In this document: piece after piece, positions 1 to 64,000 of the stretch | Numbering within the stretch: position 1 is the first letter of the stretch | Layout of the letters: the number at the start of each line of letters is the position of its first letter | From: an uncultured Acidimicrobiales bacterium | Lineage (GTDB): Bacteria; Actinomycetota; Acidimicrobiia; Acidimicrobiales; SZUA-35 | Direction: 5' to 3' | DNA length: 64,000 bases | Assembly: GCA_938002965.1 (NCBI GenBank) | Contig: CALKZY010000034.1 | Coordinates: forward strand, 1 to 64,000 | Made by a program: the position numbers and the translations under genes | Notes under the pieces: generated by a model | What the model was told of the DNA's origin: nothing | Database searches by the model: none | The model's input: the letters and a program-made list of their open reading frames with translations, nothing else

Positions 1-1
1 G

Positions 2-85
2 TGTCGGAGGGGGGACTTGAACCCCCACGCCCTTACGGGCACTAGCCCCTCAAGCTAGCGCGTCTGCCAATTCCGCCACTCCGAC
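2..85 (-). tRNA. tRNA-Leu (anticodon GAG)
   Basis: Read on the minus strand, a 7-bp acceptor stem (GTCGGAG with CTCCGAC) closes a cloverleaf with a D arm, a CTAGC/GCTAG anticodon stem with loop TTGAGGG, a long variable arm and a GGTTCAAGTCC T arm. The long variable arm and anticodon GAG identify a class II leucine tRNA reading CUC and CUU codons. The discriminator base is A and CCA does not appear to be encoded. It lies downstream of secG on the same strand. Confidence 0.97.
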
Positions 86-170
86 GTGACTCTGTACTGT
101 GGTCGACCTAACCGGGGCTCACAGCAATTTTTCGAGAACGCAATCCTAACAAGAAAAGTGACCGCGGCGA

Positions 171-186
171 CGGACAAAAGTGTCCG
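171..186 (-). terminator. small hairpin after secG
   Basis: A 6-bp perfect stem (CGGACA with TGTCCG, 4-nt loop) lies 18 bp past the secG stop codon. No T run follows it, so a terminator role is only a guess. The rest of the 118-bp gap between secG and the tRNA must hold the tRNA promoter, but I cannot pick a convincing one. Confidence 0.3.
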
Positions 187-203
187 GGTACTGCCGGTCT
201 CGG

Positions 204-446
204 CTACGAGTTGACGACGAAGGCCATGACCAACGTCAAGATGGCGAAAATCAAGCTGAACAGGATCGTCAGCCGATCAAGATTGCGCTCCATCTGGGTG
301 GAACCGGCCGCCGCTGCGCCCAAACCACCACCAAACATGTCGGACAAGCCACCACCTTTACCGCTGTGAAGCAGCACCAAGGCAATGGTGGCAAGACCAA
401 CAATTGCGTAAACGATTCCCAATGCCAAGATCATGTCGTGATCCAC
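204..446 (-). CDS. secG: Preprotein translocase subunit SecG
   Basis: This 80-residue protein has the SecG layout: two membrane helices (about residues 5-25 and 58-78) joined by a glycine-rich cytoplasmic loop with LLHSGKGGGLSDMFGG, the family signature. SecG assists the SecYE channel in protein export at the cytoplasmic membrane. The start is GTG at 446 with a weak GAGAA ribosome site; the ATG at residue 5 is the alternative. The position after tpiA matches the usual gap-pgk-tpiA-secG order of actinobacteria, except that a substrate-binding protein gene separates it from tpiA. Confidence 0.95.
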   Translation of the reverse strand: MDHDMILALGIVYAIVGLATIALVLLHSGKGGGLSDMFGGGLGAAAAGSTQMERNLDRLTILFSLIFAILTLVMAFVVNS

Positions 447-514
447 GTTTCTCGTAATCCGAACTCGTTCAGGCTAACAGCAGATCCTGGTTTCAAGACT
501 GACGCTGAAAGTCA

Positions 515-2584
515 TCAGCCGTCTGGCCCCGTCGACTCGTCTGCAACCTGCCCGGCGTCTTCCTCTGTATCTTCCACTGTGTCTTCCTCTTCGCCGCCAT
601 CAGGCTGATCGGGTCCTCCACCGGCCAACACGTAGTCGACTACCAGTGAAAGTGGACCACCGTCATCGCCATCGGTGAACACGGGAACTTGGCTAAGGCG
701 GGTAGGCGAGTACAACAGCATCGACGGCCGCTCCACCAGGGGGACCACAAACAGACCGTCCTGTGTCGACTGCGTGGTAGTGACGAACAGATCCAGGTCC
801 TGATAGCAGGCGCTGCGGTCACCGTCGTCGCTGATGGTGTCGCAGCGTGCCGCCTCAGCATCAAACTCCGGATTTTCGAAGCCATACGGGTTAGCCTCGG
901 AGTCCGATCGGAATGAACCCGACTGTAATCCCGGCCACGGACCGCCCGCCCAGGCGAACAGTGTGAGATCCCATAGTTCGGGGTTGCCGCGCTCGCCGCC
1001 GGACAGCGACGCCGCTATCGCCAACTCGTTGAAGGGCCCATCGAGCAGAAAGCTTCCACCCTGGCTGTTGTCGGTAACGACCTTGAAGCCGGCAGCCGAC
1101 AACTGATCGATGAGCACGTCCTGTACGTCGGTTCGGACGTTGTCTCCCGAGTTTGTGGAAAAACGCAGCGTCAACGCACCACGGTCAGGGTGAGAGTAAA
1201 CCCCGTCGAAACCAGGTGAGTACCCGGCCTCGGTCAACAAGCGGGCCGCCTCTTCAACGTTCGGTTCCAGGGACTCGGGTTGATTGTCCTCATAGCCGGC
1301 TTGGCTGGGCAACAAGTAGGCGCTTCCAACTCCGTCAGGTTCGATGGTGGACTGTCCGGCCCGAATACCCGGGCTCTGCAGGAGCCGTCCATACCCGGCC
1401 GTCACCGCCTGGCGGCGTCCTAGCGCCTGCACAACCGCCGACCGAACCAACGGGTCTGCCAGGTGGCGATTTAGGCGGTTCATCCCCAGGTGGTCGTACT
1501 CAAGAGCTGGGCCGACTACCGCAGCCACATCGCCACCCTCAAGCAAGTCCAATATCTCCGATCCCACGGTTGAAACCATGATGTCAGCCGACCCATCAGC
1601 CACCGCAGCCCGGGCGGAGCCCACCGAGCGAACGAAGTTGACTTGCACTCCAGCAACCGAGGCCAGGCCGTCGTTCACAGCATCTGGATGGACCGAGCCG
1701 TGGTAGACATCGTTTCGGGCCAACATCATCGTCGACTGATCCCAGCCGTCCAGCACCAACGGTCCCGAACTCGCCAGGCTGGATTCGCTACCGGCTACGC
1801 CACTAAGGGCATCGGCGACCTGGGCGGCATCATCACCGTCGGCGTGCTCCGGCAAGACATGACGGTAGAGACCACGCCAGTCCGGGTAGAAGGCCGCCAG
1901 CGCCACTTCGAATGTGCGCTCACCGGTGACCTCAAAGTTGGTCACAAGGTCATATCCATTACGATCGGCCAGCGGGAACACGCAGCCCTCGTTCGAAGCA
2001 TCGAGAATCGAGCCGTCGGCCTCAGTTAGGCATCCCTCCAACAAGATTCGGTGGGTGAACTCGACGTCATCGGCCGTCAACGGCTCTCCGTCGGACCAGG
2101 TCAAATCCGGCCTAAGCGTGTACGCCAGGTTAAGCGTCCCGTTGCTGTTCGCTGTCACCCTCGCATCGCCAGCCAGGAGTTCAGGTACGTACTCCAGCTG
2201 ACTGTCGACGGAGTACAGGCTTTCGAACAGCGCCTCTCGAAGCCATGAGACAGTAAACAACCCGCCGTCGATCTGAGCAGCGTTGGCCAAACCGGCCGGT
2301 TGCACGTAATGGGCCCAAGTCAGATAGTTGTCAGGCGCAGGAGGGAACGATAGTTCCCCGGCATCTGGCTGCTCGGCGGACACGTCCGCCTCGTCATCGC
2401 CGGTTGCCGTTGCCTCATCGGCTTCAACCGGAGTGCCGTCGCGTTGTAGAACATTGGCCGATGCCGACTCCAAGCCGTCGGTCGACGACGATGAATCGCC
2501 GCTGGCATCGTCACCGCTATTTGAGCATGCTGACGCAACCAGTAGCGCCGCCAAGAGAACCGGCCCAAGCCGGCTGGCTATCAC
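515..2584 (-). CDS. ABC transporter substrate-binding lipoprotein, peptide family (SBP_bac_5)
   Basis: The 689-residue product starts with a lipoprotein signal peptide ending in VASAC (lipid-modified Cys20), followed by a long acidic Ser/Asp/Glu linker. The body has features of the DppA/OppA family: LTWAHYVQPAGLANAAQIDG near the start of the mature fold, a LRPDLTWSDGEPLTADDVEFT segment typical of the family, and a late YSPGFDG-type repeat. The C-terminal tail is strongly acidic (GGEEEDTVEDTEEDAG). Such proteins capture oligopeptides or other solutes outside the membrane for an ABC importer. No permease or ATPase gene is adjacent. The GTG start overlaps the tpiA stop by 4 bp, so the two are probably translationally coupled. 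The substrate is unknown. Confidence 0.85.
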   Translation of the reverse strand: MIASRLGPVLLAALLVASACSNSGDDASGDSSSSTDGLESASANVLQRDGTPVEADEATATGDDEADVSAEQPDAGELSFPPAPDNYLTWAHYVQPAGLANAAQIDGGLFTVSWLREALFESLYSVDSQLEYVPELLAGDARVTANSNGTLNLAYTLRPDLTWSDGEPLTADDVEFTHRILLEGCLTEADGSILDASNEGCVFPLADRNGYDLVTNFEVTGERTFEVALAAFYPDWRGLYRHVLPEHADGDDAAQVADALSGVAGSESSLASSGPLVLDGWDQSTMMLARNDVYHGSVHPDAVNDGLASVAGVQVNFVRSVGSARAAVADGSADIMVSTVGSEILDLLEGGDVAAVVGPALEYDHLGMNRLNRHLADPLVRSAVVQALGRRQAVTAGYGRLLQSPGIRAGQSTIEPDGVGSAYLLPSQAGYEDNQPESLEPNVEEAARLLTEAGYSPGFDGVYSHPDRGALTLRFSTNSGDNVRTDVQDVLIDQLSAAGFKVVTDNSQGGSFLLDGPFNELAIAASLSGGERGNPELWDLTLFAWAGGPWPGLQSGSFRSDSEANPYGFENPEFDAEAARCDTISDDGDRSACYQDLDLFVTTTQSTQDGLFVVPLVERPSMLLYSPTRLSQVPVFTDGDDGGPLSLVVDYVLAGGGPDQPDGGEEEDTVEDTEEDAGQVADESTGPDG

Positions 2585-3366
2585 AGATCGTGTAGCCGGT
2601 ACTGAACGATGCGGGCAAAGGACGAGGCCTCAAGACTTGCACCACCAACCAAGGCACCGTCGATGTCCGGCTGCGACATCAACTCGGCGGCGTTGGTCGG
2701 CTTGACGGATCCGCCGTATTGGACCCGAACTGCCTCGGCTGCATCGCTTCCCGACTTGTCGGCCACCACCGAACGAACCACAGCGCACATGGTCTGGGCG
2801 TCCTCTGCCGACGCCGTCTGGCCGGTGCCAATGGCCCAGATTGGCTCGTAGGCAATCACCAGCTCGGCAACCTGCTCGGCCTTGACCCGGGCCAAGCCAG
2901 CCTTCAACTGTGCCTGCACCTTAGCCTCGGCCTCCCCGGCCTGGCGTTCCTCCAACGTCTCGCCCACGCAGAGGATCGGGGTCATATCGTGGGCCAAAAT
3001 GGCTCGGACCTTGGCGTTGATCAGTTCATCGGACTCGCCGAAAATCTCTCGACGTTCCGAGTGTCCGGCGATCACATAGCGCACGCCCAACTTGGCCAAC
3101 ATGGCCGGCGACACCTCACCAGTGAAGGCACCGGATTTCTCGCTGTGGCAGTGCTGAGCGCCAAGAAAGAACGGGATCTTGTCAGAATCCAGCGTGGTCT
3201 GGACTGTTCGTAGATCGGTGAATGGTGGGTGGATCGAGATGTCCAAGGCATCGACGTCGTCGCGTGTCACCTCGTAGCTGAGTTCCTGAACCATCTTCAA
3301 GGCCTCGAAGTGGTTGAGGTTCATCTTCCAGTTGCCGCTGATAAGCGGACGTCGGTTGTTAGTCAT
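2581..3366 (-). CDS. tpiA: Triosephosphate isomerase
   Basis: This enzyme interconverts dihydroxyacetone phosphate and glyceraldehyde 3-phosphate in glycolysis. The 261-residue length is normal. The catalytic residues are visible: Lys14 in GNWKMN, His102 in AGHSERR and Glu174 in AYEPIWAIGTG, followed by the phosphate-gripper YGGSVKP and ALVGGASL. It is the third gene of gap-pgk-tpiA on the minus strand and overlaps the next gene by 4 bp. The start has a GGAAGAG ribosome site about 9 nt upstream. Confidence 0.98.
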   Translation of the reverse strand: MTNNRRPLISGNWKMNLNHFEALKMVQELSYEVTRDDVDALDISIHPPFTDLRTVQTTLDSDKIPFFLGAQHCHSEKSGAFTGEVSPAMLAKLGVRYVIAGHSERREIFGESDELINAKVRAILAHDMTPILCVGETLEERQAGEAEAKVQAQLKAGLARVKAEQVAELVIAYEPIWAIGTGQTASAEDAQTMCAVVRSVVADKSGSDAAEAVRVQYGGSVKPTNAAELMSQPDIDGALVGGASLEASSFARIVQYRLHDL

Positions 3367-3422
3367 GTTTTGCGCTCTTCCGCTCTCATTGTTGATCTAA
3401 CGTGTCGATCCATTGCGCTGGT

Positions 3423-4556
3423 CTAGTCGCCGGACCGTAAGGCGGCCAGACCTGGCAGATCACCTTGCTCGATGAGTTCGAGTGAGGCTCCACCGCCGGT
3501 GGACACGTGGTCCATATCGCCGTCAATGCCAAACTGCTTTGCTGCCGCAGCCGAGTCTCCCCCGCCCACTACCGTGTAGGCCCGGGTTTCGGCCATGGCG
3601 TAGGCCACCGCTTTCGTGCCGGCTTCGAATCGGGGATCCTCGAAGACCCCCATCGGTCCATTCCACAACACAGTGCCAGCTTCAGCCAGTACGTCGCCGA
3701 ATGCCGCCGCCGTTCCCGGCCCGATGTCAACGCCCATCCAGCCGTCCGGCAAGTCGGCGCCCATCTGACGGACTTCGCCACCGGCCCCAGGCTCGAACAA
3801 CTTGCCATCAGGTCCCAGGGCCGTCACATCATTTGGCAGATGGATAGGGGTCGGTCCCTCTAACAAGCGAGCACAGGTTTCGACCATGTCGGCTTCCAAC
3901 AGGGAGGAGCCGATCGAATGTCCCTGCGCTTTCAGGAAGGTAAACGCCATCCCGCCACCGACAATGATGGCGTCAACCATGTCGACCATCGCCTCGATGA
4001 TCCCAAGCTTGTCCGAAACCTTCGCTCCGCCCATCACGGCCACAAACGGCCGTCGGGGGCTCTGCCTCAAACCAAGGAGAACCTTGACCTCAGAGGCCAG
4101 GAGTCGACCAGCGGCCGACGGCAAAGAGACAGGCGGACCGACGATTGAAGCATGCGATCGATGTGACGCTCCGAAAGCATCGTTGACGTACAGGTCCTGC
4201 CCGTCAACCAACCGGGCCACGGTGGCAGAGTCGTTTGATGTCTCGCCCGGATCAAACCGCAGGTTCTCCAGCAGTTCGACCTCGGGAACCAGCTGCTGCA
4301 AACGTTGCCGCACAGGCTCCATTGACAGCTCCGGGACAACTTGACCCTTCGGCCTTCCAAGGTGCGAGCATGCCGTCACCTGGGCACCCTGGTCGACGAG
4401 GTACCTCAACGTTGGTAACGCCGCCTGAATCCGGAAGTCGTCAGTGATGACGCCTTCAGCCAGCGGAACGTTGAAGTCAACCCGCACAAGCACAGACTTG
4501 CCTGACACGTCGCCTAGGTCTTCAAGTTCCGGTACGCCGTTGATCATCGAGGGCAC
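3423..4556 (-). CDS. pgk: Phosphoglycerate kinase
   Basis: This enzyme makes ATP from 1,3-bisphosphoglycerate in lower glycolysis. The sequence has the signature RVDFNVPL, the substrate-binding SHLGRPKG, the LENLRFDPGE block, GGAKVSDKLG and the C-terminal nucleotide-binding GGGDSAAAAKQFG. At 377 residues it is slightly shorter than the usual 390-400. The start may be GTG at 4556 or ATG at 4547; a purine-rich GGGAGAAGGGG precedes both at usable spacing. It sits 41 bp after gap and 56 bp before tpiA, so one transcript is likely. Confidence 0.97.
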   Translation of the reverse strand: MPSMINGVPELEDLGDVSGKSVLVRVDFNVPLAEGVITDDFRIQAALPTLRYLVDQGAQVTACSHLGRPKGQVVPELSMEPVRQRLQQLVPEVELLENLRFDPGETSNDSATVARLVDGQDLYVNDAFGASHRSHASIVGPPVSLPSAAGRLLASEVKVLLGLRQSPRRPFVAVMGGAKVSDKLGIIEAMVDMVDAIIVGGGMAFTFLKAQGHSIGSSLLEADMVETCARLLEGPTPIHLPNDVTALGPDGKLFEPGAGGEVRQMGADLPDGWMGVDIGPGTAAAFGDVLAEAGTVLWNGPMGVFEDPRFEAGTKAVAYAMAETRAYTVVGGGDSAAAAKQFGIDGDMDHVSTGGGASLELIEQGDLPGLAALRSGD

Positions 4557-4597
4557 CCCTTCTCCCCTAGCCGGGGCGTCGTACGAATTCGGGAGCG

Positions 4598-5608
4598 TTA
4601 CTGGTTAGCCGCGCCGACGATTTGAGCCAGGTCAATGAGACGGTTGGAGTAGCCCCACTCGTTGTCATACCAGCCGGCAATTTTCACTAGCGAACCCTGG
4701 GTCATGGTCATGCCACCGTCCAAGGTGCACGAGGCCGGCGAGGTCACAATGTCAGAGCTCACGATGGGCTCCTCGGTGTAATCGAGCACCGGCGCCAAAC
4801 GGCCCGACTCGGCGGCCTTGGCAAAGGCACTGTTCACATCGTCCACTGACGGCTCACCGTCGACGACCGCAGTGAAGTCGGTCAGCGAACCGGTCGGTAC
4901 CGGAACTCGGAGAGCCGAGCCGTCCAACTTGCCCTGCATCGACTGGAGAACCAAGCCCGTAGCCCGAGCCGCGCCAGTCGAGGTCGGGATGATGTTGATG
5001 GCGGCACCGCGGGCTCGCCGCAGATCTTTGTGAGGCCCATCAACCAGAGCCTGGTCGCCGGTATAGGCGTGAACCGTGGTCATCAGGCCCTGCTTGACTC
5101 CGAAGGCGTCGTCCAGCACCTGAACCATGGGAACAAAGCAGTTGGTCGTGCACGATGCGTTGGAGACGACCTTGTGAGCCGAGGCATCAAAGGTGTCCTC
5201 GTTGACTCCGACCACGAAGGTGGCATCGGCGTCACCGCAGGGTGCGGAGACGATCACATACGGGGCACCACCCTCAAGGTGCTTACCCGCACCTTCGCGC
5301 GAGGTGAAAACGCCCGTCGATTCGACTACGACGTCGACGCCGAGGTCACCCCAAGGCAGTTGAGCGGGATCACGCTCACTCAGGACTTTGAGAACGTCAC
5401 CGTCCACCGAAATACCGCCCTCAACCGCTGAGATGTCGTTCGGCAGTTTGCCGAGAACCGAGTCGTACTTCAGCAGGTGGGCCATGGTGTCCAACGAGCC
5501 CAAGTCGTTGACGGCAACGAAATCAATGTCCGCCCCAGCCTGCTTGGCGGCCCGAAAGAAGTTGCGGCCGATACGACCAAAACCGTTGATACCAACCCGA
5601 ATAGCCAT
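4598..5608 (-). CDS. gap: Glyceraldehyde-3-phosphate dehydrogenase, type I
   Basis: This is the NAD-dependent glycolytic dehydrogenase. The Rossmann motif INGFGRIGRN lies at residues 7-16 and the catalytic cysteine is Cys153 in SNASCTTNC. PTSTGAARA, VPTGSLTDF and the C-terminal WYDNEWGYSNR are all present, and 336 residues is typical. The ATG start has GAGG five bases upstream. It is the first gene after a 208-bp gap that holds four copies of GTGTCGA (see findings). In many Gram-positive genomes whiA precedes this point, but it is absent here. Confidence 0.98.
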   Translation of the reverse strand: MAIRVGINGFGRIGRNFFRAAKQAGADIDFVAVNDLGSLDTMAHLLKYDSVLGKLPNDISAVEGGISVDGDVLKVLSERDPAQLPWGDLGVDVVVESTGVFTSREGAGKHLEGGAPYVIVSAPCGDADATFVVGVNEDTFDASAHKVVSNASCTTNCFVPMVQVLDDAFGVKQGLMTTVHAYTGDQALVDGPHKDLRRARGAAINIIPTSTGAARATGLVLQSMQGKLDGSALRVPVPTGSLTDFTAVVDGEPSVDDVNSAFAKAAESGRLAPVLDYTEEPIVSSDIVTSPASCTLDGGMTMTQGSLVKIAGWYDNEWGYSNRLIDLAQIVGAANQ

Positions 5609-5670
5609 TTTGCCTCAACCGTCCTTTGTGGTTGTCTGACTGATCGGCGCCAAGGCGCGACGACCAGCAT

Positions 5671-5728
5671 GTGTCGAATTCTCGCTGGAATTCAGTGTCG
5701 AAATATGGTGTCGAAATTATGGTGTCGA
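5671..5728 (-). repeat. Four direct copies of GTGTCGA upstream of gap
   Basis: The heptamer GTGTCGA occurs at 5671-5677, 5695-5701, 5708-5714 and 5722-5728, with start-to-start distances of 24, 13 and 14 bp. The last two copies lie in a longer ATGGTGTCGA context. On the gap strand they read TCGACAC and sit 60-120 bp before the gap start codon, a position fitting an operator or an upstream promoter element. AT-rich CATAAT and CATATT between the copies could serve as -10 elements. The regulator is unknown. Confidence 0.5.
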
Positions 5729-5816
5729 TGCCGACTGAATCGCCCGGAGGCATCGGCCTTCCCGCCCAACGATAGCGCTAGCAGGACGGCTAGAAACGCA
5801 TGGCCGATAACAGAAC

Positions 5817-6773
5817 TCAGGAAGTTTGTGATGGTTCCCGATGGACGGCCGAAGGTTCGGTCACAACGTCGGACAACACGGCTGCCAACCGCCCTGGCTC
5901 GTGGCTCCAACCGTCGTCTGCGGCCAGGTGTCGATAGAGGATCGGCACGCCGACCGAACGCGAGATCGACGAGTACGGAGTCACGTGTGAGGGGCAGTCG
6001 GCGACAACCAGGTCCACCGGCACACCATGGTCGGCCAAGGCACCAAGGTGCTCTTCCAAGCCGAAACCACGAGCATCAGCCTTCTCATTGGCGACGTTGG
6101 CGACAAAGACCCGCTGGGCGGTCGTTTGCTCCAGTGCCTGTCGAATGCCATCGACAACAGCAGTGGCCAACACTGAGGTGTACAACGACCCTGGACCAAT
6201 GATGATCTGGTCGGCTTCAAGCAACGCCTGAACAGCATGATCCGGCGTTGGTGGATCGGGCGGGTCAAACCGCAGATTCCGAATCCCTGCCGCCCGTTCG
6301 ATCGTCACTTGACCGGTGATAGTTCCGCGGTCGGAGTCGGCGATCAAGACAACGGGGAGAGTCGTGGCCGGCACCACTCTCCCGGCGGCACCAACCACAC
6401 GGCCGACCTCATCGATTGCCTGCTGGAGGTCCTGACCGGAGAAGGCCAACCCGATCAACAGCAGATTTCCGATTGGGTGGCCGGACAACTGACCCTCCTC
6501 GAATCTGTACTCGAGCGAGCGGCCCAGCAGCGAACGTTCATCGGCCAACGCTGACAGGCAACGGCGAATGTCCCCTGGGGGCGAAACGTCAAACTCGGCC
6601 CGAAGACGGCCGCTCGAACCTCCGTCGTCACCGACGGAGACAATTGCCGTGATACCGGACGCAAACAGGCGAGCAGCCTTGAGGCTGGAAGCCAACCCGT
6701 GCCCACCCCCCATGGCGACGACCAAGGGGCCGGGACCGGTCAAGTGGTCGTTGGTGGTTCGATTGTCAGGCAC
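5817..6773 (-). CDS. yvcK: YvcK/CofD-family protein (gluconeogenesis factor)
   Basis: The 318-residue protein has the N-terminal nucleotide-binding GGGHG loop (residues 22-26), a SVGDDGGSSGRLR segment, SGHPIGNLLL and GPGSLYTSVLA, which together define the YvcK branch of the CofD-like family. In Bacillus and mycobacteria, YvcK proteins bind UDP-sugars and affect cell-wall growth and carbon metabolism; they are not thought to make F420. It lies 9 bp after rapZ, the conserved pairing. The start is GTG at 6773 with no clear ribosome site, so translation may depend on rapZ readthrough. Confidence 0.93.
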   Translation of the reverse strand: MPDNRTTNDHLTGPGPLVVAMGGGHGLASSLKAARLFASGITAIVSVGDDGGSSGRLRAEFDVSPPGDIRRCLSALADERSLLGRSLEYRFEEGQLSGHPIGNLLLIGLAFSGQDLQQAIDEVGRVVGAAGRVVPATTLPVVLIADSDRGTITGQVTIERAAGIRNLRFDPPDPPTPDHAVQALLEADQIIIGPGSLYTSVLATAVVDGIRQALEQTTAQRVFVANVANEKADARGFGLEEHLGALADHGVPVDLVVADCPSHVTPYSSISRSVGVPILYRHLAADDGWSHEPGRLAAVLSDVVTEPSAVHREPSQTS

Positions 6774-6782
6774 GTGAGATGA

Positions 6783-7625
6783 CTACCGTTCGATGTCCCG
6801 ATGAATGATCCTAGGCTCCCAGCCCCGCTCCGCCAGCGCCTCACCTATCTGTTCGGCAACGGCGACGGAACGATGACGTCCACCGGTACAGCCAAACGCC
6901 ACCGAAAGATAGCTTCGCCCGCTCTCTTGGAAGGCAGGAACAAGGTCGACAAGAAGTGACTGGACCTTCTCCACGAACTGTTCGGCCGCCGGACGGTCGA
7001 GAACATACTCGGAGATCTCACCGTCCAACCCGCTCAAGGGGCGGAGAGATTCGTCCCAATACGGATTTGGCAGGAAGCGGCAGTCAAGCACCATGTCCAC
7101 ATCGCGGGGCAGGCCGTGCTTAAACCCGAACGATTGAACGGTCAACTTCATCGAGCTCGACCCGTCATCGCCTTCGACGTACCACAAGAGCTGTTCTCCC
7201 AGCTGATGCGGATTGAGATCGCTGGTGTCGATAACAACATCGGCCGCCACTCTGACCGACTGCAAGAGGCCTCTCTCGCGTTGAATCGCCTCAACCAACG
7301 TTCGATCAGCGGTCAACGGGTGGCGCCGCTTCGTCAACTCAAATCGACGAACCACGACTTCGGTCGAAGCCTCAAGGAAGACAAGAACGACAGGAAAGCG
7401 GGCACTAAGGTCCTCAACTCCTTCGGCCACCTTGGCGTCATAGCCCCGAACAACCAAAACGATTCGGTCGTACTTCCGTGATCCCCCGGCGGCCAGTTCG
7501 GCAAACTTCGGAACCAGTTCATCGGGCAGATTGTCGGTGGCAAACCAACCGGAGTCCTCAAGTGCTCCGGCGGCCACCGAGAGCCCGGCCCCGGACATCC
7601 CGGTCAAAACAACGATCTTCGACAC
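6783..7625 (-). CDS. rapZ: RNase adapter/nucleotide-binding protein RapZ (YvcJ family)
   Basis: The protein has an N-terminal P-loop domain and the conserved C-terminal domain with FGCTGGRHRSV, the hallmark of RapZ/YvcJ. RapZ controls small RNA decay and glucosamine-6-phosphate synthesis in E. coli; the actinobacterial role is less clear. The Walker A sequence reads GMSGAGLS (residues 9-16), with leucine where lysine or arginine is expected. The start is GTG at 7625 preceded by AGGA at good spacing. It is followed closely by yvcK and preceded by a methyltransferase instead of directly by uvrC. Confidence 0.93.
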   Translation of the reverse strand: MSKIVVLTGMSGAGLSVAAGALEDSGWFATDNLPDELVPKFAELAAGGSRKYDRIVLVVRGYDAKVAEGVEDLSARFPVVLVFLEASTEVVVRRFELTKRRHPLTADRTLVEAIQRERGLLQSVRVAADVVIDTSDLNPHQLGEQLLWYVEGDDGSSSMKLTVQSFGFKHGLPRDVDMVLDCRFLPNPYWDESLRPLSGLDGEISEYVLDRPAAEQFVEKVQSLLVDLVPAFQESGRSYLSVAFGCTGGRHRSVAVAEQIGEALAERGWEPRIIHRDIER

Positions 7626-7701
7626 ACAACCATCCTGCCACTACCAGACGTGGGTGGGAGCAATACCGTTGACATGCCCACACAGCCACGGCGACGGGTC
7701 C

Positions 7702-8496
7702 TTACTGACGCAGCAGCCTCAGAACCAGCAACCGTGGAATCGTCGAAGCATCCTCATACTGAGGGGCCTGGGCCAGAAACGCCGCCGGAGGGGACGGCTC
7801 GATCATCTCGGCCAACGTGAAACCGTGACGGTAGAGAGTGTTTACGTAGCGGGAAAGTGGGCGGTGCACGAATCGAATATGAACATCTTTCTGCACCTCC
7901 TCAATCGTGGCCGTCTCAGTCAAGTACGGCCCAACGCGCCAGTACTGTTCCGGCGGTTCGATAATCTGATCGTCAATCCAACCGCTGCCCGGAGTCTGCA
8001 GCAACGGATGATTTAGCAGAAACAAGAACGTTCCGCCTGGGCGAACGACACGAGCCAGTTCGGAAATCGCACCGTCGACATCATCGATGTGCTCAAAGAC
8101 CAGACAGGCCACCGCATGGTCGAACGATTCGGACACGAATGGCAAGGCGGCAGCCGACGCCTGAGCGTACTGACTCTTGCCGGTGTCAGCATCAGTCGCT
8201 CTGTTTTGGGCTAGCCGGACTTGGGAGTCAATGGGGTCGATCCCAATTACGTGATGACCCGAGGCGACCAACGTCCGAGCGACCTGTCCCTCGCCCGTTC
8301 CCACATCAAGGACGAGCCCCGGCTCGGGAACGCCGGAGACAACGAGAGGAAGAATCTGCTCGGTGTACTCGGGGTCAACTCCGTCGGTAAATTCCCGCTG
8401 CCACCACTCAGCGCTGCGCTGCCACAGCGTTGTATTGGGGTCGGCGGACGCAGTGCCGTCAAACGCGGTGCCATCAAACGCGGTGCCATCGGTCAT
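7702..8496 (-). CDS. Class I SAM-dependent methyltransferase
   Basis: The start is set at ATG 8496, because this codon overlaps the uvrC stop in the classic ATGA arrangement. Motif I is LVLDVGTGEG (about residues 61-70), followed by an acidic residue in GIDPID after the second strand, FDHAVACLVFEHIDD and VVRPGGTFLFLLNHP, typical of the Methyltransf_11/UbiE type. The substrate cannot be told. The N-terminus is built from a DNA repeat giving TAFDG units. It separates uvrC from rapZ, which are often neighbours. Confidence 0.85.
   Translation of the reverse strand: MTDGTAFDGTAFDGTASADPNTTLWQRSAEWWQREFTDGVDPEYTEQILPLVVSGVPEPGLVLDVGTGEGQVARTLVASGHHVIGIDPIDSQVRLAQNRATDADTGKSQYAQASAAALPFVSESFDHAVACLVFEHIDDVDGAISELARVVRPGGTFLFLLNHPLLQTPGSGWIDDQIIEPPEQYWRVGPYLTETATIEEVQKDVHIRFVHRPLSRYVNTLYRHGFTLAEMIEPSPPAAFLAQAPQYEDASTIPRLLVLRLLRQ
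8446..8490 (-). repeat. 15-bp tandem repeat in the methyltransferase N-terminus
   Basis: Two perfect copies of a 15-bp unit (8461-8475 and 8476-8490) follow a third, diverged copy at 8446-8460. The unit length is a multiple of three, so the reading frame holds and the protein gains repeated Thr-Ala-Phe-Asp-Gly units right after its start. This looks like recent slippage, and copy number could vary between strains. Confidence 0.8.
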
Positions 8497-10355
8497 GTCG
8501 AACGTCCCGTCACTTTGGCGTAGACCTGAACCGCCACTTCGTCGGGCAGCCACGACAGCGCCTGAAGCTCTTCCAGCCCAGCCTTCTTGACCGCGTTCAC
8601 TCCCCCGAGCTCTTTGACAAGTCGCTTCTTGCGTGCCGGTCCCAGGCCAGGAATGCCGTCAAGGATCGACGTTGTCATCCTGGCGTTGCGCAGTTTCCGG
8701 TGATAAGCCACAGCGAATCGATGGGACTCGTCCCGCAACCGCTGCAACAGGTACAGCGACTCGGAGCGGCGCGGAATCACAATGGGATCCGAGCGCCCGG
8801 GAACGAACACTTCCTCCAGTTGCTTGGCCAGAGCGCAAACCGCAATTTCATCGCTCAAGCCGAGTTCATCCAGAACCCGAACAGCGACACCCAACTGACC
8901 CTTGCCTCCATCGACCATGAGAAGCTGCGGCGGATACTGGAACTTGCCCCGCTCGGCGATGGGAAGGGCTCGGTCCTTGAGGTAGTTGGTCAACCGCCGG
9001 GTCAAGACCTCTTCCATGGCGGCGTAGTCATCGTTGCCGTCAACGGTGCGTACTTTGAACCGTCGATACTCTGACTTCTTGGCCAAGCCGTCCTCGACCA
9101 CCACCATCGATCCCACATAGTCGCTTCCCTGTAGGTGGCTCATGTCGTAGCATTCGATACGGAGCGGGGATACCGGCAGTTCCAACCAGCGTTGAAGCTC
9201 ATTCAAAGCTCGGGCTCGACTGTTGTGGTCGGTGGCCCGCCGCAACCGATGACGGGTGAACTCCTCATCGGCGTTGCGCTCCACTGTTTCCAGAAGCTCC
9301 CGCTTCGTACCTCGTTGTGGGACGCGAATCTCCACCCGGGACCCGCGCAGCAGGGCCAGCCACTCGGCATACAACTCGCCATCACTCGGCTCAAACGGAA
9401 CAAACACCGTCTTGGGCATGCCCGACGCCGGCTCTTCGTCATACACACCCTCCAGAACCTTGTCCACCAACTCTGCATCGGTCAGATACTCGACCTTGTC
9501 TACGATGAAGCTACGACGACCCATCACGCGGCCGTTTCGGACAAAGAGCACAAACACAGCCGCCTCAAGATCGTCCTGAGCGATCCCGATCACATCCAGA
9601 TCCTCGGTGCGGGAAGCGACCATCTGCTGTCGTTCGATGGCCTTCTGCACGGTGGCCAGACGGTCCCGAAGTCGGGCGGCCTGCTCGAATTCGAGCTCCC
9701 CGGCCGCCTCCTTCATCTCGACCTGGAGCTTCTCCAAAACCGGCTCGGTGTCACCGCCCAGAAACGAGCACAGGTCATTGACCATCGTCCCGTACTCATC
9801 ATCGGTGACCTCGCCAACACAAGGCCCCGAGCACTTCTCGATGTGGAAGAGTAAGCACGGTTTGCCCAACTTGCGGTGCCGCTCCAGCTTGTTGTCCGAA
9901 CAGGTCCGGATCGGGAACGTTCTCAACAAATGATCGAGCGTCTCGCGAATGGCGTAGGCATGGGCGTAAGGCCCGAAGTACCGCGTGCCCTTCTTCTTCG
10001 CTCCTCGCATGACCCGAGCCCGAGGCCACCGGTCGCTAGTGGTAACCGCAAGATAGGGGAAGCTCTTATCGTCCACCAGACGCACGTTGAAGCGAGGGCG
10101 ATGCTCTTTGATGAGGTTGTACTCCAACATCAACGCCTCGACGTCGTTGCGGACCTGGATCCACTCGACAGTCTCGGCGGTTGCCACCATCTGAACCGTT
10201 CTGGGGTGCTGGGTGGCCGGGTTGGCGAAGTAGCTGTTGATCCGTGATCGGAGCGACTTGGCCTTCCCCACGTAGAGAACCCGACCCTCAACATCTTTGA
10301 ACTGATATGAGCCCGGGGCATCCGGGATCTCACTGGCCGGTGGGCGAACTACCAC
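8493..10355 (-). CDS. uvrC: Excinuclease ABC subunit C
   Basis: UvrC makes the dual incisions in nucleotide excision repair. The GIY-YIG nuclease domain is at the N-terminus (APGSYQF and LYVGKAKSLRSRI, residues 13-37). A cluster with CLLFHIEKCSGPC follows, then the UVR motif ELEFEQAARLRDRL that contacts UvrB, the RNase H-like C-terminal nuclease (IECYDMSHLQGSDYVGSMVV and MVDGGKGQL), and a helix-hairpin-helix (ILDGIPGLGPARKKRLV). Length 620 is normal. The start is GTG at 10355. It heads the minus-strand run uvrC, methyltransferase, rapZ, yvcK. Confidence 0.97.
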   Translation of the reverse strand: MVVRPPASEIPDAPGSYQFKDVEGRVLYVGKAKSLRSRINSYFANPATQHPRTVQMVATAETVEWIQVRNDVEALMLEYNLIKEHRPRFNVRLVDDKSFPYLAVTTSDRWPRARVMRGAKKKGTRYFGPYAHAYAIRETLDHLLRTFPIRTCSDNKLERHRKLGKPCLLFHIEKCSGPCVGEVTDDEYGTMVNDLCSFLGGDTEPVLEKLQVEMKEAAGELEFEQAARLRDRLATVQKAIERQQMVASRTEDLDVIGIAQDDLEAAVFVLFVRNGRVMGRRSFIVDKVEYLTDAELVDKVLEGVYDEEPASGMPKTVFVPFEPSDGELYAEWLALLRGSRVEIRVPQRGTKRELLETVERNADEEFTRHRLRRATDHNSRARALNELQRWLELPVSPLRIECYDMSHLQGSDYVGSMVVVEDGLAKKSEYRRFKVRTVDGNDDYAAMEEVLTRRLTNYLKDRALPIAERGKFQYPPQLLMVDGGKGQLGVAVRVLDELGLSDEIAVCALAKQLEEVFVPGRSDPIVIPRRSESLYLLQRLRDESHRFAVAYHRKLRNARMTTSILDGIPGLGPARKKRLVKELGGVNAVKKAGLEELQALSWLPDEVAVQVYAKVTGRST

Positions 10356-10430
10356 CGTCTCAATCTAACTTCCCTGCGAGCCTCCCCCGCTAGCAATCTC
10401 GGTTCAGTGCACCTTTGCTATCAGCAAAGA

Positions 10431-11723
10431 TCAAACCCGAACGAGTTCCAGACGACCGAGCCGAAGGCGGACCGAGCGTCCCGACACCGTCGGAGAAATC
10501 CACACCAGCGAGCCAAGGGCAAGCCCGACGGCCCAAACGACGGCAACATTGGCATCAGGCCGAGCCAACATGATCGTCATCAGAACCGCCCACTCGACAC
10601 CCAATGCCGTGAGACGCATCGGAATGACCGAAACCTGCCGCCGGCCAAGGGCAAGTGCATCAGCCAAGAATTTGTCAACTACCGACATCGTCGTAATGGC
10701 CAAACCCCACCATGCGACTGAGCGGCTGTAGTCCAAGGCGGAACCAGGTGCACCAATGGGCAACCACAGCAGAAGCGCCACAGTAGCCAATCCTCCAACC
10801 ACAGCGAATCCCGAACCGACCCCGACAATGACGATCGAGAGCCGGTCGATGACATCCCGGCCTCCTGCCACCGCCTGACGCATGGCCGGAAGCGTGACGA
10901 GGCGAGTGCCCGCCACGGTCGTCAAGATCGGGGTGAACGGCAATAGCACCGCCTTCACCGCTGCCGCTGCCGCTGGAGAGACGACGACCGCCATCACCAA
11001 CGGCAACAAGTTGAACGCTGTGCTTTGAATTGCCTGGCTCCGCCCCATGGCCTGGACCGCAGCCGACGGCACTCCACCAGTTTCGGGCTGCCGCTGCTCA
11101 GAGTCAGGCAACACCGATGACGTCCGGTTCAAATACAGCCAGCCGGCGGACCCCAGCACAGCACCCAGCGACCCCCCAGCCACCCAGACCCCGAGTAGAA
11201 AGGGCTCTGCTCCGAAAACCTCGCCCGGCACATCGGTCCACAGACCCACCCGAACCCCACCGACAATGAGGCCCAAGGCGAACACCGCCGTCCACAGCCC
11301 GTCGAGAGCCACGGGGAACCACGGACGACCTGATGCCCAGCCGAGGTGCCGTAATCCGTCTTGAATCAACAAAGGGACCATGGCCAACGCCACGACAATC
11401 CAAGACCGCGTCGGCGATCCCACCGTCACGCCGACAACAGACACGGCCACAGAACCACCAAAGCCAAGAGCTAAGGTCCTCGAGGATCGACTGGTAAGCC
11501 GGGAGCCACCGGTCGAACGGGTGGCGTCGGCAACAAATGTCTCGAAGACCATCGAACGGGCGACGGCCAACACCAAATGATAAACGGCCACCAGAGCTAC
11601 AAACCGACCGAAACCCGAAGGGTCGAGCACCGACGCCATCACCGCGTATAGCCCGAAGTTCGGAACGCTGGAAGCGCCCTGAGCGGCGACCGACCACGCA
11701 ATTCGTAGAGCCCACGGTTTCAC
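10431..11723 (-). CDS. Polysaccharide flippase-like membrane protein
   Basis: The 430-residue protein is almost entirely hydrophobic, with about 12 predicted membrane helices and a FGRFVALVAVYHLVLAVARS segment typical of the Wzx/PST flippase group in the MATE-like superfamily. Such proteins move lipid-linked oligosaccharides across the membrane. The assignment comes from topology plus context: the next two genes upstream encode a glycosyltransferase and the initiating sugar transferase. It starts at GTG 11723, 10 bp after the glycosyltransferase stop, with no strong ribosome site. Confidence 0.7.
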   Translation of the reverse strand: MKPWALRIAWSVAAQGASSVPNFGLYAVMASVLDPSGFGRFVALVAVYHLVLAVARSMVFETFVADATRSTGGSRLTSRSSRTLALGFGGSVAVSVVGVTVGSPTRSWIVVALAMVPLLIQDGLRHLGWASGRPWFPVALDGLWTAVFALGLIVGGVRVGLWTDVPGEVFGAEPFLLGVWVAGGSLGAVLGSAGWLYLNRTSSVLPDSEQRQPETGGVPSAAVQAMGRSQAIQSTAFNLLPLVMAVVVSPAAAAAVKAVLLPFTPILTTVAGTRLVTLPAMRQAVAGGRDVIDRLSIVIVGVGSGFAVVGGLATVALLLWLPIGAPGSALDYSRSVAWWGLAITTMSVVDKFLADALALGRRQVSVIPMRLTALGVEWAVLMTIMLARPDANVAVVWAVGLALGSLVWISPTVSGRSVRLRLGRLELVRV

Positions 11724-11733
11724 GACCGATCTG

Positions 11734-12972
11734 CTAGTTCTTGCCAGCGGCCAGGGCTACGTCGAACCACAGTCGCAGCGTTCGTGCCCGCATTTCCTCG
11801 TCGGAGAAGTTACGGACTCGAAGCCCAGCGGCGTCGGCCAACCGGCTCCGCAACCTGCTATCGATGCCCAGGCGCATAATGGCCTCCGCCAGTTCGACAC
11901 TGGACCCCGGCGCAACCAGAAGTCCGTTGTGCTCATCGTCGATGAAGTCGCTTACGCTGCCGACGTTGGTGGCGACGACGGATACTCCTGCCGCGGCGGC
12001 CTCAAGGACAGTTCGTGGAAGCCCCTCCCATCTCGAAGACGTGACCGAGATGTCGAAGGCATGAACGACCAGAGCAGCATCGGTTCGATGGCCGAGTAGT
12101 TGCACGTGGTCTTGCAGGTCCAACTTAGCGATGGTGGACTCGATTTCGGTCCGGGTGGCGCCATCACCGACCAGAAGTACCGATAGCGAAGGCCCCAGAT
12201 CGGTGCGAGCAACCTCGGCCACTGCACGCAACAGTGTCTCATGGTCCTTCTGGCGGCTGAATCGGGCCACCATGCCAACCACTAGCTTGTCGTCAACCCC
12301 AAGCTCGCGGCGCATAGCGCCTCTCAGCTCTCCTGCTGGCACCCGATCGCCGGGCACGGCGACTCCACTGCGAATCATGTCGTACTTGGCCGGCGAACCG
12401 ACACCCCAACGCAGACCCTGCCTGCGATCAGACTCGCCCACCACCACGAGGCGATCCGTGATTCGAGCCAGCCCGCGTTCCACCGCCACTACGGCCCTGC
12501 GGCTCAGCCAACCACTTACCGACACCGATCCCCATCCGTGAATGGTATGTACCACAGGAATACCAACAGCAAAGGCAGCCAAGCGCCCCAGAACACCGGC
12601 TTTCGACGAGTGGGTGTGCACAACGTCAGGCCGATTGGCCCGCAGCCAGCGGATCAACCAACTCAGCGCCCGAAGATCATCGACGGGGCTCAGCCGGCGT
12701 ACTAGGGATGGGACCTGCACGACGCCCACACCCTCAAGGCAGGACTTATCCCAAAGAGTCGGCTCATGGGCCTTCTCGCCACCAGCCAGAACGCTGACCG
12801 AGACATCTTTTCGCCGTTCGATCGGAACTCGGCTCGTACCCAGAACCGTCTCCTGTGCGCCGCCGTGGGCCAGGCTCGTGACGACCTGAACTACTCGGAG
12901 CGGCCCATCAGAACCAACCCGATCGTCCAGATCTCGTCTATCGGCGAAGTCAAAATTGGATTCGAACGCCAT
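11734..12972 (-). CDS. Glycosyltransferase family 4
   Basis: The start at ATG 12972 forms a TGATG junction with the stop of the upstream sugar transferase, so coupling decides it over the longer frame. The GT-B fold is clear: N-terminal VVQVVTSLAHGGAQ, the mid-protein HTHSSKAGVLGRLAA, ARFSRQKDHETLL, and the EX7E motif in WEGLPRTVLEAAAAG. It probably adds a sugar from a nucleotide donor to a lipid-linked acceptor in the cytoplasm. The acceptor and sugar are unknown. It is the middle gene of a three-gene exopolysaccharide set. Confidence 0.88.
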   Translation of the reverse strand: MAFESNFDFADRRDLDDRVGSDGPLRVVQVVTSLAHGGAQETVLGTSRVPIERRKDVSVSVLAGGEKAHEPTLWDKSCLEGVGVVQVPSLVRRLSPVDDLRALSWLIRWLRANRPDVVHTHSSKAGVLGRLAAFAVGIPVVHTIHGWGSVSVSGWLSRRAVVAVERGLARITDRLVVVGESDRRQGLRWGVGSPAKYDMIRSGVAVPGDRVPAGELRGAMRRELGVDDKLVVGMVARFSRQKDHETLLRAVAEVARTDLGPSLSVLLVGDGATRTEIESTIAKLDLQDHVQLLGHRTDAALVVHAFDISVTSSRWEGLPRTVLEAAAAGVSVVATNVGSVSDFIDDEHNGLLVAPGSSVELAEAIMRLGIDSRLRSRLADAAGLRVRNFSDEEMRARTLRLWFDVALAAGKN

Positions 12973-14324
12973 CAGCGTCCATTCCGATAGATGACCTGGC
13001 GGGTGGTACGCCACAGAATCCGAGCGTCCAGCCCGAGACTTTGACGTCGCAGGTAATAGAAGTCATGCTGCAACTTGTCGAACGCGTCGTCTTCGCTGGA
13101 CGCGTAGCCCTGTTTCACTTGGGCCCAGCCGGTCAGCCCTGGCCGAACAACGTGCCTGGTCTCGAAGAAGGCGATCTTGGCCGACAGCTCCTCGACATAG
13201 TGGACCTGCTCAGGTCGGGGGCCCACCAACGAAAGCTCGCCGCGAAGAATGTTGACGACCTGCGGCAGCTCGTCAAGGTGAGACCGCCTGAGCAGTCCGC
13301 CAAATGTGGTGATCCTGCCGTCATCGGTCGACGTCCACTCACTGTCAAGAGGCTCGACCGGCGCACCTTCCGCGGTGTAAATCACCGGCACCATGGTTCG
13401 AAGCTTGAGAATCTCAAACGGCCGGCTGTCCTTGCCGACTCGAGCCTGGCGATAAAGCAGCGGACCTCGGTTCCATCCAAGATTGGCTAACGCCACGACG
13501 GGCACGACGACGCACAGCAACACCAGGCCAAACGAAGCGAACGCCACATCGACAATCCGCTTAGCCCGGATATACCCAGTGCGATGAAGCTCGCCAATAT
13601 CGAACAGCAGTGACGTCCGGGCCAACTCGCTATGCGGCAGCTTCCCGATCCACTCCTCGTAGAACAATGTCAATGGTCTGATTCGACAGCCTTGTCGGTG
13701 TAAGACAGAGGCTTGATCGACGACCCCGGTTGTGCCCTGCGCTTCGGTGTCCAACACCACAAGTGACGCCCCAGACTGTTCGACCTGCTCAATCAATCTC
13801 GGCGTGCTGGTAGTACTGGCGTCTGCGACGGTGATCCACCCAACGAGAACGGCTGGCCGTTCCATACTTTGGGCTAGATCGTTCTGCAGGCTGACCGCGT
13901 CCTCATCACGGCCAACCACGGCGAACACCTGGTGCCGAGCAGCAGCTCGGGCCGAAACATCACGCGACATCTGCCAACCGACGACAGCCCAAATTGGCAG
14001 AAGAACTCCGACCAGGGCCGATGACGAGCGTGGCAACAGAGGCGTGGCCAACATCGCCTGAAATCCCCCGATAACGGCAAAGGCCAAAGCGACGGCAACC
14101 GCCCCTCGGATTACGGCGCCATGTCGACTCAGCGGTAGATCAGGAAGCCCAACCACGTAGGTGAGCACAAGGTGGGCCGCGGCCAGGAGTGCCCACCAGA
14201 CCATCCGAACATTAGTAACGAGGACGTAGGGCTCAGGAGCGAGATAGACCGAGTGCAGGTAGGCGGCCATGCTGATGAGGGCCACCGCGCCGAAGCTGTA
14301 GCAAAGGCGTACGGTCGGGTTCAC
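12972..14324 (-). CDS. Exopolysaccharide polyprenyl glycosylphosphotransferase
   Basis: The N-terminal half has several membrane helices and a nucleotide-binding-like region (FAVVGRDEDAVSLQNDLAQS). The C-terminal half is the catalytic bacterial sugar transferase domain, with KRIVDV before a membrane hairpin, FEILKLRTM, LDELPQVVNILRGELSLVGP and RPGLTGWAQV. This WbaP/CpsE-like enzyme transfers a sugar phosphate to undecaprenyl phosphate, the first step of capsule or exopolysaccharide units. The start is GTG at 14324, not strongly supported. It overlaps the next gene by 1 bp. Confidence 0.9.
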   Translation of the reverse strand: MNPTVRLCYSFGAVALISMAAYLHSVYLAPEPYVLVTNVRMVWWALLAAAHLVLTYVVGLPDLPLSRHGAVIRGAVAVALAFAVIGGFQAMLATPLLPRSSSALVGVLLPIWAVVGWQMSRDVSARAAARHQVFAVVGRDEDAVSLQNDLAQSMERPAVLVGWITVADASTTSTPRLIEQVEQSGASLVVLDTEAQGTTGVVDQASVLHRQGCRIRPLTLFYEEWIGKLPHSELARTSLLFDIGELHRTGYIRAKRIVDVAFASFGLVLLCVVVPVVALANLGWNRGPLLYRQARVGKDSRPFEILKLRTMVPVIYTAEGAPVEPLDSEWTSTDDGRITTFGGLLRRSHLDELPQVVNILRGELSLVGPRPEQVHYVEELSAKIAFFETRHVVRPGLTGWAQVKQGYASSEDDAFDKLQHDFYYLRRQSLGLDARILWRTTRQVIYRNGR

Positions 14325-14422
14325 CTTCGAATCCAGGCAATGCTGGAGCGGACGGACATACCGTCCCTATCGGCCTGATTACATCAGACCATAAGCCTGA
14401 CGACCTATCGAATAGCTCGCTA

Positions 14423-17299
14423 TCAGTCGGAGGCGAGGACCGGCGCCAGGAAGCGTCCAGTGAAGCTGTTCGAAGCCACAATGTCTTCTGGAGAGCCTGT
14501 TGCTACCACGGTGCCACCACCATCTCCGCCGTTAGGACCAAGATCAATCACCCAGTCGGCGGTCTTTATGACGTCCAGGTTGTGTTCAATGACCAACACG
14601 GTGTTGCCCTGGTCGACCAAGCGACTCAGAACGGTGAGCAGACGTCTGATGTCCTCAAAGTGAAGGCCGGTCGTCGGCTCATCTAAGAGGTAGATCGTGT
14701 GGCCGGTCGAGCGTTTGGCCAGCTCGGAGGCCAGCTTGACTCGTTGCGCCTCGCCACCACTCAGAGTGGGAGCCGGTTGCCCGAGCCGAACATAGCCGAG
14801 CCCAACATCAGTTAACGTCTGCAAATGCCGGGCGATCGGCGGCTGATTGGCGAAAAACTCCAATGCCTCCTCAATCGGCATGTCCAGTACGTCGGCGATG
14901 CTCTTGCCTTTGAACTGGATGTCGAGCGTGTCCCGGTTGTAGCGAGCGCCCTTGCAAACCTCGCAAGGAACGTAGACGTCGGGCAGGAAGTGCATTTCGA
15001 TCTTGATGGTTCCGTCACCTGAGCACGTTTCACAACGCCCACCGGCGACGTTGAAACTGAAGCGGCCGGGCATGTAACCCCGCACTTTGGCTTCGTTGGT
15101 TTGAGCGAACAGCTTCCTGATCCTGTCGAAGACTCCGGTATAAGTAGCGGGGTTGGACCGAGGGGTTCGACCGATGGGCGACTGATCGATGTCGATCACC
15201 TTGTCAAGGTGCTCGAGCCCGCTTATCGACTTGTGTAACCCGGGAGGCACCTTTGACCCATAGACCTGTTGCATTAGCGATCGAAGCAGGATCGAGTTCA
15301 CCAGCGTCGACTTACCCGATCCGGAGACACCGGTCACCGCTACGAAACACCCAAGAGGGATGTCGACATCGACGTCTTTGAGGTTGTTTTCCCGGGCCCC
15401 TTCGATATGGAGACTGGCCTCTCCGGGCTGCCGCCGCTGCTCCGGCAGCGGTATTGACTTCTTGCCGCTCAAATATTGACCGGTAACCGACCCGCGACGC
15501 TTCAGAAGGCCCTTTACCGGACCGCTGTAAACCACGTCGCCACCGTGTTCGCCCGCCCCTGGGCCGATGTCCACGACATGATCGCTGACCCTGATGGTTT
15601 CTTCGTCGTGTTCGACCACCAGGACCGTATTGCCGATGTCACGTAAGCGACAGAGGGTCGAGATCAACTTGGCGTTGTCACGCTGGTGGAGCCCGATTGA
15701 CGGTTCGTCCAGTACGTACAGAACCCCGACCAGACCTGAGCCGATCTGACTGGCTAATCGGATGCGCTGGGCTTCGCCACCCGACAGCGTGGCCGCCGAA
15801 CGGCTAAGGCTGAGATAGTCAAGACCGACGTCGAGCAGGAAGCTCAGGCGGGAGTTGATCTCCTTGATAACACGATCGGCAATGATCAGCTCGCGATCAC
15901 TGAGCTCCAACCCGGCCAACACCTTTGCCGCCTCACCGATCGACATCGAGCAGATGTCAAAGATGCTCTGTCCGTCAATTCGCGATGCCAGGGACAACGG
16001 GTTCAAGCGAGCTCCACCACAAACAGGGCACGGAACCTCCCGCATATAGCCCTCGATCTGTTCTCGTGTGCCGTCGGACTCCGCTTCTCGGTGGCGGCGC
16101 CGAAGGTACGGAACAACGCCCTCAAACGTGGCGTTGTAGGTGCGCTGGCGACCGAAACGGTTCTTGTACCGAACAGTCACCTTGACCTTGCGAGCAGGAG
16201 CTACTCCTCCTGCCGAGGGCCGAGCCTGGCCGTGTAGAAGAACATTGCGTTGCTTGGCCTCAAGGTTCTTCCAAGGGACATCAGTCGGAATCGAGAACTC
16301 GTCGCAGACGCTGAATGTAAGGCGTTCGAAATACTGGCTACGTCGAGCAAACCATGGGTGGATGGCGCCGTCGGCCACCGACAGGTCAGGGTTGGGAACA
16401 ATGAGTTCCGGGTCGACCTCATAGGTGGTTCCCAGGCCATCGCAGGAGTCGCAGGCACCGTAGGGCGAGTTGAACGAGAAGTTACGTGGCGCCAACTCTT
16501 CGAAGCTCTTGCCGTCGCTGGGCCGGGAAAGATGCTGGCTGAAGACCAGAGTCTCAGGCTCATCGTTGCTGCCCTTGGCCGGCACGATCTGAACCTCGGC
16601 CACACCATCGGCCAACTTCAACGCCGTCTCAATCGAGTCCGTCAACCGGCGCTCGATGCCGTCGCGACGGACGAGTCGATCAATGACCACCTTGATGTCG
16701 TGGTTTTCGTATCGGGCGAGTTCCGGTACATCGCCCCCAAGCTCGAGCAGCTCGTCATCTACGATGGCTCGGGCGAAACCCTGCTTGGCCATGTCAGCCA
16801 GCAGCGTCTCGTAGGTACCTTTGCGACCTCGCACCACTGGAGCCAGAACCTGAAAACGCGTACCTTCCGGAAGCGTCAACGCCCGATCAACGATCTGTTG
16901 AGGTGTTTGGCGAACCAGCGGTTCACCGGTTTCCGGATCGTGAGGTATGCCGACCCGGGCGAACAACAACCTGAGGTAGTCGTACACCTCGGTGATGGTT
17001 CCGACCGTCGACCGCGGGTTGCGGCTGGCCGACTTCTGGTCAATGGAGATGGCCGGTGACAGACCTTCGATGAAGTCCACGTCAGGTTTGTCCATCTGTC
17101 CAAGAAATTGGCGGGCATAGGCGGAGAGAGACTCCACATAGCGCCGCTGCCCTTCGGCATAGATAGTGTCAAACGCCAGCGACGACTTGCCTGATCCCGA
17201 CAATCCGGTGAAAACGATCAGTTTGTCGCGCGGCAGCTCGACGTCTACACCCCGAAGGTTGTGCTCTCGGGCTCCTCTAACGACGATTTTTCCAGCCAC
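14423..17299 (-). CDS. uvrA: Excinuclease ABC subunit A
   Basis: UvrA finds DNA damage and loads UvrB. The 958-residue protein has two ABC ATPase modules: Walker [11 protein letters not shown] at residues 31-40 and [10 protein letters not shown] in the second half, with signature motifs [19 protein letters not shown] and [18 protein letters not shown]. The zinc-binding elements are visible ([18 protein letters not shown] and the CETCSGDG...CEVCKGARY pair). The start is GTG at 17299, with TAGCCT 8 nt upstream suggesting a leaderless message. The gene runs toward the exopolysaccharide set but is separated by 98 bp. Confidence 0.98.
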
Positions 17300-17307
17300 G
17301 TATGTTC

Positions 17308-17313
17308 AGGCTA
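17308..17313 (-). promoter_or_regulatory. Possible leaderless -10 (TAGCCT) for uvrA
   Basis: TAGCCT fits TANNNT and ends 8 nt before the GTG start. No ribosome-binding site lies in between. A TTGAGC sequence 15 bp further upstream is a possible -35 element. Confidence 0.4.
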
Positions 17314-17394
17314 CCGGCGCTCTGTGACGCTCAATCCGTCCACGACCCGAATCAGGCTTCTTCACTCCGTGATGTGGAGGCCGACTAGAAGTCG

Positions 17395-19197
17395 ATGAGG
17401 GTTCCACCACCGGCGGCGAGGTTGGGGCGACACGGTTTAGCACTGGCCGTCGTGCTTCTAGCGCTGTTGCCTCTGGTGGGCAGCGACGCCGTTTGGTCGG
17501 CCGACGTGGGAGCTCAACTGCATCAAAGCGCCCACCTCTTGAACGGTAGTGGATGGACGTCCTCTCACCCTTTGCCCGAGCTCGACCCTGAGGGTCATTA
17601 CTACGGCCTGCATCTGGCCCAACGACCTGTACTTGCCGACGGCGACCCCCACCGGTACGTGACGCTGGCCAAACACCCGTTTCTCACTTGGACCGTCGCC
17701 GGGCTGATCTCCATCGGAGGATTCACCGCCGTTCTGATCGTCTCGGCGTTGGGCACCGTGGCGGCGGCTGTCGGAGCCGGACGGATTACCGAGATGTTTC
17801 GTCCCGATCTCGGCCCCTGGTCATTGTGGATTACTGGACTCCTCAGTCCGCTGTTCTTCGACGCCTACATCGGGTACGCCCACACTGTCGCCGCCGCCGC
17901 CGTAACGTGGGCCTGCTACTTCGCCCTCCGCACGCTGTACGGCAGTCCATTCACCTGGACGCTCATGGCTGCCGTCGGGCTGACGGCCCTGGCTTGTTTG
18001 GTGAGAACCGAAGGCGCGCTCGCTGCCGTGGCGTTGGCCGTTGCCGTTGCGTCGTTGACCATCGGGCAGTCGCTTACCGGACAAACTCCACAAATCAATA
18101 CTCGGCGAGCGTGGTTGGCAAGCCTTTGGCTGGTCGTCGGCGGCGTAGCTGCCGTTGTCGCCGACCGATTCATGGCCCTTGGAGTTAGTGGTCCAGCCAA
18201 TCCGGCCTGGAGACCGGAAACACCCTCGTTCGCCGTCGGGCGCTGGCTTGGCTTCACCCAAACGTGGCTGAACCCCGGACGTGCACCAGCTGATCTGCTA
18301 CTTGTTGTCGCCGCCGTCGCGCTGCTTACGGTTGTCGCCGCGGCGTCCAGGGCAACGGCATCGGACTTGGCCACCGACGAGAACAGCAGCTCGAGCCGAC
18401 AGATTGCGCTCGTCGTTGGCGGAGTTGTCGCCTTGGCCGCCATCGCCGCCCGAGCGCTTGCTCCTGATCCAGTAATGGTGTCCGGACTACTATTCGCCTT
18501 TCCCCTGTTGCCCGCTGGGTTCTTGGCTGTCCGCCGAGTTCATCTCGACCGAGGACCGATCCAGGTCTGCCTCGTTGCCTTCAGCCTGTACGCACTGGCG
18601 GTCGTTGCCACTCAGTACTCCTATGGAGGCGTGGCGGAGTGGGGCGGCCGGTACTTCGCCGCAGGGCTTCCGCTTGGCGTGGTTGCCATCATGACGCCTC
18701 TGGCCGATGCAGCCGAACGGATACCCAGACGAACTCGGGCAGCGGTCCTACCTCTGTTTGCGCTGGCCAGCCTGTCGCTCAACGCTCTTGGCATCGCCAG
18801 TCTGCATAACGTCCGTCAGTCGACGGCCGAACTCGTTCAGGAAATCGAGTCCGCCACCACGGAACTTTCAACAGACCAGGACACCACCCCAATCGTTGTG
18901 TCGACTGTTCCGCTAGCCGGGCGGGTGTCGTGGTCGATCTTCGACCAGAGCCGCTGGTTGCTGATTGAGTCCGATCAACTGGCCAAGGTCGCGCTCGACC
19001 TACGGCGGCTCAACGTCGATGAGTTCACGCTGGTGACGTTCAGCCCCGACTCAGACACCCAGATGGTGTCCCAGGTGTTCAAACCCGACCGCTCCGGGAT
19101 TGCACCCGACGACCAGCAGCAGCCAAACGAAAGATCGGTTCTCGTTCGCGGCGACGCCGTCGTCGTGATGCGGGCATCCGACGCTGGCTCCCGTTAA
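17395..19197 (+). CDS. Large multi-pass membrane protein, possibly a GT-C glycosyltransferase
   Basis: The 600-residue product has an N-terminal membrane helix, an extracytoplasmic loop with WSADVGAQLHQSAHLL and, later, TLAKHPFLTW, then about 10 more helices and a soluble C-terminal domain from about residue 475. That layout recalls GT-C (dolichyl/polyprenyl-phosphate mannose type) transferases, where an acidic residue in the first loop is catalytic, but no family signature is conclusive. It is divergent from uvrA and ends 8 bp before the convergent uvrB stop. The nearest ribosome-like sequence is AGAAG three bases upstream, so the start is not firm. Confidence 0.6.
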   Translation: MRVPPPAARLGRHGLALAVVLLALLPLVGSDAVWSADVGAQLHQSAHLLNGSGWTSSHPLPELDPEGHYYGLHLAQRPVLADGDPHRYVTLAKHPFLTWTVAGLISIGGFTAVLIVSALGTVAAAVGAGRITEMFRPDLGPWSLWITGLLSPLFFDAYIGYAHTVAAAAVTWACYFALRTLYGSPFTWTLMAAVGLTALACLVRTEGALAAVALAVAVASLTIGQSLTGQTPQINTRRAWLASLWLVVGGVAAVVADRFMALGVSGPANPAWRPETPSFAVGRWLGFTQTWLNPGRAPADLLLVVAAVALLTVVAAASRATASDLATDENSSSSRQIALVVGGVVALAAIAARALAPDPVMVSGLLFAFPLLPAGFLAVRRVHLDRGPIQVCLVAFSLYALAVVATQYSYGGVAEWGGRYFAAGLPLGVVAIMTPLADAAERIPRRTRAAVLPLFALASLSLNALGIASLHNVRQSTAELVQEIESATTELSTDQDTTPIVVSTVPLAGRVSWSIFDQSRWLLIESDQLAKVALDLRRLNVDEFTLVTFSPDSDTQMVSQVFKPDRSGIAPDDQQQPNERSVLVRGDAVVVMRASDAGSR

Positions 19198-19205
19198 CGC
19201 GCGGC

Positions 19206-21230
19206 CTACACCATCTCCCGCAACTCGCGGCGAAGATCCTTGATTTCGTCCCTCAACCGCGCTGCGTACTCAAACCGAAGATCGGCCGAGGCTTCCATCA
19301 TCTCGTCTTCCAACGAGTCGATGAGACGCCGCAACTGGTCTTCCGGCAACTCGGCCAGCTCCTCGAGCCGCTTCTTCTCTTCGGGCCGGCGCTTCCGTTT
19401 ACCAGCATCGGGGACTGGTGTCGTCTCCTCCCCCGGTCGGATGAGCGACAAAATGTCGGTGACGGCCTTTCGCACTGTCTGCGGGTCGATGCCGTTGGCC
19501 TCGTTGTATGTTTTTTGCAGGCCTCGCCGCCGGTTGGTTTCTGAAATGGCCCGCTGCATCGAGGGTGTTACGGCGTCGGCGTACATGATGACGCGGCCTT
19601 CGACGTTTCGAGCTGCGCGCCCGATGGTCTGAACTAGGGCAGTCTCCGATCGGAGAAAGCCTTCTTTGTCGGCATCCAAGATGGACACCAGCTGAACCTC
19701 CGGCAGATCAAGACCCTCTCGTAGCAGGTTGATGCCGACCAGCACGTCAAACTCGCCCAGACGTAAGCCCCGTAGTGTTTCAATCCGCTGAATGGTGTCA
19801 ATTTCCGAATGTAGATACCGGACCCGAACCCCCTGCTCAAGCAAATAGTCGGTCAGGTCCTCAGACATCTTCTTCGTTAACGTCGTGACCAGTACCCGTC
19901 CGTCCTTCTCAACGACGGTTGATATCTCTTCCAACAGGTCGTCGATCTGTCCCTTGGTCGGACGCACTGAGATCTCAGGGTCGATGAGCCCGGTGGGTCG
20001 GACAATCTGCTCGACGACCGTATTCGAGTGCTCCATCTCAAATGGACCTGGCGTAGCTGAAAGAAACACCACCTGGTTCAACTTCTCAAGCCACTCGTCG
20101 AACCGCAACGGCCGGTTGTCGGCAGCTGACGGCAGCCGGAAGCCATGCTCGATAAGTGTCTCCTTGCGGCTGCGGTCTCCCTCGTATTGGCCGTGGAGTT
20201 GTGGGATGGCCACATGAGATTCGTCGAGCACCATCATGTAGTCGTCGGGAAAGAAATCGAGGAGGGTGTAAGGACGGTCGCCTGGTTGCCGCCCGTCAAT
20301 GTGCCGGCTGTAGTTCTCGATGCCGTTGCAGAACCCCATCTCCTGCATCATCTCAAGGTCATGCTGAGTCCTCATCCGGAGTCGCTGCGCCTCAAGAAGC
20401 CGCTGCTCGCCTTCGAGAAACGCCAGACGTTCCTGCAACTCGGCCTCGATACTGACGATGGCCTTCTGCAGACGCTCATCCGATGCCACGTAGTGAGAGG
20501 CGGGAAAGACGACGAGCTCTTCTAGTTGCTCAAGTCGCTCGCCTGTGAGGGGATCAACGGCCGTCATGGCTTCGATCTCGTCTCCGAACAGCTCCACCCG
20601 GACGACAAACTCTTCGTATGCCGGATGGATCTCAATCGTGTCGCCCCGCACTCGAAACCGCCCTCGGGTGAGATTCATGTCGTTTCGCTCGTATTGCATG
20701 TCCACCAGTCGAGCCAAGATCGACCGCTGGTCGTAGTCCTCGCCGGTACGCAGGACGAGAAGCTTGTCCTTGTACTCGATAGGCGAGCCCAGACCGTAGA
20801 TACATGACACCGAGGCGACAACAATCGTGTCCCGGCGAGTCAGAAGTGCAGCCGTGGCCGAGTGACGGAGCCGGTCAATCTCGTCGTTGACCGACGAATC
20901 CTTCTCGATGTACGTGTCGCTCGAGGGCATGTACGCTTCGGGCTGGTAGTAGTCGTAGTAGCTAACGAAATACTCGACCCGGTTGTAGGGGAAGAACTCC
21001 TTGAACTCGTTGGCCAGCTGAGCGGCCAACGACTTGTTTGGGGCAATGACCAGCGTTGGCTTTTGAACCGCCTCGATGGTCCACGCCAACGTGGCCGACT
21101 TGCCTGAACCGGTGATTCCCAGCAGCGTCTGCATCTGCTCACCGTCGTTGATGCTCTTGGTCAGGCCCTCAATGGCCTTCGGCTGGTCGCCGGCCGGCGA
21201 ATACGGCGACACCATCTGAAATGGGGGCAT
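19206..21230 (-). CDS. uvrB: Excinuclease ABC subunit B
   Basis: UvrB is the DNA-damage verifying helicase of excision repair. Walker [10 protein letters not shown] is at residues 38-46, the beta-hairpin region reads [20 protein letters not shown], the DEAD-type box is VLDESHVAI, and the C-terminal UVR domain ([20 protein letters not shown]) binds UvrC. At 674 residues it is of normal length. The start is ATG at 21230, 9 bp after the coaE stop; GGAAG sits only two bases upstream, and TAGTGT lies 6 nt before the ATG. Confidence 0.97.
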
Positions 21231-21239
21231 GCTTCCACA

Positions 21240-21902
21240 CTACCGAGGTTGTGGCTCATGGTCTTGCTGAAGCTCGTCTGCCGGCGGCGGCCAAGGCGTG
21301 GGATCCAACGTGTGTATCCACGACCAGCACCGATCGACCTGTCCGTCGAGGCCCTCGAGCGTGCCGCTGTTGTCGATAACAAAATCGGCCAGCTCCAGTC
21401 GTTCATTGCGACTGGCCTGGTTCTGCATTCGGGCCTCAGCGTCAGATCGACTAAACCCCCGAAACTCCATCAGGCGACTAATGGCAATATCAACCGGGGT
21501 GTCAACCACGATCACGGCCGAGGCTCCCCGCCGACCGCCGCCCCATTCCACCATCAGCGGCAAGTCCTGGACAACCACGCTGTCGCTGCTCGCCAATTCG
21601 GAAATCCTGGCCGTCATTCGGCGTCGTACTTCGGGATGGATGACAGCTTCCAGGGCCTTCAGCTCGTCGGCGTTGTTGAACACAATGTCGGCCACTGCCT
21701 GTCGGTTTAGGGCGCCATCGTCGCCAACAACTGTGGCGCCCCATCGATCAACCATCCATATGAAGACTGGTTGGCCCGGAGCCTGAAGCTCACGCACCGT
21801 TGCATCAGCGTCAATTAGCACGGCGCCGCGCTCAACCAGCCGCTCGGACACCGATGACTTCCCGGAGCCGATACCTCCGGTGAGCGCAACAAGAATCATC
21901 AC
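21240..21902 (-). CDS. coaE: Dephospho-CoA kinase
   Basis: This enzyme phosphorylates dephospho-CoA in the last step of coenzyme A synthesis. The P-loop GGIGSGKSS lies at residues 9-17, followed by LIDADATVRELQAPGQP, HPEVRRRM and a conserved QDLPLMVEWGGG segment. Length 220 is normal. The start could be GTG 21902 or the ATG three bases on; a TAGTTT sequence 6 nt before the ATG favours the latter. The pairing with uvrB matches the actinobacterial order rpsA-coaE-uvrB. Confidence 0.95.
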   Translation of the reverse strand: MMILVALTGGIGSGKSSVSERLVERGAVLIDADATVRELQAPGQPVFIWMVDRWGATVVGDDGALNRQAVADIVFNNADELKALEAVIHPEVRRRMTARISELASSDSVVVQDLPLMVEWGGGRRGASAVIVVDTPVDIAISRLMEFRGFSRSDAEARMQNQASRNERLELADFVIDNSGTLEGLDGQVDRCWSWIHTLDPTPWPPPADELQQDHEPQPR

Positions 21903-21905
21903 CGC

Positions 21906-21911
21906 AAACTA
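21906..21911 (-). promoter_or_regulatory. Possible leaderless -10 (TAGTTT) for coaE
   Basis: TAGTTT ends 6 nt before ATG 21899, with no ribosome site between. Upstream lies a GAGGC/GCCTC hairpin. The 195-bp divergent region to the LuxR-type gene shows no other clear element. Confidence 0.4.
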
Positions 21912-22097
21912 CCGTCCGCCGAGGCTTCTTGCCTCAAGCCCCCGAACGCCGGGACCCCAACCTGGAACTCAGGACGGGTTTCCGGTTGGACCTAACTACT
22001 TATCTGTTGCCTGATCCTTCCGATCTAGTCACCAAGGGCGTGGGCAAGACAAGAGTCTGCTCAACGTCGGCCTGTCGAAACGAAGGGACGGAAAACC

Positions 22098-22853
22098 GTG
22101 CAACCACGGCCAGAACTAGGGGGGCGCCCCGGCGGCCCGCCATCACACGGCCTGCAGCATCGAGCTGCGGACCCGAGAGAGCAGGCGCGGTCGAACCTCA
22201 AATCCGCTCGCGCTTCAATCCGCGTCATGTTGGCGGACGACCATCGCATGCTCCGAGAAGGCCTGCGTCGCAGCCTCAAAGACTTGGGCTTCGATGTGAT
22301 CGGCGAGGCCCGCAACGGCTCCGAAGCCATCGACCTGGCCGCCGCCATCCAACCGGACGTCGTCCTGATGGACGTGGGTATGCCGGACATGGACGGCATT
22401 GAGGCCACCAAGCAGCTGAAAGAGCGGCTCCCCGGAACCTTCGTAGTGATTCTCACCATGCACGCCGACCAGGACTTTCTGTCCCAGGCGATCCGGGCCG
22501 GTGCCAGCGGGTACCTGGTAAAAGATTGCAGCACCGACGAGATCGGTTCCGCCATCGACGCCGTAGTTACTGGGGAGACGGCCCTGTCGCCCCGTCTGGC
22601 GGCCACCATGCTGGCTGAAGTTCGACGACAGGACAATCAGAGCAAGGATGAACGGGTCATCACCCCTCGCGAAGAGGAGGTGCTGCAGCTCATTGCCGAC
22701 GGGTGTTCGACCCCTGAGGTGGCCGAGCAGCTGTTCATCTCCCAGAAAACGGTCAAGAATCACTTGGCTTCGATCTACCGGAAGCTTGATGCCCGCGACC
22801 GCACACAAGCCGTGTTGCAAGCGGTGCGCATGGGCATCGTAAGCCTCAACTAG
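22098..22853 (+). CDS. NarL/FixJ-type response regulator (LuxR family)
   Basis: An extra 40 residues rich in Pro, Gly and Arg precede a receiver domain with the acidic pair in ADDHR, phospho-acceptor Asp92 (VLMDVGMPDMDG), and Thr and Lys at ILTMH and YLVKD. The C-terminal LuxR helix-turn-helix runs from TPREEEVLQLIADG to LDARDRTQAV. It should bind DNA as a dimer when phosphorylated. No kinase gene is next to it. The GTG at 22098 has only a distant purine-rich sequence, so the true start may be later, nearer the receiver. Confidence 0.88.
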   Translation: MQPRPELGGRPGGPPSHGLQHRAADPREQARSNLKSARASIRVMLADDHRMLREGLRRSLKDLGFDVIGEARNGSEAIDLAAAIQPDVVLMDVGMPDMDGIEATKQLKERLPGTFVVILTMHADQDFLSQAIRAGASGYLVKDCSTDEIGSAIDAVVTGETALSPRLAATMLAEVRRQDNQSKDERVITPREEEVLQLIADGCSTPEVAEQLFISQKTVKNHLASIYRKLDARDRTQAVLQAVRMGIVSLN

Positions 22854-22906
22854 CCTCGACTTCCCGTTGAGGTTGCCTCGGCGGCAACACCAATTCGAAC
22901 AGCCGA

Positions 22907-22930
22907 CAAGCGGGCCTCCGGGCCCGCTTG
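22907..22930 (+). terminator. Hairpin terminator between two convergent genes
   Basis: A perfect 10-bp GC-rich stem with a TCCG tetraloop lies 54 bp past the response-regulator stop and 114 bp past the end of the convergent membrane gene. It lacks a T run on either side but is well placed to stop transcription from both directions. Nothing else is recognisable in this 190-bp gap. Confidence 0.6.
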
Positions 22931-23043
22931 CCCGCGTAACGGAACGCGCCTCGTCGTTCAGCACCTATTGGCACTCCCCTGTTGTCGACACCAAACGGCA
23001 ATCCAGACCAGCCCCCAACCCGAAGCGCCGCTACGACTCGTGG

Positions 23044-24606
23044 CTAGTCGCGACAGGAAGTGAACGTCGACGTCGTTCGCCTGCAGGCCACGATCCACTC
23101 CTCGTCTTCGAACGCCATGGACCAACTGTCCGAACGCCGCAGCCAGTCAGCCAACAACCCATCGGCCTGCCACAACACCACCGAGGCATCAACCTTGGAC
23201 AGGACCTCGTCGTAGCGTCCGCCGTAAACCAGATCAAGATGGTCGGTGGTGCGTTCAACCGGGTAAAAATCGAAGCGATCATCCATGTAGACGGAAGCTT
23301 CGGTCCCGTAGCGGTAGGTGAGGTAGTTGCCGACGGCTTCACGGTGCACAAGCGAAACGTCGTCGCGAGCCACCAGCCCTCGCTCCTCCAGGTAGTCAAC
23401 CGCGGCCACTGGGTAGCGATCCAGGTCAAGGCCCGGGCCCGAAGCCGCCATCGAGGACAACACCAACACCAAGGCCAAGCCTCCAAACACCGCAACACGG
23501 GCTGGTCCGGAGGCTCGAGCTGACCGCTTCGCCTGTACGTGGGCTGGACTCGACTGATCAGGCTCGAGGCCGTGTGTCAGCAGGCCTAAGGCGACAATTG
23601 CGCCCGGAGCAATGTTGCGAACAGCGAGAAAGCCGACGGCTAAGAACACCACGGCCGGAAGAAGATATCGCCAACCGAATCTGTTGCGCCGAGCGGCAAC
23701 TACGATCCCCCCGATCAACAACAAATAGAGGAGCTCACTCGGTGACGAGAATGTGGGCGCCTGCCACTCGACCACCCGCTCCATGGACTCTCGTCTGAGC
23801 ACGGTGGCGAACGGAAACCACAACAGTCTCGGACCAAGCGGGCTGATGGCGCCGGCCAGCGTTCCGACGGTGACCGCAACTCCGATGCGCCACAGTTCCG
23901 ACGGCACCGCTCGCACGGCCGCCGCCAACCGTTCAAGAACCGGGTCAGGCTCGGCAATCCTCGTGCGGCCGGAGGACAACAGGAGGTCAATCATCACTCC
24001 CGCCACCGTTGCACCCCAAAGGATCGCTGCCAGCGGGAACGATCCGTGGGTGTTGACCCACAGCCACATCGTTCCAACAAGCCAAATGGGCCTCAAACGC
24101 CCTTCGAGGGCAAGTAGAACGGCCAACAAGCCGGCCAAACCGAACAGCAGCGGCCGGGGCGACCAGAACGCATCGGCCACCACCAGCAACCCGACGGTCA
24201 GCGCCATGCGAGTCGCCAGGCTTCGGGCAGCGGCTGTCACCTGCCAGAAGCCGGCCACCAAGCCGAACCCAATCCAGCCGTGCAACACTCTCAGCCATGC
24301 GAACCCGCCGACGTCAACCGTTGCCGCGTAAACAACGCTGGCCAACCAGGACTGAACAGTCCACGTCTCACCCGAGAAGTGTGACGAGTATGGGTCGGTA
24401 GTCGGGACTGAGCCCGACTCCAGAATCAACCTACCGGTAGCAACGTGGGTGAGAAGGCTGTTGTCGGCTGTGACCCGAGCCGTTATCGAGAATCCGACGG
24501 CTGCCAGCAGCACGCCGACAGCCGTAGCAGTCGTCGGGCTGCGCCCAGCCAACGCAGATGCTCCGGTCGCTGGATCTGTACCCACCGTTTGACCCGCCTC
24601 AGTCAC
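23044..24606 (-). CDS. Multi-pass membrane protein with extracytoplasmic C-terminal domain
   Basis: The 520-residue product has about 10-11 membrane helices. After the first helix comes LLTHVATGRLILESGSVPTT followed by DPYS and a Trp-rich loop, a pattern I know from an uncharacterised polytopic family with GT-C-like topology. The C-terminal soluble part (from about residue 400) includes AVDYLEERG, YMDDRFDFYP and FEDEEWIVACR, also typical of that family. A role in transfer of lipid-linked sugars is plausible but not shown. It ends the minus-strand Tad cluster, 11 bp after tadC. Confidence 0.6.
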   Translation of the reverse strand: MTEAGQTVGTDPATGASALAGRSPTTATAVGVLLAAVGFSITARVTADNSLLTHVATGRLILESGSVPTTDPYSSHFSGETWTVQSWLASVVYAATVDVGGFAWLRVLHGWIGFGLVAGFWQVTAAARSLATRMALTVGLLVVADAFWSPRPLLFGLAGLLAVLLALEGRLRPIWLVGTMWLWVNTHGSFPLAAILWGATVAGVMIDLLLSSGRTRIAEPDPVLERLAAAVRAVPSELWRIGVAVTVGTLAGAISPLGPRLLWFPFATVLRRESMERVVEWQAPTFSSPSELLYLLLIGGIVVAARRNRFGWRYLLPAVVFLAVGFLAVRNIAPGAIVALGLLTHGLEPDQSSPAHVQAKRSARASGPARVAVFGGLALVLVLSSMAASGPGLDLDRYPVAAVDYLEERGLVARDDVSLVHREAVGNYLTYRYGTEASVYMDDRFDFYPVERTTDHLDLVYGGRYDEVLSKVDASVVLWQADGLLADWLRRSDSWSMAFEDEEWIVACRRTTSTFTSCRD

Positions 24607-24617
24607 CTTCGCTCGGC

Positions 24618-25562
24618 CTAGCCGAGGGTCTCAACGATGCTCATAAGGGCAGGCCCGAGGATCACGACGAAGAGGGCCGGGAACACGCAGAACACCATAG
24701 GAATGAGCATCTTCACTGGGGCCTTCTGAGCCCGCTCCTGAGCGAGCTGACGTCGCTTGATACGCATTTCGTCGGCTTGGGAGCGCAATACACGGCCGAT
24801 GCTGACACCGAACTGATCGGCTTGAATCATGGCCATGACGAATGAGCGGACTTCAGGGATGTCCACTCGCTCCTGCAGCGCCCGAAGAGCGTCAGCTCTG
24901 GTCGACCCGGCACTGGTTTCACCCAACACTCGAGCGAATTCATCGGAGAGCTCTCCCGGAACGTTGTGGATCACCCGGTCGACCGCCTGCTCAAAGCCAA
25001 GGCCGGCCTCGACGGAAATGACGAGAAGGTCGAGCACGTCGGGAAGCGAACGTTGGATCGAGCGCTGTCGTTCCTCGACCTTGCCGTTGAGGCGCAGAGT
25101 CGGGACCATGGCCAAGCCCGCTACCCCCAACGCCGCCGCAGCCAACTGCAGCATTCCGGTGAAGTTCATCGGGTTGATGAAGAACACGAAGACAAGCCAG
25201 ACCGGAATCAGAGCGAGCAGGAGAATTCTTGTGGCCAGAAATCGCTCGACGACGTTGTCGCCCAGCAGGCCTGCTTGAAGGTGTTTGGCCCGAATCGACT
25301 CGACGTACTCAGGAGGATTGAAACGCCCTCCCAATTTTCCGAACGTGCCGACCACCGGGCTGAGCACCCTTTGGTGCAGCGGGGCGAGCAGTTCTTTCTC
25401 GCGTTGATCCTCGACGTTGTACCCCTCGAGCTGTCGCAGCGACGCTCTGGCCGCCGCTCGGTCGTCGAGCTGGTTGAGGACTACGAAAACACATGCGCCG
25501 ACGGCGGCTACCAAGGCCAGCACGTAGAGCTCGGCGGGTAGGGCGGAGAGAAAACTAGGCAT
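24618..25562 (-). CDS. tadC: Tad pilus inner-membrane platform protein TadC
   Basis: This 314-residue T2SSF-domain protein has an N-terminal helix, a helix pair near residues 112-150, the T2SSF core (LPDVLDLLVISVEAGLGFEQAVDRV) and a C-terminal helix (VFCVFPALFVVILGPALM). With TadB it forms the membrane base on which the CpaF ATPase acts. It overlaps tadB by 8 bp. The order cpaB-cpaE-cpaF-tadB-tadC is the usual order for Tad loci. Confidence 0.9.
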   Translation of the reverse strand: MPSFLSALPAELYVLALVAAVGACVFVVLNQLDDRAAARASLRQLEGYNVEDQREKELLAPLHQRVLSPVVGTFGKLGGRFNPPEYVESIRAKHLQAGLLGDNVVERFLATRILLLALIPVWLVFVFFINPMNFTGMLQLAAAALGVAGLAMVPTLRLNGKVEERQRSIQRSLPDVLDLLVISVEAGLGFEQAVDRVIHNVPGELSDEFARVLGETSAGSTRADALRALQERVDIPEVRSFVMAMIQADQFGVSIGRVLRSQADEMRIKRRQLAQERAQKAPVKMLIPMVFCVFPALFVVILGPALMSIVETLG

Positions 25563-27557
25563 CGATCGTTATCACCTTGCGCATCCAGAGCAACCCGACA
25601 AGAGCGCTCACCACGGCCAGTCCAATGAGGATCAGGCCCAATGTCCGGCTGAACAGAATCCCCACATATTCAGGGTTCATCACGTACAGCACCATTCCGA
25701 GTCCCGGCGGCATCATTGACAGGATCATCGCCGACACCCGCCCCTCGGCGGTCAATGCCGCAACCTCACGCTTCAGCCGCTCCCGCTGGACCATCGTGTC
25801 GGCCACTGTCATCAACAGTTCGTTAAGGTTGCCGCCAACTTCTCGCTGGATTCCCAGAGCCATAACAGCCCATGCGAAGTCAGGCGAGTCGAGCCGCTCG
25901 GCCACAGAGCCCAGGGCATCGTCAATCTCTCGACCAAGTTGCGCCTCGGTCATAGCCCGGCGGAGTTCGACTCCCATCGGGTCCTCGATCTCCTTCGACA
26001 CCGCATCGATACCCTGCGGCAACGAATAGCCCGCCCGCAATGTTCCCGCCAGCATCTGCAGCGTGTCCGGCAGCTGACCTTCGAACTTTCTGAGGCGACG
26101 GCGAGCCAGCACATCAAGAGAGACCGCACCAATACCGGAAGCGATCAGGCCGAAGATGAGACCGGCTATGAATGTGCCGGTCACCGCGGTCACCAGGGCC
26201 GCTACGAGGACAACGAACCCGACAAGAAAGAAGAGCGCTTCACCGGGGCGAATAGGTACCGCGGCGCGTTCCAGCTTCTCTTCGACCCGTCCAAGAAATC
26301 CTTGGCGTTCGGCGAACGTTTCGGTCAGCTCGACCGCCCGTTGCAGTAGCGCGGTTTCGACCAGCATTTCCTGGACCTCGTCGTCGGCCAACTCATCACC
26401 GTCGGCATAGCGGGCCAAGATTCGATCAAGGGCGCTTTCACCGCGAATGAACATCGCGCCGAGGACCCAGATCGCCAAGGTGATACCGACGAAAGCCAGG
26501 CCAATTGAGATGTACAGAAAGATCGGTTGGCCGAGAAAGGCCAACGCTCCTGGTTCGGTCTCAAAGATCGGTTCCAGCTGTAGTGCGCTGGTGGTGACCA
26601 GACCGACCGGGTAAGAGAACGACGTCTCGCCGGATTCGACCGCGAGGTTCACGTTGAACCGTTCCTCGGAGTCGATGTTGGTCTGCAGCGAAACTAGGAG
26701 ACGGTGAGAAGCGAGCTCCATGGCCGCCGCTGCGGCAGCCGTCAGATCATCAGTCGACTCGACAATTTCGATTGAGCCGGCCGTATTGCTGACAAGCTCA
26801 TTGAGAGCGGGCGCCGCATTGGTGGAAACCACAATTGGCTTGGCCCCAGCCTGGAGCAACGACGAGCCAGCCGATTCGGCGTTGGCCTCTGAGGCCGTAT
26901 CGCTTCCGTCGGTCAGTACGACAACGCTGCGAGCCACTTCAGCCGAACCGGTAGTAGCAGATTGGCTGAGCACCTGACCGGCAAGAAGAACACCGTCAAG
27001 CAGGGCTGCGCCTCGCTGGGCGGCCAGTTGCCCGACCGCCGTTTGAATCCGAGATTTACTGGAGGTGAGCGGGACTTCGAGTTCCGCCCATGCGCCAGCG
27101 CTCACCAATCCAACTTTGGAACCCTCCGGCAAGTCGTCTATTGCGTCACGAAGCAGACCCACGGTTGCAGCCGAAAAGCCGCTGGACGCCGTTCTGTTGT
27201 CGGTGTCGACCACGAAGACCACTTCGGCCGGCCAAGAAGCCTCAGTCGAGTCTTCGGTGGCTACCACTTCTACGTCACCGGCCGAGCTATCGGCAGAGAC
27301 ATCTGAGGCTTTCGTCTGCGGATCGACTCCGAAGAGAGCGACAACCGGATTCTCGGCCGTGGCATCGACAGACGAGACAGACAGTGTTGCCGCCGCACCG
27401 ACCTCGGTCGGTTCTTCGTTCTGGGCGGCAACAGGCAGAGCCAGCGTCGCAACCAGTGCCACAACTATGGCAAAGACGGTCAGCGCCGCATGCCGGGGCT
27501 TCGAGACGACTCGGTGGATGACACCACCAGCCGCGCTGGAAGTAGCTACTACTTCGG

Positions 27558-27561
<4 letters not shown>
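25555..27561 (-). CDS. tadB: vWA-TadB fusion (Tad pilus platform protein)
   Basis: At 668 residues this is about twice the usual TadB length. A membrane segment or signal (residues 26-46) is followed by an extracytoplasmic von Willebrand A-like domain (about 112-290), a membrane helix (347-372), a cytoplasmic linker, two helices and a T2SSF core (LPDTLQMLAGTLRAGYSLPQ), then two C-terminal helices. The MIDAS metal site is degenerate: DTDNR at 119-123 replaces DxSxS and AA at 185-186 replaces the usual threonine, while TDG at 217-219 remains. Metal-dependent binding is therefore unlikely. The ATG overlaps the cpaF stop by 4 bp. Confidence 0.88.
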
Positions 27562-28946
<1,385 letters not shown>

Positions 28947-29029
28947 GATCTTCGGCTCCTGGTGCTCCCGTTGGGGAAAGGTGGTTTACGGCGTTGTGGT
29001 GTGCGTGTGAATGGCTGGCCTACAGACCG

Positions 29030-30328
29030 CTAGCCAAAGAACTTTCGACGACCCTGGCTCTGGCTGGCAGCGCCAGGCGCCTTGTTGTCGACAAACCGGG
29101 CGGCAAGCTGCTCAAAGGCCCGAGCTACGCTCGACCGTGGAGCGGAAAGGACCACGGGCGAGCCCCGGTTGACCGAGATCGGAACGACGACGTCCGACGG
29201 AACGTGAGCGACGGTGTCAACACCGAGCGAACGCTCGACTTCGCTCACGTCCAACTTGACCTTCGAATCGGCCCGATTCAGCAGAAGATGCAGCCGCTCC
29301 TTGGGAACGTCGAGCAGCGCCAACGTGCTAAGGCCAATCTTGACGTTCTTGATATTCGGAATGTCGAGGCCAGCCACGAGAATGATGTCGTCGCTGGCTT
29401 CGATGGTGTTCAGCACCACGTCGTTGAATATCGCCGGCAGATCAATGATCACGTGAGCCGACATTTTGCGCAGCACGTCAATCAGCTGAGCCATCTGCTC
29501 ACCCGACACCTGGTCGGCGAACGTCGGTTCAGTTGGTGCCGGCAGCACCAAGAGGCCGCTGTCTGCATGTTCGGTCATGAGGTCGCGAAGCATTACTCGA
29601 TCAAGAACGTCGAGCTGAGAAATGGCATCGGCAACGCTCGAGTCGGCGAACAGTTTGAGCATGACTGCGACATCGCCGAACTGTAGATGGCCATCAACCA
29701 AGACCACAGGTCCGTCGCTACGTTTGGCCAGGGCAACCGCCAGGTTGGTGGCTGTCACTGACTTTCCGGATCCACCCTTGGTGGAGAAGACGCTGATGAC
29801 ACGACCCATCATGTCCGGCTCGCCATCATCCAAGCCGGTGGAGCCAGCGGCGAACGCTGGTGTCTCCGCTGGGATGCTTTCGATGATCCGCTCAATCGTT
29901 TCCAGGAGCTGATCCTGGTCGATCGGCGCCGACACGACATCCTTCACGCCAACCCGAAGTGCCTTGTGTAGCAACTGGGTCGTCAACTCTGGAGTGACCA
30001 GAATCGACTGTGATCGTGGATAGGCCTGAGCCCAGGCCTCGATGCGGTCAAGCGACTCCGGATTCGAGCACGATGGCCCCAGCAGAACCAAATAGGAGCC
30101 GCTAGCCAAACGAATCTCGGCATCAGTCAGGTACTCGACGGTTTCCGCGCCCTGCGGGATCAAACCCGTTAGGTAGTCACGAACTGCGCTGTCGGTGTCG
30201 ACGACGAGGACCTGTGTACTGGCAGCCTCGTTGGTAGCCGTCGGTGCCTCGGTCTCGGCCTCGGCCGGATCAGCCACCGCCAACCCCGAGTCAAAGTCAT
30301 CAAAGTTGTTGAAGTCGTACTCACTCAC
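29030..30328 (-). CDS. cpaE: Tad pilus localisation ATPase CpaE/TadZ
   Basis: The start is set at GTG 30328, which overlaps the cpaB stop by 8 bp; the open frame upstream is only the antisense-like shadow of cpaB. An acidic N-terminus leads to a receiver-like domain (about residues 39-150) that lacks the phospho-Asp (the strand reads YLVLLGPS). A MinD/ParA-type ATPase follows with deviant Walker A STKGGSGKS (182-190). Such proteins position the pilus machine at the membrane or pole. It is 432 residues long. Confidence 0.92.
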   Translation of the reverse strand: MSEYDFNNFDDFDSGLAVADPAEAETEAPTATNEAASTQVLVVDTDSAVRDYLTGLIPQGAETVEYLTDAEIRLASGSYLVLLGPSCSNPESLDRIEAWAQAYPRSQSILVTPELTTQLLHKALRVGVKDVVSAPIDQDQLLETIERIIESIPAETPAFAAGSTGLDDGEPDMMGRVISVFSTKGGSGKSVTATNLAVALAKRSDGPVVLVDGHLQFGDVAVMLKLFADSSVADAISQLDVLDRVMLRDLMTEHADSGLLVLPAPTEPTFADQVSGEQMAQLIDVLRKMSAHVIIDLPAIFNDVVLNTIEASDDIILVAGLDIPNIKNVKIGLSTLALLDVPKERLHLLLNRADSKVKLDVSEVERSLGVDTVAHVPSDVVVPISVNRGSPVVLSAPRSSVARAFEQLAARFVDNKAPGAASQSQGRRKFFG

Positions 30329-31406
30329 TGGTCGTGTCCTCGGTGGTCGTGGTCGGAACGGTCGTTGTGGTGGTCGTCGATGGAGCAGTCGTGGTGGTGG
30401 TGGCAGGAATGTCACCTTCACCCGACTCTGCAACGCTTGATCCACCGGCTGGTGATCCAATACGCTCCGAGGCGTCACCGAAGGCCAAGCTGCCAGCGCC
30501 AGCGCCGGAGTTCTCAGTATCCTCGTAGGGTGTGAGTCGGCCTTCGACCTCGCCCGGCAGAACCTGACTGGTCGGGTCTTGAGGCAGGATGGCCCGAGGG
30601 ATGTAGTCGTCGGGTACAAGCGACAAGTACAGGTTGTCCCGACCAACGTTCAGAATGGTTTGGGCTGCTTCAGGCGGAACGGCCAAGGTGATGATGCCCT
30701 GAGCCTGTTGAAGCTGCTCGCCCTCCTCGGTGGCCGCTGTCTCGCCGAGATCGAGAGTCAACTGGCCACCAACGGCCAGCACTTCTGCCTTTTGGTAGAC
30801 CATGCGGGTGTCGACCGGGTAGACGTCGATGATAATCGGGCGAACCGTGTCGCTCTTTTCGAGTTCTTCGGTCAATTCTGCGACCGCAGCGTCGGTCATC
30901 GGGACCTCGGGGTCGTTCTCGAAGAACGGTGTATCCCAGGGCCGCTCGGCCATGACGTTCACGAAGTCGCCGGGTTCGATGAGGTAGGCGGCACCCCGAA
31001 CCTGGTCGACGCTGACAGTGACAGTGACCAGACCTCGTTCAGCTAGCCGGTCGGTAATACCTGTCTTGGCAACGCTGGGCGAGACGAAGCTGCCCGAGAC
31101 CAGGGCCATGTTGGCCGGTAGGTCGGCGATGGCGACGAGGCCGCCAAGCTCGGCAGCGGGATCGACAACCGCGGTAGCCGGACGCAGCCGTTGAGCGACC
31201 ACCTCCGTTCCGATCAGATTCTGCTCGATCGCCAACTCAGCTGGCGTCCCCTTAGGAATGGGGGCCTTCGCCACCCACACCTCAACGGGGGTGCCAGCCT
31301 CGCCAACTTCAGTCTCGGCGTTTCTCACATAGCTGAGAAGGCCCAGTGCGGCAAAGGCTCCAAGAGCCACCGCAATTATCAGGATCACCGTCCGTCGTGA
31401 CGTCAC
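30321..31406 (-). CDS. cpaB: Tad pilus assembly protein CpaB (RcpC/SAF domain)
   Basis: I place the start at GTG 31406 because GAGGAGAG lies six bases before it and the protein then begins MTSRRTVILIIAVALGAF, a membrane anchor as in other CpaB proteins. A frame opening 130 bp upstream has no such signal. After the anchor comes a SAF domain (VEVWVAKAPIPKGTPAE), then the RcpC region with VSVDQVRGAAYLIEPGDFVNV. The C-terminus is low-complexity Thr/Ser. It is the first gene of the Tad run; no secretin or prepilin peptidase gene is in the window. Confidence 0.88.
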   Translation of the reverse strand: MTSRRTVILIIAVALGAFAALGLLSYVRNAETEVGEAGTPVEVWVAKAPIPKGTPAELAIEQNLIGTEVVAQRLRPATAVVDPAAELGGLVAIADLPANMALVSGSFVSPSVAKTGITDRLAERGLVTVTVSVDQVRGAAYLIEPGDFVNVMAERPWDTPFFENDPEVPMTDAAVAELTEELEKSDTVRPIIIDVYPVDTRMVYQKAEVLAVGGQLTLDLGETAATEEGEQLQQAQGIITLAVPPEAAQTILNVGRDNLYLSLVPDDYIPRAILPQDPTSQVLPGEVEGRLTPYEDTENSGAGAGSLAFGDASERIGSPAGGSSVAESGEGDIPATTTTTAPSTTTTTTVPTTTTEDTTSE

Positions 31407-31530
31407 GACACTCTCCTCGTTCCAGAACCAGCTCATAGCCGGCGTTCGTACTTGAGGTCCTAGTCGGTTGAATCCGCACGACAGGTTAGGCTTTCGCCCA
31501 AGTTCATCCCGAAACGATGCCGGATCGACG

Positions 31531-31567
31531 AAAAACAAAGGAGCCGACCGGCTAGGTCGGCTCCTTT
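31531..31567 (-). terminator. Rho-independent terminator of rpsA
   Basis: A perfect 13-bp stem (31537-31549 with 31555-31567, loop of 5) is followed on the minus strand by GTTTTTC. It lies 45 bp past the rpsA stop. This is the best intrinsic terminator in the window and isolates rpsA from the Tad cluster. Confidence 0.9.
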
Positions 31568-31612
31568 ACAAGATTTCTCAGTTCTCGGCGATTGGCATCG
31601 CCAGAGTTCTTG

Positions 31613-33163
31613 TTATTCGACGGTGTCAGGTTCCACGGCCTCGGCCGCTGCTTCAGGGGCGGGTGCCGCCTCTGAAGCAGGGGCGGGTGCCGCCTCTGCT
31701 TCAACAACCGGCTCTGCCTCAGCCTCAACAACGGGCTCTGCTTCAACCACGGGTTCGGCTGCTACAGCAGCCTCGTCAGAGACAGGGGCAGCGACGGCCT
31801 CAGGCACAGGCGCGCCCTCGGCGGGAGGCTCGGGTGCGGGGGTACCGTCTCCGGGCGATTCAAGCTCCGCGTAATATTCGGCCCAAGCGGCCTCAACTGC
31901 GGGGTCGACTTCGCTAGGTCCGATGTAGTTGCCCTGATCGTCGAAGGCGTGCTCGCCGAAGTGCTCCTGGTATTCCTGAGCAACGACGCCACCTTCGGCG
32001 GCCTGCTTGATTGACAGGCTGATCCGTCGACGCTGGAGGTCAATGTCAATGATCTTGACCCACAGCTCTTCACCAGGTGTCACGACCTGCTCAGGCAAAT
32101 CGATGTGGTGGGCCGACATCTCCGAGATGTGAACCAATCCTTCGATGCCGTCGCCAACTTGAACGAACGAACCGAACGGCACCAGCTTGGTGACACGGCC
32201 ATAAACCAATTCGCCAACCCGGTGACCGGAAGCGAACTCCTGCCATGGATCCTGCTGGGTGGCTTTCAGCGAGAGGCTGATTCGCTCTCGGTCCATGTCG
32301 ACTTCAAGCACCTGCACGGTGACCTCGTCACCAACTGCGACTACGGAGCCGGGGTGGTCGACGTGCTTCCAGGACAGCTCAGAAACGTGGATCAGTCCGT
32401 CCATGCCGCCAAGATCGACGAAGGCGCCGAAGTTGACCACCGATGATACTACGCCGCTGCGGACCTCGCCGGGGCTGAGGTTCGTCAGGAAGTCTTCGCG
32501 CTGTTCCTTCTGCGTCTCTTCGAGGTAGGCCCGACGTGAGAGAACAACGTTGTTCCGATTCTTGTCCAGCTCGATGATTTTGGCATCGATGGAGCGACCG
32601 ATGTAGGGCTGCAGGTCACGTACCCGTCGCAGCTCAACCAACGAGGCTGGGAGGAAGCCGCGTAGACCGATGTCGACAATCAAGCCGCCCTTGACGACCT
32701 CGATGACCGGACCGGACACCATACCGTCTTGCTCTTTGATGGCTTCGATTGAGCCCCAAGCCCGCTCGTACTGAGCACGCTTCTTCGACAGAAGAAGTCG
32801 GCCGTCTTTGTCTTCCTTCTGGAGAACTAGGGCTTCGACTTCATCCCCGATGGAGACAAGCTCGCCCGGGTCCACGTCGTTTCGTATTGAGAGTTCGCGG
32901 GCTGGGATGACGCCTTCGGACTTGTAGCCGATGTCAACCAGCACCTCGTCCTTGTCAACTCGGACCACGGTTCCGTTGACCATTTGACCGTCATCGACGA
33001 TCACCATGGAGGCGGCGTAGGCATCGTCCAGCGAGCCTTCGAGATCATTGGCCGTGATCTGACGCGGCACGTATTCTTCGGTTAGTTGCGCCAGCTGATC
33101 AGCTGCGTTGTCTTCGAGGGCGTCGCTCATTAGCTCTTCGGTTGGTATGTCGGTCGTCGACAC
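31613..33163 (-). CDS. rpsA: 30S ribosomal protein S1
   Basis: The 516-residue protein has four S1 RNA-binding repeats, recognisable from MVNGTVVRVDKDEVLVDIGY, VSGPVIEVVKGGLIVDIGLR, RSGVVSSVVNFGAFVDLGGM and VYGRVTKLVPFGSFVQVGDG. Four repeats is the usual actinobacterial form (E. coli has six). The last 90 residues are a low-complexity Ala/Glu/Pro/Val tail with VVEAEAEP-type repeats. The start may be GTG 33163 or ATG 33130; the latter has GAAGAG just upstream. It sits downstream of polA, as in mycobacteria, and before a strong terminator. Confidence 0.95.
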   Translation of the reverse strand: MSTTDIPTEELMSDALEDNAADQLAQLTEEYVPRQITANDLEGSLDDAYAASMVIVDDGQMVNGTVVRVDKDEVLVDIGYKSEGVIPARELSIRNDVDPGELVSIGDEVEALVLQKEDKDGRLLLSKKRAQYERAWGSIEAIKEQDGMVSGPVIEVVKGGLIVDIGLRGFLPASLVELRRVRDLQPYIGRSIDAKIIELDKNRNNVVLSRRAYLEETQKEQREDFLTNLSPGEVRSGVVSSVVNFGAFVDLGGMDGLIHVSELSWKHVDHPGSVVAVGDEVTVQVLEVDMDRERISLSLKATQQDPWQEFASGHRVGELVYGRVTKLVPFGSFVQVGDGIEGLVHISEMSAHHIDLPEQVVTPGEELWVKIIDIDLQRRRISLSIKQAAEGGVVAQEYQEHFGEHAFDDQGNYIGPSEVDPAVEAAWAEYYAELESPGDGTPAPEPPAEGAPVPEAVAAPVSDEAAVAAEPVVEAEPVVEAEAEPVVEAEAAPAPASEAAPAPEAAAEAVEPDTVE

Positions 33164-33382
33164 GATTAGGGGACACTTTCATATCGTTGTCGGTGCTTCC
33201 GTCATCCTGGCTCCGGTAGCCGATTGAACGGTCTCCCGGCCGGATCTTCGAACGCTGTTTGCATCCGACGGGCGGTGGGTACACCAACAAGGGCGGGACT
33301 TTCCCGACCGCTAGCCAGGCTATCAGGAGATTTGCGGGCCAAGTCTGAAACTGCTAGTGATTCTCGGTGCCGGGCGGGCCGA

Positions 33383-36091
33383 TCAGTCCTTGCAATCAGC
33401 CCAGGTTTCGCCAACGGCGATGTTCACGGCCAAAGGTACGCGCAGCTCAAAGGCGGCGCTCATCTCCGCATCGACCATCTGTTGGATCTCGCCAACCTCG
33501 TCATTCGGTGCATCCAAAATGACCTCGTCGTGCACCTGCAGGACAACCTTGGTCGAATGCCGACCTTGGCGAAGCAACTTGTCCAGACGAATGAGGGCGA
33601 CTTTGAAGATATCGGCCGCCAAGCCCTGAATTCCAGCATTCATAGCCTGGCGCTCACCGGCTTGGCGGACATTTCTGTTATCGCTCATCAACTCCGGGAT
33701 GGCCCGTCGCCGACCGAACAACGTTTCGGTGTAGCCCCGGTTTCGGGCCTCGGTGACCGTGTCATCCATGTACTGTCTGACGGCCGGGAAACCCTCGAAG
33801 TAGGCGGCCAGAATGCTCTGGGCTTCGCTCGTAGCGATGCCAAGCCTTTGGCCCAGTCCATAGGCTTCCATGCCGTAAGCCAAGCCGTAGGAAACCATCT
33901 TGGCCTTGCTGCGCTGCTCAAAGGTGACATCTTCGGGTTCAACTTCGAACACTCGAGCTGCGGTGATCGAATGAATGTCGTCGTTGGCACGAAATGCTTC
34001 GATGAGTCCGGGATCGTCGGCCAAATGGGCGATGCAACGAAGCTCAATCTGGTTGTAATCGGCCACTACAAGGCGACAGCCTTCAGAAGCCACAAACGCT
34101 TCGCGAAAGGTCCGACCTAGTTCGGACCGGACCGGGATGTTGTGCAAATTCGGATTCTCGCTGGACAGTCGCCCGGTTCTAGCGACCGTTTGGTTGAACG
34201 TGGCGTGGATACGGCCGTCGTCGTCGACAGCGTCAACCAACGGCTGGCCGTAGGTAGATCGCAGTTTCTCCACTTCTCGATAGCGAAGCAATTGATCGAT
34301 GATGGGATGCTCACCACTCAGCTTCTCCAGGGTCGCCTGGTCAGTGGAGTAGCCGGTCTTGGTTTTCTTCTGTGGGGTGAGCTCGAGTTTCTCGAACAGG
34401 ATCTCCCGCAGTTTCTTCGTCGAGTTGACGTTGAAGTCTTCCCCGGCCGACTCCTGGATGGCTCTAGAAAGGCTCTGGGCCTCGTCGGTCATCGACTGGT
34501 TCAGTTCACTGAGGCGATCTACGTCCGCTGCGATCCCCTCGTGCTCCATCCGGGCTAGAACTTCGACCAGTGGAACTTCGACGTCGTTGTTCAACTGGGT
34601 GAGACCGTCAGTCTCGATCTGGGCGGAAAGCGAAGCCATGGCTAGCGCTACAGCTATCGCTTCGGCCGCCGCTACGTCTGCTGGGGTTCGACCGGCGTCA
34701 CCAAAATCCAACTGTCCCTCGGGAGCAGCTGCACCCTCCGGCATGGCGTAGTCGGTATAGGTTTCCAATACCGCCACCAGCGGGTAGGAGTTGCCAGCGG
34801 GGTCTAGAAGATAAGCGGCAAGTGAGTTATCGAACACCAGCTTGATGTCCTCAATGCCTTGGTCCATCAGGGCACGAAGTAGCTTTTTGCCATCATGGGC
34901 CACTACGCCGGGTCCGTCCGGCCCGAAGAGTTGAGACCTCGCTTCGACCATCGCCGGTTCGGCAAGATCTGTCACGCTAAGCCACACGACATCGGCCGAG
35001 GGTTCGGCGCCGTTGGCCGGAACAAGGGCGATACCGGCCAGAGCCTCGCTGCTTTCATCAAACGCCCCAGCCACGGCCACTGGGTCATCACTGGCGGCTA
35101 GCGCCGCCATCTTGGCGATGGCATCACCTCCGCTAGCGGCGACCGGCTGCGACAAAATAACAGTCCGCTCCACGGCGTCGCTGCCGGGCTGATCGCCGAA
35201 GGCTTCCTCAAAGCGGGCGTACAGCGTCCGGAACTCTAGGAAGTCGAAGAGTTTCCGTACCGTCTCACCGTCGTAGGGTTGGCGACCAAGGAGCGCTTCG
35301 ACCTCGACTTCGAGATCCAGGTCCCGCAACAACTCCATGATGACGGTATTGATCCGAACTTGATCCTCGGCAGCGGCCAGGTTCTCCTTCAGTTTTGGCG
35401 TCTGTTCATCGAGATGCTCATAGATCCCGTCAATGTCGCCATACTTGTTGAGCAACTTGGCTGCGGTCTTCTCCCCCACTCCGGGAACGCCGGGAAGGTT
35501 ATCCGACGGATCACCGCGTAGCGCGGCGTATTGAACGTACTTGGTCGGTTCGACGCCAGTGCGCTCCAAGATGCCCGCTTCGTCATACAAGGCATAGTCG
35601 CTCACCCCACGCTTGTTGTAGACGACCCGCACATATGGGTCGGCGACAAGTTGGTAGCTGTCGCGGTCGCCGGTAACCAACAGCACGTCGATCTTCTCGG
35701 CCGCAGCCCGGCTGGCCAACGTGGCCAAAATGTCGTCGGCCTCGAAGCCGACCAGCTCAAGTTGAGGAATCATCAGGGCATCGAGCACTTCGCGAACAAG
35801 CCCCATCTGCTGGCGCAAGATGTCCGGAGCGGCCGACCTGTTGGCCTTGTAGGTCTCGACCTGTTCGTGTCGGAAGGTGGGCTCGGGCCGATCAAAAGCG
35901 ACAGCAATGCCATCCGGCTGATGGTCCCGCACCAGATTAATAAGCATCGACGTGAAGCCGAAGACTGCGTTGGTGACCTGTCCGCTTGCAGTGGCCAAGT
36001 CCTGCGGTAAAGCGTGAAAGGCGCGGTAGGTCAGCGAGTTCCCGTCGATGAGCATAAGCGTCGGCATCAACACCGAGCCTACGCCCGACAT
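33383..36091 (-). CDS. polA: DNA polymerase I
   Basis: The 902-residue enzyme has an N-terminal 5'-3' exonuclease (LMLIDGNSLTYRAFHALP, DDILATLA, VTGDRDSYQLV), a middle domain without the DxE and other acidic residues of a proofreading nuclease, and a C-terminal polymerase with motif A DYNQIELR, motif B RSKAKMVSYGLAYG and motif C QVHDEVILD. Tyrosine occupies the position of E. coli Phe762, which predicts low discrimination against dideoxynucleotides, as known for mycobacterial Pol I. It fills gaps in repair and removes primers. The start may instead be the ATG at 36067. Confidence 0.97.
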   Translation of the reverse strand: MSGVGSVLMPTLMLIDGNSLTYRAFHALPQDLATASGQVTNAVFGFTSMLINLVRDHQPDGIAVAFDRPEPTFRHEQVETYKANRSAAPDILRQQMGLVREVLDALMIPQLELVGFEADDILATLASRAAAEKIDVLLVTGDRDSYQLVADPYVRVVYNKRGVSDYALYDEAGILERTGVEPTKYVQYAALRGDPSDNLPGVPGVGEKTAAKLLNKYGDIDGIYEHLDEQTPKLKENLAAAEDQVRINTVIMELLRDLDLEVEVEALLGRQPYDGETVRKLFDFLEFRTLYARFEEAFGDQPGSDAVERTVILSQPVAASGGDAIAKMAALAASDDPVAVAGAFDESSEALAGIALVPANGAEPSADVVWLSVTDLAEPAMVEARSQLFGPDGPGVVAHDGKKLLRALMDQGIEDIKLVFDNSLAAYLLDPAGNSYPLVAVLETYTDYAMPEGAAAPEGQLDFGDAGRTPADVAAAEAIAVALAMASLSAQIETDGLTQLNNDVEVPLVEVLARMEHEGIAADVDRLSELNQSMTDEAQSLSRAIQESAGEDFNVNSTKKLREILFEKLELTPQKKTKTGYSTDQATLEKLSGEHPIIDQLLRYREVEKLRSTYGQPLVDAVDDDGRIHATFNQTVARTGRLSSENPNLHNIPVRSELGRTFREAFVASEGCRLVVADYNQIELRCIAHLADDPGLIEAFRANDDIHSITAARVFEVEPEDVTFEQRSKAKMVSYGLAYGMEAYGLGQRLGIATSEAQSILAAYFEGFPAVRQYMDDTVTEARNRGYTETLFGRRRAIPELMSDNRNVRQAGERQAMNAGIQGLAADIFKVALIRLDKLLRQGRHSTKVVLQVHDEVILDAPNDEVGEIQQMVDAEMSAAFELRVPLAVNIAVGETWADCKD

Positions 36092-36166
36092 CGGGCTTTA
36101 CGAATGACCCCTTAGACTCGCCAAGCGGCAGTTAACACCGAGGCTCAACCATCTGGGCTGGACCGG

Positions 36167-36745
36167 CTAGGGGCTCAGATCACCGTCGAGAACCTGCTGG
36201 GCGACGTCCCGCATCTGGAGCCGCTTACTCATCGCCGTGGTCTGCAGGAAGCGGAAGGCATCCTGCTCGGGCATCGAGTGGGTGTCCATCAACGCACCCT
36301 TGGCCCGATCCACCAACTTGCGCGTCTCGAGCTGATCGGTCAACGATTCGGTCTGCTCCGACAGTGCCGCCAACTCTCGGAAGCGAGCCACAGCCAGCTC
36401 GATGGCGGGCACAAGCTCAGTCTGTTGATAGGGCTTGATGAGATACGCCATCGCCCCGGCCTGTGTCGCCTGCTCAACCAGGTCACGCTGAGAGAAGGCG
36501 GTCAGGATCACGACGGCGGCCAGCCGCTCGGACACAATGTCCGAGGCGGCAGCCAGGCCGTCAAGACGCGGCATCTTGATATCGAGAATGGCAACGTCGG
36601 GACGTAATTCGCGGGTCAGCTCAACGGCTTCGACGCCGTCCCCAGCCTCACCGACCACGTTGTAGCCGACTTCGGCGAGCGACTCTCGCAGATCGAGCCG
36701 AATCAATGGTTCGTCTTCAGCTATGACAATTGTCTTGGTGCTCAC
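36167..36745 (-). CDS. Response regulator with ANTAR RNA-binding domain
   Basis: The 192-residue protein pairs a receiver (acidic EDE at 10-12, phospho-Asp55 in VAILDIKMP, Thr and Lys at ILTAFS and YLIKPY) with a short coiled coil and a C-terminal ANTAR domain (LVDRAKGALMDTHSMPEQDA). ANTAR regulators such as mycobacterial PdtaR bind paired hairpins in RNA and act as antiterminators when phosphorylated. No kinase is adjacent. Its GTG start overlaps the upstream coiled-coil gene by 4 bp. The gene lies just upstream of polA, 75 bp away. Confidence 0.93.
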   Translation of the reverse strand: MSTKTIVIAEDEPLIRLDLRESLAEVGYNVVGEAGDGVEAVELTRELRPDVAILDIKMPRLDGLAAASDIVSERLAAVVILTAFSQRDLVEQATQAGAMAYLIKPYQQTELVPAIELAVARFRELAALSEQTESLTDQLETRKLVDRAKGALMDTHSMPEQDAFRFLQTTAMSKRLQMRDVAQQVLDGDLSP

Positions 36746-37035
36746 GACTGTCGCTCCTGCAACTGATCCAACAGTTGGTCTTGTTTCGCTTCAAGTTCCT
36801 CAAGTTGATTCTTGATGGCGTCCCGATCCCGTTGCAGCGCAGCGGCCGCCCGGGTGGCATCGCGATGCTCGGCGGCAGCTAGCGGCGTTTCAGAGACAAG
36901 TGACCTAAGCCGGGAGTCCTCCGCCTCGTCCACGACCTGCAGGAGTTGCTCGTCCAGGACCAGTAGCTCCTGGCGCAATCGGCGGGCCTCATCCGTGACT
37001 GCCTTTAAACGCTTTTCCACCGAGCGGCGAAACAA
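36742..37035 (-). CDS. Small coiled-coil protein of unknown function
   Basis: From a TTG start at 37035 (GGAG five bases upstream) the protein is 97 residues and nearly all heptad-repeat helix, rich in Glu, Gln, Leu and Arg (RRLRQELLVLDEQLLQVVDE, then KNQLEELEAKQDQLLDQL). A longer frame opening at 37083 would run into the tRNA-Leu gene and is unlikely. It begins 23 bp after that tRNA and ends in a 4-bp overlap with the ANTAR regulator, so the three may share a transcript. I recognise no family. Confidence 0.7.
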   Translation of the reverse strand: MFRRSVEKRLKAVTDEARRLRQELLVLDEQLLQVVDEAEDSRLRSLVSETPLAAAEHRDATRAAAALQRDRDAIKNQLEELEAKQDQLLDQLQERQS

Positions 37036-37058
37036 TACCTCTCCAACCTGACTTGTAG

Positions 37059-37141
<83 letters not shown>

Positions 37142-37151
37142 TCAAGCTACG

Positions 37152-37157
37152 AGCATA
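37152..37157 (-). promoter_or_regulatory. Possible -10 element (TATGCT) for tRNA-Leu(CAA)
   Basis: TATGCT lies 10 bp before the mature tRNA 5' end. No good -35 is evident at 17 bp. An ACCGT/ACGGT inverted repeat (37163-37174) lies just upstream. The rest of the divergent region toward fabD (to 37298) shows no other clear element. Confidence 0.35.
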
Positions 37158-37298
37158 CAACGACCGTACACGGTAGTAGTCGACCAATTTGAACCTCCCA
37201 GCGAAACTGGCTTGCGCCTGCGGTCCTCCAGCTCCAGCCGACCGATGTATGTTGAGATACTTGAAACGTTCTCCACTCCCACTAGGTCAGATCTTTCG

Positions 37299-38498
37299 AT
37301 GAGTTCGGTCATGATTGCATTCACCTATCCGGGCCAAGGCTCTCAGAAGGAAGGAATGGGCTCCGCGTGGGTCGAGCACCCCTCCTGGGAACTAGTGGCG
37401 GAAGCTTCGGAGATCGCCGGACGCGATCTTGAACATCTTCTTTTGCGAGCCGACACCGCCGAGTTGACCGAGACCCGAAACTCCCAGTTGTCGACATACG
37501 TCCTGAGCATGGTGGCCCTCGACGCGGTGGAGCGAACCGGGATCGAGCCGGCCTTTCATGCCGGCCATAGCCTCGGAGAATATTCAGCCCTGACCGCGGC
37601 CGGCGTCTTGAGCTTCGCCGGAGGAGTTCAGCTGGTAACCGAACGAGGCGATGCCATGCAGGCAGCGGCCGACAGCTCCGAGGGCACCATGGCCGCCGTC
37701 CTAGGTCTAGATGACGAGCAAGTTGATTTGGCCTGTCGGCGGGCCGATGGTGAAGTCTGGGTCGCGAACTACAACTCGGCCGGTCAAGTCGTAATAGCCG
37801 GCGACGAAGACGGCCTGGCCAAGGCAGGCGAACTGGCCAAGGAACTCGGTGCCAAACGGGTCATGCCCATCAAGGTGGGAGGCGCGTTTCACACCCCGTT
37901 CATGTCGCCAGCGCGAGATCGGCTGCGCAAAGCCATCGCAGAAACCGAGTTTAGGGACGCCCACCGAGCGGTGTTCGCCAACGTCGACGCCGCTCCGCAC
38001 GAAGCGGCAGATGACTGGCCAGGGCTGCTGGGAGCACAGTTGACCAGCCCGGTCCGCTGGCGTCAGACCCTCCATGCGCTCGACGAGGCAGGCACCACCG
38101 TTTACCTCGAGATCGGTCCTGGAACGACGTTGACCGGCCTGGTGAAACGAACCCTGAAGGGATCTAACTGCCTCAGTGTGGCCGCACCGGACGACGTCGA
38201 CTCGCTACTCGAGAACCTGTCCAGTGCCCGGGAGTCAACTGCGGTGGCCGAGGGCGAAAGTCTCTACGCGGTCGAACGTCTTATTGTCAGCCCGGCCAAT
38301 GGAGTCTTCGAACCCCATTCAACCGTCACCCCCGGTATCGAGCTCCAACGCGGTGACGCCGTAGGCATCGTGGGAACAACCGAAGTCCTCTCAGCCTTCG
38401 CCGGCAAGGTCGAAGGCCTTCTGGCCATGGCCGGCGAGAGAGTAACAACATCGCAACCGCTGGCGTGGCTACGGGCCCCGTCAGTCGGCAACCCTTAA
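37299..38498 (+). CDS. fabD: Malonyl-CoA:ACP transacylase FabD with C-terminal BCCP-like domain
   Basis: FabD moves malonyl from CoA to acyl carrier protein. I take the ATG at 37299, because the family normally begins at IAFTYPGQGSQ. The nucleophile is Ser91 in GHSLGEY and the catalytic histidine is His198 in GGAFHTPF; NYNSAGQVVIAG and EIGPGTTL complete the fold. The core ends near residue 310. The last 70 residues (about 328-392) look like a biotin/lipoyl carrier fold: VSPANGVFEP, a GDAVGIVG strand, then FAGKVEGLLAMAGERV and QPLAWL, but with no EAMKM biotinylation motif. It heads fabD-fabH-fabG-acpP-fabF. Confidence 0.93.
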   Translation: MSSVMIAFTYPGQGSQKEGMGSAWVEHPSWELVAEASEIAGRDLEHLLLRADTAELTETRNSQLSTYVLSMVALDAVERTGIEPAFHAGHSLGEYSALTAAGVLSFAGGVQLVTERGDAMQAAADSSEGTMAAVLGLDDEQVDLACRRADGEVWVANYNSAGQVVIAGDEDGLAKAGELAKELGAKRVMPIKVGGAFHTPFMSPARDRLRKAIAETEFRDAHRAVFANVDAAPHEAADDWPGLLGAQLTSPVRWRQTLHALDEAGTTVYLEIGPGTTLTGLVKRTLKGSNCLSVAAPDDVDSLLENLSSARESTAVAEGESLYAVERLIVSPANGVFEPHSTVTPGIELQRGDAVGIVGTTEVLSAFAGKVEGLLAMAGERVTTSQPLAWLRAPSVGNP

Positions 38499-38540
38499 TC
38501 GACGGCATCCGAGCCTTAGGTAAAGAGTCGAGGAATCTGC

Positions 38541-39521
38541 ATGAACGAGACAACGACGGACGCCACACAAAATGGACCGACGGCGGGAACCGGGCCATGG
38601 GGTCTCAAGTTGGCCGGAGTCGGGGCTGCGCTGCCACCCAAGGTCTTGACCAACGACGACCTAACCGCGTGGATGGACACCACCGACGAATGGATCCGCG
38701 AACGGACTGGGATCGGCGAGCGCCGCCTGGGAGGCACCACATCGGGTTTGGCCACCGAAGCGGCCAGAGCCGCTCTCGAAGCCGCCAACACTCAACCCGA
38801 GGAGATCGAGCAGGTCATTCTTGCCACCACTAGCCCTGACTACATGTTGCCCGGAACAGCGCCGGCCGTAGCCCGCGAGTTAGGGATCGAATGCGGGGCC
38901 TTCGATCTACAGGCCGCGTGTTCCGGCTGGGTATACGGCTTGGTCGTCGCCAATGGCCTGATCGCCCAGGGGATGAAGAAGATCTTGGTTATCGGGGCCG
39001 AGACCTTGGATCGTATGACGGACTATCACGATCGGGGCACCGGCATCCTGTTCGGCAACGGCGCTGGCGCTGTTGTGGTTGAACGAGACGAGAGCAACGG
39101 CGGTCAGCTGCTGTCGTGGGATCTCGGCTCCAACGGCCAGCACGTCCACATCCTCTACTCCGAACACGACGGCAAGATCCAGATGGATGGCCGTGAAGTA
39201 TTCCGTCAAGCCGTCACCGTCATCCAGCAATCAGCCACGGCAGCTCTGCAGCGGGCCGGACTGACTGTTGACGACATCGATCTTGTCATCCCGCATCAAG
39301 CCAATATTCGCATCGTCGAGGCTGCATGGAAACGACTTGGTTTTTCCATGGACAAGACCGAGATGGTGCTGGAACACACCGGGAACACGTCGGCGGCCTC
39401 GATCCCCTTGGCTCTCGACAACGCTCTCGCCAACGGGCGCATCCAATCCGGATCGACCGTCATGTTCGTCGGCTTCGGGGCAGGCATGACATGGGCCAGT
39501 GCCGTCGTACGGTGGGCCTGA
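38541..39521 (+). CDS. fabH: Beta-ketoacyl-ACP synthase III
   Basis: FabH starts fatty-acid chains by condensing an acyl-CoA with malonyl-ACP. The triad is Cys127 (QAACSGW), His252 (IPHQANIRI) and Asn282 (EHTGNTSAAS). GNGAGAVVV and the C-terminal LFVGFGAGMTW-like end (MFVGFGAGMTWAS) are present. Length 326 is normal. GAGGA lies six bases before the ATG. It follows fabD by 42 bp. Confidence 0.97.
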   Translation: MNETTTDATQNGPTAGTGPWGLKLAGVGAALPPKVLTNDDLTAWMDTTDEWIRERTGIGERRLGGTTSGLATEAARAALEAANTQPEEIEQVILATTSPDYMLPGTAPAVARELGIECGAFDLQAACSGWVYGLVVANGLIAQGMKKILVIGAETLDRMTDYHDRGTGILFGNGAGAVVVERDESNGGQLLSWDLGSNGQHVHILYSEHDGKIQMDGREVFRQAVTVIQQSATAALQRAGLTVDDIDLVIPHQANIRIVEAAWKRLGFSMDKTEMVLEHTGNTSAASIPLALDNALANGRIQSGSTVMFVGFGAGMTWASAVVRWA

Positions 39522-39594
39522 GAGAGCACACGTTGATCGCACCTCAAGCTCACCGAGTCCCACGAGGATCGATGAACGTTCCACGGGAGAACCG

Positions 39595-40353
39595 ATGACA
39601 GACACAACTAGCGGCGCCACGAACACGTCGTCGGAACCCCGGGTCGCCTTCGTTACCGGCGGCAGCCGAGGCATTGGCTTGGCGACCGCCCGCGCGCTGG
39701 CAACCCAGGGCCACCGGGTGGCCGTCGGGTCCCGCACAAAACCCGATGAGCTGGACGACAGCCTTCTCTGGGTCGAATGCGATGTGACCAATCCCGGCTC
39801 GGTCGACGACGCCTTTACGACCATCGAAAACGAGTTCGGTACCGTTCAGATTCTGGTGTCAAACGCCGGAGTAACGGCCGACATGCTAGTTCTGAGGATG
39901 GACGATGACGACTTCACGTCGGTCCTGGATGCAAACCTCGCCGGCGCATTCCGAGTGGCCAAGCGAGCTGTAAGGCCGATGATGAAAACCCGATGGGGGC
40001 GAATTGTCTTCATCTCCTCCGTTGTCGGTGCCCTGGGACAAGCCGGTCAAGCTAACTATGCCGCTTCAAAGGCGGGGCTGGTCGGCCTTGGCCGCTCACT
40101 GGCCCGAGAATTCGCTTCTCGTGGAATCACCGTGAATCTCGTCGCCCCCGGGCCGATCGAAACCGACATGCTGGCTGCAGCAGGCGACGCCGCCATCGAG
40201 GCCATGGTTGGCGCTGTACCGGTCGGTCGCATTGGCCAGCCCGAAGACATCGCTGCAGCCGTCGGCTTTCTCGCATCCGACCACGCCGGCTACATCACCG
40301 GTGTGACTCTTGGCGTCGACGGCGGCCTCGGCATGGGAGGTGGCGCTCAGTAG
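39595..40353 (+). CDS. fabG: 3-oxoacyl-ACP reductase (short-chain dehydrogenase)
   Basis: The start at ATG 39595 is supported by GGGAGA five bases upstream, giving 252 residues; a longer frame overlapping fabH has no signal. The NADPH-binding TGGSRGIG, the SNAGVTAD segment, catalytic Ser in VFISSVV and the YAASKAG Tyr/Lys pair define the SDR fold, and [19 protein letters not shown] fit FabG. It reduces beta-ketoacyl-ACP in each elongation round. It lies between fabH and acpP. Confidence 0.95.
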
Positions 40354-40447
40354 CCACTGACACCGTTAACGTATCTCTGACGAGTTCTCAAAGAGCCGGC
40401 GGTGCGGTTAGCGGTCACCGGTCCTGCGACCGTTACATTACAAGTTG

Positions 40448-40465
40448 CCCGGCGTTGGAGCCGGG
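40448..40465 (+). promoter_or_regulatory. Hairpin in the acpP upstream region
   Basis: CCCGGC and GCCGGG form a 6-bp stem with a 6-nt loop, 14 bp before the acpP ribosome site. It could be a stabilising 5' hairpin or a weak fabG terminator. A TACATT sequence 13 bp upstream of it is a possible -10 for a separate acpP transcript, needed because ACP is usually very abundant. Confidence 0.35.
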
Positions 40466-40493
40466 TGCGAAACCGTTCCAGGAGGAACATTCC

Positions 40494-40733
40494 GTGAGTG
40501 ATGAAGCAAAGTTCGAAGCATTTCAAAAGTGCGCCGTCGAGGTGCTCTCCGTCGACGCCGCCAAGGTGACCAAAGAAGCTCGGTTCGCCGAGGATCTTGA
40601 CGCTGACAGCCTCGACCTCGTAGAGCTGGTCATGGCCCTTGAGGAAGAGTTCGGCGTTTCCGTAGACGAGGAAGAGCTCGAAGGCATCGAGACCGTAGGT
40701 GCTGCCTACGATCTTGTTGTCGGGAAGCTTTAA
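40494..40733 (+). CDS. acpP: Acyl carrier protein
   Basis: A GTG start at 40494 is chosen because AGGAGGA, the strongest ribosome site in the window, lies seven bases before it. The 79-residue acidic protein carries the phosphopantetheine attachment Ser39 in [19 protein letters not shown], followed by acidic helix III. It carries growing acyl chains between Fab enzymes. The TAA stop overlaps the fabF start (TAATG). Confidence 0.97.
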
Positions 40734-41905
40734 TGACGACGGCGGTCGCCGTCACCGGCCTCGGGGTCGTCGCACCCTGCGGGGTCGGCGTCCCGGCGTT
40801 CTGGGAGGGCCTTCTTCGACAGCCCGAACACGGTGATCGAAAGGTTCCTGATTGGGACCCGGCACCTTGGTTCAAAAACCCCAAAGAAGCCCGACGGGCT
40901 GACCGCTTCACCCAGTTCGCCTTGGCCGCTGCCGCCGAAGCGGTGGAACAGGCCGGCGACATGGACCATGACCCCAGCCGAATCGGTGTCTTCATCGGCA
41001 CCGGCATTGGCGGCATCAGCACCAACGAAACGCAAATCGTTACTCGGCATGAAAAGGGCGACCGTCGGGTCTCCCCCTTCCTCATCCCGATGATGATGCC
41101 CAACGCCGCCGGCGCAGCCGTTTCGATGCGCTACGGCATGCAGGGGCCTTGTGAGACCATCGTGACGGCCTGCGCAGCGGGAACGCACTCGATCGGGGCC
41201 GGCCTACACGCCATCCGATCCGGGCGGGTTGATGCGGTCTTGGCCGGCGGAAGCGAAGCACCGTTCTGTCCTACGTCCGTCGCTGGCTTCAGCAACATGA
41301 CAGCATTGTCCAGCACCGGCGAATCAAGACCTTTCGACCGGCGCAGAAACGGCTTTGTGATGTCGGAAGGAGCCGCTGTACTCGTCTTAGAGGATGCCGA
41401 CAAGGCACGACAGCGAGGGGCCAATATTCTGGCCCTCCTGACTGGCGCGGCTAGCACTGCGGATGCTCACCACATCACTGCGCCGTCCCCAGGCGGTTCA
41501 GGAGCCATTCGCTGTATGGAGATGGCAATGTCCGACGCCGGTCTGTCGCCATCGGACATTGTCCATATCAACGCCCATGGAACCTCGACGTCGCTGAACG
41601 ACGCGGCAGAGGCCGAAGCGGTGGGCAAGGTCTTCGGAACCACCGGGGGACCTGCGGTGACATCAACCAAGGGTGTCACCGGCCACGCGCTCGGCGCCGC
41701 CGGGGCGTTGGAGGCAGCAGCGGTCATCGAGTCGATGCGCAACGGCCTGATACCTCCAACGTTCGGTCTTGAAGAACCTGACCCCGAACTCCCGGCAATC
41801 GACCTGGTTACCGAGCCAAGGCCTTGGACTCCAGGTCCGACCCTGTCGAACAGCTTCGGATTCGGTGGACACAACGGCACGATCGTGTTGACCCCAGCGG
41901 CCTAA
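40733..41905 (+). CDS. fabF: Beta-ketoacyl-ACP synthase II
   Basis: FabF extends acyl-ACP chains with malonyl-ACP. The catalytic Cys147 lies in TACAAGTHSIG and the two histidines in INAHGTST and TGHALGAAG. The C-terminal NSFGFGGHNGTIVL motif is intact. At 390 residues it is about 20 shorter than usual, mainly at the N-terminus, where a direct GLGVVAPCG opening is present. It is coupled to acpP by a 1-bp overlap and ends 16 bp before the convergent fabZ. Confidence 0.96.
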   Translation: MTTAVAVTGLGVVAPCGVGVPAFWEGLLRQPEHGDRKVPDWDPAPWFKNPKEARRADRFTQFALAAAAEAVEQAGDMDHDPSRIGVFIGTGIGGISTNETQIVTRHEKGDRRVSPFLIPMMMPNAAGAAVSMRYGMQGPCETIVTACAAGTHSIGAGLHAIRSGRVDAVLAGGSEAPFCPTSVAGFSNMTALSSTGESRPFDRRRNGFVMSEGAAVLVLEDADKARQRGANILALLTGAASTADAHHITAPSPGGSGAIRCMEMAMSDAGLSPSDIVHINAHGTSTSLNDAAEAEAVGKVFGTTGGPAVTSTKGVTGHALGAAGALEAAAVIESMRNGLIPPTFGLEEPDPELPAIDLVTEPRPWTPGPTLSNSFGFGGHNGTIVLTPAA

Positions 41906-41921
41906 GTCAAGCCTGAACTGG

Positions 41922-42356
41922 CTACTGGTCAGCGATTACAAACGTCAGGTCGGCCTGGCAAGCAGTCTCGCCGTTGACAGAGGCGAGGCCCTTGCCTTTA
42001 CCGGCGCGGCCGCCAAGACGGGTCAACTCGACGGACATTTCCAACATGTCCCCTGGCAGAACCTGCCGTCGGAACTTGGTGTTGTTCACCCCGGCGAGTA
42101 GCGGAATCTTCCCGGTGAATCGGGGTGCCGTGAGAACTCCAACCGCCCCCACCTGAGCTAGGGCCTCAATCATCAGCACCCCGGGCAACGTCGGCCTTCC
42201 AGGAAAGTGGCCGGAAAAGAACCACTCATCGCCGGTGAGGGTCCAGGTAGCCTTGGCCCGCTCAGCCGGGACCAGCTCGACGAACTCGTCCACGAAGAGA
42301 AACGGCGGGCGGTGTGGAAGAATATCGACTGGTTTCGGCAGCTCGGATCCGCTCAT
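41922..42356 (-). CDS. fabZ: 3-hydroxyacyl-ACP dehydratase FabZ
   Basis: This hot-dog fold enzyme removes water from 3-hydroxyacyl-ACP. The opening LPHRPPFLFVDEF and the active-site helix SGHFPGRPTLPGVLMIEALAQ (catalytic His in GHFPG) are typical, and 144 residues is normal. It lies on the opposite strand to the other fab genes, with no good ribosome site before ATG 42356. Its transcript must start within the 121 bp after the HU gene, or read through from it. Confidence 0.94.
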   Translation of the reverse strand: MSGSELPKPVDILPHRPPFLFVDEFVELVPAERAKATWTLTGDEWFFSGHFPGRPTLPGVLMIEALAQVGAVGVLTAPRFTGKIPLLAGVNNTKFRRQVLPGDMLEMSVELTRLGGRAGKGKGLASVNGETACQADLTFVIADQ

Positions 42357-42390
42357 AGGCGGTCAGCTTACTTAGAGTCCGAACGCGAAA

Positions 42391-42418
42391 GCGAGCACCC
42401 ACCGGAATGGATGCTCGC
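42391..42418 (-). terminator. Hairpin terminator after the HU gene
   Basis: An 11-bp stem with one G-T pair and a 6-nt loop (42391-42401 with 42408-42418) is followed on the minus strand by TTTCG. It lies 60 bp past the HU stop and 35 bp before fabZ, and would separate the very abundant HU message from fabZ. Confidence 0.65.
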
Positions 42419-42477
42419 CTACGTCTAGAGAGTCTGATTGTAGGGACGTTACCCGACCCCACTATCAGCCAATGTGA

Positions 42478-42759
42478 TCAGACGGCTGCTTTACCAGCCG
42501 CTTTTAGCTTCGTCAGGGCGCTTACCTTTGCTGCCTTGGAAGCTGGGATGGCGATCTTCTCACCGGTTTGGGGGTTGTGCCCCGTACGAGCCTTACGCTC
42601 AACCTGCTCGAACTTGACCCAGCCCTGGATGGTGACGTCACCGCCACCGGAAACGGTGTCAGCGACGACATCAAACATTCCTGTAATCGTGGCGTCGACA
42701 TCTTTCTTGCTGACGCCGGTACTCTCGGCGACTGCGTCAACCAATTCAGACTTGTTCAT
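42478..42759 (-). CDS. HU family DNA-binding protein
   Basis: The start at ATG 42759 has AAGGAG five bases upstream; a longer frame lacks a signal. The 93-residue product begins MNKSELVDAVAESTGVSKKD and has the beta-arm motif GHNPQTGEKIAIPAS, which marks HU/IHF proteins that bend and compact DNA. It lacks the long Lys/Ala-rich tail of mycobacterial HupB, ending in a short KLKAAGKAAV. It is divergent from the Nudix gene across 236 bp. Confidence 0.96.
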   Translation of the reverse strand: MNKSELVDAVAESTGVSKKDVDATITGMFDVVADTVSGGGDVTIQGWVKFEQVERKARTGHNPQTGEKIAIPASKAAKVSALTKLKAAGKAAV

Positions 42760-42982
42760 GCGAACTCCTTCATTTTCACGGGACCTACCTACCAAAGGGT
42801 CTCAGGGTATCGAGCACCCTAAATCACAACGCAAGATGTTCGGCAACCTAGTGGGACCGAGACCGGCGGTATTGCCGGGGTTTGCACCTTGTCGTCAAAT
42901 GACAGGCCAGTGGTCAGACTAGCCAGATCCTGCGGCCTGTAGTCGGATAGTCGCCCTTTTTTTGGCCGGTCGACAACGTCGG

Positions 42983-42988
42983 TATGGT
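42983..42988 (+). promoter_or_regulatory. Possible leaderless -10 (TATGGT) for the Nudix gene
   Basis: TATGGT fits TANNNT and ends exactly 7 nt before ATG 42996. TTTGGC or TTGGCC lies 15-16 bp upstream as a possible -35. No ribosome-binding sequence precedes the ATG. Confidence 0.45.
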
Positions 42989-42995
42989 GACAGCA

Positions 42996-43529
42996 ATGAC
43001 TGACAGCGATCGCTTTCTCCCTCTCGTCGGAACTCTGGCCTACGTCTGGGACACCGACCGAGACGTCGTGTTAATGGTCCGCCGTAACAAGCGGGCTGAC
43101 GACAATCACTTCGGAAAGGTGAACGGACTCGGCGGGAAAGTGGAGAAGAACGAGTCGATCGTTCAGGGTCTGCGCCGGGAGTTGATGGAGGAGGCAACCA
43201 TCGAGTTGGTCGACTTCTCGCTCAAAGGCACGGTCACCTGGTCAAACTTCGGCCCCCGCCAAGAGGACTGGTTGGGTTTCTTGTTTGTCGTTACCGACTG
43301 GACGGGAACGCCACCCAACAGCAACGACGAAGGGGAGCTCGACTGGGTTCCTCGCCAACAGCTGCTGGCCGCCTGCCAACACGACCAAGAAGCCGTTGAT
43401 GCCCTACCGATGTGGCCCGGAGACCACCTGTTCGTCCCGCTCATGTTTGACAGCGAGCCGGGTCAGTTTCATGGAACGATGCCCTATGACGGCGACCACC
43501 ACACAGCCTGGACAGTGGACTGGATCTGA
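42996..43529 (+). CDS. Nudix hydrolase, MTH1-like (probable 8-oxo-dGTP diphosphatase)
   Basis: The Nudix box reads GGKVEKNES, then LRRELMEEAT, matching Gx5Ex7REUxEE; the final glycine is replaced by threonine. The early MVRRNKRADDNHFGKVNGLG and the late GQFHGTMPYDG recall human MTH1 (NUDT1), which cleans oxidised purine nucleotides from the pool. The ATG 42996 is chosen because of the TANNNT element 7 nt upstream; ATG 42984 is the other option. The gene stands alone between HU and the redox-type sigma factor, a fitting neighbour for an oxidative-damage enzyme. Confidence 0.85.
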   Translation: MTDSDRFLPLVGTLAYVWDTDRDVVLMVRRNKRADDNHFGKVNGLGGKVEKNESIVQGLRRELMEEATIELVDFSLKGTVTWSNFGPRQEDWLGFLFVVTDWTGTPPNSNDEGELDWVPRQQLLAACQHDQEAVDALPMWPGDHLFVPLMFDSEPGQFHGTMPYDGDHHTAWTVDWI

Positions 43530-43612
43530 CCCGGCTTAGCCCAGCCGATCTCGTTGAGCAGCCAGAATTTTGGAGCCGATGAGAGAAGCCTACGTGGATA
43601 CCGGGTCGTCAC

Positions 43613-43638
43613 GGAATATTCTGGGCCGTGCACAAGTT
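43613..43638 (+). promoter_or_regulatory. SigR-type promoter (GGAAT-N18-GTT) at the sigma factor gene
   Basis: GGAAT at 43613-43617 and GTT at 43636-43638 are separated by exactly 18 bp, the spacing known for Streptomyces SigR target promoters. The expected start site would fall at about 43645-43648, on or just before ATG 43648. The sigma factor would thus control its own gene. Confidence 0.65.
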
Positions 43639-43647
43639 CCCTACTCG

Positions 43648-44271
43648 ATGGTTGCCGTAATGGACAGACCCGACACAAGCTCGGTCACAGGTACAGAGTC
43701 AGAGGCCGATATGCCGGTCGACGCACCCAGCCCGTCGAACGGACTTGATGCCCAAGCGAAGTTCGAGCAGTACATCCGGCCGGAGATGGACATTCTCTAC
43801 CGGACCGCTTGGTCACTGACTCGAAACGACGCCGACGCACAGGACCTGGTTCAGGACACGCTCGTGCGAGCGTTCCGATCTTTGGACCGGTTCGATGGTC
43901 GCTACCCCCGCGCCTGGTTGATGACAATCATGCGCAATGCCAACATCAACCGGGTTCGCAAGAAGAAGCCGGATCTGCTCAATGATCCGGACTTGACCTT
44001 TGAGCGGTCGACTGACTTCGCAGACACCGCTGACCCCGAATCCATTGTCGTCGAGCCGCAGCTGGACGCCGCCATCGAGGATGCATTCGCTTTGCTATCC
44101 GACGACTTTCGACAGGTCGTTGAGCTGGTTGACCTCAACGGTTTGGCCTACCAGGAGGCAGCCGAAGCACTCGATGTCCCGGTTGGCACCGTTATGAGTC
44201 GGCTGCATCGGGCCAGAGGGCGAATTCGAGATCACTTGGCCACTGTCGGCCTTGATTCGGAGGTGAGGTGA
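43648..44271 (+). CDS. ECF sigma factor, SigR/SigH type
   Basis: Region 2 runs from about residue 46 (PEMDILYRTAWSLTRNDADA, QDLVQDTLVRAFRSLDRFDG, RAWLMTIMRNANINRVRKK) and region 4 from about 145 (SDDFRQVVELVDLNGLAYQE, VPVGTVMSRLHRARGR). The following gene encodes an RsrA-like zinc anti-sigma factor, so this is most likely the thiol-oxidative stress sigma factor. The start at ATG 43648 follows from the SigR-type promoter directly before it. The frame is open further upstream to 43570; Streptomyces SigR also has a longer, unstable isoform from an upstream start, so an extended form is possible here. Confidence 0.88.
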   Translation: MVAVMDRPDTSSVTGTESEADMPVDAPSPSNGLDAQAKFEQYIRPEMDILYRTAWSLTRNDADAQDLVQDTLVRAFRSLDRFDGRYPRAWLMTIMRNANINRVRKKKPDLLNDPDLTFERSTDFADTADPESIVVEPQLDAAIEDAFALLSDDFRQVVELVDLNGLAYQEAAEALDVPVGTVMSRLHRARGRIRDHLATVGLDSEVR

Positions 44272-44272
44272 G

Positions 44273-44557
44273 ATGATGGAGTTGTTAAGACGCCTACGAG
44301 GCGAGATGTCGTGTGGGCAAGTACTCGAAGTGCTTCAAGCCCACCTCGATGGCGAGGTTGATGCCGAGACGGCCCGCAAGGTCGCTCAGCATCTGGACAA
44401 ATGTCAGCTTTGTGATCACGAGGCCTCCGTCTACACGCGAATCAAGTCCGGCCTGGCCAGCAAACGACGGGTCCTCGACCCGGTCATCCTGGACCAGCTG
44501 GACCACTTCGCCAATCGGCTGGTCTCCGAGGGCGCACCACCCTCCGACAGCGACTGA
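44273..44557 (+). CDS. Zinc-binding anti-sigma factor, RsrA-like
   Basis: The 94-residue protein carries the ZAS signature H40-x3-C44-x2-C47 (QHLDKCQLC) and a further cysteine near the N-terminus, Cys14 in EMSCGQVLEVL, matching the cysteine positions of RsrA. In RsrA the zinc is released when these thiols are oxidised to a disulphide, freeing SigR. Here the C-terminal second half of RsrA-type cysteines is absent, as it is in several homologues. GGAGGTGAG lies inside the end of the sigma gene, 1-4 bases before the ATGATG start. Confidence 0.9.
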   Translation: MMELLRRLRGEMSCGQVLEVLQAHLDGEVDAETARKVAQHLDKCQLCDHEASVYTRIKSGLASKRRVLDPVILDQLDHFANRLVSEGAPPSDSD

Positions 44558-44569
44558 ATTTCGATAAAC

Positions 44570-44599
44570 GTGGCACCGCCGGGTACCGGCCGGTATAGT
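44570..44599 (+). promoter_or_regulatory. Candidate leuA promoter
   Basis: A good -10 TATAGT (44594-44599) is preceded at 18 bp by GTGGCA (4 of 6 matches to TTGACA). It sits 17 bp before the leader peptide start codon. Confidence 0.5.
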
Positions 44600-44615
44600 T
44601 CAGAAGGTGCTAGCG

Positions 44616-44651
44616 ATGCTTGACCTCCGACTTCTGGGCCCGGCCGCTTAA
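44616..44651 (+). CDS. leuL: Leucine-rich leader peptide of leuA
   Basis: ATG 44616 opens an 11-codon frame reading MLDLRLLGPAA, with four leucine codons (CTT, CTC, CTT, CTG) among the first seven. AGAAGG lies 8 nt upstream and a TATAGT -10 just before it. It has the expected form of an attenuation leader that senses Leu-tRNA supply. The stop codon lies inside a small hairpin (CGCTT/AAGCG, 44645-44658) whose second arm is complementary to a later segment. Confidence 0.7.
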   Translation: MLDLRLLGPAA

Positions 44652-44857
44652 TCAAGCGCGTCGGGGTACAACCAAGTCCGAAGCTCAAGCCCCACCCGGC
44701 CAATCAGCTGTCTCGCTCCATGCGAAGTGGCAGGCTTGTTCCGTTCCCCCGGACGTATGTCGCCGATCGGATGGTCTGGTTGCGTGCATCGCATGCCGAC
44801 CGTGACCATGGCGCTACACACGAGCGCTTTGCAACACTGAAGCGCATCTGTGACCAT
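44645..44857 (+). promoter_or_regulatory. Structured leuA leader with alternative hairpins
   Basis: This stretch of more than 300 non-coding bases holds a set of mutually complementary arms: CGCTT (44645-44649), AAGCGC (44654-44659), GCGCT (44811-44815), AGCGCTT (44823-44829) and AAGCGC (44840-44845). Hairpins 44811-44827 and 44824-44845 exclude one another. A nested stem (ATGGTC 44771-44776 with GACCAT 44804-44809, enclosing GCGTGC/GCATGC) can re-pair with a second GACCAT at 44852-44857. A pseudoknot called the LEU element is known upstream of actinobacterial leuA genes; this may be a relative. Confidence 0.55.
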
Positions 44858-44921
44858 ACGTTTGGATCGCTCGTTCACGACCAGTCACCGAATCACGGAT
44901 GATCATAAGGATCACAACGCC

Positions 44922-46601
44922 ATGAATACAAGCCGAATGCCAATAGAGAAGTACCAGGCCTACCCTCCGGTCGACCTACCAAGTCGATCCTGGCCAGGCG
45001 TCATCGTCAACAAGGCACCGCTCTGGTGCAGCGTCGATCTACGCGACGGGAACCAGGCCCTCATCGAGCCAATGGACCCTGACCGCAAACGACTCATGTT
45101 CGACCACCTGGTCGCCATCGGCTTCAAGGAGATAGAGGTCGGTTTTCCTGCTGCTTCGGACACCGACTTCGAGTTTGTACGCAACATTATCGAGGACGAC
45201 GCCATCCCCGATGACGTCACAATTCAGGTCCTCACCCAGGCCAGAGATGAACTCATCGACCGCACCTACGAATCGATCGCTGGCTCCAAGCAGGCCATCG
45301 TTCATCTGTACAACTCCACCTCCACGGTGCAAAGACGCGTTGTCTTCGGTCTTGATGAGGCCGGCATCACCGACATCGCCGTCAACGGCGCCAAGCGCTG
45401 TCGTCACAACGAAGCAAGCGTCGCCGGGACGCAGGTTCGATACGAATACTCCCCCGAGAGTTTCACCGGAACCGAGCTGCCGTTTGCGAAACACATCTGC
45501 GAAGCCGTTATGGATGTCTTCGAGCCAGACGCCGACAATCGGCTTATTCTTAACCTGCCCGCCACGGTGGAAATGAGCACCGCGAATATCTACGGCGACA
45601 TGATTGAGTGGTTCCACAACAACATTAAGGATCGACCGTCGGTCATCTTGTCACTTCACCCTCACAACGATCGCGGTACTGCAGTCGCCGCCGCCGAGTT
45701 CGGTGTCATGGCTGGCGCAGACCGAGTCGAAGGCACGCTGTTTGGTAACGGCGAGCGGACCGGCAACGTCGACGTCGTCACCCTCGCTCTGAACCTGTTC
45801 AGCCAAGGCGTTGACCCGATGCTGGATCTGACTGACATCAACGAACTGCGTCGCATCGCTGAACACTGCAACCAATTGCCCATCCATCCCCGGCACCCCT
45901 ATGTCGGCGACCTGGTCTACACCGCGTTTTCCGGCTCTCATCAGGACGCCATCAAGAAGGGCTTCGAGGCCATGGGCCGTACCGGCCAAACCCTCTGGGA
46001 GGTTCCTTACCTGCCCATCGATCCTCAAGACGTAGGTCGGACGTACGAGGACGTGATCAGGGTCAACTCGCAGAGTGGCAAGGGTGGCGTGGCGTACCTC
46101 CTGAAGTCCGAACAGGAGCTTGACCTTCCCCGACGGCTCCAGATCGAGTTCACCCGAGTCATTCAGCAAATCACCGATGCCACCGGCAAGGAAATCACCG
46201 GCGACGAGATCTGGGCGCAGTTCCAGGCTCACTACTTGTCCGCATCGAAGCCGTTCGAGTTGGTGTCGTTCAGCTCGTCGCAGAACTTGGCTGGCGCCGA
46301 CCGCTCACAGATGACGGCGACCATTCGCGTCGATGGCGAGGACGTTGCCATCGACGGCGAAGGCGGTGGAACCGTAGAGTCATTTGCCAACGCCATCCGC
46401 TCCAACCTCGACCTTGACGTCCGGATACTCGACTATCACGAACATGCTGTAGGCACCGGTGCCGATGCCAAGGCCGTTTGTTACATGGAGCTGAAGATTG
46501 ACGGTCGAGAGCTTTGGGGCGTCGGTATGCACGGCGACATCGTCACTGCGTCGCTACGGGCCATCGTTTCTGGAGCCAACCGGGCCAAGTCCGGAGCCTG
46601 A
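44922..46601 (+). CDS. leuA: 2-isopropylmalate synthase
   Basis: LeuA condenses acetyl-CoA with 2-ketoisovalerate, the first committed step of leucine synthesis. The long type-2 form fits: after the N-terminal RPSRSWPG-like lead (PSRSWPGVIVNKAPLWCSVD) come the catalytic LRDGNQALIEPM, the metal-binding HPHNDRG, and GNGERTGNVD. A C-terminal regulatory domain (residues about 430-559) should bind leucine for feedback control. ATG 44922 is selected, with AAGGA 10 nt upstream, giving 559 residues. It is followed by a strong hairpin. Confidence 0.96.
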   Translation: MNTSRMPIEKYQAYPPVDLPSRSWPGVIVNKAPLWCSVDLRDGNQALIEPMDPDRKRLMFDHLVAIGFKEIEVGFPAASDTDFEFVRNIIEDDAIPDDVTIQVLTQARDELIDRTYESIAGSKQAIVHLYNSTSTVQRRVVFGLDEAGITDIAVNGAKRCRHNEASVAGTQVRYEYSPESFTGTELPFAKHICEAVMDVFEPDADNRLILNLPATVEMSTANIYGDMIEWFHNNIKDRPSVILSLHPHNDRGTAVAAAEFGVMAGADRVEGTLFGNGERTGNVDVVTLALNLFSQGVDPMLDLTDINELRRIAEHCNQLPIHPRHPYVGDLVYTAFSGSHQDAIKKGFEAMGRTGQTLWEVPYLPIDPQDVGRTYEDVIRVNSQSGKGGVAYLLKSEQELDLPRRLQIEFTRVIQQITDATGKEITGDEIWAQFQAHYLSASKPFELVSFSSSQNLAGADRSQMTATIRVDGEDVAIDGEGGGTVESFANAIRSNLDLDVRILDYHEHAVGTGADAKAVCYMELKIDGRELWGVGMHGDIVTASLRAIVSGANRAKSGA

Positions 46602-46607
46602 TACTGA

Positions 46608-46643
46608 GGACTGGGCTATTGGCGTTCTGTCATAGCCCAGTCC
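46608..46643 (+). terminator. Hairpin terminator after leuA, shared with the DUF3179 gene
   Basis: A perfect 12-bp inverted repeat (46608-46619 with 46632-46643, loop 12) fills most of the 54-bp gap between the convergent genes. No T run follows, but position and symmetry suggest a two-way terminator. Confidence 0.65.
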
Positions 46644-46655
46644 GACGTCGCCTCG

Positions 46656-48041
46656 TTACGATTCGAACAGACTGTCGGCCCCAAAGAAGGCCTGCCAGGC
46701 AAACCAAAACTCGTTCCGGTGAACGACAGTGTTCAACTGGGTTCCAGCTAGGGGCCCGTCAGTGGCCAGCCCAACGATGCTCCAGGTTGACCCCGTCTGG
46801 TCATCGGTGAACTGTCCCGCCTCGGGGCCCGGTGAGAACCTAAGAGTCTCACCGTCGACGACTGGGTCGAGGGCGAGAGCGGTGCCGATGGCGTCAGATA
46901 CTCCGATGACCTGCTGGTCGAGCGCATCGGCTGTCTCACCGCCTGCGAACACGACCACTGGTATCTCGCCGATGACGTCGTTTATCACCATGACTTCTTG
47001 AGCCACTGCGAATGGGTAAGCCCGGGCTCCGTCGTCGGTGTCAACCCCGATTACTCGGGACAGAGCGGGCAAGCTATCGTCGACCTCGCCGTTGAACAGG
47101 AACGGCCGCTCTGATGACGAGTAACCGACGTACGGGTTAACCCCATAGCTTTGTCGGCCGAACGCGCTCTCGGCTGCCAGCGAGCGACCCTCGGGAAAGT
47201 TCTCCGAGAACTGGCTGAACGACACCACTGACGTCGGCAGAATGGCCAACTCGGTTCCCGCATAGTCCCCCACCACGGCCTCGCCGGTAATCTGCTGCCA
47301 CAGCGAGGTGGTTGAGTCGTCCCACATCACGAGGTCGCTATTTCGTAGCAAACCTGAGACGCCGAAACGAAGGGTCTCACCGTCGACGCGCCGATCAAAG
47401 GCCAGCGCTGTGTTGCATAGTGGGCAGAACGTCACGGCCACAGGGACATCCCCGAAAGCGTCGTTGACAATCTCGTGGCGGGTGAGAATCGACAGCGGGT
47501 AGAAGCGAGATTCACCGTTCACTGTCACTAGAGCGCCCGGTTCACGCGGCCCCAACCACTGGCTGGCCAACGCCACGGTCTCGAAGACCGGTGTATCTAT
47601 TGGCGGAATGCCATCGCGAGGGTCTGAGCCTCCGAGGCCGGACAGAAACTCCTCCCAATCCTCGACTGTTCGCCTGCCCCAGTCCGTCGGCCAATCTAAG
47701 CCACTCAAGGTCGAGGGCAGATTGTCAGCAGCCGCCCTGTCCTCGATGACATCGACATTGGCGTTGCCGCGGAGTACTCCACCCTCGGTCGAGAACTCAA
47801 CTCCCACGTCGGGAAGAAAGGTGGTCGTCGGCCCGGTTACCTCAACGCGAGAGCCTTCGGCTTCAGTTTCCTGTTCCGCCAATTCGTCCTCCTCAGTCAC
47901 GGCGGACGCAGTTGAGTCGTTGGTTACGTCTCTGGCGTTCTCATCCCCACCGGCAGAACAAGCCGAGGCGACGAGGGCACTGACGGTCAGGCCAGCGACA
48001 AGTCGCCGAAAGAGCAGGTTCGTTGGCATTGGAGATTCCAT
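46656..48041 (-). CDS. DUF3179 lipoprotein
   Basis: From ATG 48041 the product starts with a lipoprotein signal peptide ending in LVASAC (lipid Cys28), then a 90-residue acidic linker. The DUF3179 domain follows, with the hallmark VAVTFCPLCNTALAFDR, LYPLSIL-like FYPLSILTRHEIVND and NPYVGYS. A second half repeats the theme (AYPFAVAQEVMVINDVIGE, VVVFAGGETADAL) without the CxxC. The domain's chemistry is unknown. ATG 48029 is an alternative start. It is the last minus-strand gene after trpA, 79 bp away. Confidence 0.85.
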   Translation of the reverse strand: MESPMPTNLLFRRLVAGLTVSALVASACSAGGDENARDVTNDSTASAVTEEDELAEQETEAEGSRVEVTGPTTTFLPDVGVEFSTEGGVLRGNANVDVIEDRAAADNLPSTLSGLDWPTDWGRRTVEDWEEFLSGLGGSDPRDGIPPIDTPVFETVALASQWLGPREPGALVTVNGESRFYPLSILTRHEIVNDAFGDVPVAVTFCPLCNTALAFDRRVDGETLRFGVSGLLRNSDLVMWDDSTTSLWQQITGEAVVGDYAGTELAILPTSVVSFSQFSENFPEGRSLAAESAFGRQSYGVNPYVGYSSSERPFLFNGEVDDSLPALSRVIGVDTDDGARAYPFAVAQEVMVINDVIGEIPVVVFAGGETADALDQQVIGVSDAIGTALALDPVVDGETLRFSPGPEAGQFTDDQTGSTWSIVGLATDGPLAGTQLNTVVHRNEFWFAWQAFFGADSLFES

Positions 48042-48112
48042 GAGCCTTGAACCGACACCGACCCGGTTCTCTTCCCGGCGGGAATCTATGAGCCTGGCGC
48101 TGTGGAACCGCC

Positions 48113-48130
48113 CGAGCAGTCTACTGCTCG
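48113..48130 (-). terminator. Hairpin at the trpA stop codon
   Basis: CGAGCAGT and ACTGCTCG face each other across the trpA TAG, giving a 6-bp stem with a 6-nt loop. A second small inverted repeat (TTCCC/GGGAA) follows at 48072-48084. Either may terminate the trp transcript weakly. Confidence 0.35.
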
Positions 48131-48969
48131 TCAAGTGCCGCTCGAAGGCTGGATACGAACTCGATGGCAGGCTCAATAGATCCGGAATCCAAGATCTTTC
48201 GGATCACAGCTGAGCCAACGATCACGCCGTCGGCCACCTGTACGACTTCCGCTGCCTGCTCGGGATTGGATACGCCCACGCCGACGAGCACAGGCATGTC
48301 TGTGACCTGCTTCAGCCGTCTGGCCATTTCTGTGGCGCTGGCAGCCAACTCCTGCCGCTCGCCAGTTATCCCAACCAGTCCGACTCCGTACACGAAACCA
48401 CGTGATTGGCCGACGATCGCGGGCAGTCGCTCATCGGGCGCCGTAGGCGCAGCGAGAAGAACGGTCTCAACATCAGCGGCATCGGCTGCTCGACTCCACG
48501 GCTGCAATTCTTCAAGTGGAAGATCTGGCAAGATGGCGGCACAAATACCGGCCGTGTTGAGTGCGTTGGCGAAGCGTCGATGGCCCATCCGGTAGCAGAT
48601 GTTGTAGTAGGTCATCGCCACCAGCGGCACAGGAATGGTCGGTGCTTGGCTGAGGCGGGCGAACGCCCCCTCGGGCGTAATGCCGTCGCCAAGTGCCAGC
48701 GTGGACGATTCCTGGATGGTTGGACCGTCCATCACCGGATCGCTGAACGGGATCCCGATCTCGATGGCGTCGGCGCCGGCAGTAGCCAAACCCTCGACGA
48801 GAACCGTCCAGTCGTGGGTGGGATAGCCAGCCGTGATGTACGGGACCAGCAGCTTCCGCCCTTCGTCGCGTTTTTGACGTAGGTGGGTCTCCAGCCGCCC
48901 GAAGTGGGTTGGGCGGCTGGAGGCCGTCGGGGGGTCGGCTGGTTCGTTGGTCATCGTGTCACCGTTCAT
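48121..48969 (-). CDS. trpA: Tryptophan synthase alpha chain
   Basis: TrpA releases indole from indole-3-glycerol phosphate for TrpB. The catalytic pair is Glu70 and Asp81 in [18 protein letters not shown], and the phosphate site has GVGLVGITG and [10 protein letters not shown]. Length 282 includes about 20 extra N-terminal residues. The ATG overlaps the trpB stop by 4 bp. It ends the trpC-trpF-trpB-trpA run. Confidence 0.96.
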
Positions 48970-50243
48970 GAGCCGTGTCCGTTCGGTAGGCCCTGACCGT
49001 CACCGAAATCGACTGTTTGCAGAGCTTCCGGATCGCCGTCGCGGATACCTTGCACCTGGGCCACATCCTTGTCGCCACGACCGGAAAGATTCATCAGCAC
49101 AGTCTTTCCAGCCAGTTCGTCCTTGGCGCGAACAATCCAGGCCAGAGCGTGAGCACACTCCAAGGCCGGGATGATACCTTCGGTGCGGGCCAGCAACTCG
49201 AAAGCATCCAGGACTTCGGCGTCGTTGACGGCCTCGTATCGAGCCCTCTCAATGTCGGCCAGGTGAGCGTGTTCGGGTCCGACGCCAGGGTAATCAAGGC
49301 CAGCCGAAATGGACTGAGCCTCTTGCACCTGTCCCGCCTCATCTTGCATGAGGTACGACATTGAGCCGTGAACGACCCCGGCTACTCCACGGCCTACGGC
49401 CGCTCCACCGGCAGGTTCGACACCGACCAGTTCTGACCTGGTGTCAACAAAACCGGAGAAGATTCCGATTGCGTTCGATCCGCCGCCGACAGCCGCTACG
49501 ACGACATCGGGAACGTCCCCCAAGTAACTCTGACACTGCTCGAACGCTTCACGGCCAAGTACACGGTGAAACTCCCGCACCATGTACGGGTACGGGTGAG
49601 GGCCCATCACCGAGCCCAGGCAGTAGTAGGTGTCTTCGACCGAAGCCACCCATTCCCTCAATGCCTCGTTTACCGCGTCTTTCAGGGTCCGACTACCTGA
49701 CACCGCCGAGCGGACCTCAGCGCCTAGAAGGCGCATGCGGTACACGTTGAGGGCCTGCCGGCGAACGTCAACTTCGCCCATGTAAACCACACATTCTTGG
49801 CCGAAGAAAGCGGCTGCGGTTGCCGTGGCCACACCGTGCTGGCCCGCCCCGGTCTCGGCGACAATTCGAGTCTTACCCATTCTTTTGGCCAACAGCGTTT
49901 GGCCGAGAACATTGTTGATCTTGTGAGAGCCGGTGTGGTTCAGATCCTCGCGCTTTAGCAAGAGCCGAAGTCCGAGTTCCTTGGACAAGTTTCTGCATTC
50001 GGTTATCGCCGATGGACGACCGGCGTAGTTGCGAAGCAGATCATCGAGTTCGTTTCGGAAGTCGGGATCAGCCCAGGCTTCTCGAAACGCACTCTCCAGC
50101 TCTTTGCACGCCGGCACCAGGGTCTCCGGTACATACAAGCCGCCGAACTTACCGAACCTACCAGTTGGCCCCGGGTCCCCCATTATCGACTGCTCGTCGA
50201 GGCCGGGGGCCGCTGTTGTATCAACCATGGTCTGAGACCCCAT
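48966..50243 (-). CDS. trpB: Tryptophan synthase beta chain
   Basis: This PLP enzyme joins indole and serine. The cofactor Lys is at residue 108 in [10 protein letters not shown], and the glycine-rich phosphate loop is [23 protein letters not shown] and [10 protein letters not shown] are conserved. ATG 50243 is taken as the start because GTAGAAAG lies just before it; TTG 50261 and ATG 50228 are alternatives. A 117-bp gap with no gene separates it from trpF, so it may have its own promoter. Confidence 0.96.
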
Positions 50244-50360
50244 TCTTTCTACCTGCTCCAAGTATGCGGGAGTTGCCGCTCTTGGAAGTCGATTTACCAG
50301 TCATACGCCCATTCGGAGTTTCGTATACTCCCTCGAGCTGGATTCGCCGTAGGCCACACG

Positions 50361-51017
50361 TCACTCGATGGGCGCCGCGTCACGCACGGCGGCCATGAAC
50401 CGGCGAACCTTCGCCGGATCTTTTCTTCCCGGCGCCGATTCAACCCCTGTGGCCACATCCACACCCCATGGCGCCACTCGTCGTATTGCTTCGGCGACAT
50501 TGTCCGCCGACAATCCGCCAGCCAAGATGAACGGCTGTTCTCGAACCGACGTAGGAAGCGCAGTCCAATCGAACGGTATGCCGCTCCCGGGCTCTGGCGC
50601 GTCGATCAGGAGCCGGTGGGGGCCGTACCCGCTTCGATCAGCCAGAGCAGGATCGTCGTAGGCGAAGGCTCTGATGACCAGAGGCACCCGGTCGGCCACC
50701 CATCTAGTGGTTTCAGGCGTCTCATCGCCGTGGAGCTGAACTGCCTGCAAGCCGAGCTTGTTGGCCAACTCCACTACCCGCTCCTTGCCGTCGTTGCGAA
50801 AAACCCCGACGGTCAGGATCTCCGACGGTAAGCGTCGAACGATGTCGTGAGCTGCCGCCATCGTCACTCTTCGAGGGGACGCGGTGAGAATCATGCCTAC
50901 TGCATTGGCTCCAAGGCCAGCCGCCAACAGCGCGTCCTCGGGGTCGGTCAACCCACAAATCTTGACGAACACACCTAGACGGTAGCCGGAGCCGACTCGG
51001 GTTCGGGCTGCTGCCAT
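50361..51017 (-). CDS. trpF: Phosphoribosylanthranilate isomerase
   Basis: TrpF converts phosphoribosylanthranilate to CdRP. The family opening FVKICGLTDPEDA (catalytic Cys21) and the catalytic Asp in LLIDAPEPGSG are present, with AGGLSADNVAEAI and GVDVATGVES near the end. Its presence matters because Streptomyces and mycobacteria lack trpF and use the HisA-like PriA for this step. The ATG at 51017 or a GTG at 50972 could be the start; the latter fits the family better but has a poorly spaced ribosome site. Confidence 0.93.
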   Translation of the reverse strand: MAAARTRVGSGYRLGVFVKICGLTDPEDALLAAGLGANAVGMILTASPRRVTMAAAHDIVRRLPSEILTVGVFRNDGKERVVELANKLGLQAVQLHGDETPETTRWVADRVPLVIRAFAYDDPALADRSGYGPHRLLIDAPEPGSGIPFDWTALPTSVREQPFILAGGLSADNVAEAIRRVAPWGVDVATGVESAPGRKDPAKVRRFMAAVRDAAPIE

Positions 51018-51038
51018 CGAACCGCCATCTGGATCTGG

Positions 51039-51830
51039 CTACTCAACTGCTCGAAGTTGGCGAACGGCATCCGCCGGATCCTGGCTCTTGACCAAGGACT
51101 CCCCTACCAGCACCGCATCGAAGCCCGTGCCCAAGAGCCTCGGGATGTCCTGTGCGCCGGTGATGCCCGATTCGGCGACGGATACCACATCGTCAGGGAT
51201 CATCTCGCCGACCCGACAGGCTCGGTCGGTATCGACCTTGAAGGTCACCAAATCTCGTTGGTTCACCCCCACCAAATCGGCTCCGATTGCCAATGCCCGC
51301 TGCACCTCGGCTTCGTCATGGGTTTCCACCAGGCAGTCAACACCGACCTGACGAGCCAGGTCGGCAAAGTCCCGCAGCTCGGCGTCGTCCAAGGCGGCAA
51401 CAATGAGAAGGATGGCATCCGCCCCCATCATTCGAGCGTCGACGACATCGGCGGCCGAGACGGTGAAGTCCTTGCGAAGAACCGGAATGGTCACGGCGTC
51501 ACGAGCGGCTCGAAGATCATCCGGAGAGCCACCAAAGAACTCCTCGTCAGTTAACACCGATAAACAGGTGGCGTCACCGGAGGCGTAGCGTGAGGCCAGT
51601 TCCGCCGGGTCCAGACCTGGGTTGAGATCCCCTTTAGACGGCGATCGCCGCTTGATCTCACTGATCACACCGATCCCGTCCACTTCAGCCAGCGCAGCGC
51701 GAAAGCCTCGGGCCGGTTCGAGCGCCATGGCATCCAGCTCGCTGAGCCTCTGGTCCAACGTCTTGTTATCGGTTGCCGTCCGACGCTCAGCTTCAAGTCG
51801 GTGCGACTCAAGAATCTTGTCGAGATACAT
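51039..51830 (-). CDS. trpC: Indole-3-glycerol phosphate synthase
   Basis: TrpC closes the indole ring from CdRP. Typical blocks are SEIKRRSPSKGDLNPGLDPA, LSVLTDEEFFGGSPDDL, LRKDFTV, LVETHDEAEVQRAL, GVNQRDL and VAESGI. ATG 51830 gives 263 residues, matching the family start MYLDKILESHR; an open frame upstream has no support. It opens the trpC-F-B-A set, 123 bp from the divergent response regulator. Confidence 0.96.
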   Translation of the reverse strand: MYLDKILESHRLEAERRTATDNKTLDQRLSELDAMALEPARGFRAALAEVDGIGVISEIKRRSPSKGDLNPGLDPAELASRYASGDATCLSVLTDEEFFGGSPDDLRAARDAVTIPVLRKDFTVSAADVVDARMMGADAILLIVAALDDAELRDFADLARQVGVDCLVETHDEAEVQRALAIGADLVGVNQRDLVTFKVDTDRACRVGEMIPDDVVSVAESGITGAQDIPRLLGTGFDAVLVGESLVKSQDPADAVRQLRAVE

Positions 51831-51940
51831 GGGGAATTCCAAGGTTATGTGGTGGTGAATGCTCGCTGGGCCCAAGCGCACGGGTTCATGCCACCTGGAT
51901 GCCCTTTTCAGCCCTTCACCGTTTCCTAACAACGTTGTCT

Positions 51941-51946
51941 TACTCT
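51941..51946 (+). promoter_or_regulatory. Possible leaderless -10 (TACTCT) for the OmpR-type gene
   Basis: TACTCT fits TANNNT and ends 7 nt before ATG 51954. AGGTG is present but only two bases from the ATG, too close for a normal ribosome site. No -35 consensus is seen. Confidence 0.4.
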
Positions 51947-51953
51947 AGGTGCC

Positions 51954-52616
51954 ATGACCTCCATCGTGGTCGTCGAGGACGAGGCCGACATCGCGCAGCT
52001 GCTCGCGCTTTACATGGGCAACGAAGGCTGGGCGGTGCATTTGGCTGAAGATGGTGAGGCGGGTTTGGCGGCGATACGAGCCCGCAGCCCGGATTTTGTA
52101 GTCCTCGACATCGGTTTGCCCGGCGAGATGGACGGATTCCAGGTTTGTCAGGAGATACGGCGAAGCAGCGACGTGCCTGTTCTCTTCCTAACTGCTCGGG
52201 ATGACGAGATCGATCGGATCCTCGGCTTAGAAATCGGCGCTGACGACTACGTGACCAAACCCTTCTCGCCGCGAGAGATCGTGGCCAGAATCAAAGCAGT
52301 CCTCCGCCGGGGCGGCCAGCGGAGCGAGCCGGACCGAACGGTCTTTGGAGCGATCGAGATATTATCTGAGCGCCACGAAGTCAAGGTTGGTGACGGCGTA
52401 GTTGAACTGGCGGCCCAAGAGTGGGCATTGCTGGACTCGTTGGTGGTCAACCAGGGTTCGGTGCTGACCAGGCAACAGCTCCTGGACCTAGCCTGGGGCG
52501 CCGACTGGATCGGTGACCCTCGTACCGTTGACGTTCATGTACGACAGTTGCGCCGCAAGCTGGGCGATGATCTGCCCTTAGTGACCATCCGCGGCTCCGG
52601 GTACCGATTGGGATGA
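51954..52616 (+). CDS. OmpR/PhoB-type response regulator
   Basis: The receiver has acidic VEDEAD, phospho-Asp52 (VVLDIGLPG), Thr in LFLTARDDE and Lys in YVTKPFSPREI. The C-terminal winged helix contains LAAQEWALLDSLVVNQGSVL, TRQQLLDLAWG and VDVHVRQLRRKLGDD. It forms a two-component system with the kinase that begins 61 bp downstream. The target genes are not evident; the trp operon is divergent but need not be one of them. Confidence 0.94.
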   Translation: MTSIVVVEDEADIAQLLALYMGNEGWAVHLAEDGEAGLAAIRARSPDFVVLDIGLPGEMDGFQVCQEIRRSSDVPVLFLTARDDEIDRILGLEIGADDYVTKPFSPREIVARIKAVLRRGGQRSEPDRTVFGAIEILSERHEVKVGDGVVELAAQEWALLDSLVVNQGSVLTRQQLLDLAWGADWIGDPRTVDVHVRQLRRKLGDDLPLVTIRGSGYRLG

Positions 52617-52677
52617 TCCACTGCCCCCTCGTCCGGTTGCATAGCCCACTCGTCGGTACGTTCCGAAGGGAGCGAAC

Positions 52678-54204
52678 GTGCAGCGAAGATTAACGCTCAT
52701 CTTGTCCAGTGTTGCGTTGGCGTCGATTCTTCTCGTCGGCGCCGGGGTCCTGATCATGGCCAATGTCGGAGCACGTGATGAGGCCACTAGCGATGTTGAA
52801 GCCGCGTTGCAGGCCATCAGCCAACTATCCCTGGGCTCCGGTCGCGACCTCGGGCAGTTGGGTGAATCTCTGCAGCGAAGCCGCGGTGCGTTCTCGCTCA
52901 ACTCCTTAGCCACGGCCTTCGTCGTAGACGGCGATGTTGTAGCGGTCCCTCGGCGGCGAGTCGTCGACCACGAGCTTCAGGCGCTGGTAGGAAGTCGACT
53001 GACCACCGGCCAGCTCGAGGCCTTCAATGCGGATCAACCCGTCCTTGTCGATTCCGGCGGCGCCATCATCGGGCTGCAACGTCTTTCGGTCGATCCGGGG
53101 ACTGTCGAACGGTTCGCCATCGACGGTGACGGCGACGTCAGTCTGGCCGTGCTGACCCGCCGCGATATCACCGCCCTACCGCCAGGCGTTCTCGGCTGGT
53201 TTCTCGGTTCAAGTGCCCTGGTGCTGGCCGGCGCCGTTCTGGCTGGTCGGGTGGTAGCACAACGATTCGTGCGACCGATCGACGAAATCAAGGTGACCAC
53301 CGCCGCACTGGCGCGAGGACAGTTGGGCGCCCGCACACCGGTTACTGGAGGCGAGGAGTTGGCCCAGTTGGCGCAATCGGTCAACACGATGGCGGGGCAA
53401 CTGGAGCTAGCACGGGATCGGGACAAGCAGTTCCTCATGTCGGTGTCTCACGATCTCCGAACGCCGCTGACGGCAATTTCCGGCTATGCCGAGGCTTTGG
53501 TTGACCGACCACTCGGGGCAGGCGGAGTTGGCGGCAATAGCGATGCGGCCGACATCGGGCGAGTCATCGGCGATCATGCTGGCCGGTTGGAGCGTCTCGT
53601 GTCCGACCTGCTCGATCTGGCCCGCTTGGATTCGAACCGCTTCACGTTCCACACCGCAGATGTCGATCTCATCGTTGTAGCCGGCCGGGCTGTGGCCGGA
53701 ATGCAGCAACTGGCGGTTCAGGCCGGCCGAACCCTGGAGCTGTCGAGTCACCGACCTGTTGCTGTATCCAGTCGAGCCGAGGCGGTAGTAGTCGAGGCTG
53801 ACGCCGATCGGGTGGCGCAGGTCATCGACAACCTAGTGGGGAACGCGTTGAGATTCGCTAGATCTTCAGTGGTGGTGCAGGTCTCGTCCACGGCCAACGG
53901 GGGTCGAATCGTGGTGTCCAACGATGGCCCCGAGATCCCATCGGACGATCTACCTCACGTCTTTGACCGCCTTTATGTGGGCAAGACGGCATCCGACCAA
54001 GGCCAGGCCAACACCGGCCTTGGTCTCGCCATCGTCAAAGAACTGGTTGAAGCGATGGGCGGATCGGTGGCGGCCCAGTCGGAGGCGGCACCTGACGATG
54101 CGCCGTCGACAACGTTCACCGTCGACCTCCCCTTGGAATCGCCTACGGCGAAACCTTTAGATAGGGCGAAGCCTTTAGATGGGGTGAATGACGAGATCGA
54201 CTGA
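52678..54204 (+). CDS. HAMP-domain sensor histidine kinase
   Basis: The 508-residue kinase has two membrane helices (about 8-28 and 172-192) with a 140-residue extracytoplasmic sensor between, a HAMP linker (RPIDEIKVTTAALARGQLGA), the phospho-acceptor His258 in SVSHDLRTPL, and an ATPase domain with IDNLVGNALRFA and GLGLAIVKELVEAMGG. AAGGGAG lies five bases before the GTG start. The C-terminal tail contains an 18-bp DNA repeat and overlaps the end of convergent ygfZ by 30 bp. Confidence 0.94.
   Translation: MQRRLTLILSSVALASILLVGAGVLIMANVGARDEATSDVEAALQAISQLSLGSGRDLGQLGESLQRSRGAFSLNSLATAFVVDGDVVAVPRRRVVDHELQALVGSRLTTGQLEAFNADQPVLVDSGGAIIGLQRLSVDPGTVERFAIDGDGDVSLAVLTRRDITALPPGVLGWFLGSSALVLAGAVLAGRVVAQRFVRPIDEIKVTTAALARGQLGARTPVTGGEELAQLAQSVNTMAGQLELARDRDKQFLMSVSHDLRTPLTAISGYAEALVDRPLGAGGVGGNSDAADIGRVIGDHAGRLERLVSDLLDLARLDSNRFTFHTADVDLIVVAGRAVAGMQQLAVQAGRTLELSSHRPVAVSSRAEAVVVEADADRVAQVIDNLVGNALRFARSSVVVQVSSTANGGRIVVSNDGPEIPSDDLPHVFDRLYVGKTASDQGQANTGLGLAIVKELVEAMGGSVAAQSEAAPDDAPSTTFTVDLPLESPTAKPLDRAKPLDGVNDEID
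54151..54186. repeat. 18-bp tandem repeat in the kinase/ygfZ overlap
   Basis: Two 18-bp units (54151-54168 and 54169-54186, three mismatches) encode KPLDRA and KPLDGV at the kinase C-terminus. The second unit contains the ygfZ stop codon, and the first still holds an in-frame TAA for ygfZ, so the duplication may have moved the stop of one gene and the tail of the other. Confidence 0.75.
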
Positions 54205-55125
54205 GACGTCGATGTCCACACCGTCTTCGGAGCGAAGAACGGCCTGCAGCGTCGCCTCAGACTGGTCGGCCAAGGCCGATCGCTTCAGGTATCCAAGACC
54301 CAGCAAACGCTCACCTGATGAGGCAACCGACGTAATCTCACCGACCGTGGCGTCACCAACAATGAGGCTGGCACCCACAGCAACCGTTGTTGATGTCGCG
54401 GCGGATATCCGGACCAGCTTGGTCGGGGTGTTGCTGCCTCGAGAGTCGACTCTTGCAACCAGTTCCTGGCCCACGTAGCAGCCCTTAGAGAAGTCGGCTG
54501 ACACATCGACGACTGCCGTCGCTCCTGGAATAGTGGAGTCGTCCATCTCGGACCCCATGGCAGGTATCCCGCGGCTTATCCGGTCCCAGTCGAGAAATTC
54601 CTCCTCTGCTGGCTGGAGGTCCCCATCAACTGCCCCTTCGCCTGCGGCGAGGGGCATGCCGTCATCGTCGACGTGCAGAACATCCAACGGACTTTTGTGG
54701 TCCCATCCTGCCGGAACTGCCAGTCCGTTGATCGCGTCGGCGAGGCGTTGGGCGTATGACTCGGCTTCGGCCCCGCGAACAGAGGTCATGGTTGTCGAAT
54801 GAAGCGTAAAATCGACTTTAGTGCCGAGCTTGAACCGATTCAGCCGATCGAGAGCCTGCTGGCCAAATCCCGGTTCGAGGTCGAAAACGTACGTCTCATC
54901 CCCCACTCGGGTCAGTCGAAACCAAGCGTCGACCTTGCCTTGCGGTTGAAGAACGAAGCTCCAGGTCGTGTGACCGACCTTGAGAGTTTCGACATTCTGG
55001 CTGATCTGTCCCTGTAGATAGTGCGTTGCCTCTGGACCCTCGGCCCGCAAAATATCTCGGCTCGTCTGGACAGAAACCGCTCCGCCACTACTGATAACAC
55101 CGAGCGCAGTCTTGATATCAATCAT
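54175..55125 (-). CDS. ygfZ: Folate-binding Fe-S cluster repair protein YgfZ
   Basis: The GcvT-like fold with the signature KGCYVGQELVAR, including the conserved cysteine, identifies YgfZ. These proteins help maintain Fe-S enzymes in a folate-dependent way. Early blocks ILRAEGPEATHYLQGQISQN and PQGKVDAWFRLTR fit the family, as does the C-terminal LGLGYLKRS. ATG 55125 is the start. The gene follows trpE by 42 bp and overlaps the kinase gene tail to tail. Confidence 0.92.
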   Translation of the reverse strand: MIDIKTALGVISSGGAVSVQTSRDILRAEGPEATHYLQGQISQNVETLKVGHTTWSFVLQPQGKVDAWFRLTRVGDETYVFDLEPGFGQQALDRLNRFKLGTKVDFTLHSTTMTSVRGAEAESYAQRLADAINGLAVPAGWDHKSPLDVLHVDDDGMPLAAGEGAVDGDLQPAEEEFLDWDRISRGIPAMGSEMDDSTIPGATAVVDVSADFSKGCYVGQELVARVDSRGSNTPTKLVRISAATSTTVAVGASLIVGDATVGEITSVASSGERLLGLGYLKRSALADQSEATLQAVLRSEDGVDIDVSVDLVIHPI

Positions 55126-55167
55126 CGAATCCCTGATTCCTGTTCGCTGCTGTCTGTGGTCGGCCGG

Positions 55168-56700
55168 TCACCTGTCGGCCCCACGCTGTCTGGTCATTCG
55201 GCGAGCCGGTTCAACAGCCGTCAGAAGCGCCTTGGCCTTGTTCCAGCACTCCTTGTCTTCAAGCTCGGGGCTGCTGTCGGCAACCACGCCGGCCCCGGCT
55301 TGCACGGCTGCGCCATCGGGTCCGCACAACATCGTCCGAATCGAGATGGCGGTATCGAGGTTTCCGGTGAAACTCAGGTAGCCAACGATGCCGGCATATG
55401 GGCCTCTCTTGGTCTGCTCAAGCTCATCAATGATTTCCATCGCTCGAACCTTCGGCGCACCTGACACCGTCCCCGCTGGCATTGTGGCCCGCAAGACGTC
55501 GACGATCGAAGAGCCTTCGGAACGGCGACCGGAGACCTGAGATGTCAGGTGCATGACATGGCTGTAGCGCTCCAGGGTCATCATCTCGTCGACCTGGAGC
55601 GAGCCGTACTCGACCACCCGGCCCACATCGTTCCGAGCCAGGTCAACCAACATCACATGCTCAGCTCGTTCTTTGGGGTCCTCGCTCAGCTCGGCCGCCA
55701 TCATCCGGTCATGAGATTCGGTGCGACCTCGGCGTCTGGTCCCAGCGATCGGACGGGAGATGACGCGACCGTCCTGGACCTGAACGAGTGGCTCGGGCGA
55801 GCAGCCAATCAGGCTGACCTCGGGTCGCTGAATGTAGAACATGTAGGGACTAGGGTTGATTTGACGCAGCACGCGGTAAACGTCGACCGGGTCGGCGTCA
55901 AGGTCGAAACTGAATCGCTTCGACAAGACCACCTGAAAGATATCCCCGGCCTTGATGTACTCTTTCGCAGCCTGCACCGCAGCACAATACTGTTCTGAGG
56001 TCGGCGACTGCCTGATCTGAAGCGCGGCAAGATCCTGTTTCTGCGCTGCCTCAGATTCATCCGGCGGTACCACTAAGGGCTCGTCGACCGGGCGGGCTCC
56101 GTCGCGAGTTAGGGCGTCCAGCCGTTCGATTGCCAGGTCGTAGGCGGCGTCGATCTCTTCTGCGGTCGGGGAATCACTCAGTAGAGCAACTGACACCAGG
56201 GTCACCCGTTGGCGCCAGTGGTCGAATACCGCCAAATCCCCAATGACCTCAAGTACGGCGTCAGGGTAGTCACGGTCATCGGTTGCGTTAGCCGGAATGT
56301 CTTCGACTTCGCGGATCACGTCGTAGCCCAGGTAGCCCACTACCCCAGCCACCAGAGGCGGTAGGTCAGGCAGCTCCGGCGCCTGGTAGCGATCCAAGAG
56401 GAGCTCCAGCGGCTTCAGGATTCCTTGATCCAGCGGCAGGTCGTCATCGGGCAGTGACCCGGACAGCTCAACATCAAGCCCGCGAGCCGTGAGCGTGGCG
56501 TGCGGTCGGCGGCCGACGAAGCTGAACCGGCTCCACCTCTCGCCGTTCTCCACCGATTCCAGGCAGAAGCCAGGCTCGTCTCCGACGCAACGCAGGAACG
56601 CGGCCAACGGTGTAATCAGATCGCCCAACAGCTGCCGATGGACGGGAATAGCCCGATAGTCAGCAGCTAGGTCCCGAAATTCATCCCGGGTCAGGGTCAC
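55168..56700 (-). CDS. trpE: Anthranilate synthase component I
   Basis: TrpE makes anthranilate from chorismate with ammonia from TrpG. The feedback site near the N-terminus reads [18 protein letters not shown], where the serine and nearby residues bind tryptophan. The catalytic half has [43 protein letters not shown] and [14 protein letters not shown]. Length 510 is normal. The start is GTG 56700, 9 bp after hisI. trpG and trpD are not adjacent and are not found in the window. Confidence 0.96.
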
Positions 56701-56709
56701 ACCGCCCCC

Positions 56710-57081
56710 TTACTGGTCTGAACCGAATGACCGGAAGAAACAGCTGTATTGGCCTGTGTGACAGGCTCCGTCGCCCTCCTGGCGGACTTTGAACAGCAAC
56801 GTGTCACCGTCGCAGTCGTACGACGCCGATTGGATCCACTGGCGCTCGCCTGAGGTCTCCCCCTTGCGCCAAACCTCTTGGCGCGAGCGGCTCCAGAACA
56901 CGGTCCGCCCCTCGTCCAACGACAACTGAAGCGTCTCGGCGTTCATCCACGCCATCATCAACACCTCGCCGTTCGTAACGTCTTGCACGATCGCCGGCAC
57001 CAAGCCGTCTGAGTTGTAGCTGACTGCTGCGAGTTCACCTTCGGACGCTGCGATGACTTGGCCCTGACTGGTTCCTGACAT
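56710..57081 (-). CDS. hisI: Phosphoribosyl-AMP cyclohydrolase
   Basis: HisI opens the adenine ring in histidine synthesis. The metal-binding cysteines lie in [10 protein letters not shown] and [12 protein letters not shown], and [36 protein letters not shown] are family hallmarks. ATG 57081 gives 123 residues with no ribosome site of proper spacing, but TAGCCT lies 7 nt upstream, so a leaderless message is likely. There is no fused HisE domain. It precedes trpE rather than hisF. Confidence 0.95.
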
Positions 57082-57088
57082 ACCTTGC

Positions 57089-57094
57089 AGGCTA
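57089..57094 (-). promoter_or_regulatory. Possible leaderless -10 (TAGCCT) for hisI-trpE
   Basis: TAGCCT ends exactly 7 nt before ATG 57081. A clear -35 is not seen. AAGG between it and the ATG is too close to act as a ribosome site. Confidence 0.4.
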
Positions 57095-57173
57095 GCCCCG
57101 CGGCCCAATGTCCGCCCCGGTTATTGGGGGCTCATGACCAGCGGTCGACCGCCGGTTGGCTGGCAGGCGCGGC

Positions 57174-57659
57174 CTAGAGGTACAGACCCATTGGCGAGTC
57201 GTCGAGGCGCTCGGCAGCGACGGCGTGAATATCGCGCTCTCGCAGGATGATGAAGTCTTTTCCACCAACCTCAACCTCGTAGCGGTCTTCTGGGTTGAAC
57301 AGGACGCGGTCGCCTAGTTCCATCGACCGCACACTCGGGCCGGTGGCCACAACCTCAGCCCAGGTGAGGCGCTTGCCGACTTGAGCCGTAGCGGGAATGA
57401 GAATTCCGCCGGTCGACTTTCGGTCACCGTCCGGCCCTTCGAGCTGGACGAGAATCCGGTCATGCATCATCTTGATCGGGAGGCCTTCGGATGCCTTGGC
57501 TGGGCGCTGAGGTCCGGCCAATCCGCGGGAAGGCTCCGACATTGCCCCTGAGGAAGACGGGTCGTCGCTGTCAACCGGATCAGCACGATCGCCGGCATCA
57601 ACATCGTCCGCCCGCTCAGGCTCATAATCGATGTCGACGTTGTCGGTGTTGGCCACCAT
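57174..57659 (-). CDS. GroES-family chaperonin-like protein (actinobacterial type)
   Basis: A 60-residue acidic N-terminus is followed by a Cpn10 fold (LPIKMMHDRILVQLEGPDGD, mobile-loop-like KSTGGILIPATAQVGK, AEVVATGPSVRSMELGDRVL, FIILRERDIHAVAAERL) and a final GLYL. I recognise this as a GroES-like family widespread in actinobacteria with the same C-terminal ending, separate from the GroES encoded with GroEL. Its partner is unknown, and no groEL is in the window. GGAGG lies close to both ATG 57659 and GTG 57656; the GTG has better spacing. Confidence 0.85.
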   Translation of the reverse strand: MVANTDNVDIDYEPERADDVDAGDRADPVDSDDPSSSGAMSEPSRGLAGPQRPAKASEGLPIKMMHDRILVQLEGPDGDRKSTGGILIPATAQVGKRLTWAEVVATGPSVRSMELGDRVLFNPEDRYEVEVGGKDFIILRERDIHAVAAERLDDSPMGLYL

Positions 57660-57792
57660 TGCCTCCGGGACGAGTAGATGGGAACGGCATCGACCGCCGC
57701 ACTTCTAGGATGACTGGGTCAGTGTATCCGTTGGCCGCCTCTTGGCTCGGCGCGACCTGGACCGGTGGAACCACAATCATGCATGGGGCGAA

Positions 57793-58491
57793 GTGACACA
57801 ACAAGACGATGCAAACGAAGCCGCGGTGACCGTCCAGAGGCTCGCCCTCAGAACTGGCGACGGCTTGGCGTTGCGGGCCGAACGGGCCGGAGTCGAGTCT
57901 CCGGCATCAGACCAACTTGCCATCGTCATCTGCCACCCACACCCGCTGCACGGCGGAACAATGTTCAACCCGGTGGTAGGCACGCTGTTCGACGCCGCCC
58001 AACGAACAGGGGTCGAGGCGCTCCGATTCAACTTCCGCGGAACCAACGGCTCCGAAGGCCAGTACGAAGGCGGGCAGGGAGAGCGTCTCGATGCCTTGGC
58101 CGCAGTGGAGGCAGTGTCCACTTGGACCGAACCGACCCAGTCCGAAGAGCAAACGGGCGGGCCGCAACGCAGGATCGTGATGGCCGGCTACTCGTTTGGC
58201 GCCGATATCGCTCTCCAGGTAGACCATCCGGCAATCGTCGGCTGGGTTGCCGTCGCTCCGCCACTGATGTTGCTTGACGACAACAGCAAACCTCCAGCCG
58301 GTGACGATGACCGTCCCACGCTGGTCCTTGCCGGAACCGACGACCAGTTTCGAACGGCCTCAGCGGCATCATCGATCCTTGCCGATTGGGCAAGCACAAC
58401 TGTGAGCGCCATCGAAGGTGCCGACCATTTTTTGGCCGAGCACCTGAGCTCAGTCCGAGACGCAACCCTGCACTTCGTCGACGATCTCTAG
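57793..58491 (+). CDS. Alpha/beta hydrolase (COG2945-like)
   Basis: The opening IVICHPHPLHGGTMFNPVVG and RFNFRGTNGSEGQYEGGQGE form the oxyanion and loop regions of this hydrolase group. The nucleophile is the serine in GYSFGAD, with Asp in AGTDDQF and His in EGADHFLAEH completing the triad. The substrate is unknown. The start is uncertain: TTG 57742, GTG 57793 and GTG 57826 are all in frame, and none has a strong ribosome site. It is divergent from the GroES-like gene and convergent with hisF. Confidence 0.8.
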   Translation: MTQQDDANEAAVTVQRLALRTGDGLALRAERAGVESPASDQLAIVICHPHPLHGGTMFNPVVGTLFDAAQRTGVEALRFNFRGTNGSEGQYEGGQGERLDALAAVEAVSTWTEPTQSEEQTGGPQRRIVMAGYSFGADIALQVDHPAIVGWVAVAPPLMLLDDNSKPPAGDDDRPTLVLAGTDDQFRTASAASSILADWASTTVSAIEGADHFLAEHLSSVRDATLHFVDDL

Positions 58492-58517
58492 GTCGGCCAG
58501 GCGACGTCTGGCGCCAT

Positions 58518-59318
58518 TCACGCCTCGTCGGTGGGCCTCACCACGAGGCCTGCTTCGGTCAACGACGCTTTCGCCTCGGCGATGGAAGCCTCACCAAAGT
58601 GGAAGATAGAAGCTGCCAGGACGGCATCAGCTCCACCCTCGATGACCCCCGGGGCGAGATGCTCCACCCCACCGACGCCGCCCGAGGCGATGACCGGCAC
58701 CGAGACGTTGTCGGCAACGGCGCGAGTCATGGCATGGTCGAATCCCTCACGAGTCCCGTCACGATCCATTGAAGTCAGCAGAATCTCTCCGGCCCCGAGC
58801 TCCACGACCTGACTGGCCCAGGCGACGACGTCATGCCCAGTGGGTTTGCGCCCTCCGTGGGTGTAGACCTCGAATCCAGACTCCAGGGGCTCTTCCCTCT
58901 GCTCAGAGTCAGCTGACGCCCGCCTTCCGTCGATGGCCACCACACAGCACTGCGACCCGAATTCCGACGCGATTTCACTCACGAGTTCAGGGCGGGCAAC
59001 CGCAGCAGAGTTGATCGAGACCTTGTCCGCTCCTGCTCTTAGCAACTGTCGGGCATCGTGGACCGAACGAATTCCGCCTCCGATGGTGAATGGGATGAAA
59101 ACTCGCTCGGCGACTGCTGCCGCCATCGCCACCGTTGTCTCCCGCTCCTCATGAGTGGCTCCGATGTCCAAGAACACCAGCTCGTCGGCGCCCTGTTCGT
59201 TGTAGACCGCCGCCAACTCAACCGGGTCACCGGCATCGCGAAGATCTACGAAGTTGATGCCTTTCACGACTCGGCCGTCGGCCACGTCGAGGCAGGGAAT
59301 GACCCGCACAACTCTCAT
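58518..59318 (-). CDS. hisF: Imidazole glycerol phosphate synthase subunit HisF
   Basis: HisF is the cyclase half of IGP synthase, using ammonia from HisH. The catalytic aspartates are Asp11 (IPCLDVADG) and Asp130 (VVAIDGRR), and [22 protein letters not shown] and [10 protein letters not shown] are conserved. A short insertion ([13 protein letters not shown]) follows Asp130. It ends the his operon and overlaps hisA by 4 bp. Confidence 0.97.
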
Positions 59319-60139
59319 CGCTTGCCCTCCGCTCCCATGCCGGGACCGGCCTCGGCCAGGTGGGCCAACGCCTCGGTCACGGTGAAGGCGCGCTCGTAAA
59401 GCGCCCGACCGACGATGACCCCGTCCAACTTCTTGATGTTATCCTTGGCGGCACGGCCAGCACTGGCATCCGCACCGACACTGTTCTCATCGTCAGCCCG
59501 GGTTGCGACAACCCCCACTAAGGCGTTCAGATCCTTCAATTCGCCGACACCCCCGGAGGCAATGACCGGCAGATCGGTCTCCGTCAACAGCTTGGTTAGA
59601 CCTTCGACGTCGGGACCGGCCAATGTGCCGTCCCGAGAGATCTCGGTCACCACCAGTGCTTCGGCTCCAGATTCGGCGAATCGTGCTGCCATCTCCCCGA
59701 CTCGAACTCCGCTTCGCTTGGTCCAACCATGAGTTGCCACTTCATCCCCGTAGGCATCAAGTCCAACCGCCACTGCGTAACCGGCATTGGACAGGTTGGC
59801 CACAAGCTCTGGCCGTTCGAGCGCAGCCGTGCCAATCACCACCCGGGTGACCCCACGGCCGAACAATGTTTCAGCTGCGGTTTCGCTTCGAACTCCACCT
59901 CCGACTTGAACCGGCACGTCTACCGCCTGGCAGATAGCGCCGATTACGTCACCGTTGGTGGCCTTTCCAGTAAGGGCGGCGTCGAGGTCAACCACATGGA
60001 TGATTTCGGCCCCCTCGTTCTGAAAGGCCAGCGCCTGGTCAACCGGATTGTCGCTGTAGACGGTCTCCTGGTCGTAGTCGCCTTGATAAAGACGGACACA
60101 TCGACCATCACGTAGATCGATCGCCGGGAAAAGCTTCAT
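59315..60139 (-). CDS. hisA: ProFAR isomerase HisA
   Basis: HisA opens the ribose ring of ProFAR. Catalytic Asp8 lies in [13 protein letters not shown]; the second acidic residue is in [24 protein letters not shown] and [14 protein letters not shown] are typical. At 274 residues it has an extra loop of about 25 residues ([20 protein letters not shown]) before the last helices. In relatives lacking trpF this gene is the bifunctional priA, but a separate trpF is present here. hisH lies 13 bp upstream. Confidence 0.94.
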
Positions 60140-60152
60140 GGTCGATGAGCTT

Positions 60153-60836
60153 TCAGATTGTGCTGGTCGAGTTCTCCGACCGCGTGGCGGTCGAGCAGAA
60201 GTTGACGAAGCGGGCCAACAGGTTCAAGCCGGCGGTGGCCGACTTCTCGGGGTGGAATTGGGTGGCGAACACTCGCTGACGGGCTACCGCCGCGGTGACC
60301 GGGCCGCCATAGTCGACAGTGGCCACCGTGCAAGCGGTGGGCTCAGCCGAGAGGCTGTGCACGAAGTAGGTCCACTGCCCATCGAGTCCATCAAGCAGAG
60401 CACGAGTCATCTCACCAGCTCCGTCAAGATCGGGTTTTGACACGGCGATTCGATTCCACTGCATCTGAGGACGCTTGACCGAGTCGGACAGCCATCGGAT
60501 CCGACCCGGCATAATCCCCAAACCGGCAACGTCCGGCGATTCGTCGGAGCCGTCAAACAGCATCTGCATGCCAACGCAGATTCCCATGAAGGGAGTATCG
60601 GCTTCGATGACGTCGTGAACCAATGAGTCCAGCCTGCTCCGACGAAGAGCGTTCATACAGGCACCGAAGGCTCCAACGCCCGGAAGGACGACGCCGTCGG
60701 CAGCTGTGATGGTGTCGGCATCATCGGTGAGGACAGCATTTGCGCCGGATACGTCAAGCGCTTTCTGAGCTGATCTGAGGTTGCCGATTCCGTAGTCGAG
60801 CACAGCGATCTTCGGTCGACTCACCTCTTCGATCAC
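60153..60836 (-). CDS. hisH: Imidazole glycerol phosphate synthase subunit HisH
   Basis: HisH is the glutaminase half of IGP synthase. The nucleophile cysteine is in MGICVGMQMLF, and the His-Glu pair in ATQFHPEKS. The opening IAVLDYGIGNLRSAQKAL and GVGAFGACM fit the family. The 227-residue protein has a Ser/Thr-rich C-terminal tail. It overlaps hisB by 4 bp. Confidence 0.96.
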   Translation of the reverse strand: MIEEVSRPKIAVLDYGIGNLRSAQKALDVSGANAVLTDDADTITAADGVVLPGVGAFGACMNALRRSRLDSLVHDVIEADTPFMGICVGMQMLFDGSDESPDVAGLGIMPGRIRWLSDSVKRPQMQWNRIAVSKPDLDGAGEMTRALLDGLDGQWTYFVHSLSAEPTACTVATVDYGGPVTAAVARQRVFATQFHPEKSATAGLNLLARFVNFCSTATRSENSTSTI

Positions 60837-61468
60837 AGACTCCCCTTCGTCGAAGGGACCGATGATCCTTCGACACGCACAGCATCGCGAAGACAGCGGG
60901 CAAGACCCTTGAAGGCCGCCTCGATGATGTGGTGGACATTCCTACCCCTCCGCAGGGAGATGTGAAGAGTGATACCGGCAGACGTGGCCAGGCTCTGAAA
61001 GGCGTGTTCGGCCATCGACGGGTCAAAAGGCGGATTGCCGAGAGGAATGGCCTCCGGAAGCTCAACGTCCCAGACGAAGAACGGGCGGCCAGATAGATCC
61101 ACGGCAACCTCTACGAGAGCTTCATCCAATGGGTAGAGGCCGCTGGCGAACCGTCGCACCCCGGCCTTGTCGCCGAGGGCCTCGGCCAATGCCTGGCCAA
61201 GGACGATAGATGTGTCCTCGATCGTATGGTGCCCGTCAACGTGTAGATCGCCGGTGGTCTTAACCATCAGGTCAAAGCCGCCGTGTCGGCCCAGTTGATC
61301 GAGCATGTGGTCGAAGAACGGCAGCCCGGTGTCGACACCGGAGGTTCCGGAGCCGTCCAGATTCAGGCTCAGTGAGATTTCGGTTTCTTTGGTGGAGCGA
61401 TGACGCTCACTTCGCCTGGCAGCCGCCTGAGTCGGTGACTGATCGGGCGCTATCTGAGGGTCGTTCAT
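60833..61468 (-). CDS. hisB: Imidazoleglycerol-phosphate dehydratase
   Basis: This monofunctional HisB removes water from IGP at a dimanganese site. Metal-binding histidines lie in FFDHMLDQLGRHGG, DGHHTIEDTSIVLG and VHHIIEAAFKGLAR. The 211 residues include a basic N-terminal extension (about 25 residues). It overlaps hisC and hisH by 4 bp each. Confidence 0.97.
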   Translation of the reverse strand: MNDPQIAPDQSPTQAAARRSERHRSTKETEISLSLNLDGSGTSGVDTGLPFFDHMLDQLGRHGGFDLMVKTTGDLHVDGHHTIEDTSIVLGQALAEALGDKAGVRRFASGLYPLDEALVEVAVDLSGRPFFVWDVELPEAIPLGNPPFDPSMAEHAFQSLATSAGITLHISLRRGRNVHHIIEAAFKGLARCLRDAVRVEGSSVPSTKGSL

Positions 61469-62559
61469 GACTGCTCCAGTATGTCAGCCATGGCTGCCAG
61501 GAAGACCGAATTTTCGGTAGTTGAGCCGATCGTCACCCTCAAGCAACCCTCCAACCCCCGCCAGCTCGATGTATCGCGTATCAGCACGGAGCGGTCGACC
61601 AGCCGTTGCCAGATATCTGTCGGCGCCTCCACCGGTGGGCGGAAGAGAATGAAGTTGGCCGCCGATGGCCAAACCCGGCAGTCCAACTCAGCTAGCCGTC
61701 CGGCCACGCGGTTACGCTCAGCCTTGACGCCATCGACGCGGGCAGTCATTGCCTCTCCATGATCGAGCGCGGCTATGCCCATTGCCTGCTTCATCGAGTC
61801 AAGGTGGTACGGAAGGGTTACAGCCTCCATCGCCTTCACGAGCCAGTCTGGGGCGATCATGTATCCGAGGCGCACGCCAGCCATCGCCCATGTCTTGGAG
61901 TACGTCTTGACCACGGCCAAAGACCTGCTCTCGTCGACTAGCTCGGTCGCCGACCATGGGGCGAACTCCCCATAGGCTTCGTCGACAACCAGCAGGCCAC
62001 CTGCCGATTCGACCGCATCAAGTACCGCTTCGACGGTCGATCTCGGTTCGAGCATTCCAGTGGGGTTATTGGGCGAGCACAAGAACGTCACCGCAGGCTG
62101 GTGAGAGTCCACCGCTTCTCGGGCACTCTCCGCCGACAGCTCGAAGTCGGTCCCACGGGAAAGCGCAACAGCTGTCGAACCGGTGGTGAGCGAAAGGTGG
62201 GAGTGCAGGGCGTAGGTGGGCTCGAACGTGAGCGTTGTTCGACCCGCACCGGCGTAGGTCATTAGCAGATTCTGGAGGACTTCGTTCGAGCCGTTGGCGC
62301 AGTAGATCCGTGACGCCGACTGGCCAACGGCGGCCCCTACTGCGTGACGAAGTGCAACGGCGGAGCGATCCGGGTAGCGATGCCACAGAATCTGTTTGGC
62401 CTCGGCCAACACCTGTTCTACGAATTCCTTTGGCGGGCCGAGTGGCGACTCGTTGGTGTTCAGGCGCACATCGACACGCACCTGGGGTGAGTGATAGCCG
62501 CTCATGGCGGCCAGGTCAGCCCGCACCGTCGGCCGTGTTCCCTGCTCCGAGTTGGTCAT
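61465..62559 (-). CDS. hisC: Histidinol-phosphate aminotransferase
   Basis: HisC is a class II PLP aminotransferase. The cofactor Lys is in YSKTWAMAGVRLGY; NTNESPLGPPKEF, RYPDRSAVALRHAV, CSPNNPTGML and VDEAYGEFA are all diagnostic. Length 364 is normal. The ATG overlaps the hisD stop by 4 bp. Confidence 0.96.
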   Translation of the reverse strand: MTNSEQGTRPTVRADLAAMSGYHSPQVRVDVRLNTNESPLGPPKEFVEQVLAEAKQILWHRYPDRSAVALRHAVGAAVGQSASRIYCANGSNEVLQNLLMTYAGAGRTTLTFEPTYALHSHLSLTTGSTAVALSRGTDFELSAESAREAVDSHQPAVTFLCSPNNPTGMLEPRSTVEAVLDAVESAGGLLVVDEAYGEFAPWSATELVDESRSLAVVKTYSKTWAMAGVRLGYMIAPDWLVKAMEAVTLPYHLDSMKQAMGIAALDHGEAMTARVDGVKAERNRVAGRLAELDCRVWPSAANFILFRPPVEAPTDIWQRLVDRSVLIRDTSSWRGLEGCLRVTIGSTTENSVFLAAMADILEQS

Positions 62560-63866
62560 CGGCCAGCCTCATCAAGTGAACGCAGTCGGAGCCGAATGGA
62601 CTCGGCATGGGCGTCCAAGCCCTCGACTTCAGCCAAGGCCACTACGTGAGGGCCGAGCGTGGACATTGTCTCGCTCGAAGCTGAAATCACGTGGTGGTCC
62701 TTCACAAAGTCAGCCACCGTTAGAGCGCTGGCGAAGCGGGCCGAGCCGTAGGTGGGAAGCACATGGCTCGGCCCGGCGACGTAGTCGCCCAGGGAGGCCG
62801 GCGACATGTTGCCACAGAAGATGGCGCCAGCGTTGTTCACCCTGTCAGCCATTTGCTCGGCGTCGCGGCACTGCAACTCAAGGTGTTCGGGCGCAATGGC
62901 GTCCACCACGGCAAGAGCCTGGTCCGGACCATCGACCAATGCCACGTAACCTCCCTCGGCAAAGGTCGATCGAACCTCGTTAGCCCGGGGCGACGACAAC
63001 AACAGCTCATCTCCTGCACGACAAACGGCATCGGCCACGCTTTCATCCCAGGTAACGAGCCAAGACAACCCATCCGGGCCGTGCTCGGCCTGGACAATGA
63101 CGTCGATGGCGGCGAAGTGTGGATCGGCCGTATCATCGGCCACCACCACGACTTCGGACGGACCGGCAAACGCCGCGGCAACGCCAACGTCTCCGCCGAC
63201 TTCTTGTTTTGCCAAGGCAACGTAGACATTGCCCGGACCAGCTATGACATCGACAGGCCGTATCGTCTCAGTGCCGTAGGCCATGGCGGCGATGGCCTGA
63301 GCTCCACCGACTTGGTAGACACGGTCTACTCCGGCAAGCGTGGCTGCTGCCAGCACCGATGGCGCTACCTGTCCACGTGTCGGGTCCGGAGGAACGCAAA
63401 GCACAATGTTCTTGACACCTGCGACCCGAGCGGGCACAGCTGTCATCAGGACCGTAGACGGGTATTCGGCCCTTCCGCCGGGGACGTACAATCCGGCAGA
63501 CTGAACCGGCCGCTGTGACGCTCGGATCCGCATTCCGTTTCGCTCGTAGGACTCGACCGGACGCACCTGGTGTTGGTGGAACTGTTCGATGCCGTCGATG
63601 GCCGCCCTCATTGCGTTCAGAACGTCAGGCGCTACCTGATCGACGGCCTGTGCAAGCTGCTCCTCCGGCACAAGGACATCAGTTATGTCGACTCGATCGA
63701 ATCGAGCAGTGAGCCGTCGAAGCGCAGCATCGCCGTCGGCCCGTACCTCGTTGATGATCGAGCGAACGGCCTCTCGGGGCTCATCACCGGCAATCGTTGG
63801 CCGAGGCAGCTCGCTGCTCGGCTCCCAGCCACTGGGCCGATTCCGCAGGTCCAACCTGTTCAGCAT
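62556..63866 (-). CDS. hisD: Histidinol dehydrogenase
   Basis: HisD oxidises histidinol to histidine in two NAD-dependent steps. VYVPGG-like GLYVPGGRAEYPS, GPGNVYVALAKQEVGGDVG, QAEHGPDG and the metal-binding and base-bearing APEHLELQ segment are conserved. Length 436 is normal. AGGAGG lies 10 bases and CGGAG directly before the ATG. It is the first gene of hisD-C-B-H-A-F; hisG is not present. Confidence 0.97.
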   Translation of the reverse strand: MLNRLDLRNRPSGWEPSSELPRPTIAGDEPREAVRSIINEVRADGDAALRRLTARFDRVDITDVLVPEEQLAQAVDQVAPDVLNAMRAAIDGIEQFHQHQVRPVESYERNGMRIRASQRPVQSAGLYVPGGRAEYPSTVLMTAVPARVAGVKNIVLCVPPDPTRGQVAPSVLAAATLAGVDRVYQVGGAQAIAAMAYGTETIRPVDVIAGPGNVYVALAKQEVGGDVGVAAAFAGPSEVVVVADDTADPHFAAIDVIVQAEHGPDGLSWLVTWDESVADAVCRAGDELLLSSPRANEVRSTFAEGGYVALVDGPDQALAVVDAIAPEHLELQCRDAEQMADRVNNAGAIFCGNMSPASLGDYVAGPSHVLPTYGSARFASALTVADFVKDHHVISASSETMSTLGPHVVALAEVEGLDAHAESIRLRLRSLDEAGR

Positions 63867-63909
63867 CTCCGGCGATCCTCCTCGCAGCTGACGTCGCCGA
63901 CACCGACGG

Positions 63910-63915
63910 TACCGT
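63910..63915 (+). promoter_or_regulatory. Possible leaderless promoter for the gene at the window end
   Basis: TACCGT fits TANNNT and ends 7 nt before ATG 63923. CTGACG lies 16 bp upstream, a 4-of-6 match to TTGACA. Confidence 0.4.
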
Positions 63916-63922
63916 GACTTCT

Positions 63923-64000
63923 ATGGCACTGGACCGAATTGCCCTGAGCTCACTGGCTGCGACTTTGGAGGACCTGGTTGCCCGTCTGGGCTCCCTGGCC
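63923..64000 (+). CDS. Start of an unknown protein, cut by the window end
   Basis: Twenty-six codons are open from ATG 63923, beginning MALDRIALSSLAATLEDLV, an amphipathic helix. It is divergent from hisD. The start has a TANNNT element at 7 nt, but too little sequence remains to name it. Confidence 0.5.
   Translation, partial: MALDRIALSSLAATLEDLVARLGSLA

Follow-up and report, generated by a model that had tools for sequence, protein, structure and literature searches.

Type II fatty-acid synthesis in bacteria is usually pictured as the work of separate soluble enzymes linked only by acyl carrier protein (ACP). The window analysed here, 64,000 nucleotides of contig CALKZY010000034.1 (positions 1 to 64,000, assembly GCA_938002965.1) from an uncultured Acidimicrobiales bacterium, holds a fabD gene whose product runs on beyond the malonyltransferase into an additional C-terminal module, described in a first-pass annotation as resembling a biotin carboxyl carrier protein (BCCP) without its biotin site. 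What this module is, how widely it occurs and what it might do beside the enzymes that begin a fatty-acid chain are the questions addressed here.

The FabD core and its carrier-like module

The enzyme itself is a complete malonyl transferase, as first annotated. It passes the FabD equivalog profile TIGR00128 (292.9 bits, cut-off 260.9), and S91, R116, H198, Q247 and the GHS-L-GE serine motif are invariant among 79 aligned FabDs, these Ser, His, Arg and Gln residues presumably having the catalytic roles of their counterparts in E. coli FabD. The complete core is shared with known ACP S-malonyltransferases (TIGR00128; 1MLA, 1NM2), and among the best 60 of 82 PDB chains matched by the FabD profile no match extends past profile position 312.

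Table 1. Features of the fabD locus in the window
Feature	Position	Strand	Basis
tRNA-Leu (CAA), just upstream of fabD	37058-37141	-	
fabD CDS, 399 aa, with C-terminal BCCP-like module	37299..38498	+	ORF; TIGR00128
Malonyltransferase core (Acyl_transf_1), residues 8-291	37320..38171	+	Pfam
Low-confidence, probably flexible linker, residues 311-322	38229..38264	+	pLDDT, dN/dS
Conserved GE-x-L motif, partly within the low-confidence stretch; candidate binding motif	38253..38279	+	alignment
BCCP-like barrel-sandwich domain, residues 325-392	38271..38474	+	profiles, predicted structure
GTTEV, right after the four-residue deletion opposite EAMK of BCCP	38373..38387	+	alignment
fabH, next gene after fabD	38541..39521	+	Pfam ACP_syn_III, ACP_syn_III_C
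fabG	39589..40353	+	Pfam adh_short_C2, adh_short
Acyl carrier protein ORF, true start uncertain	40455..40733	+	Pfam PP-binding
fabF	40733..41905	+	Pfam ketoacyl-synt

Single-profile evidence for the module is slight: Pfam Biotin_lipoyl matches the tail at E 0.0048 with 16.7 bits, under its cut-off of 22.1, and reaches E 0.01 in 18 of 68 relatives, so that profile and structure evidence had to be taken together. The best NCBIfam match is YqeB (TIGR03309, a selenium-dependent molybdenum cofactor protein) at E 5.9e-6, its 25.9 bits falling well below a cut-off of 220. Structure prediction gives the module the barrel-sandwich (biotinyl/lipoyl) fold that defines BCCPs, common to it and to AccB (PF00364, TIGR00531; 1BDO, 4HR7), and the first-pass claim of a BCCP-fold domain lacking a biotin site behind the FabD core is borne out. 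Neither the disordered tail nor the unrelated fold that had been named in advance as fatal to that claim was found, and a chance resemblance is excluded by the profile comparison together with the predicted structure. At the place of the thumb of AccB-type BCCPs the window has a shorter loop, and some relatives a long variable insert. The AlphaFold model yields core and module as separate domains and is silent on how the one is placed relative to the other.

Between them mean pLDDT falls to 51 for residues 311-320 and lies below 50 for 315-322. At the end of this stretch G319, E320, L322 and R327 are each present in at least 90% of 79 FabDs, and this conservation at the edge of a low-confidence linker suggests that GE-x-L is a candidate binding motif.

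Loss of the biotin site, and conservation of what is left

The window's module, like those of its close relatives, lacks the four residues that would lie opposite EAMK. Across 198 module loci, among which several genomes are counted more than once, the attachment column is a gap in 132, Gly in 36, Ser in 13 and another letter in 17, with lysine in none, while all 12 listed controls in the same alignment (E. coli AccB, other BCCPs and lipoyl domains) have lysine there. The one lysine in the window's module lies elsewhere and is unconserved. A biotinylated carrier is rejected on these counts and, as judged from the alignment, the module cannot be biotinylated in the usual way. Two other BCCP-like proteins met in the searches (L187 and L219) have EVMKSF or EIMKNF in place of EAMKM and retain the lysine.

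Absence of the extension from close relatives had likewise been named as grounds for abandoning the claim, and the opposite was observed: in 80 named loci, mostly from Acidimicrobiales, Acidimicrobiia and other Actinomycetota with one from Acidobacteriota, the relatives' FabD match runs through the tail and the module is matched in 80 of 80. A peculiarity of one genome is ruled out by these relatives, and a fusion artefact of one assembly by the same 80 loci and many further genomes. P15, G18 and G52 (module numbering) are invariant across 68 representatives, and the residues present in at least 90% of them include G2, E3, L5, R10, E63, R64, W73 and R75. Comparing the window with eight relatives, dN/dS of the module is 0.04-0.31; for the seven relatives with values it is 0.01-0.13 for the core and 0.05-0.58 for the linker, dS being near saturation, and residues 306-318 have the highest value of the three segments in all seven. 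The module is thus under purifying selection.

Fused and free copies in the fab operon

The module was first described as an extension of FabD, and fused copies do occur in the window and its relatives. That description proved incomplete in that the module is also found as a separate open reading frame between fabD and fabH. In the search of relatives the FabD match was restricted to the core in family f5/g16 and others, and at six loci of more distant families (L114, L115, L118, L119, L121 and L130) FabD stops at 301-318 aa and the module follows as its own frame, directly after the fabD stop codon in four of the six; in L183 too the module is a free frame.

A scan of 396 genomes from the phylum with the wider profile gives 69 places, in 68 genomes, that reach E 1.3e-13 or better. 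Fusion to FabD accounts for 21 of these places and a free frame directly behind the FabD core for 39; six lie beside fabH with FabD absent from the fetched stretch, one is next to a fabH but has FabD on the opposite strand, and two module-like frames, in G418 and G649, adjoin neither gene. The module is followed by fabH in 65 of the 69, and two more places abut the end of a contig or locus. Most often the order is fabD, module, fabH, fabG, acpP and fabF, with fabG absent in some. By eye comparison of two genome listings, all 68 module genomes have a FabD match.

The count was held to this threshold because weaker matches (the wider profile reaches 234 of 396 genomes at E 1e-6, the narrower one 91 of 396) are not all members: they include true BCCPs (L187, L189, L190, L219, L228) and the YqeB-like proteins L181 and L185. 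The C-terminal part of YqeB has a biotinyl-like stretch as the module does, but no fab gene stands beside either of these two, whereas the module is linked to fab genes. The count is partly circular in that profile A3 includes many of the 69 loci; even so, on sequence alone, profile A1, for which the FabD-linked modules came from the class search and the named loci, had earlier recovered free copies in other classes.

The module is not universal, a FabD match being present in 338 of the 396 genomes, far more than carry it at E 1.3e-13. Eleven control FabD loci without the module have fabD followed by fabG in seven cases and by fabH in three (L229-L231, from the class of the window); at the remaining one, L228, a true BCCP lies about 5 kb away. 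L132, from the window's own order, is likewise a module-free fabD-fabH pair.

Several arrangements stand apart. Two f17 genomes have second FabD copies without the module and with no other fab genes in the fetched stretch (L126, L128), beside a fused copy in the fab operon of each (L127, L129). Genome G640 has two module copies (L217 and L182), each adjoining a fabH, and in L133 fabG, not fabH, comes straight after the fused gene. In L186 (G674, f90) the core of a fused protein falls short of the FabD cut-off and of that for malonate decarboxylase epsilon, the two scores being almost the same. Nine f9 genomes lack a FabD match at E 1e-10, another (G258) having a weak one, and these nine may make malonyl-ACP by a different route or rely on a type I synthase.

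History of the module

A FabD tree of 81 rows (26 of 139 fused, 39 of 48 free, all 15 without the module, plus L218) places the module-bearing FabDs in one 72-row branch, with SH-aLRT 95 and no bootstrap, together with six that lack the module. The fused and free states need at least three changes on this tree, and its well supported branches force at least two changes of the fused label. The pattern indicates an old module, subject to loss, that was fused or split on more than one occasion. The module's own tree, which has too few columns, does not reject a single module clade (p-AU 0.129) and has one YqeB row on a long branch inside that clade. The module is probably derived from an AccB-like BCCP.

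What the module may do

BCCP homologues without the biotin lysine are already known in the plant BADC proteins, which have a part in fatty-acid synthesis and, like the module, no biotinylation motif (excerpts of PMC11926652 and PMC7712654). In its excerpt PMC11926652 gives BADCs 25-30% identity with BCCP and a missing AMKL motif, and reports that they have been cast as inhibitors of the plastid carboxylase and also as glue for its assembly; that of PMC7712654 treats them as regulators competing with BCCP. They differ from the module, a bacterial gene product, in being plastid proteins of plants whose partner is a heteromeric carboxylase that contains BCCP; interaction has been demonstrated for BADC, whereas docking by the module is proposed, and a FabD fusion is not mentioned for BADC in those excerpts. 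From AccB proper the module departs by its lost lysine, its deleted or Gly/Ser-rich hairpin, its score under the Biotin_lipoyl cut-off and its position in or behind FabD. What seems new is a bacterial fabD-fabH operon that encodes a BCCP-fold protein, whether as part of FabD or on its own: in open-access papers neither this nor a FabD-BCCP or FabD-lipoyl protein was found, and PMC10863985, in its excerpt, deals with E. coli AccB complexes and names FabD without presenting such a protein.

The reading we tentatively place first, by analogy with BADC, is that the dead carrier serves protein docking in the type II initiation operon, with the malonyl-CoA-making carboxylase complex as first-ranked partner. 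As a non-catalytic biotin-carrier domain, tethered to FabD by a flexible linker or working as a free small protein, it would offer a BCCP surface and a conserved leader, GE-x-L...ER, for binding by a partner whose normal counterpart is a carrier, and might so place FabD where its substrate arises, or sense or limit the carboxylase as BADC does the plastid enzyme. The first-pass annotation had already suggested docking to acetyl-CoA carboxylase or to ACP, perhaps with channelling of malonyl-CoA; docking, its partner and any channelling or regulation are inferred here, and what the data show is the predicted fold, the lost biotin lysine, conservation, selection and the recurrent linkage to fabD and fabH. 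Counting against a literal BADC role, an AccB-type match at E under 1e-25 occurs in two of 71 module genomes. This set adds G453, G464, G543, G601 and G630 to the genomes of the 69 places and omits G418 and G649, and the negative association of module and AccB-type BCCP is confounded by phylogeny and mixes two thresholds. AccB-type matches over the cut-off occur in 157 of the 396 genomes, many of them in open frames at least 600 aa long, and so need not be free AccB. In the window's genome the best TIGR00531 match is at E 5.3e-10, far from scores that pass the cut-off, and three proteins combine biotin carboxylase with EAMKM-bearing carrier domains, beside three lipoyl acyltransferases.

On neighbour evidence FabH is no worse a candidate partner than the carboxylase, since seven of the 69 places adjoin fabH with no co-directional fabD in front. 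It is possible, if somewhat unlikely, that the module is a FabD-FabH or FabD-ACP-FabH scaffold joining the producer of malonyl-ACP to the first condensing enzyme, the carboxylase being uninvolved. The steady company of fabH (65 of 69) fits this, as do families f84, f91 and f98, in which the module stays with fabH and no fabD stands in front, and the seven of 11 module-free controls where fabG and not fabH follows fabD. However, all fusions seen are to FabD, L133 continues into fabG, and fabD-fabH pairs manage without the module (L132, L229-L231).

Repeated fusion to FabD could also mean that the module regulates or stabilises FabD itself, packed on or near it and perhaps through a small ligand, and the strong conservation of residues other than glycines and prolines (E380, R381, W390, R392) would suit such a role. 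We think it distinctly unlikely, given the low-confidence linker that joins the domains in the AlphaFold model and the free copies that adjoin fabH at loci whose fetched stretch has no fabD. Improbable again is a relic of an accB gene once in the fab operon, now drifting or only aiding solubility; the AccB-type fold and the 69 of 71 module genomes without an AccB-type match at E under 1e-25, as if the type of carboxylase had been replaced (a comparison confounded by phylogeny), are in keeping with it, but purifying selection and near-invariant residues across families argue otherwise. That the module has stayed a carrier, with a modification on some other residue or a different cofactor, is very hard to credit: the predicted fold is intact, yet the tip of the hairpin is missing in 132 of 198 loci and elsewhere varies, with Gly or Ser in most cases, and offers no common reactive residue.

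Returning to docking with the carboxylase complex, its broadest form would add the dead BCCP to type II fatty-acid synthesis as a subunit so far overlooked in much of Actinomycetota, coupling the carboxylase's supply of malonyl-CoA to FabD and FabH as a bacterial counterpart of BADC control, which is a speculative proposal and on balance a doubtful one. A conserved lysine-less BCCP that stands between fabD and fabH in many families of a single phylum, and is fused to FabD in several, would give chain initiation a part dedicated to docking or control, and would give the plant BADC proteins, which are debated, a parallel in bacteria. It raises the testable question of whether malonyl-CoA supply is physically coupled to its use, and points to an unstudied part of the fatty-acid machinery of these bacteria.
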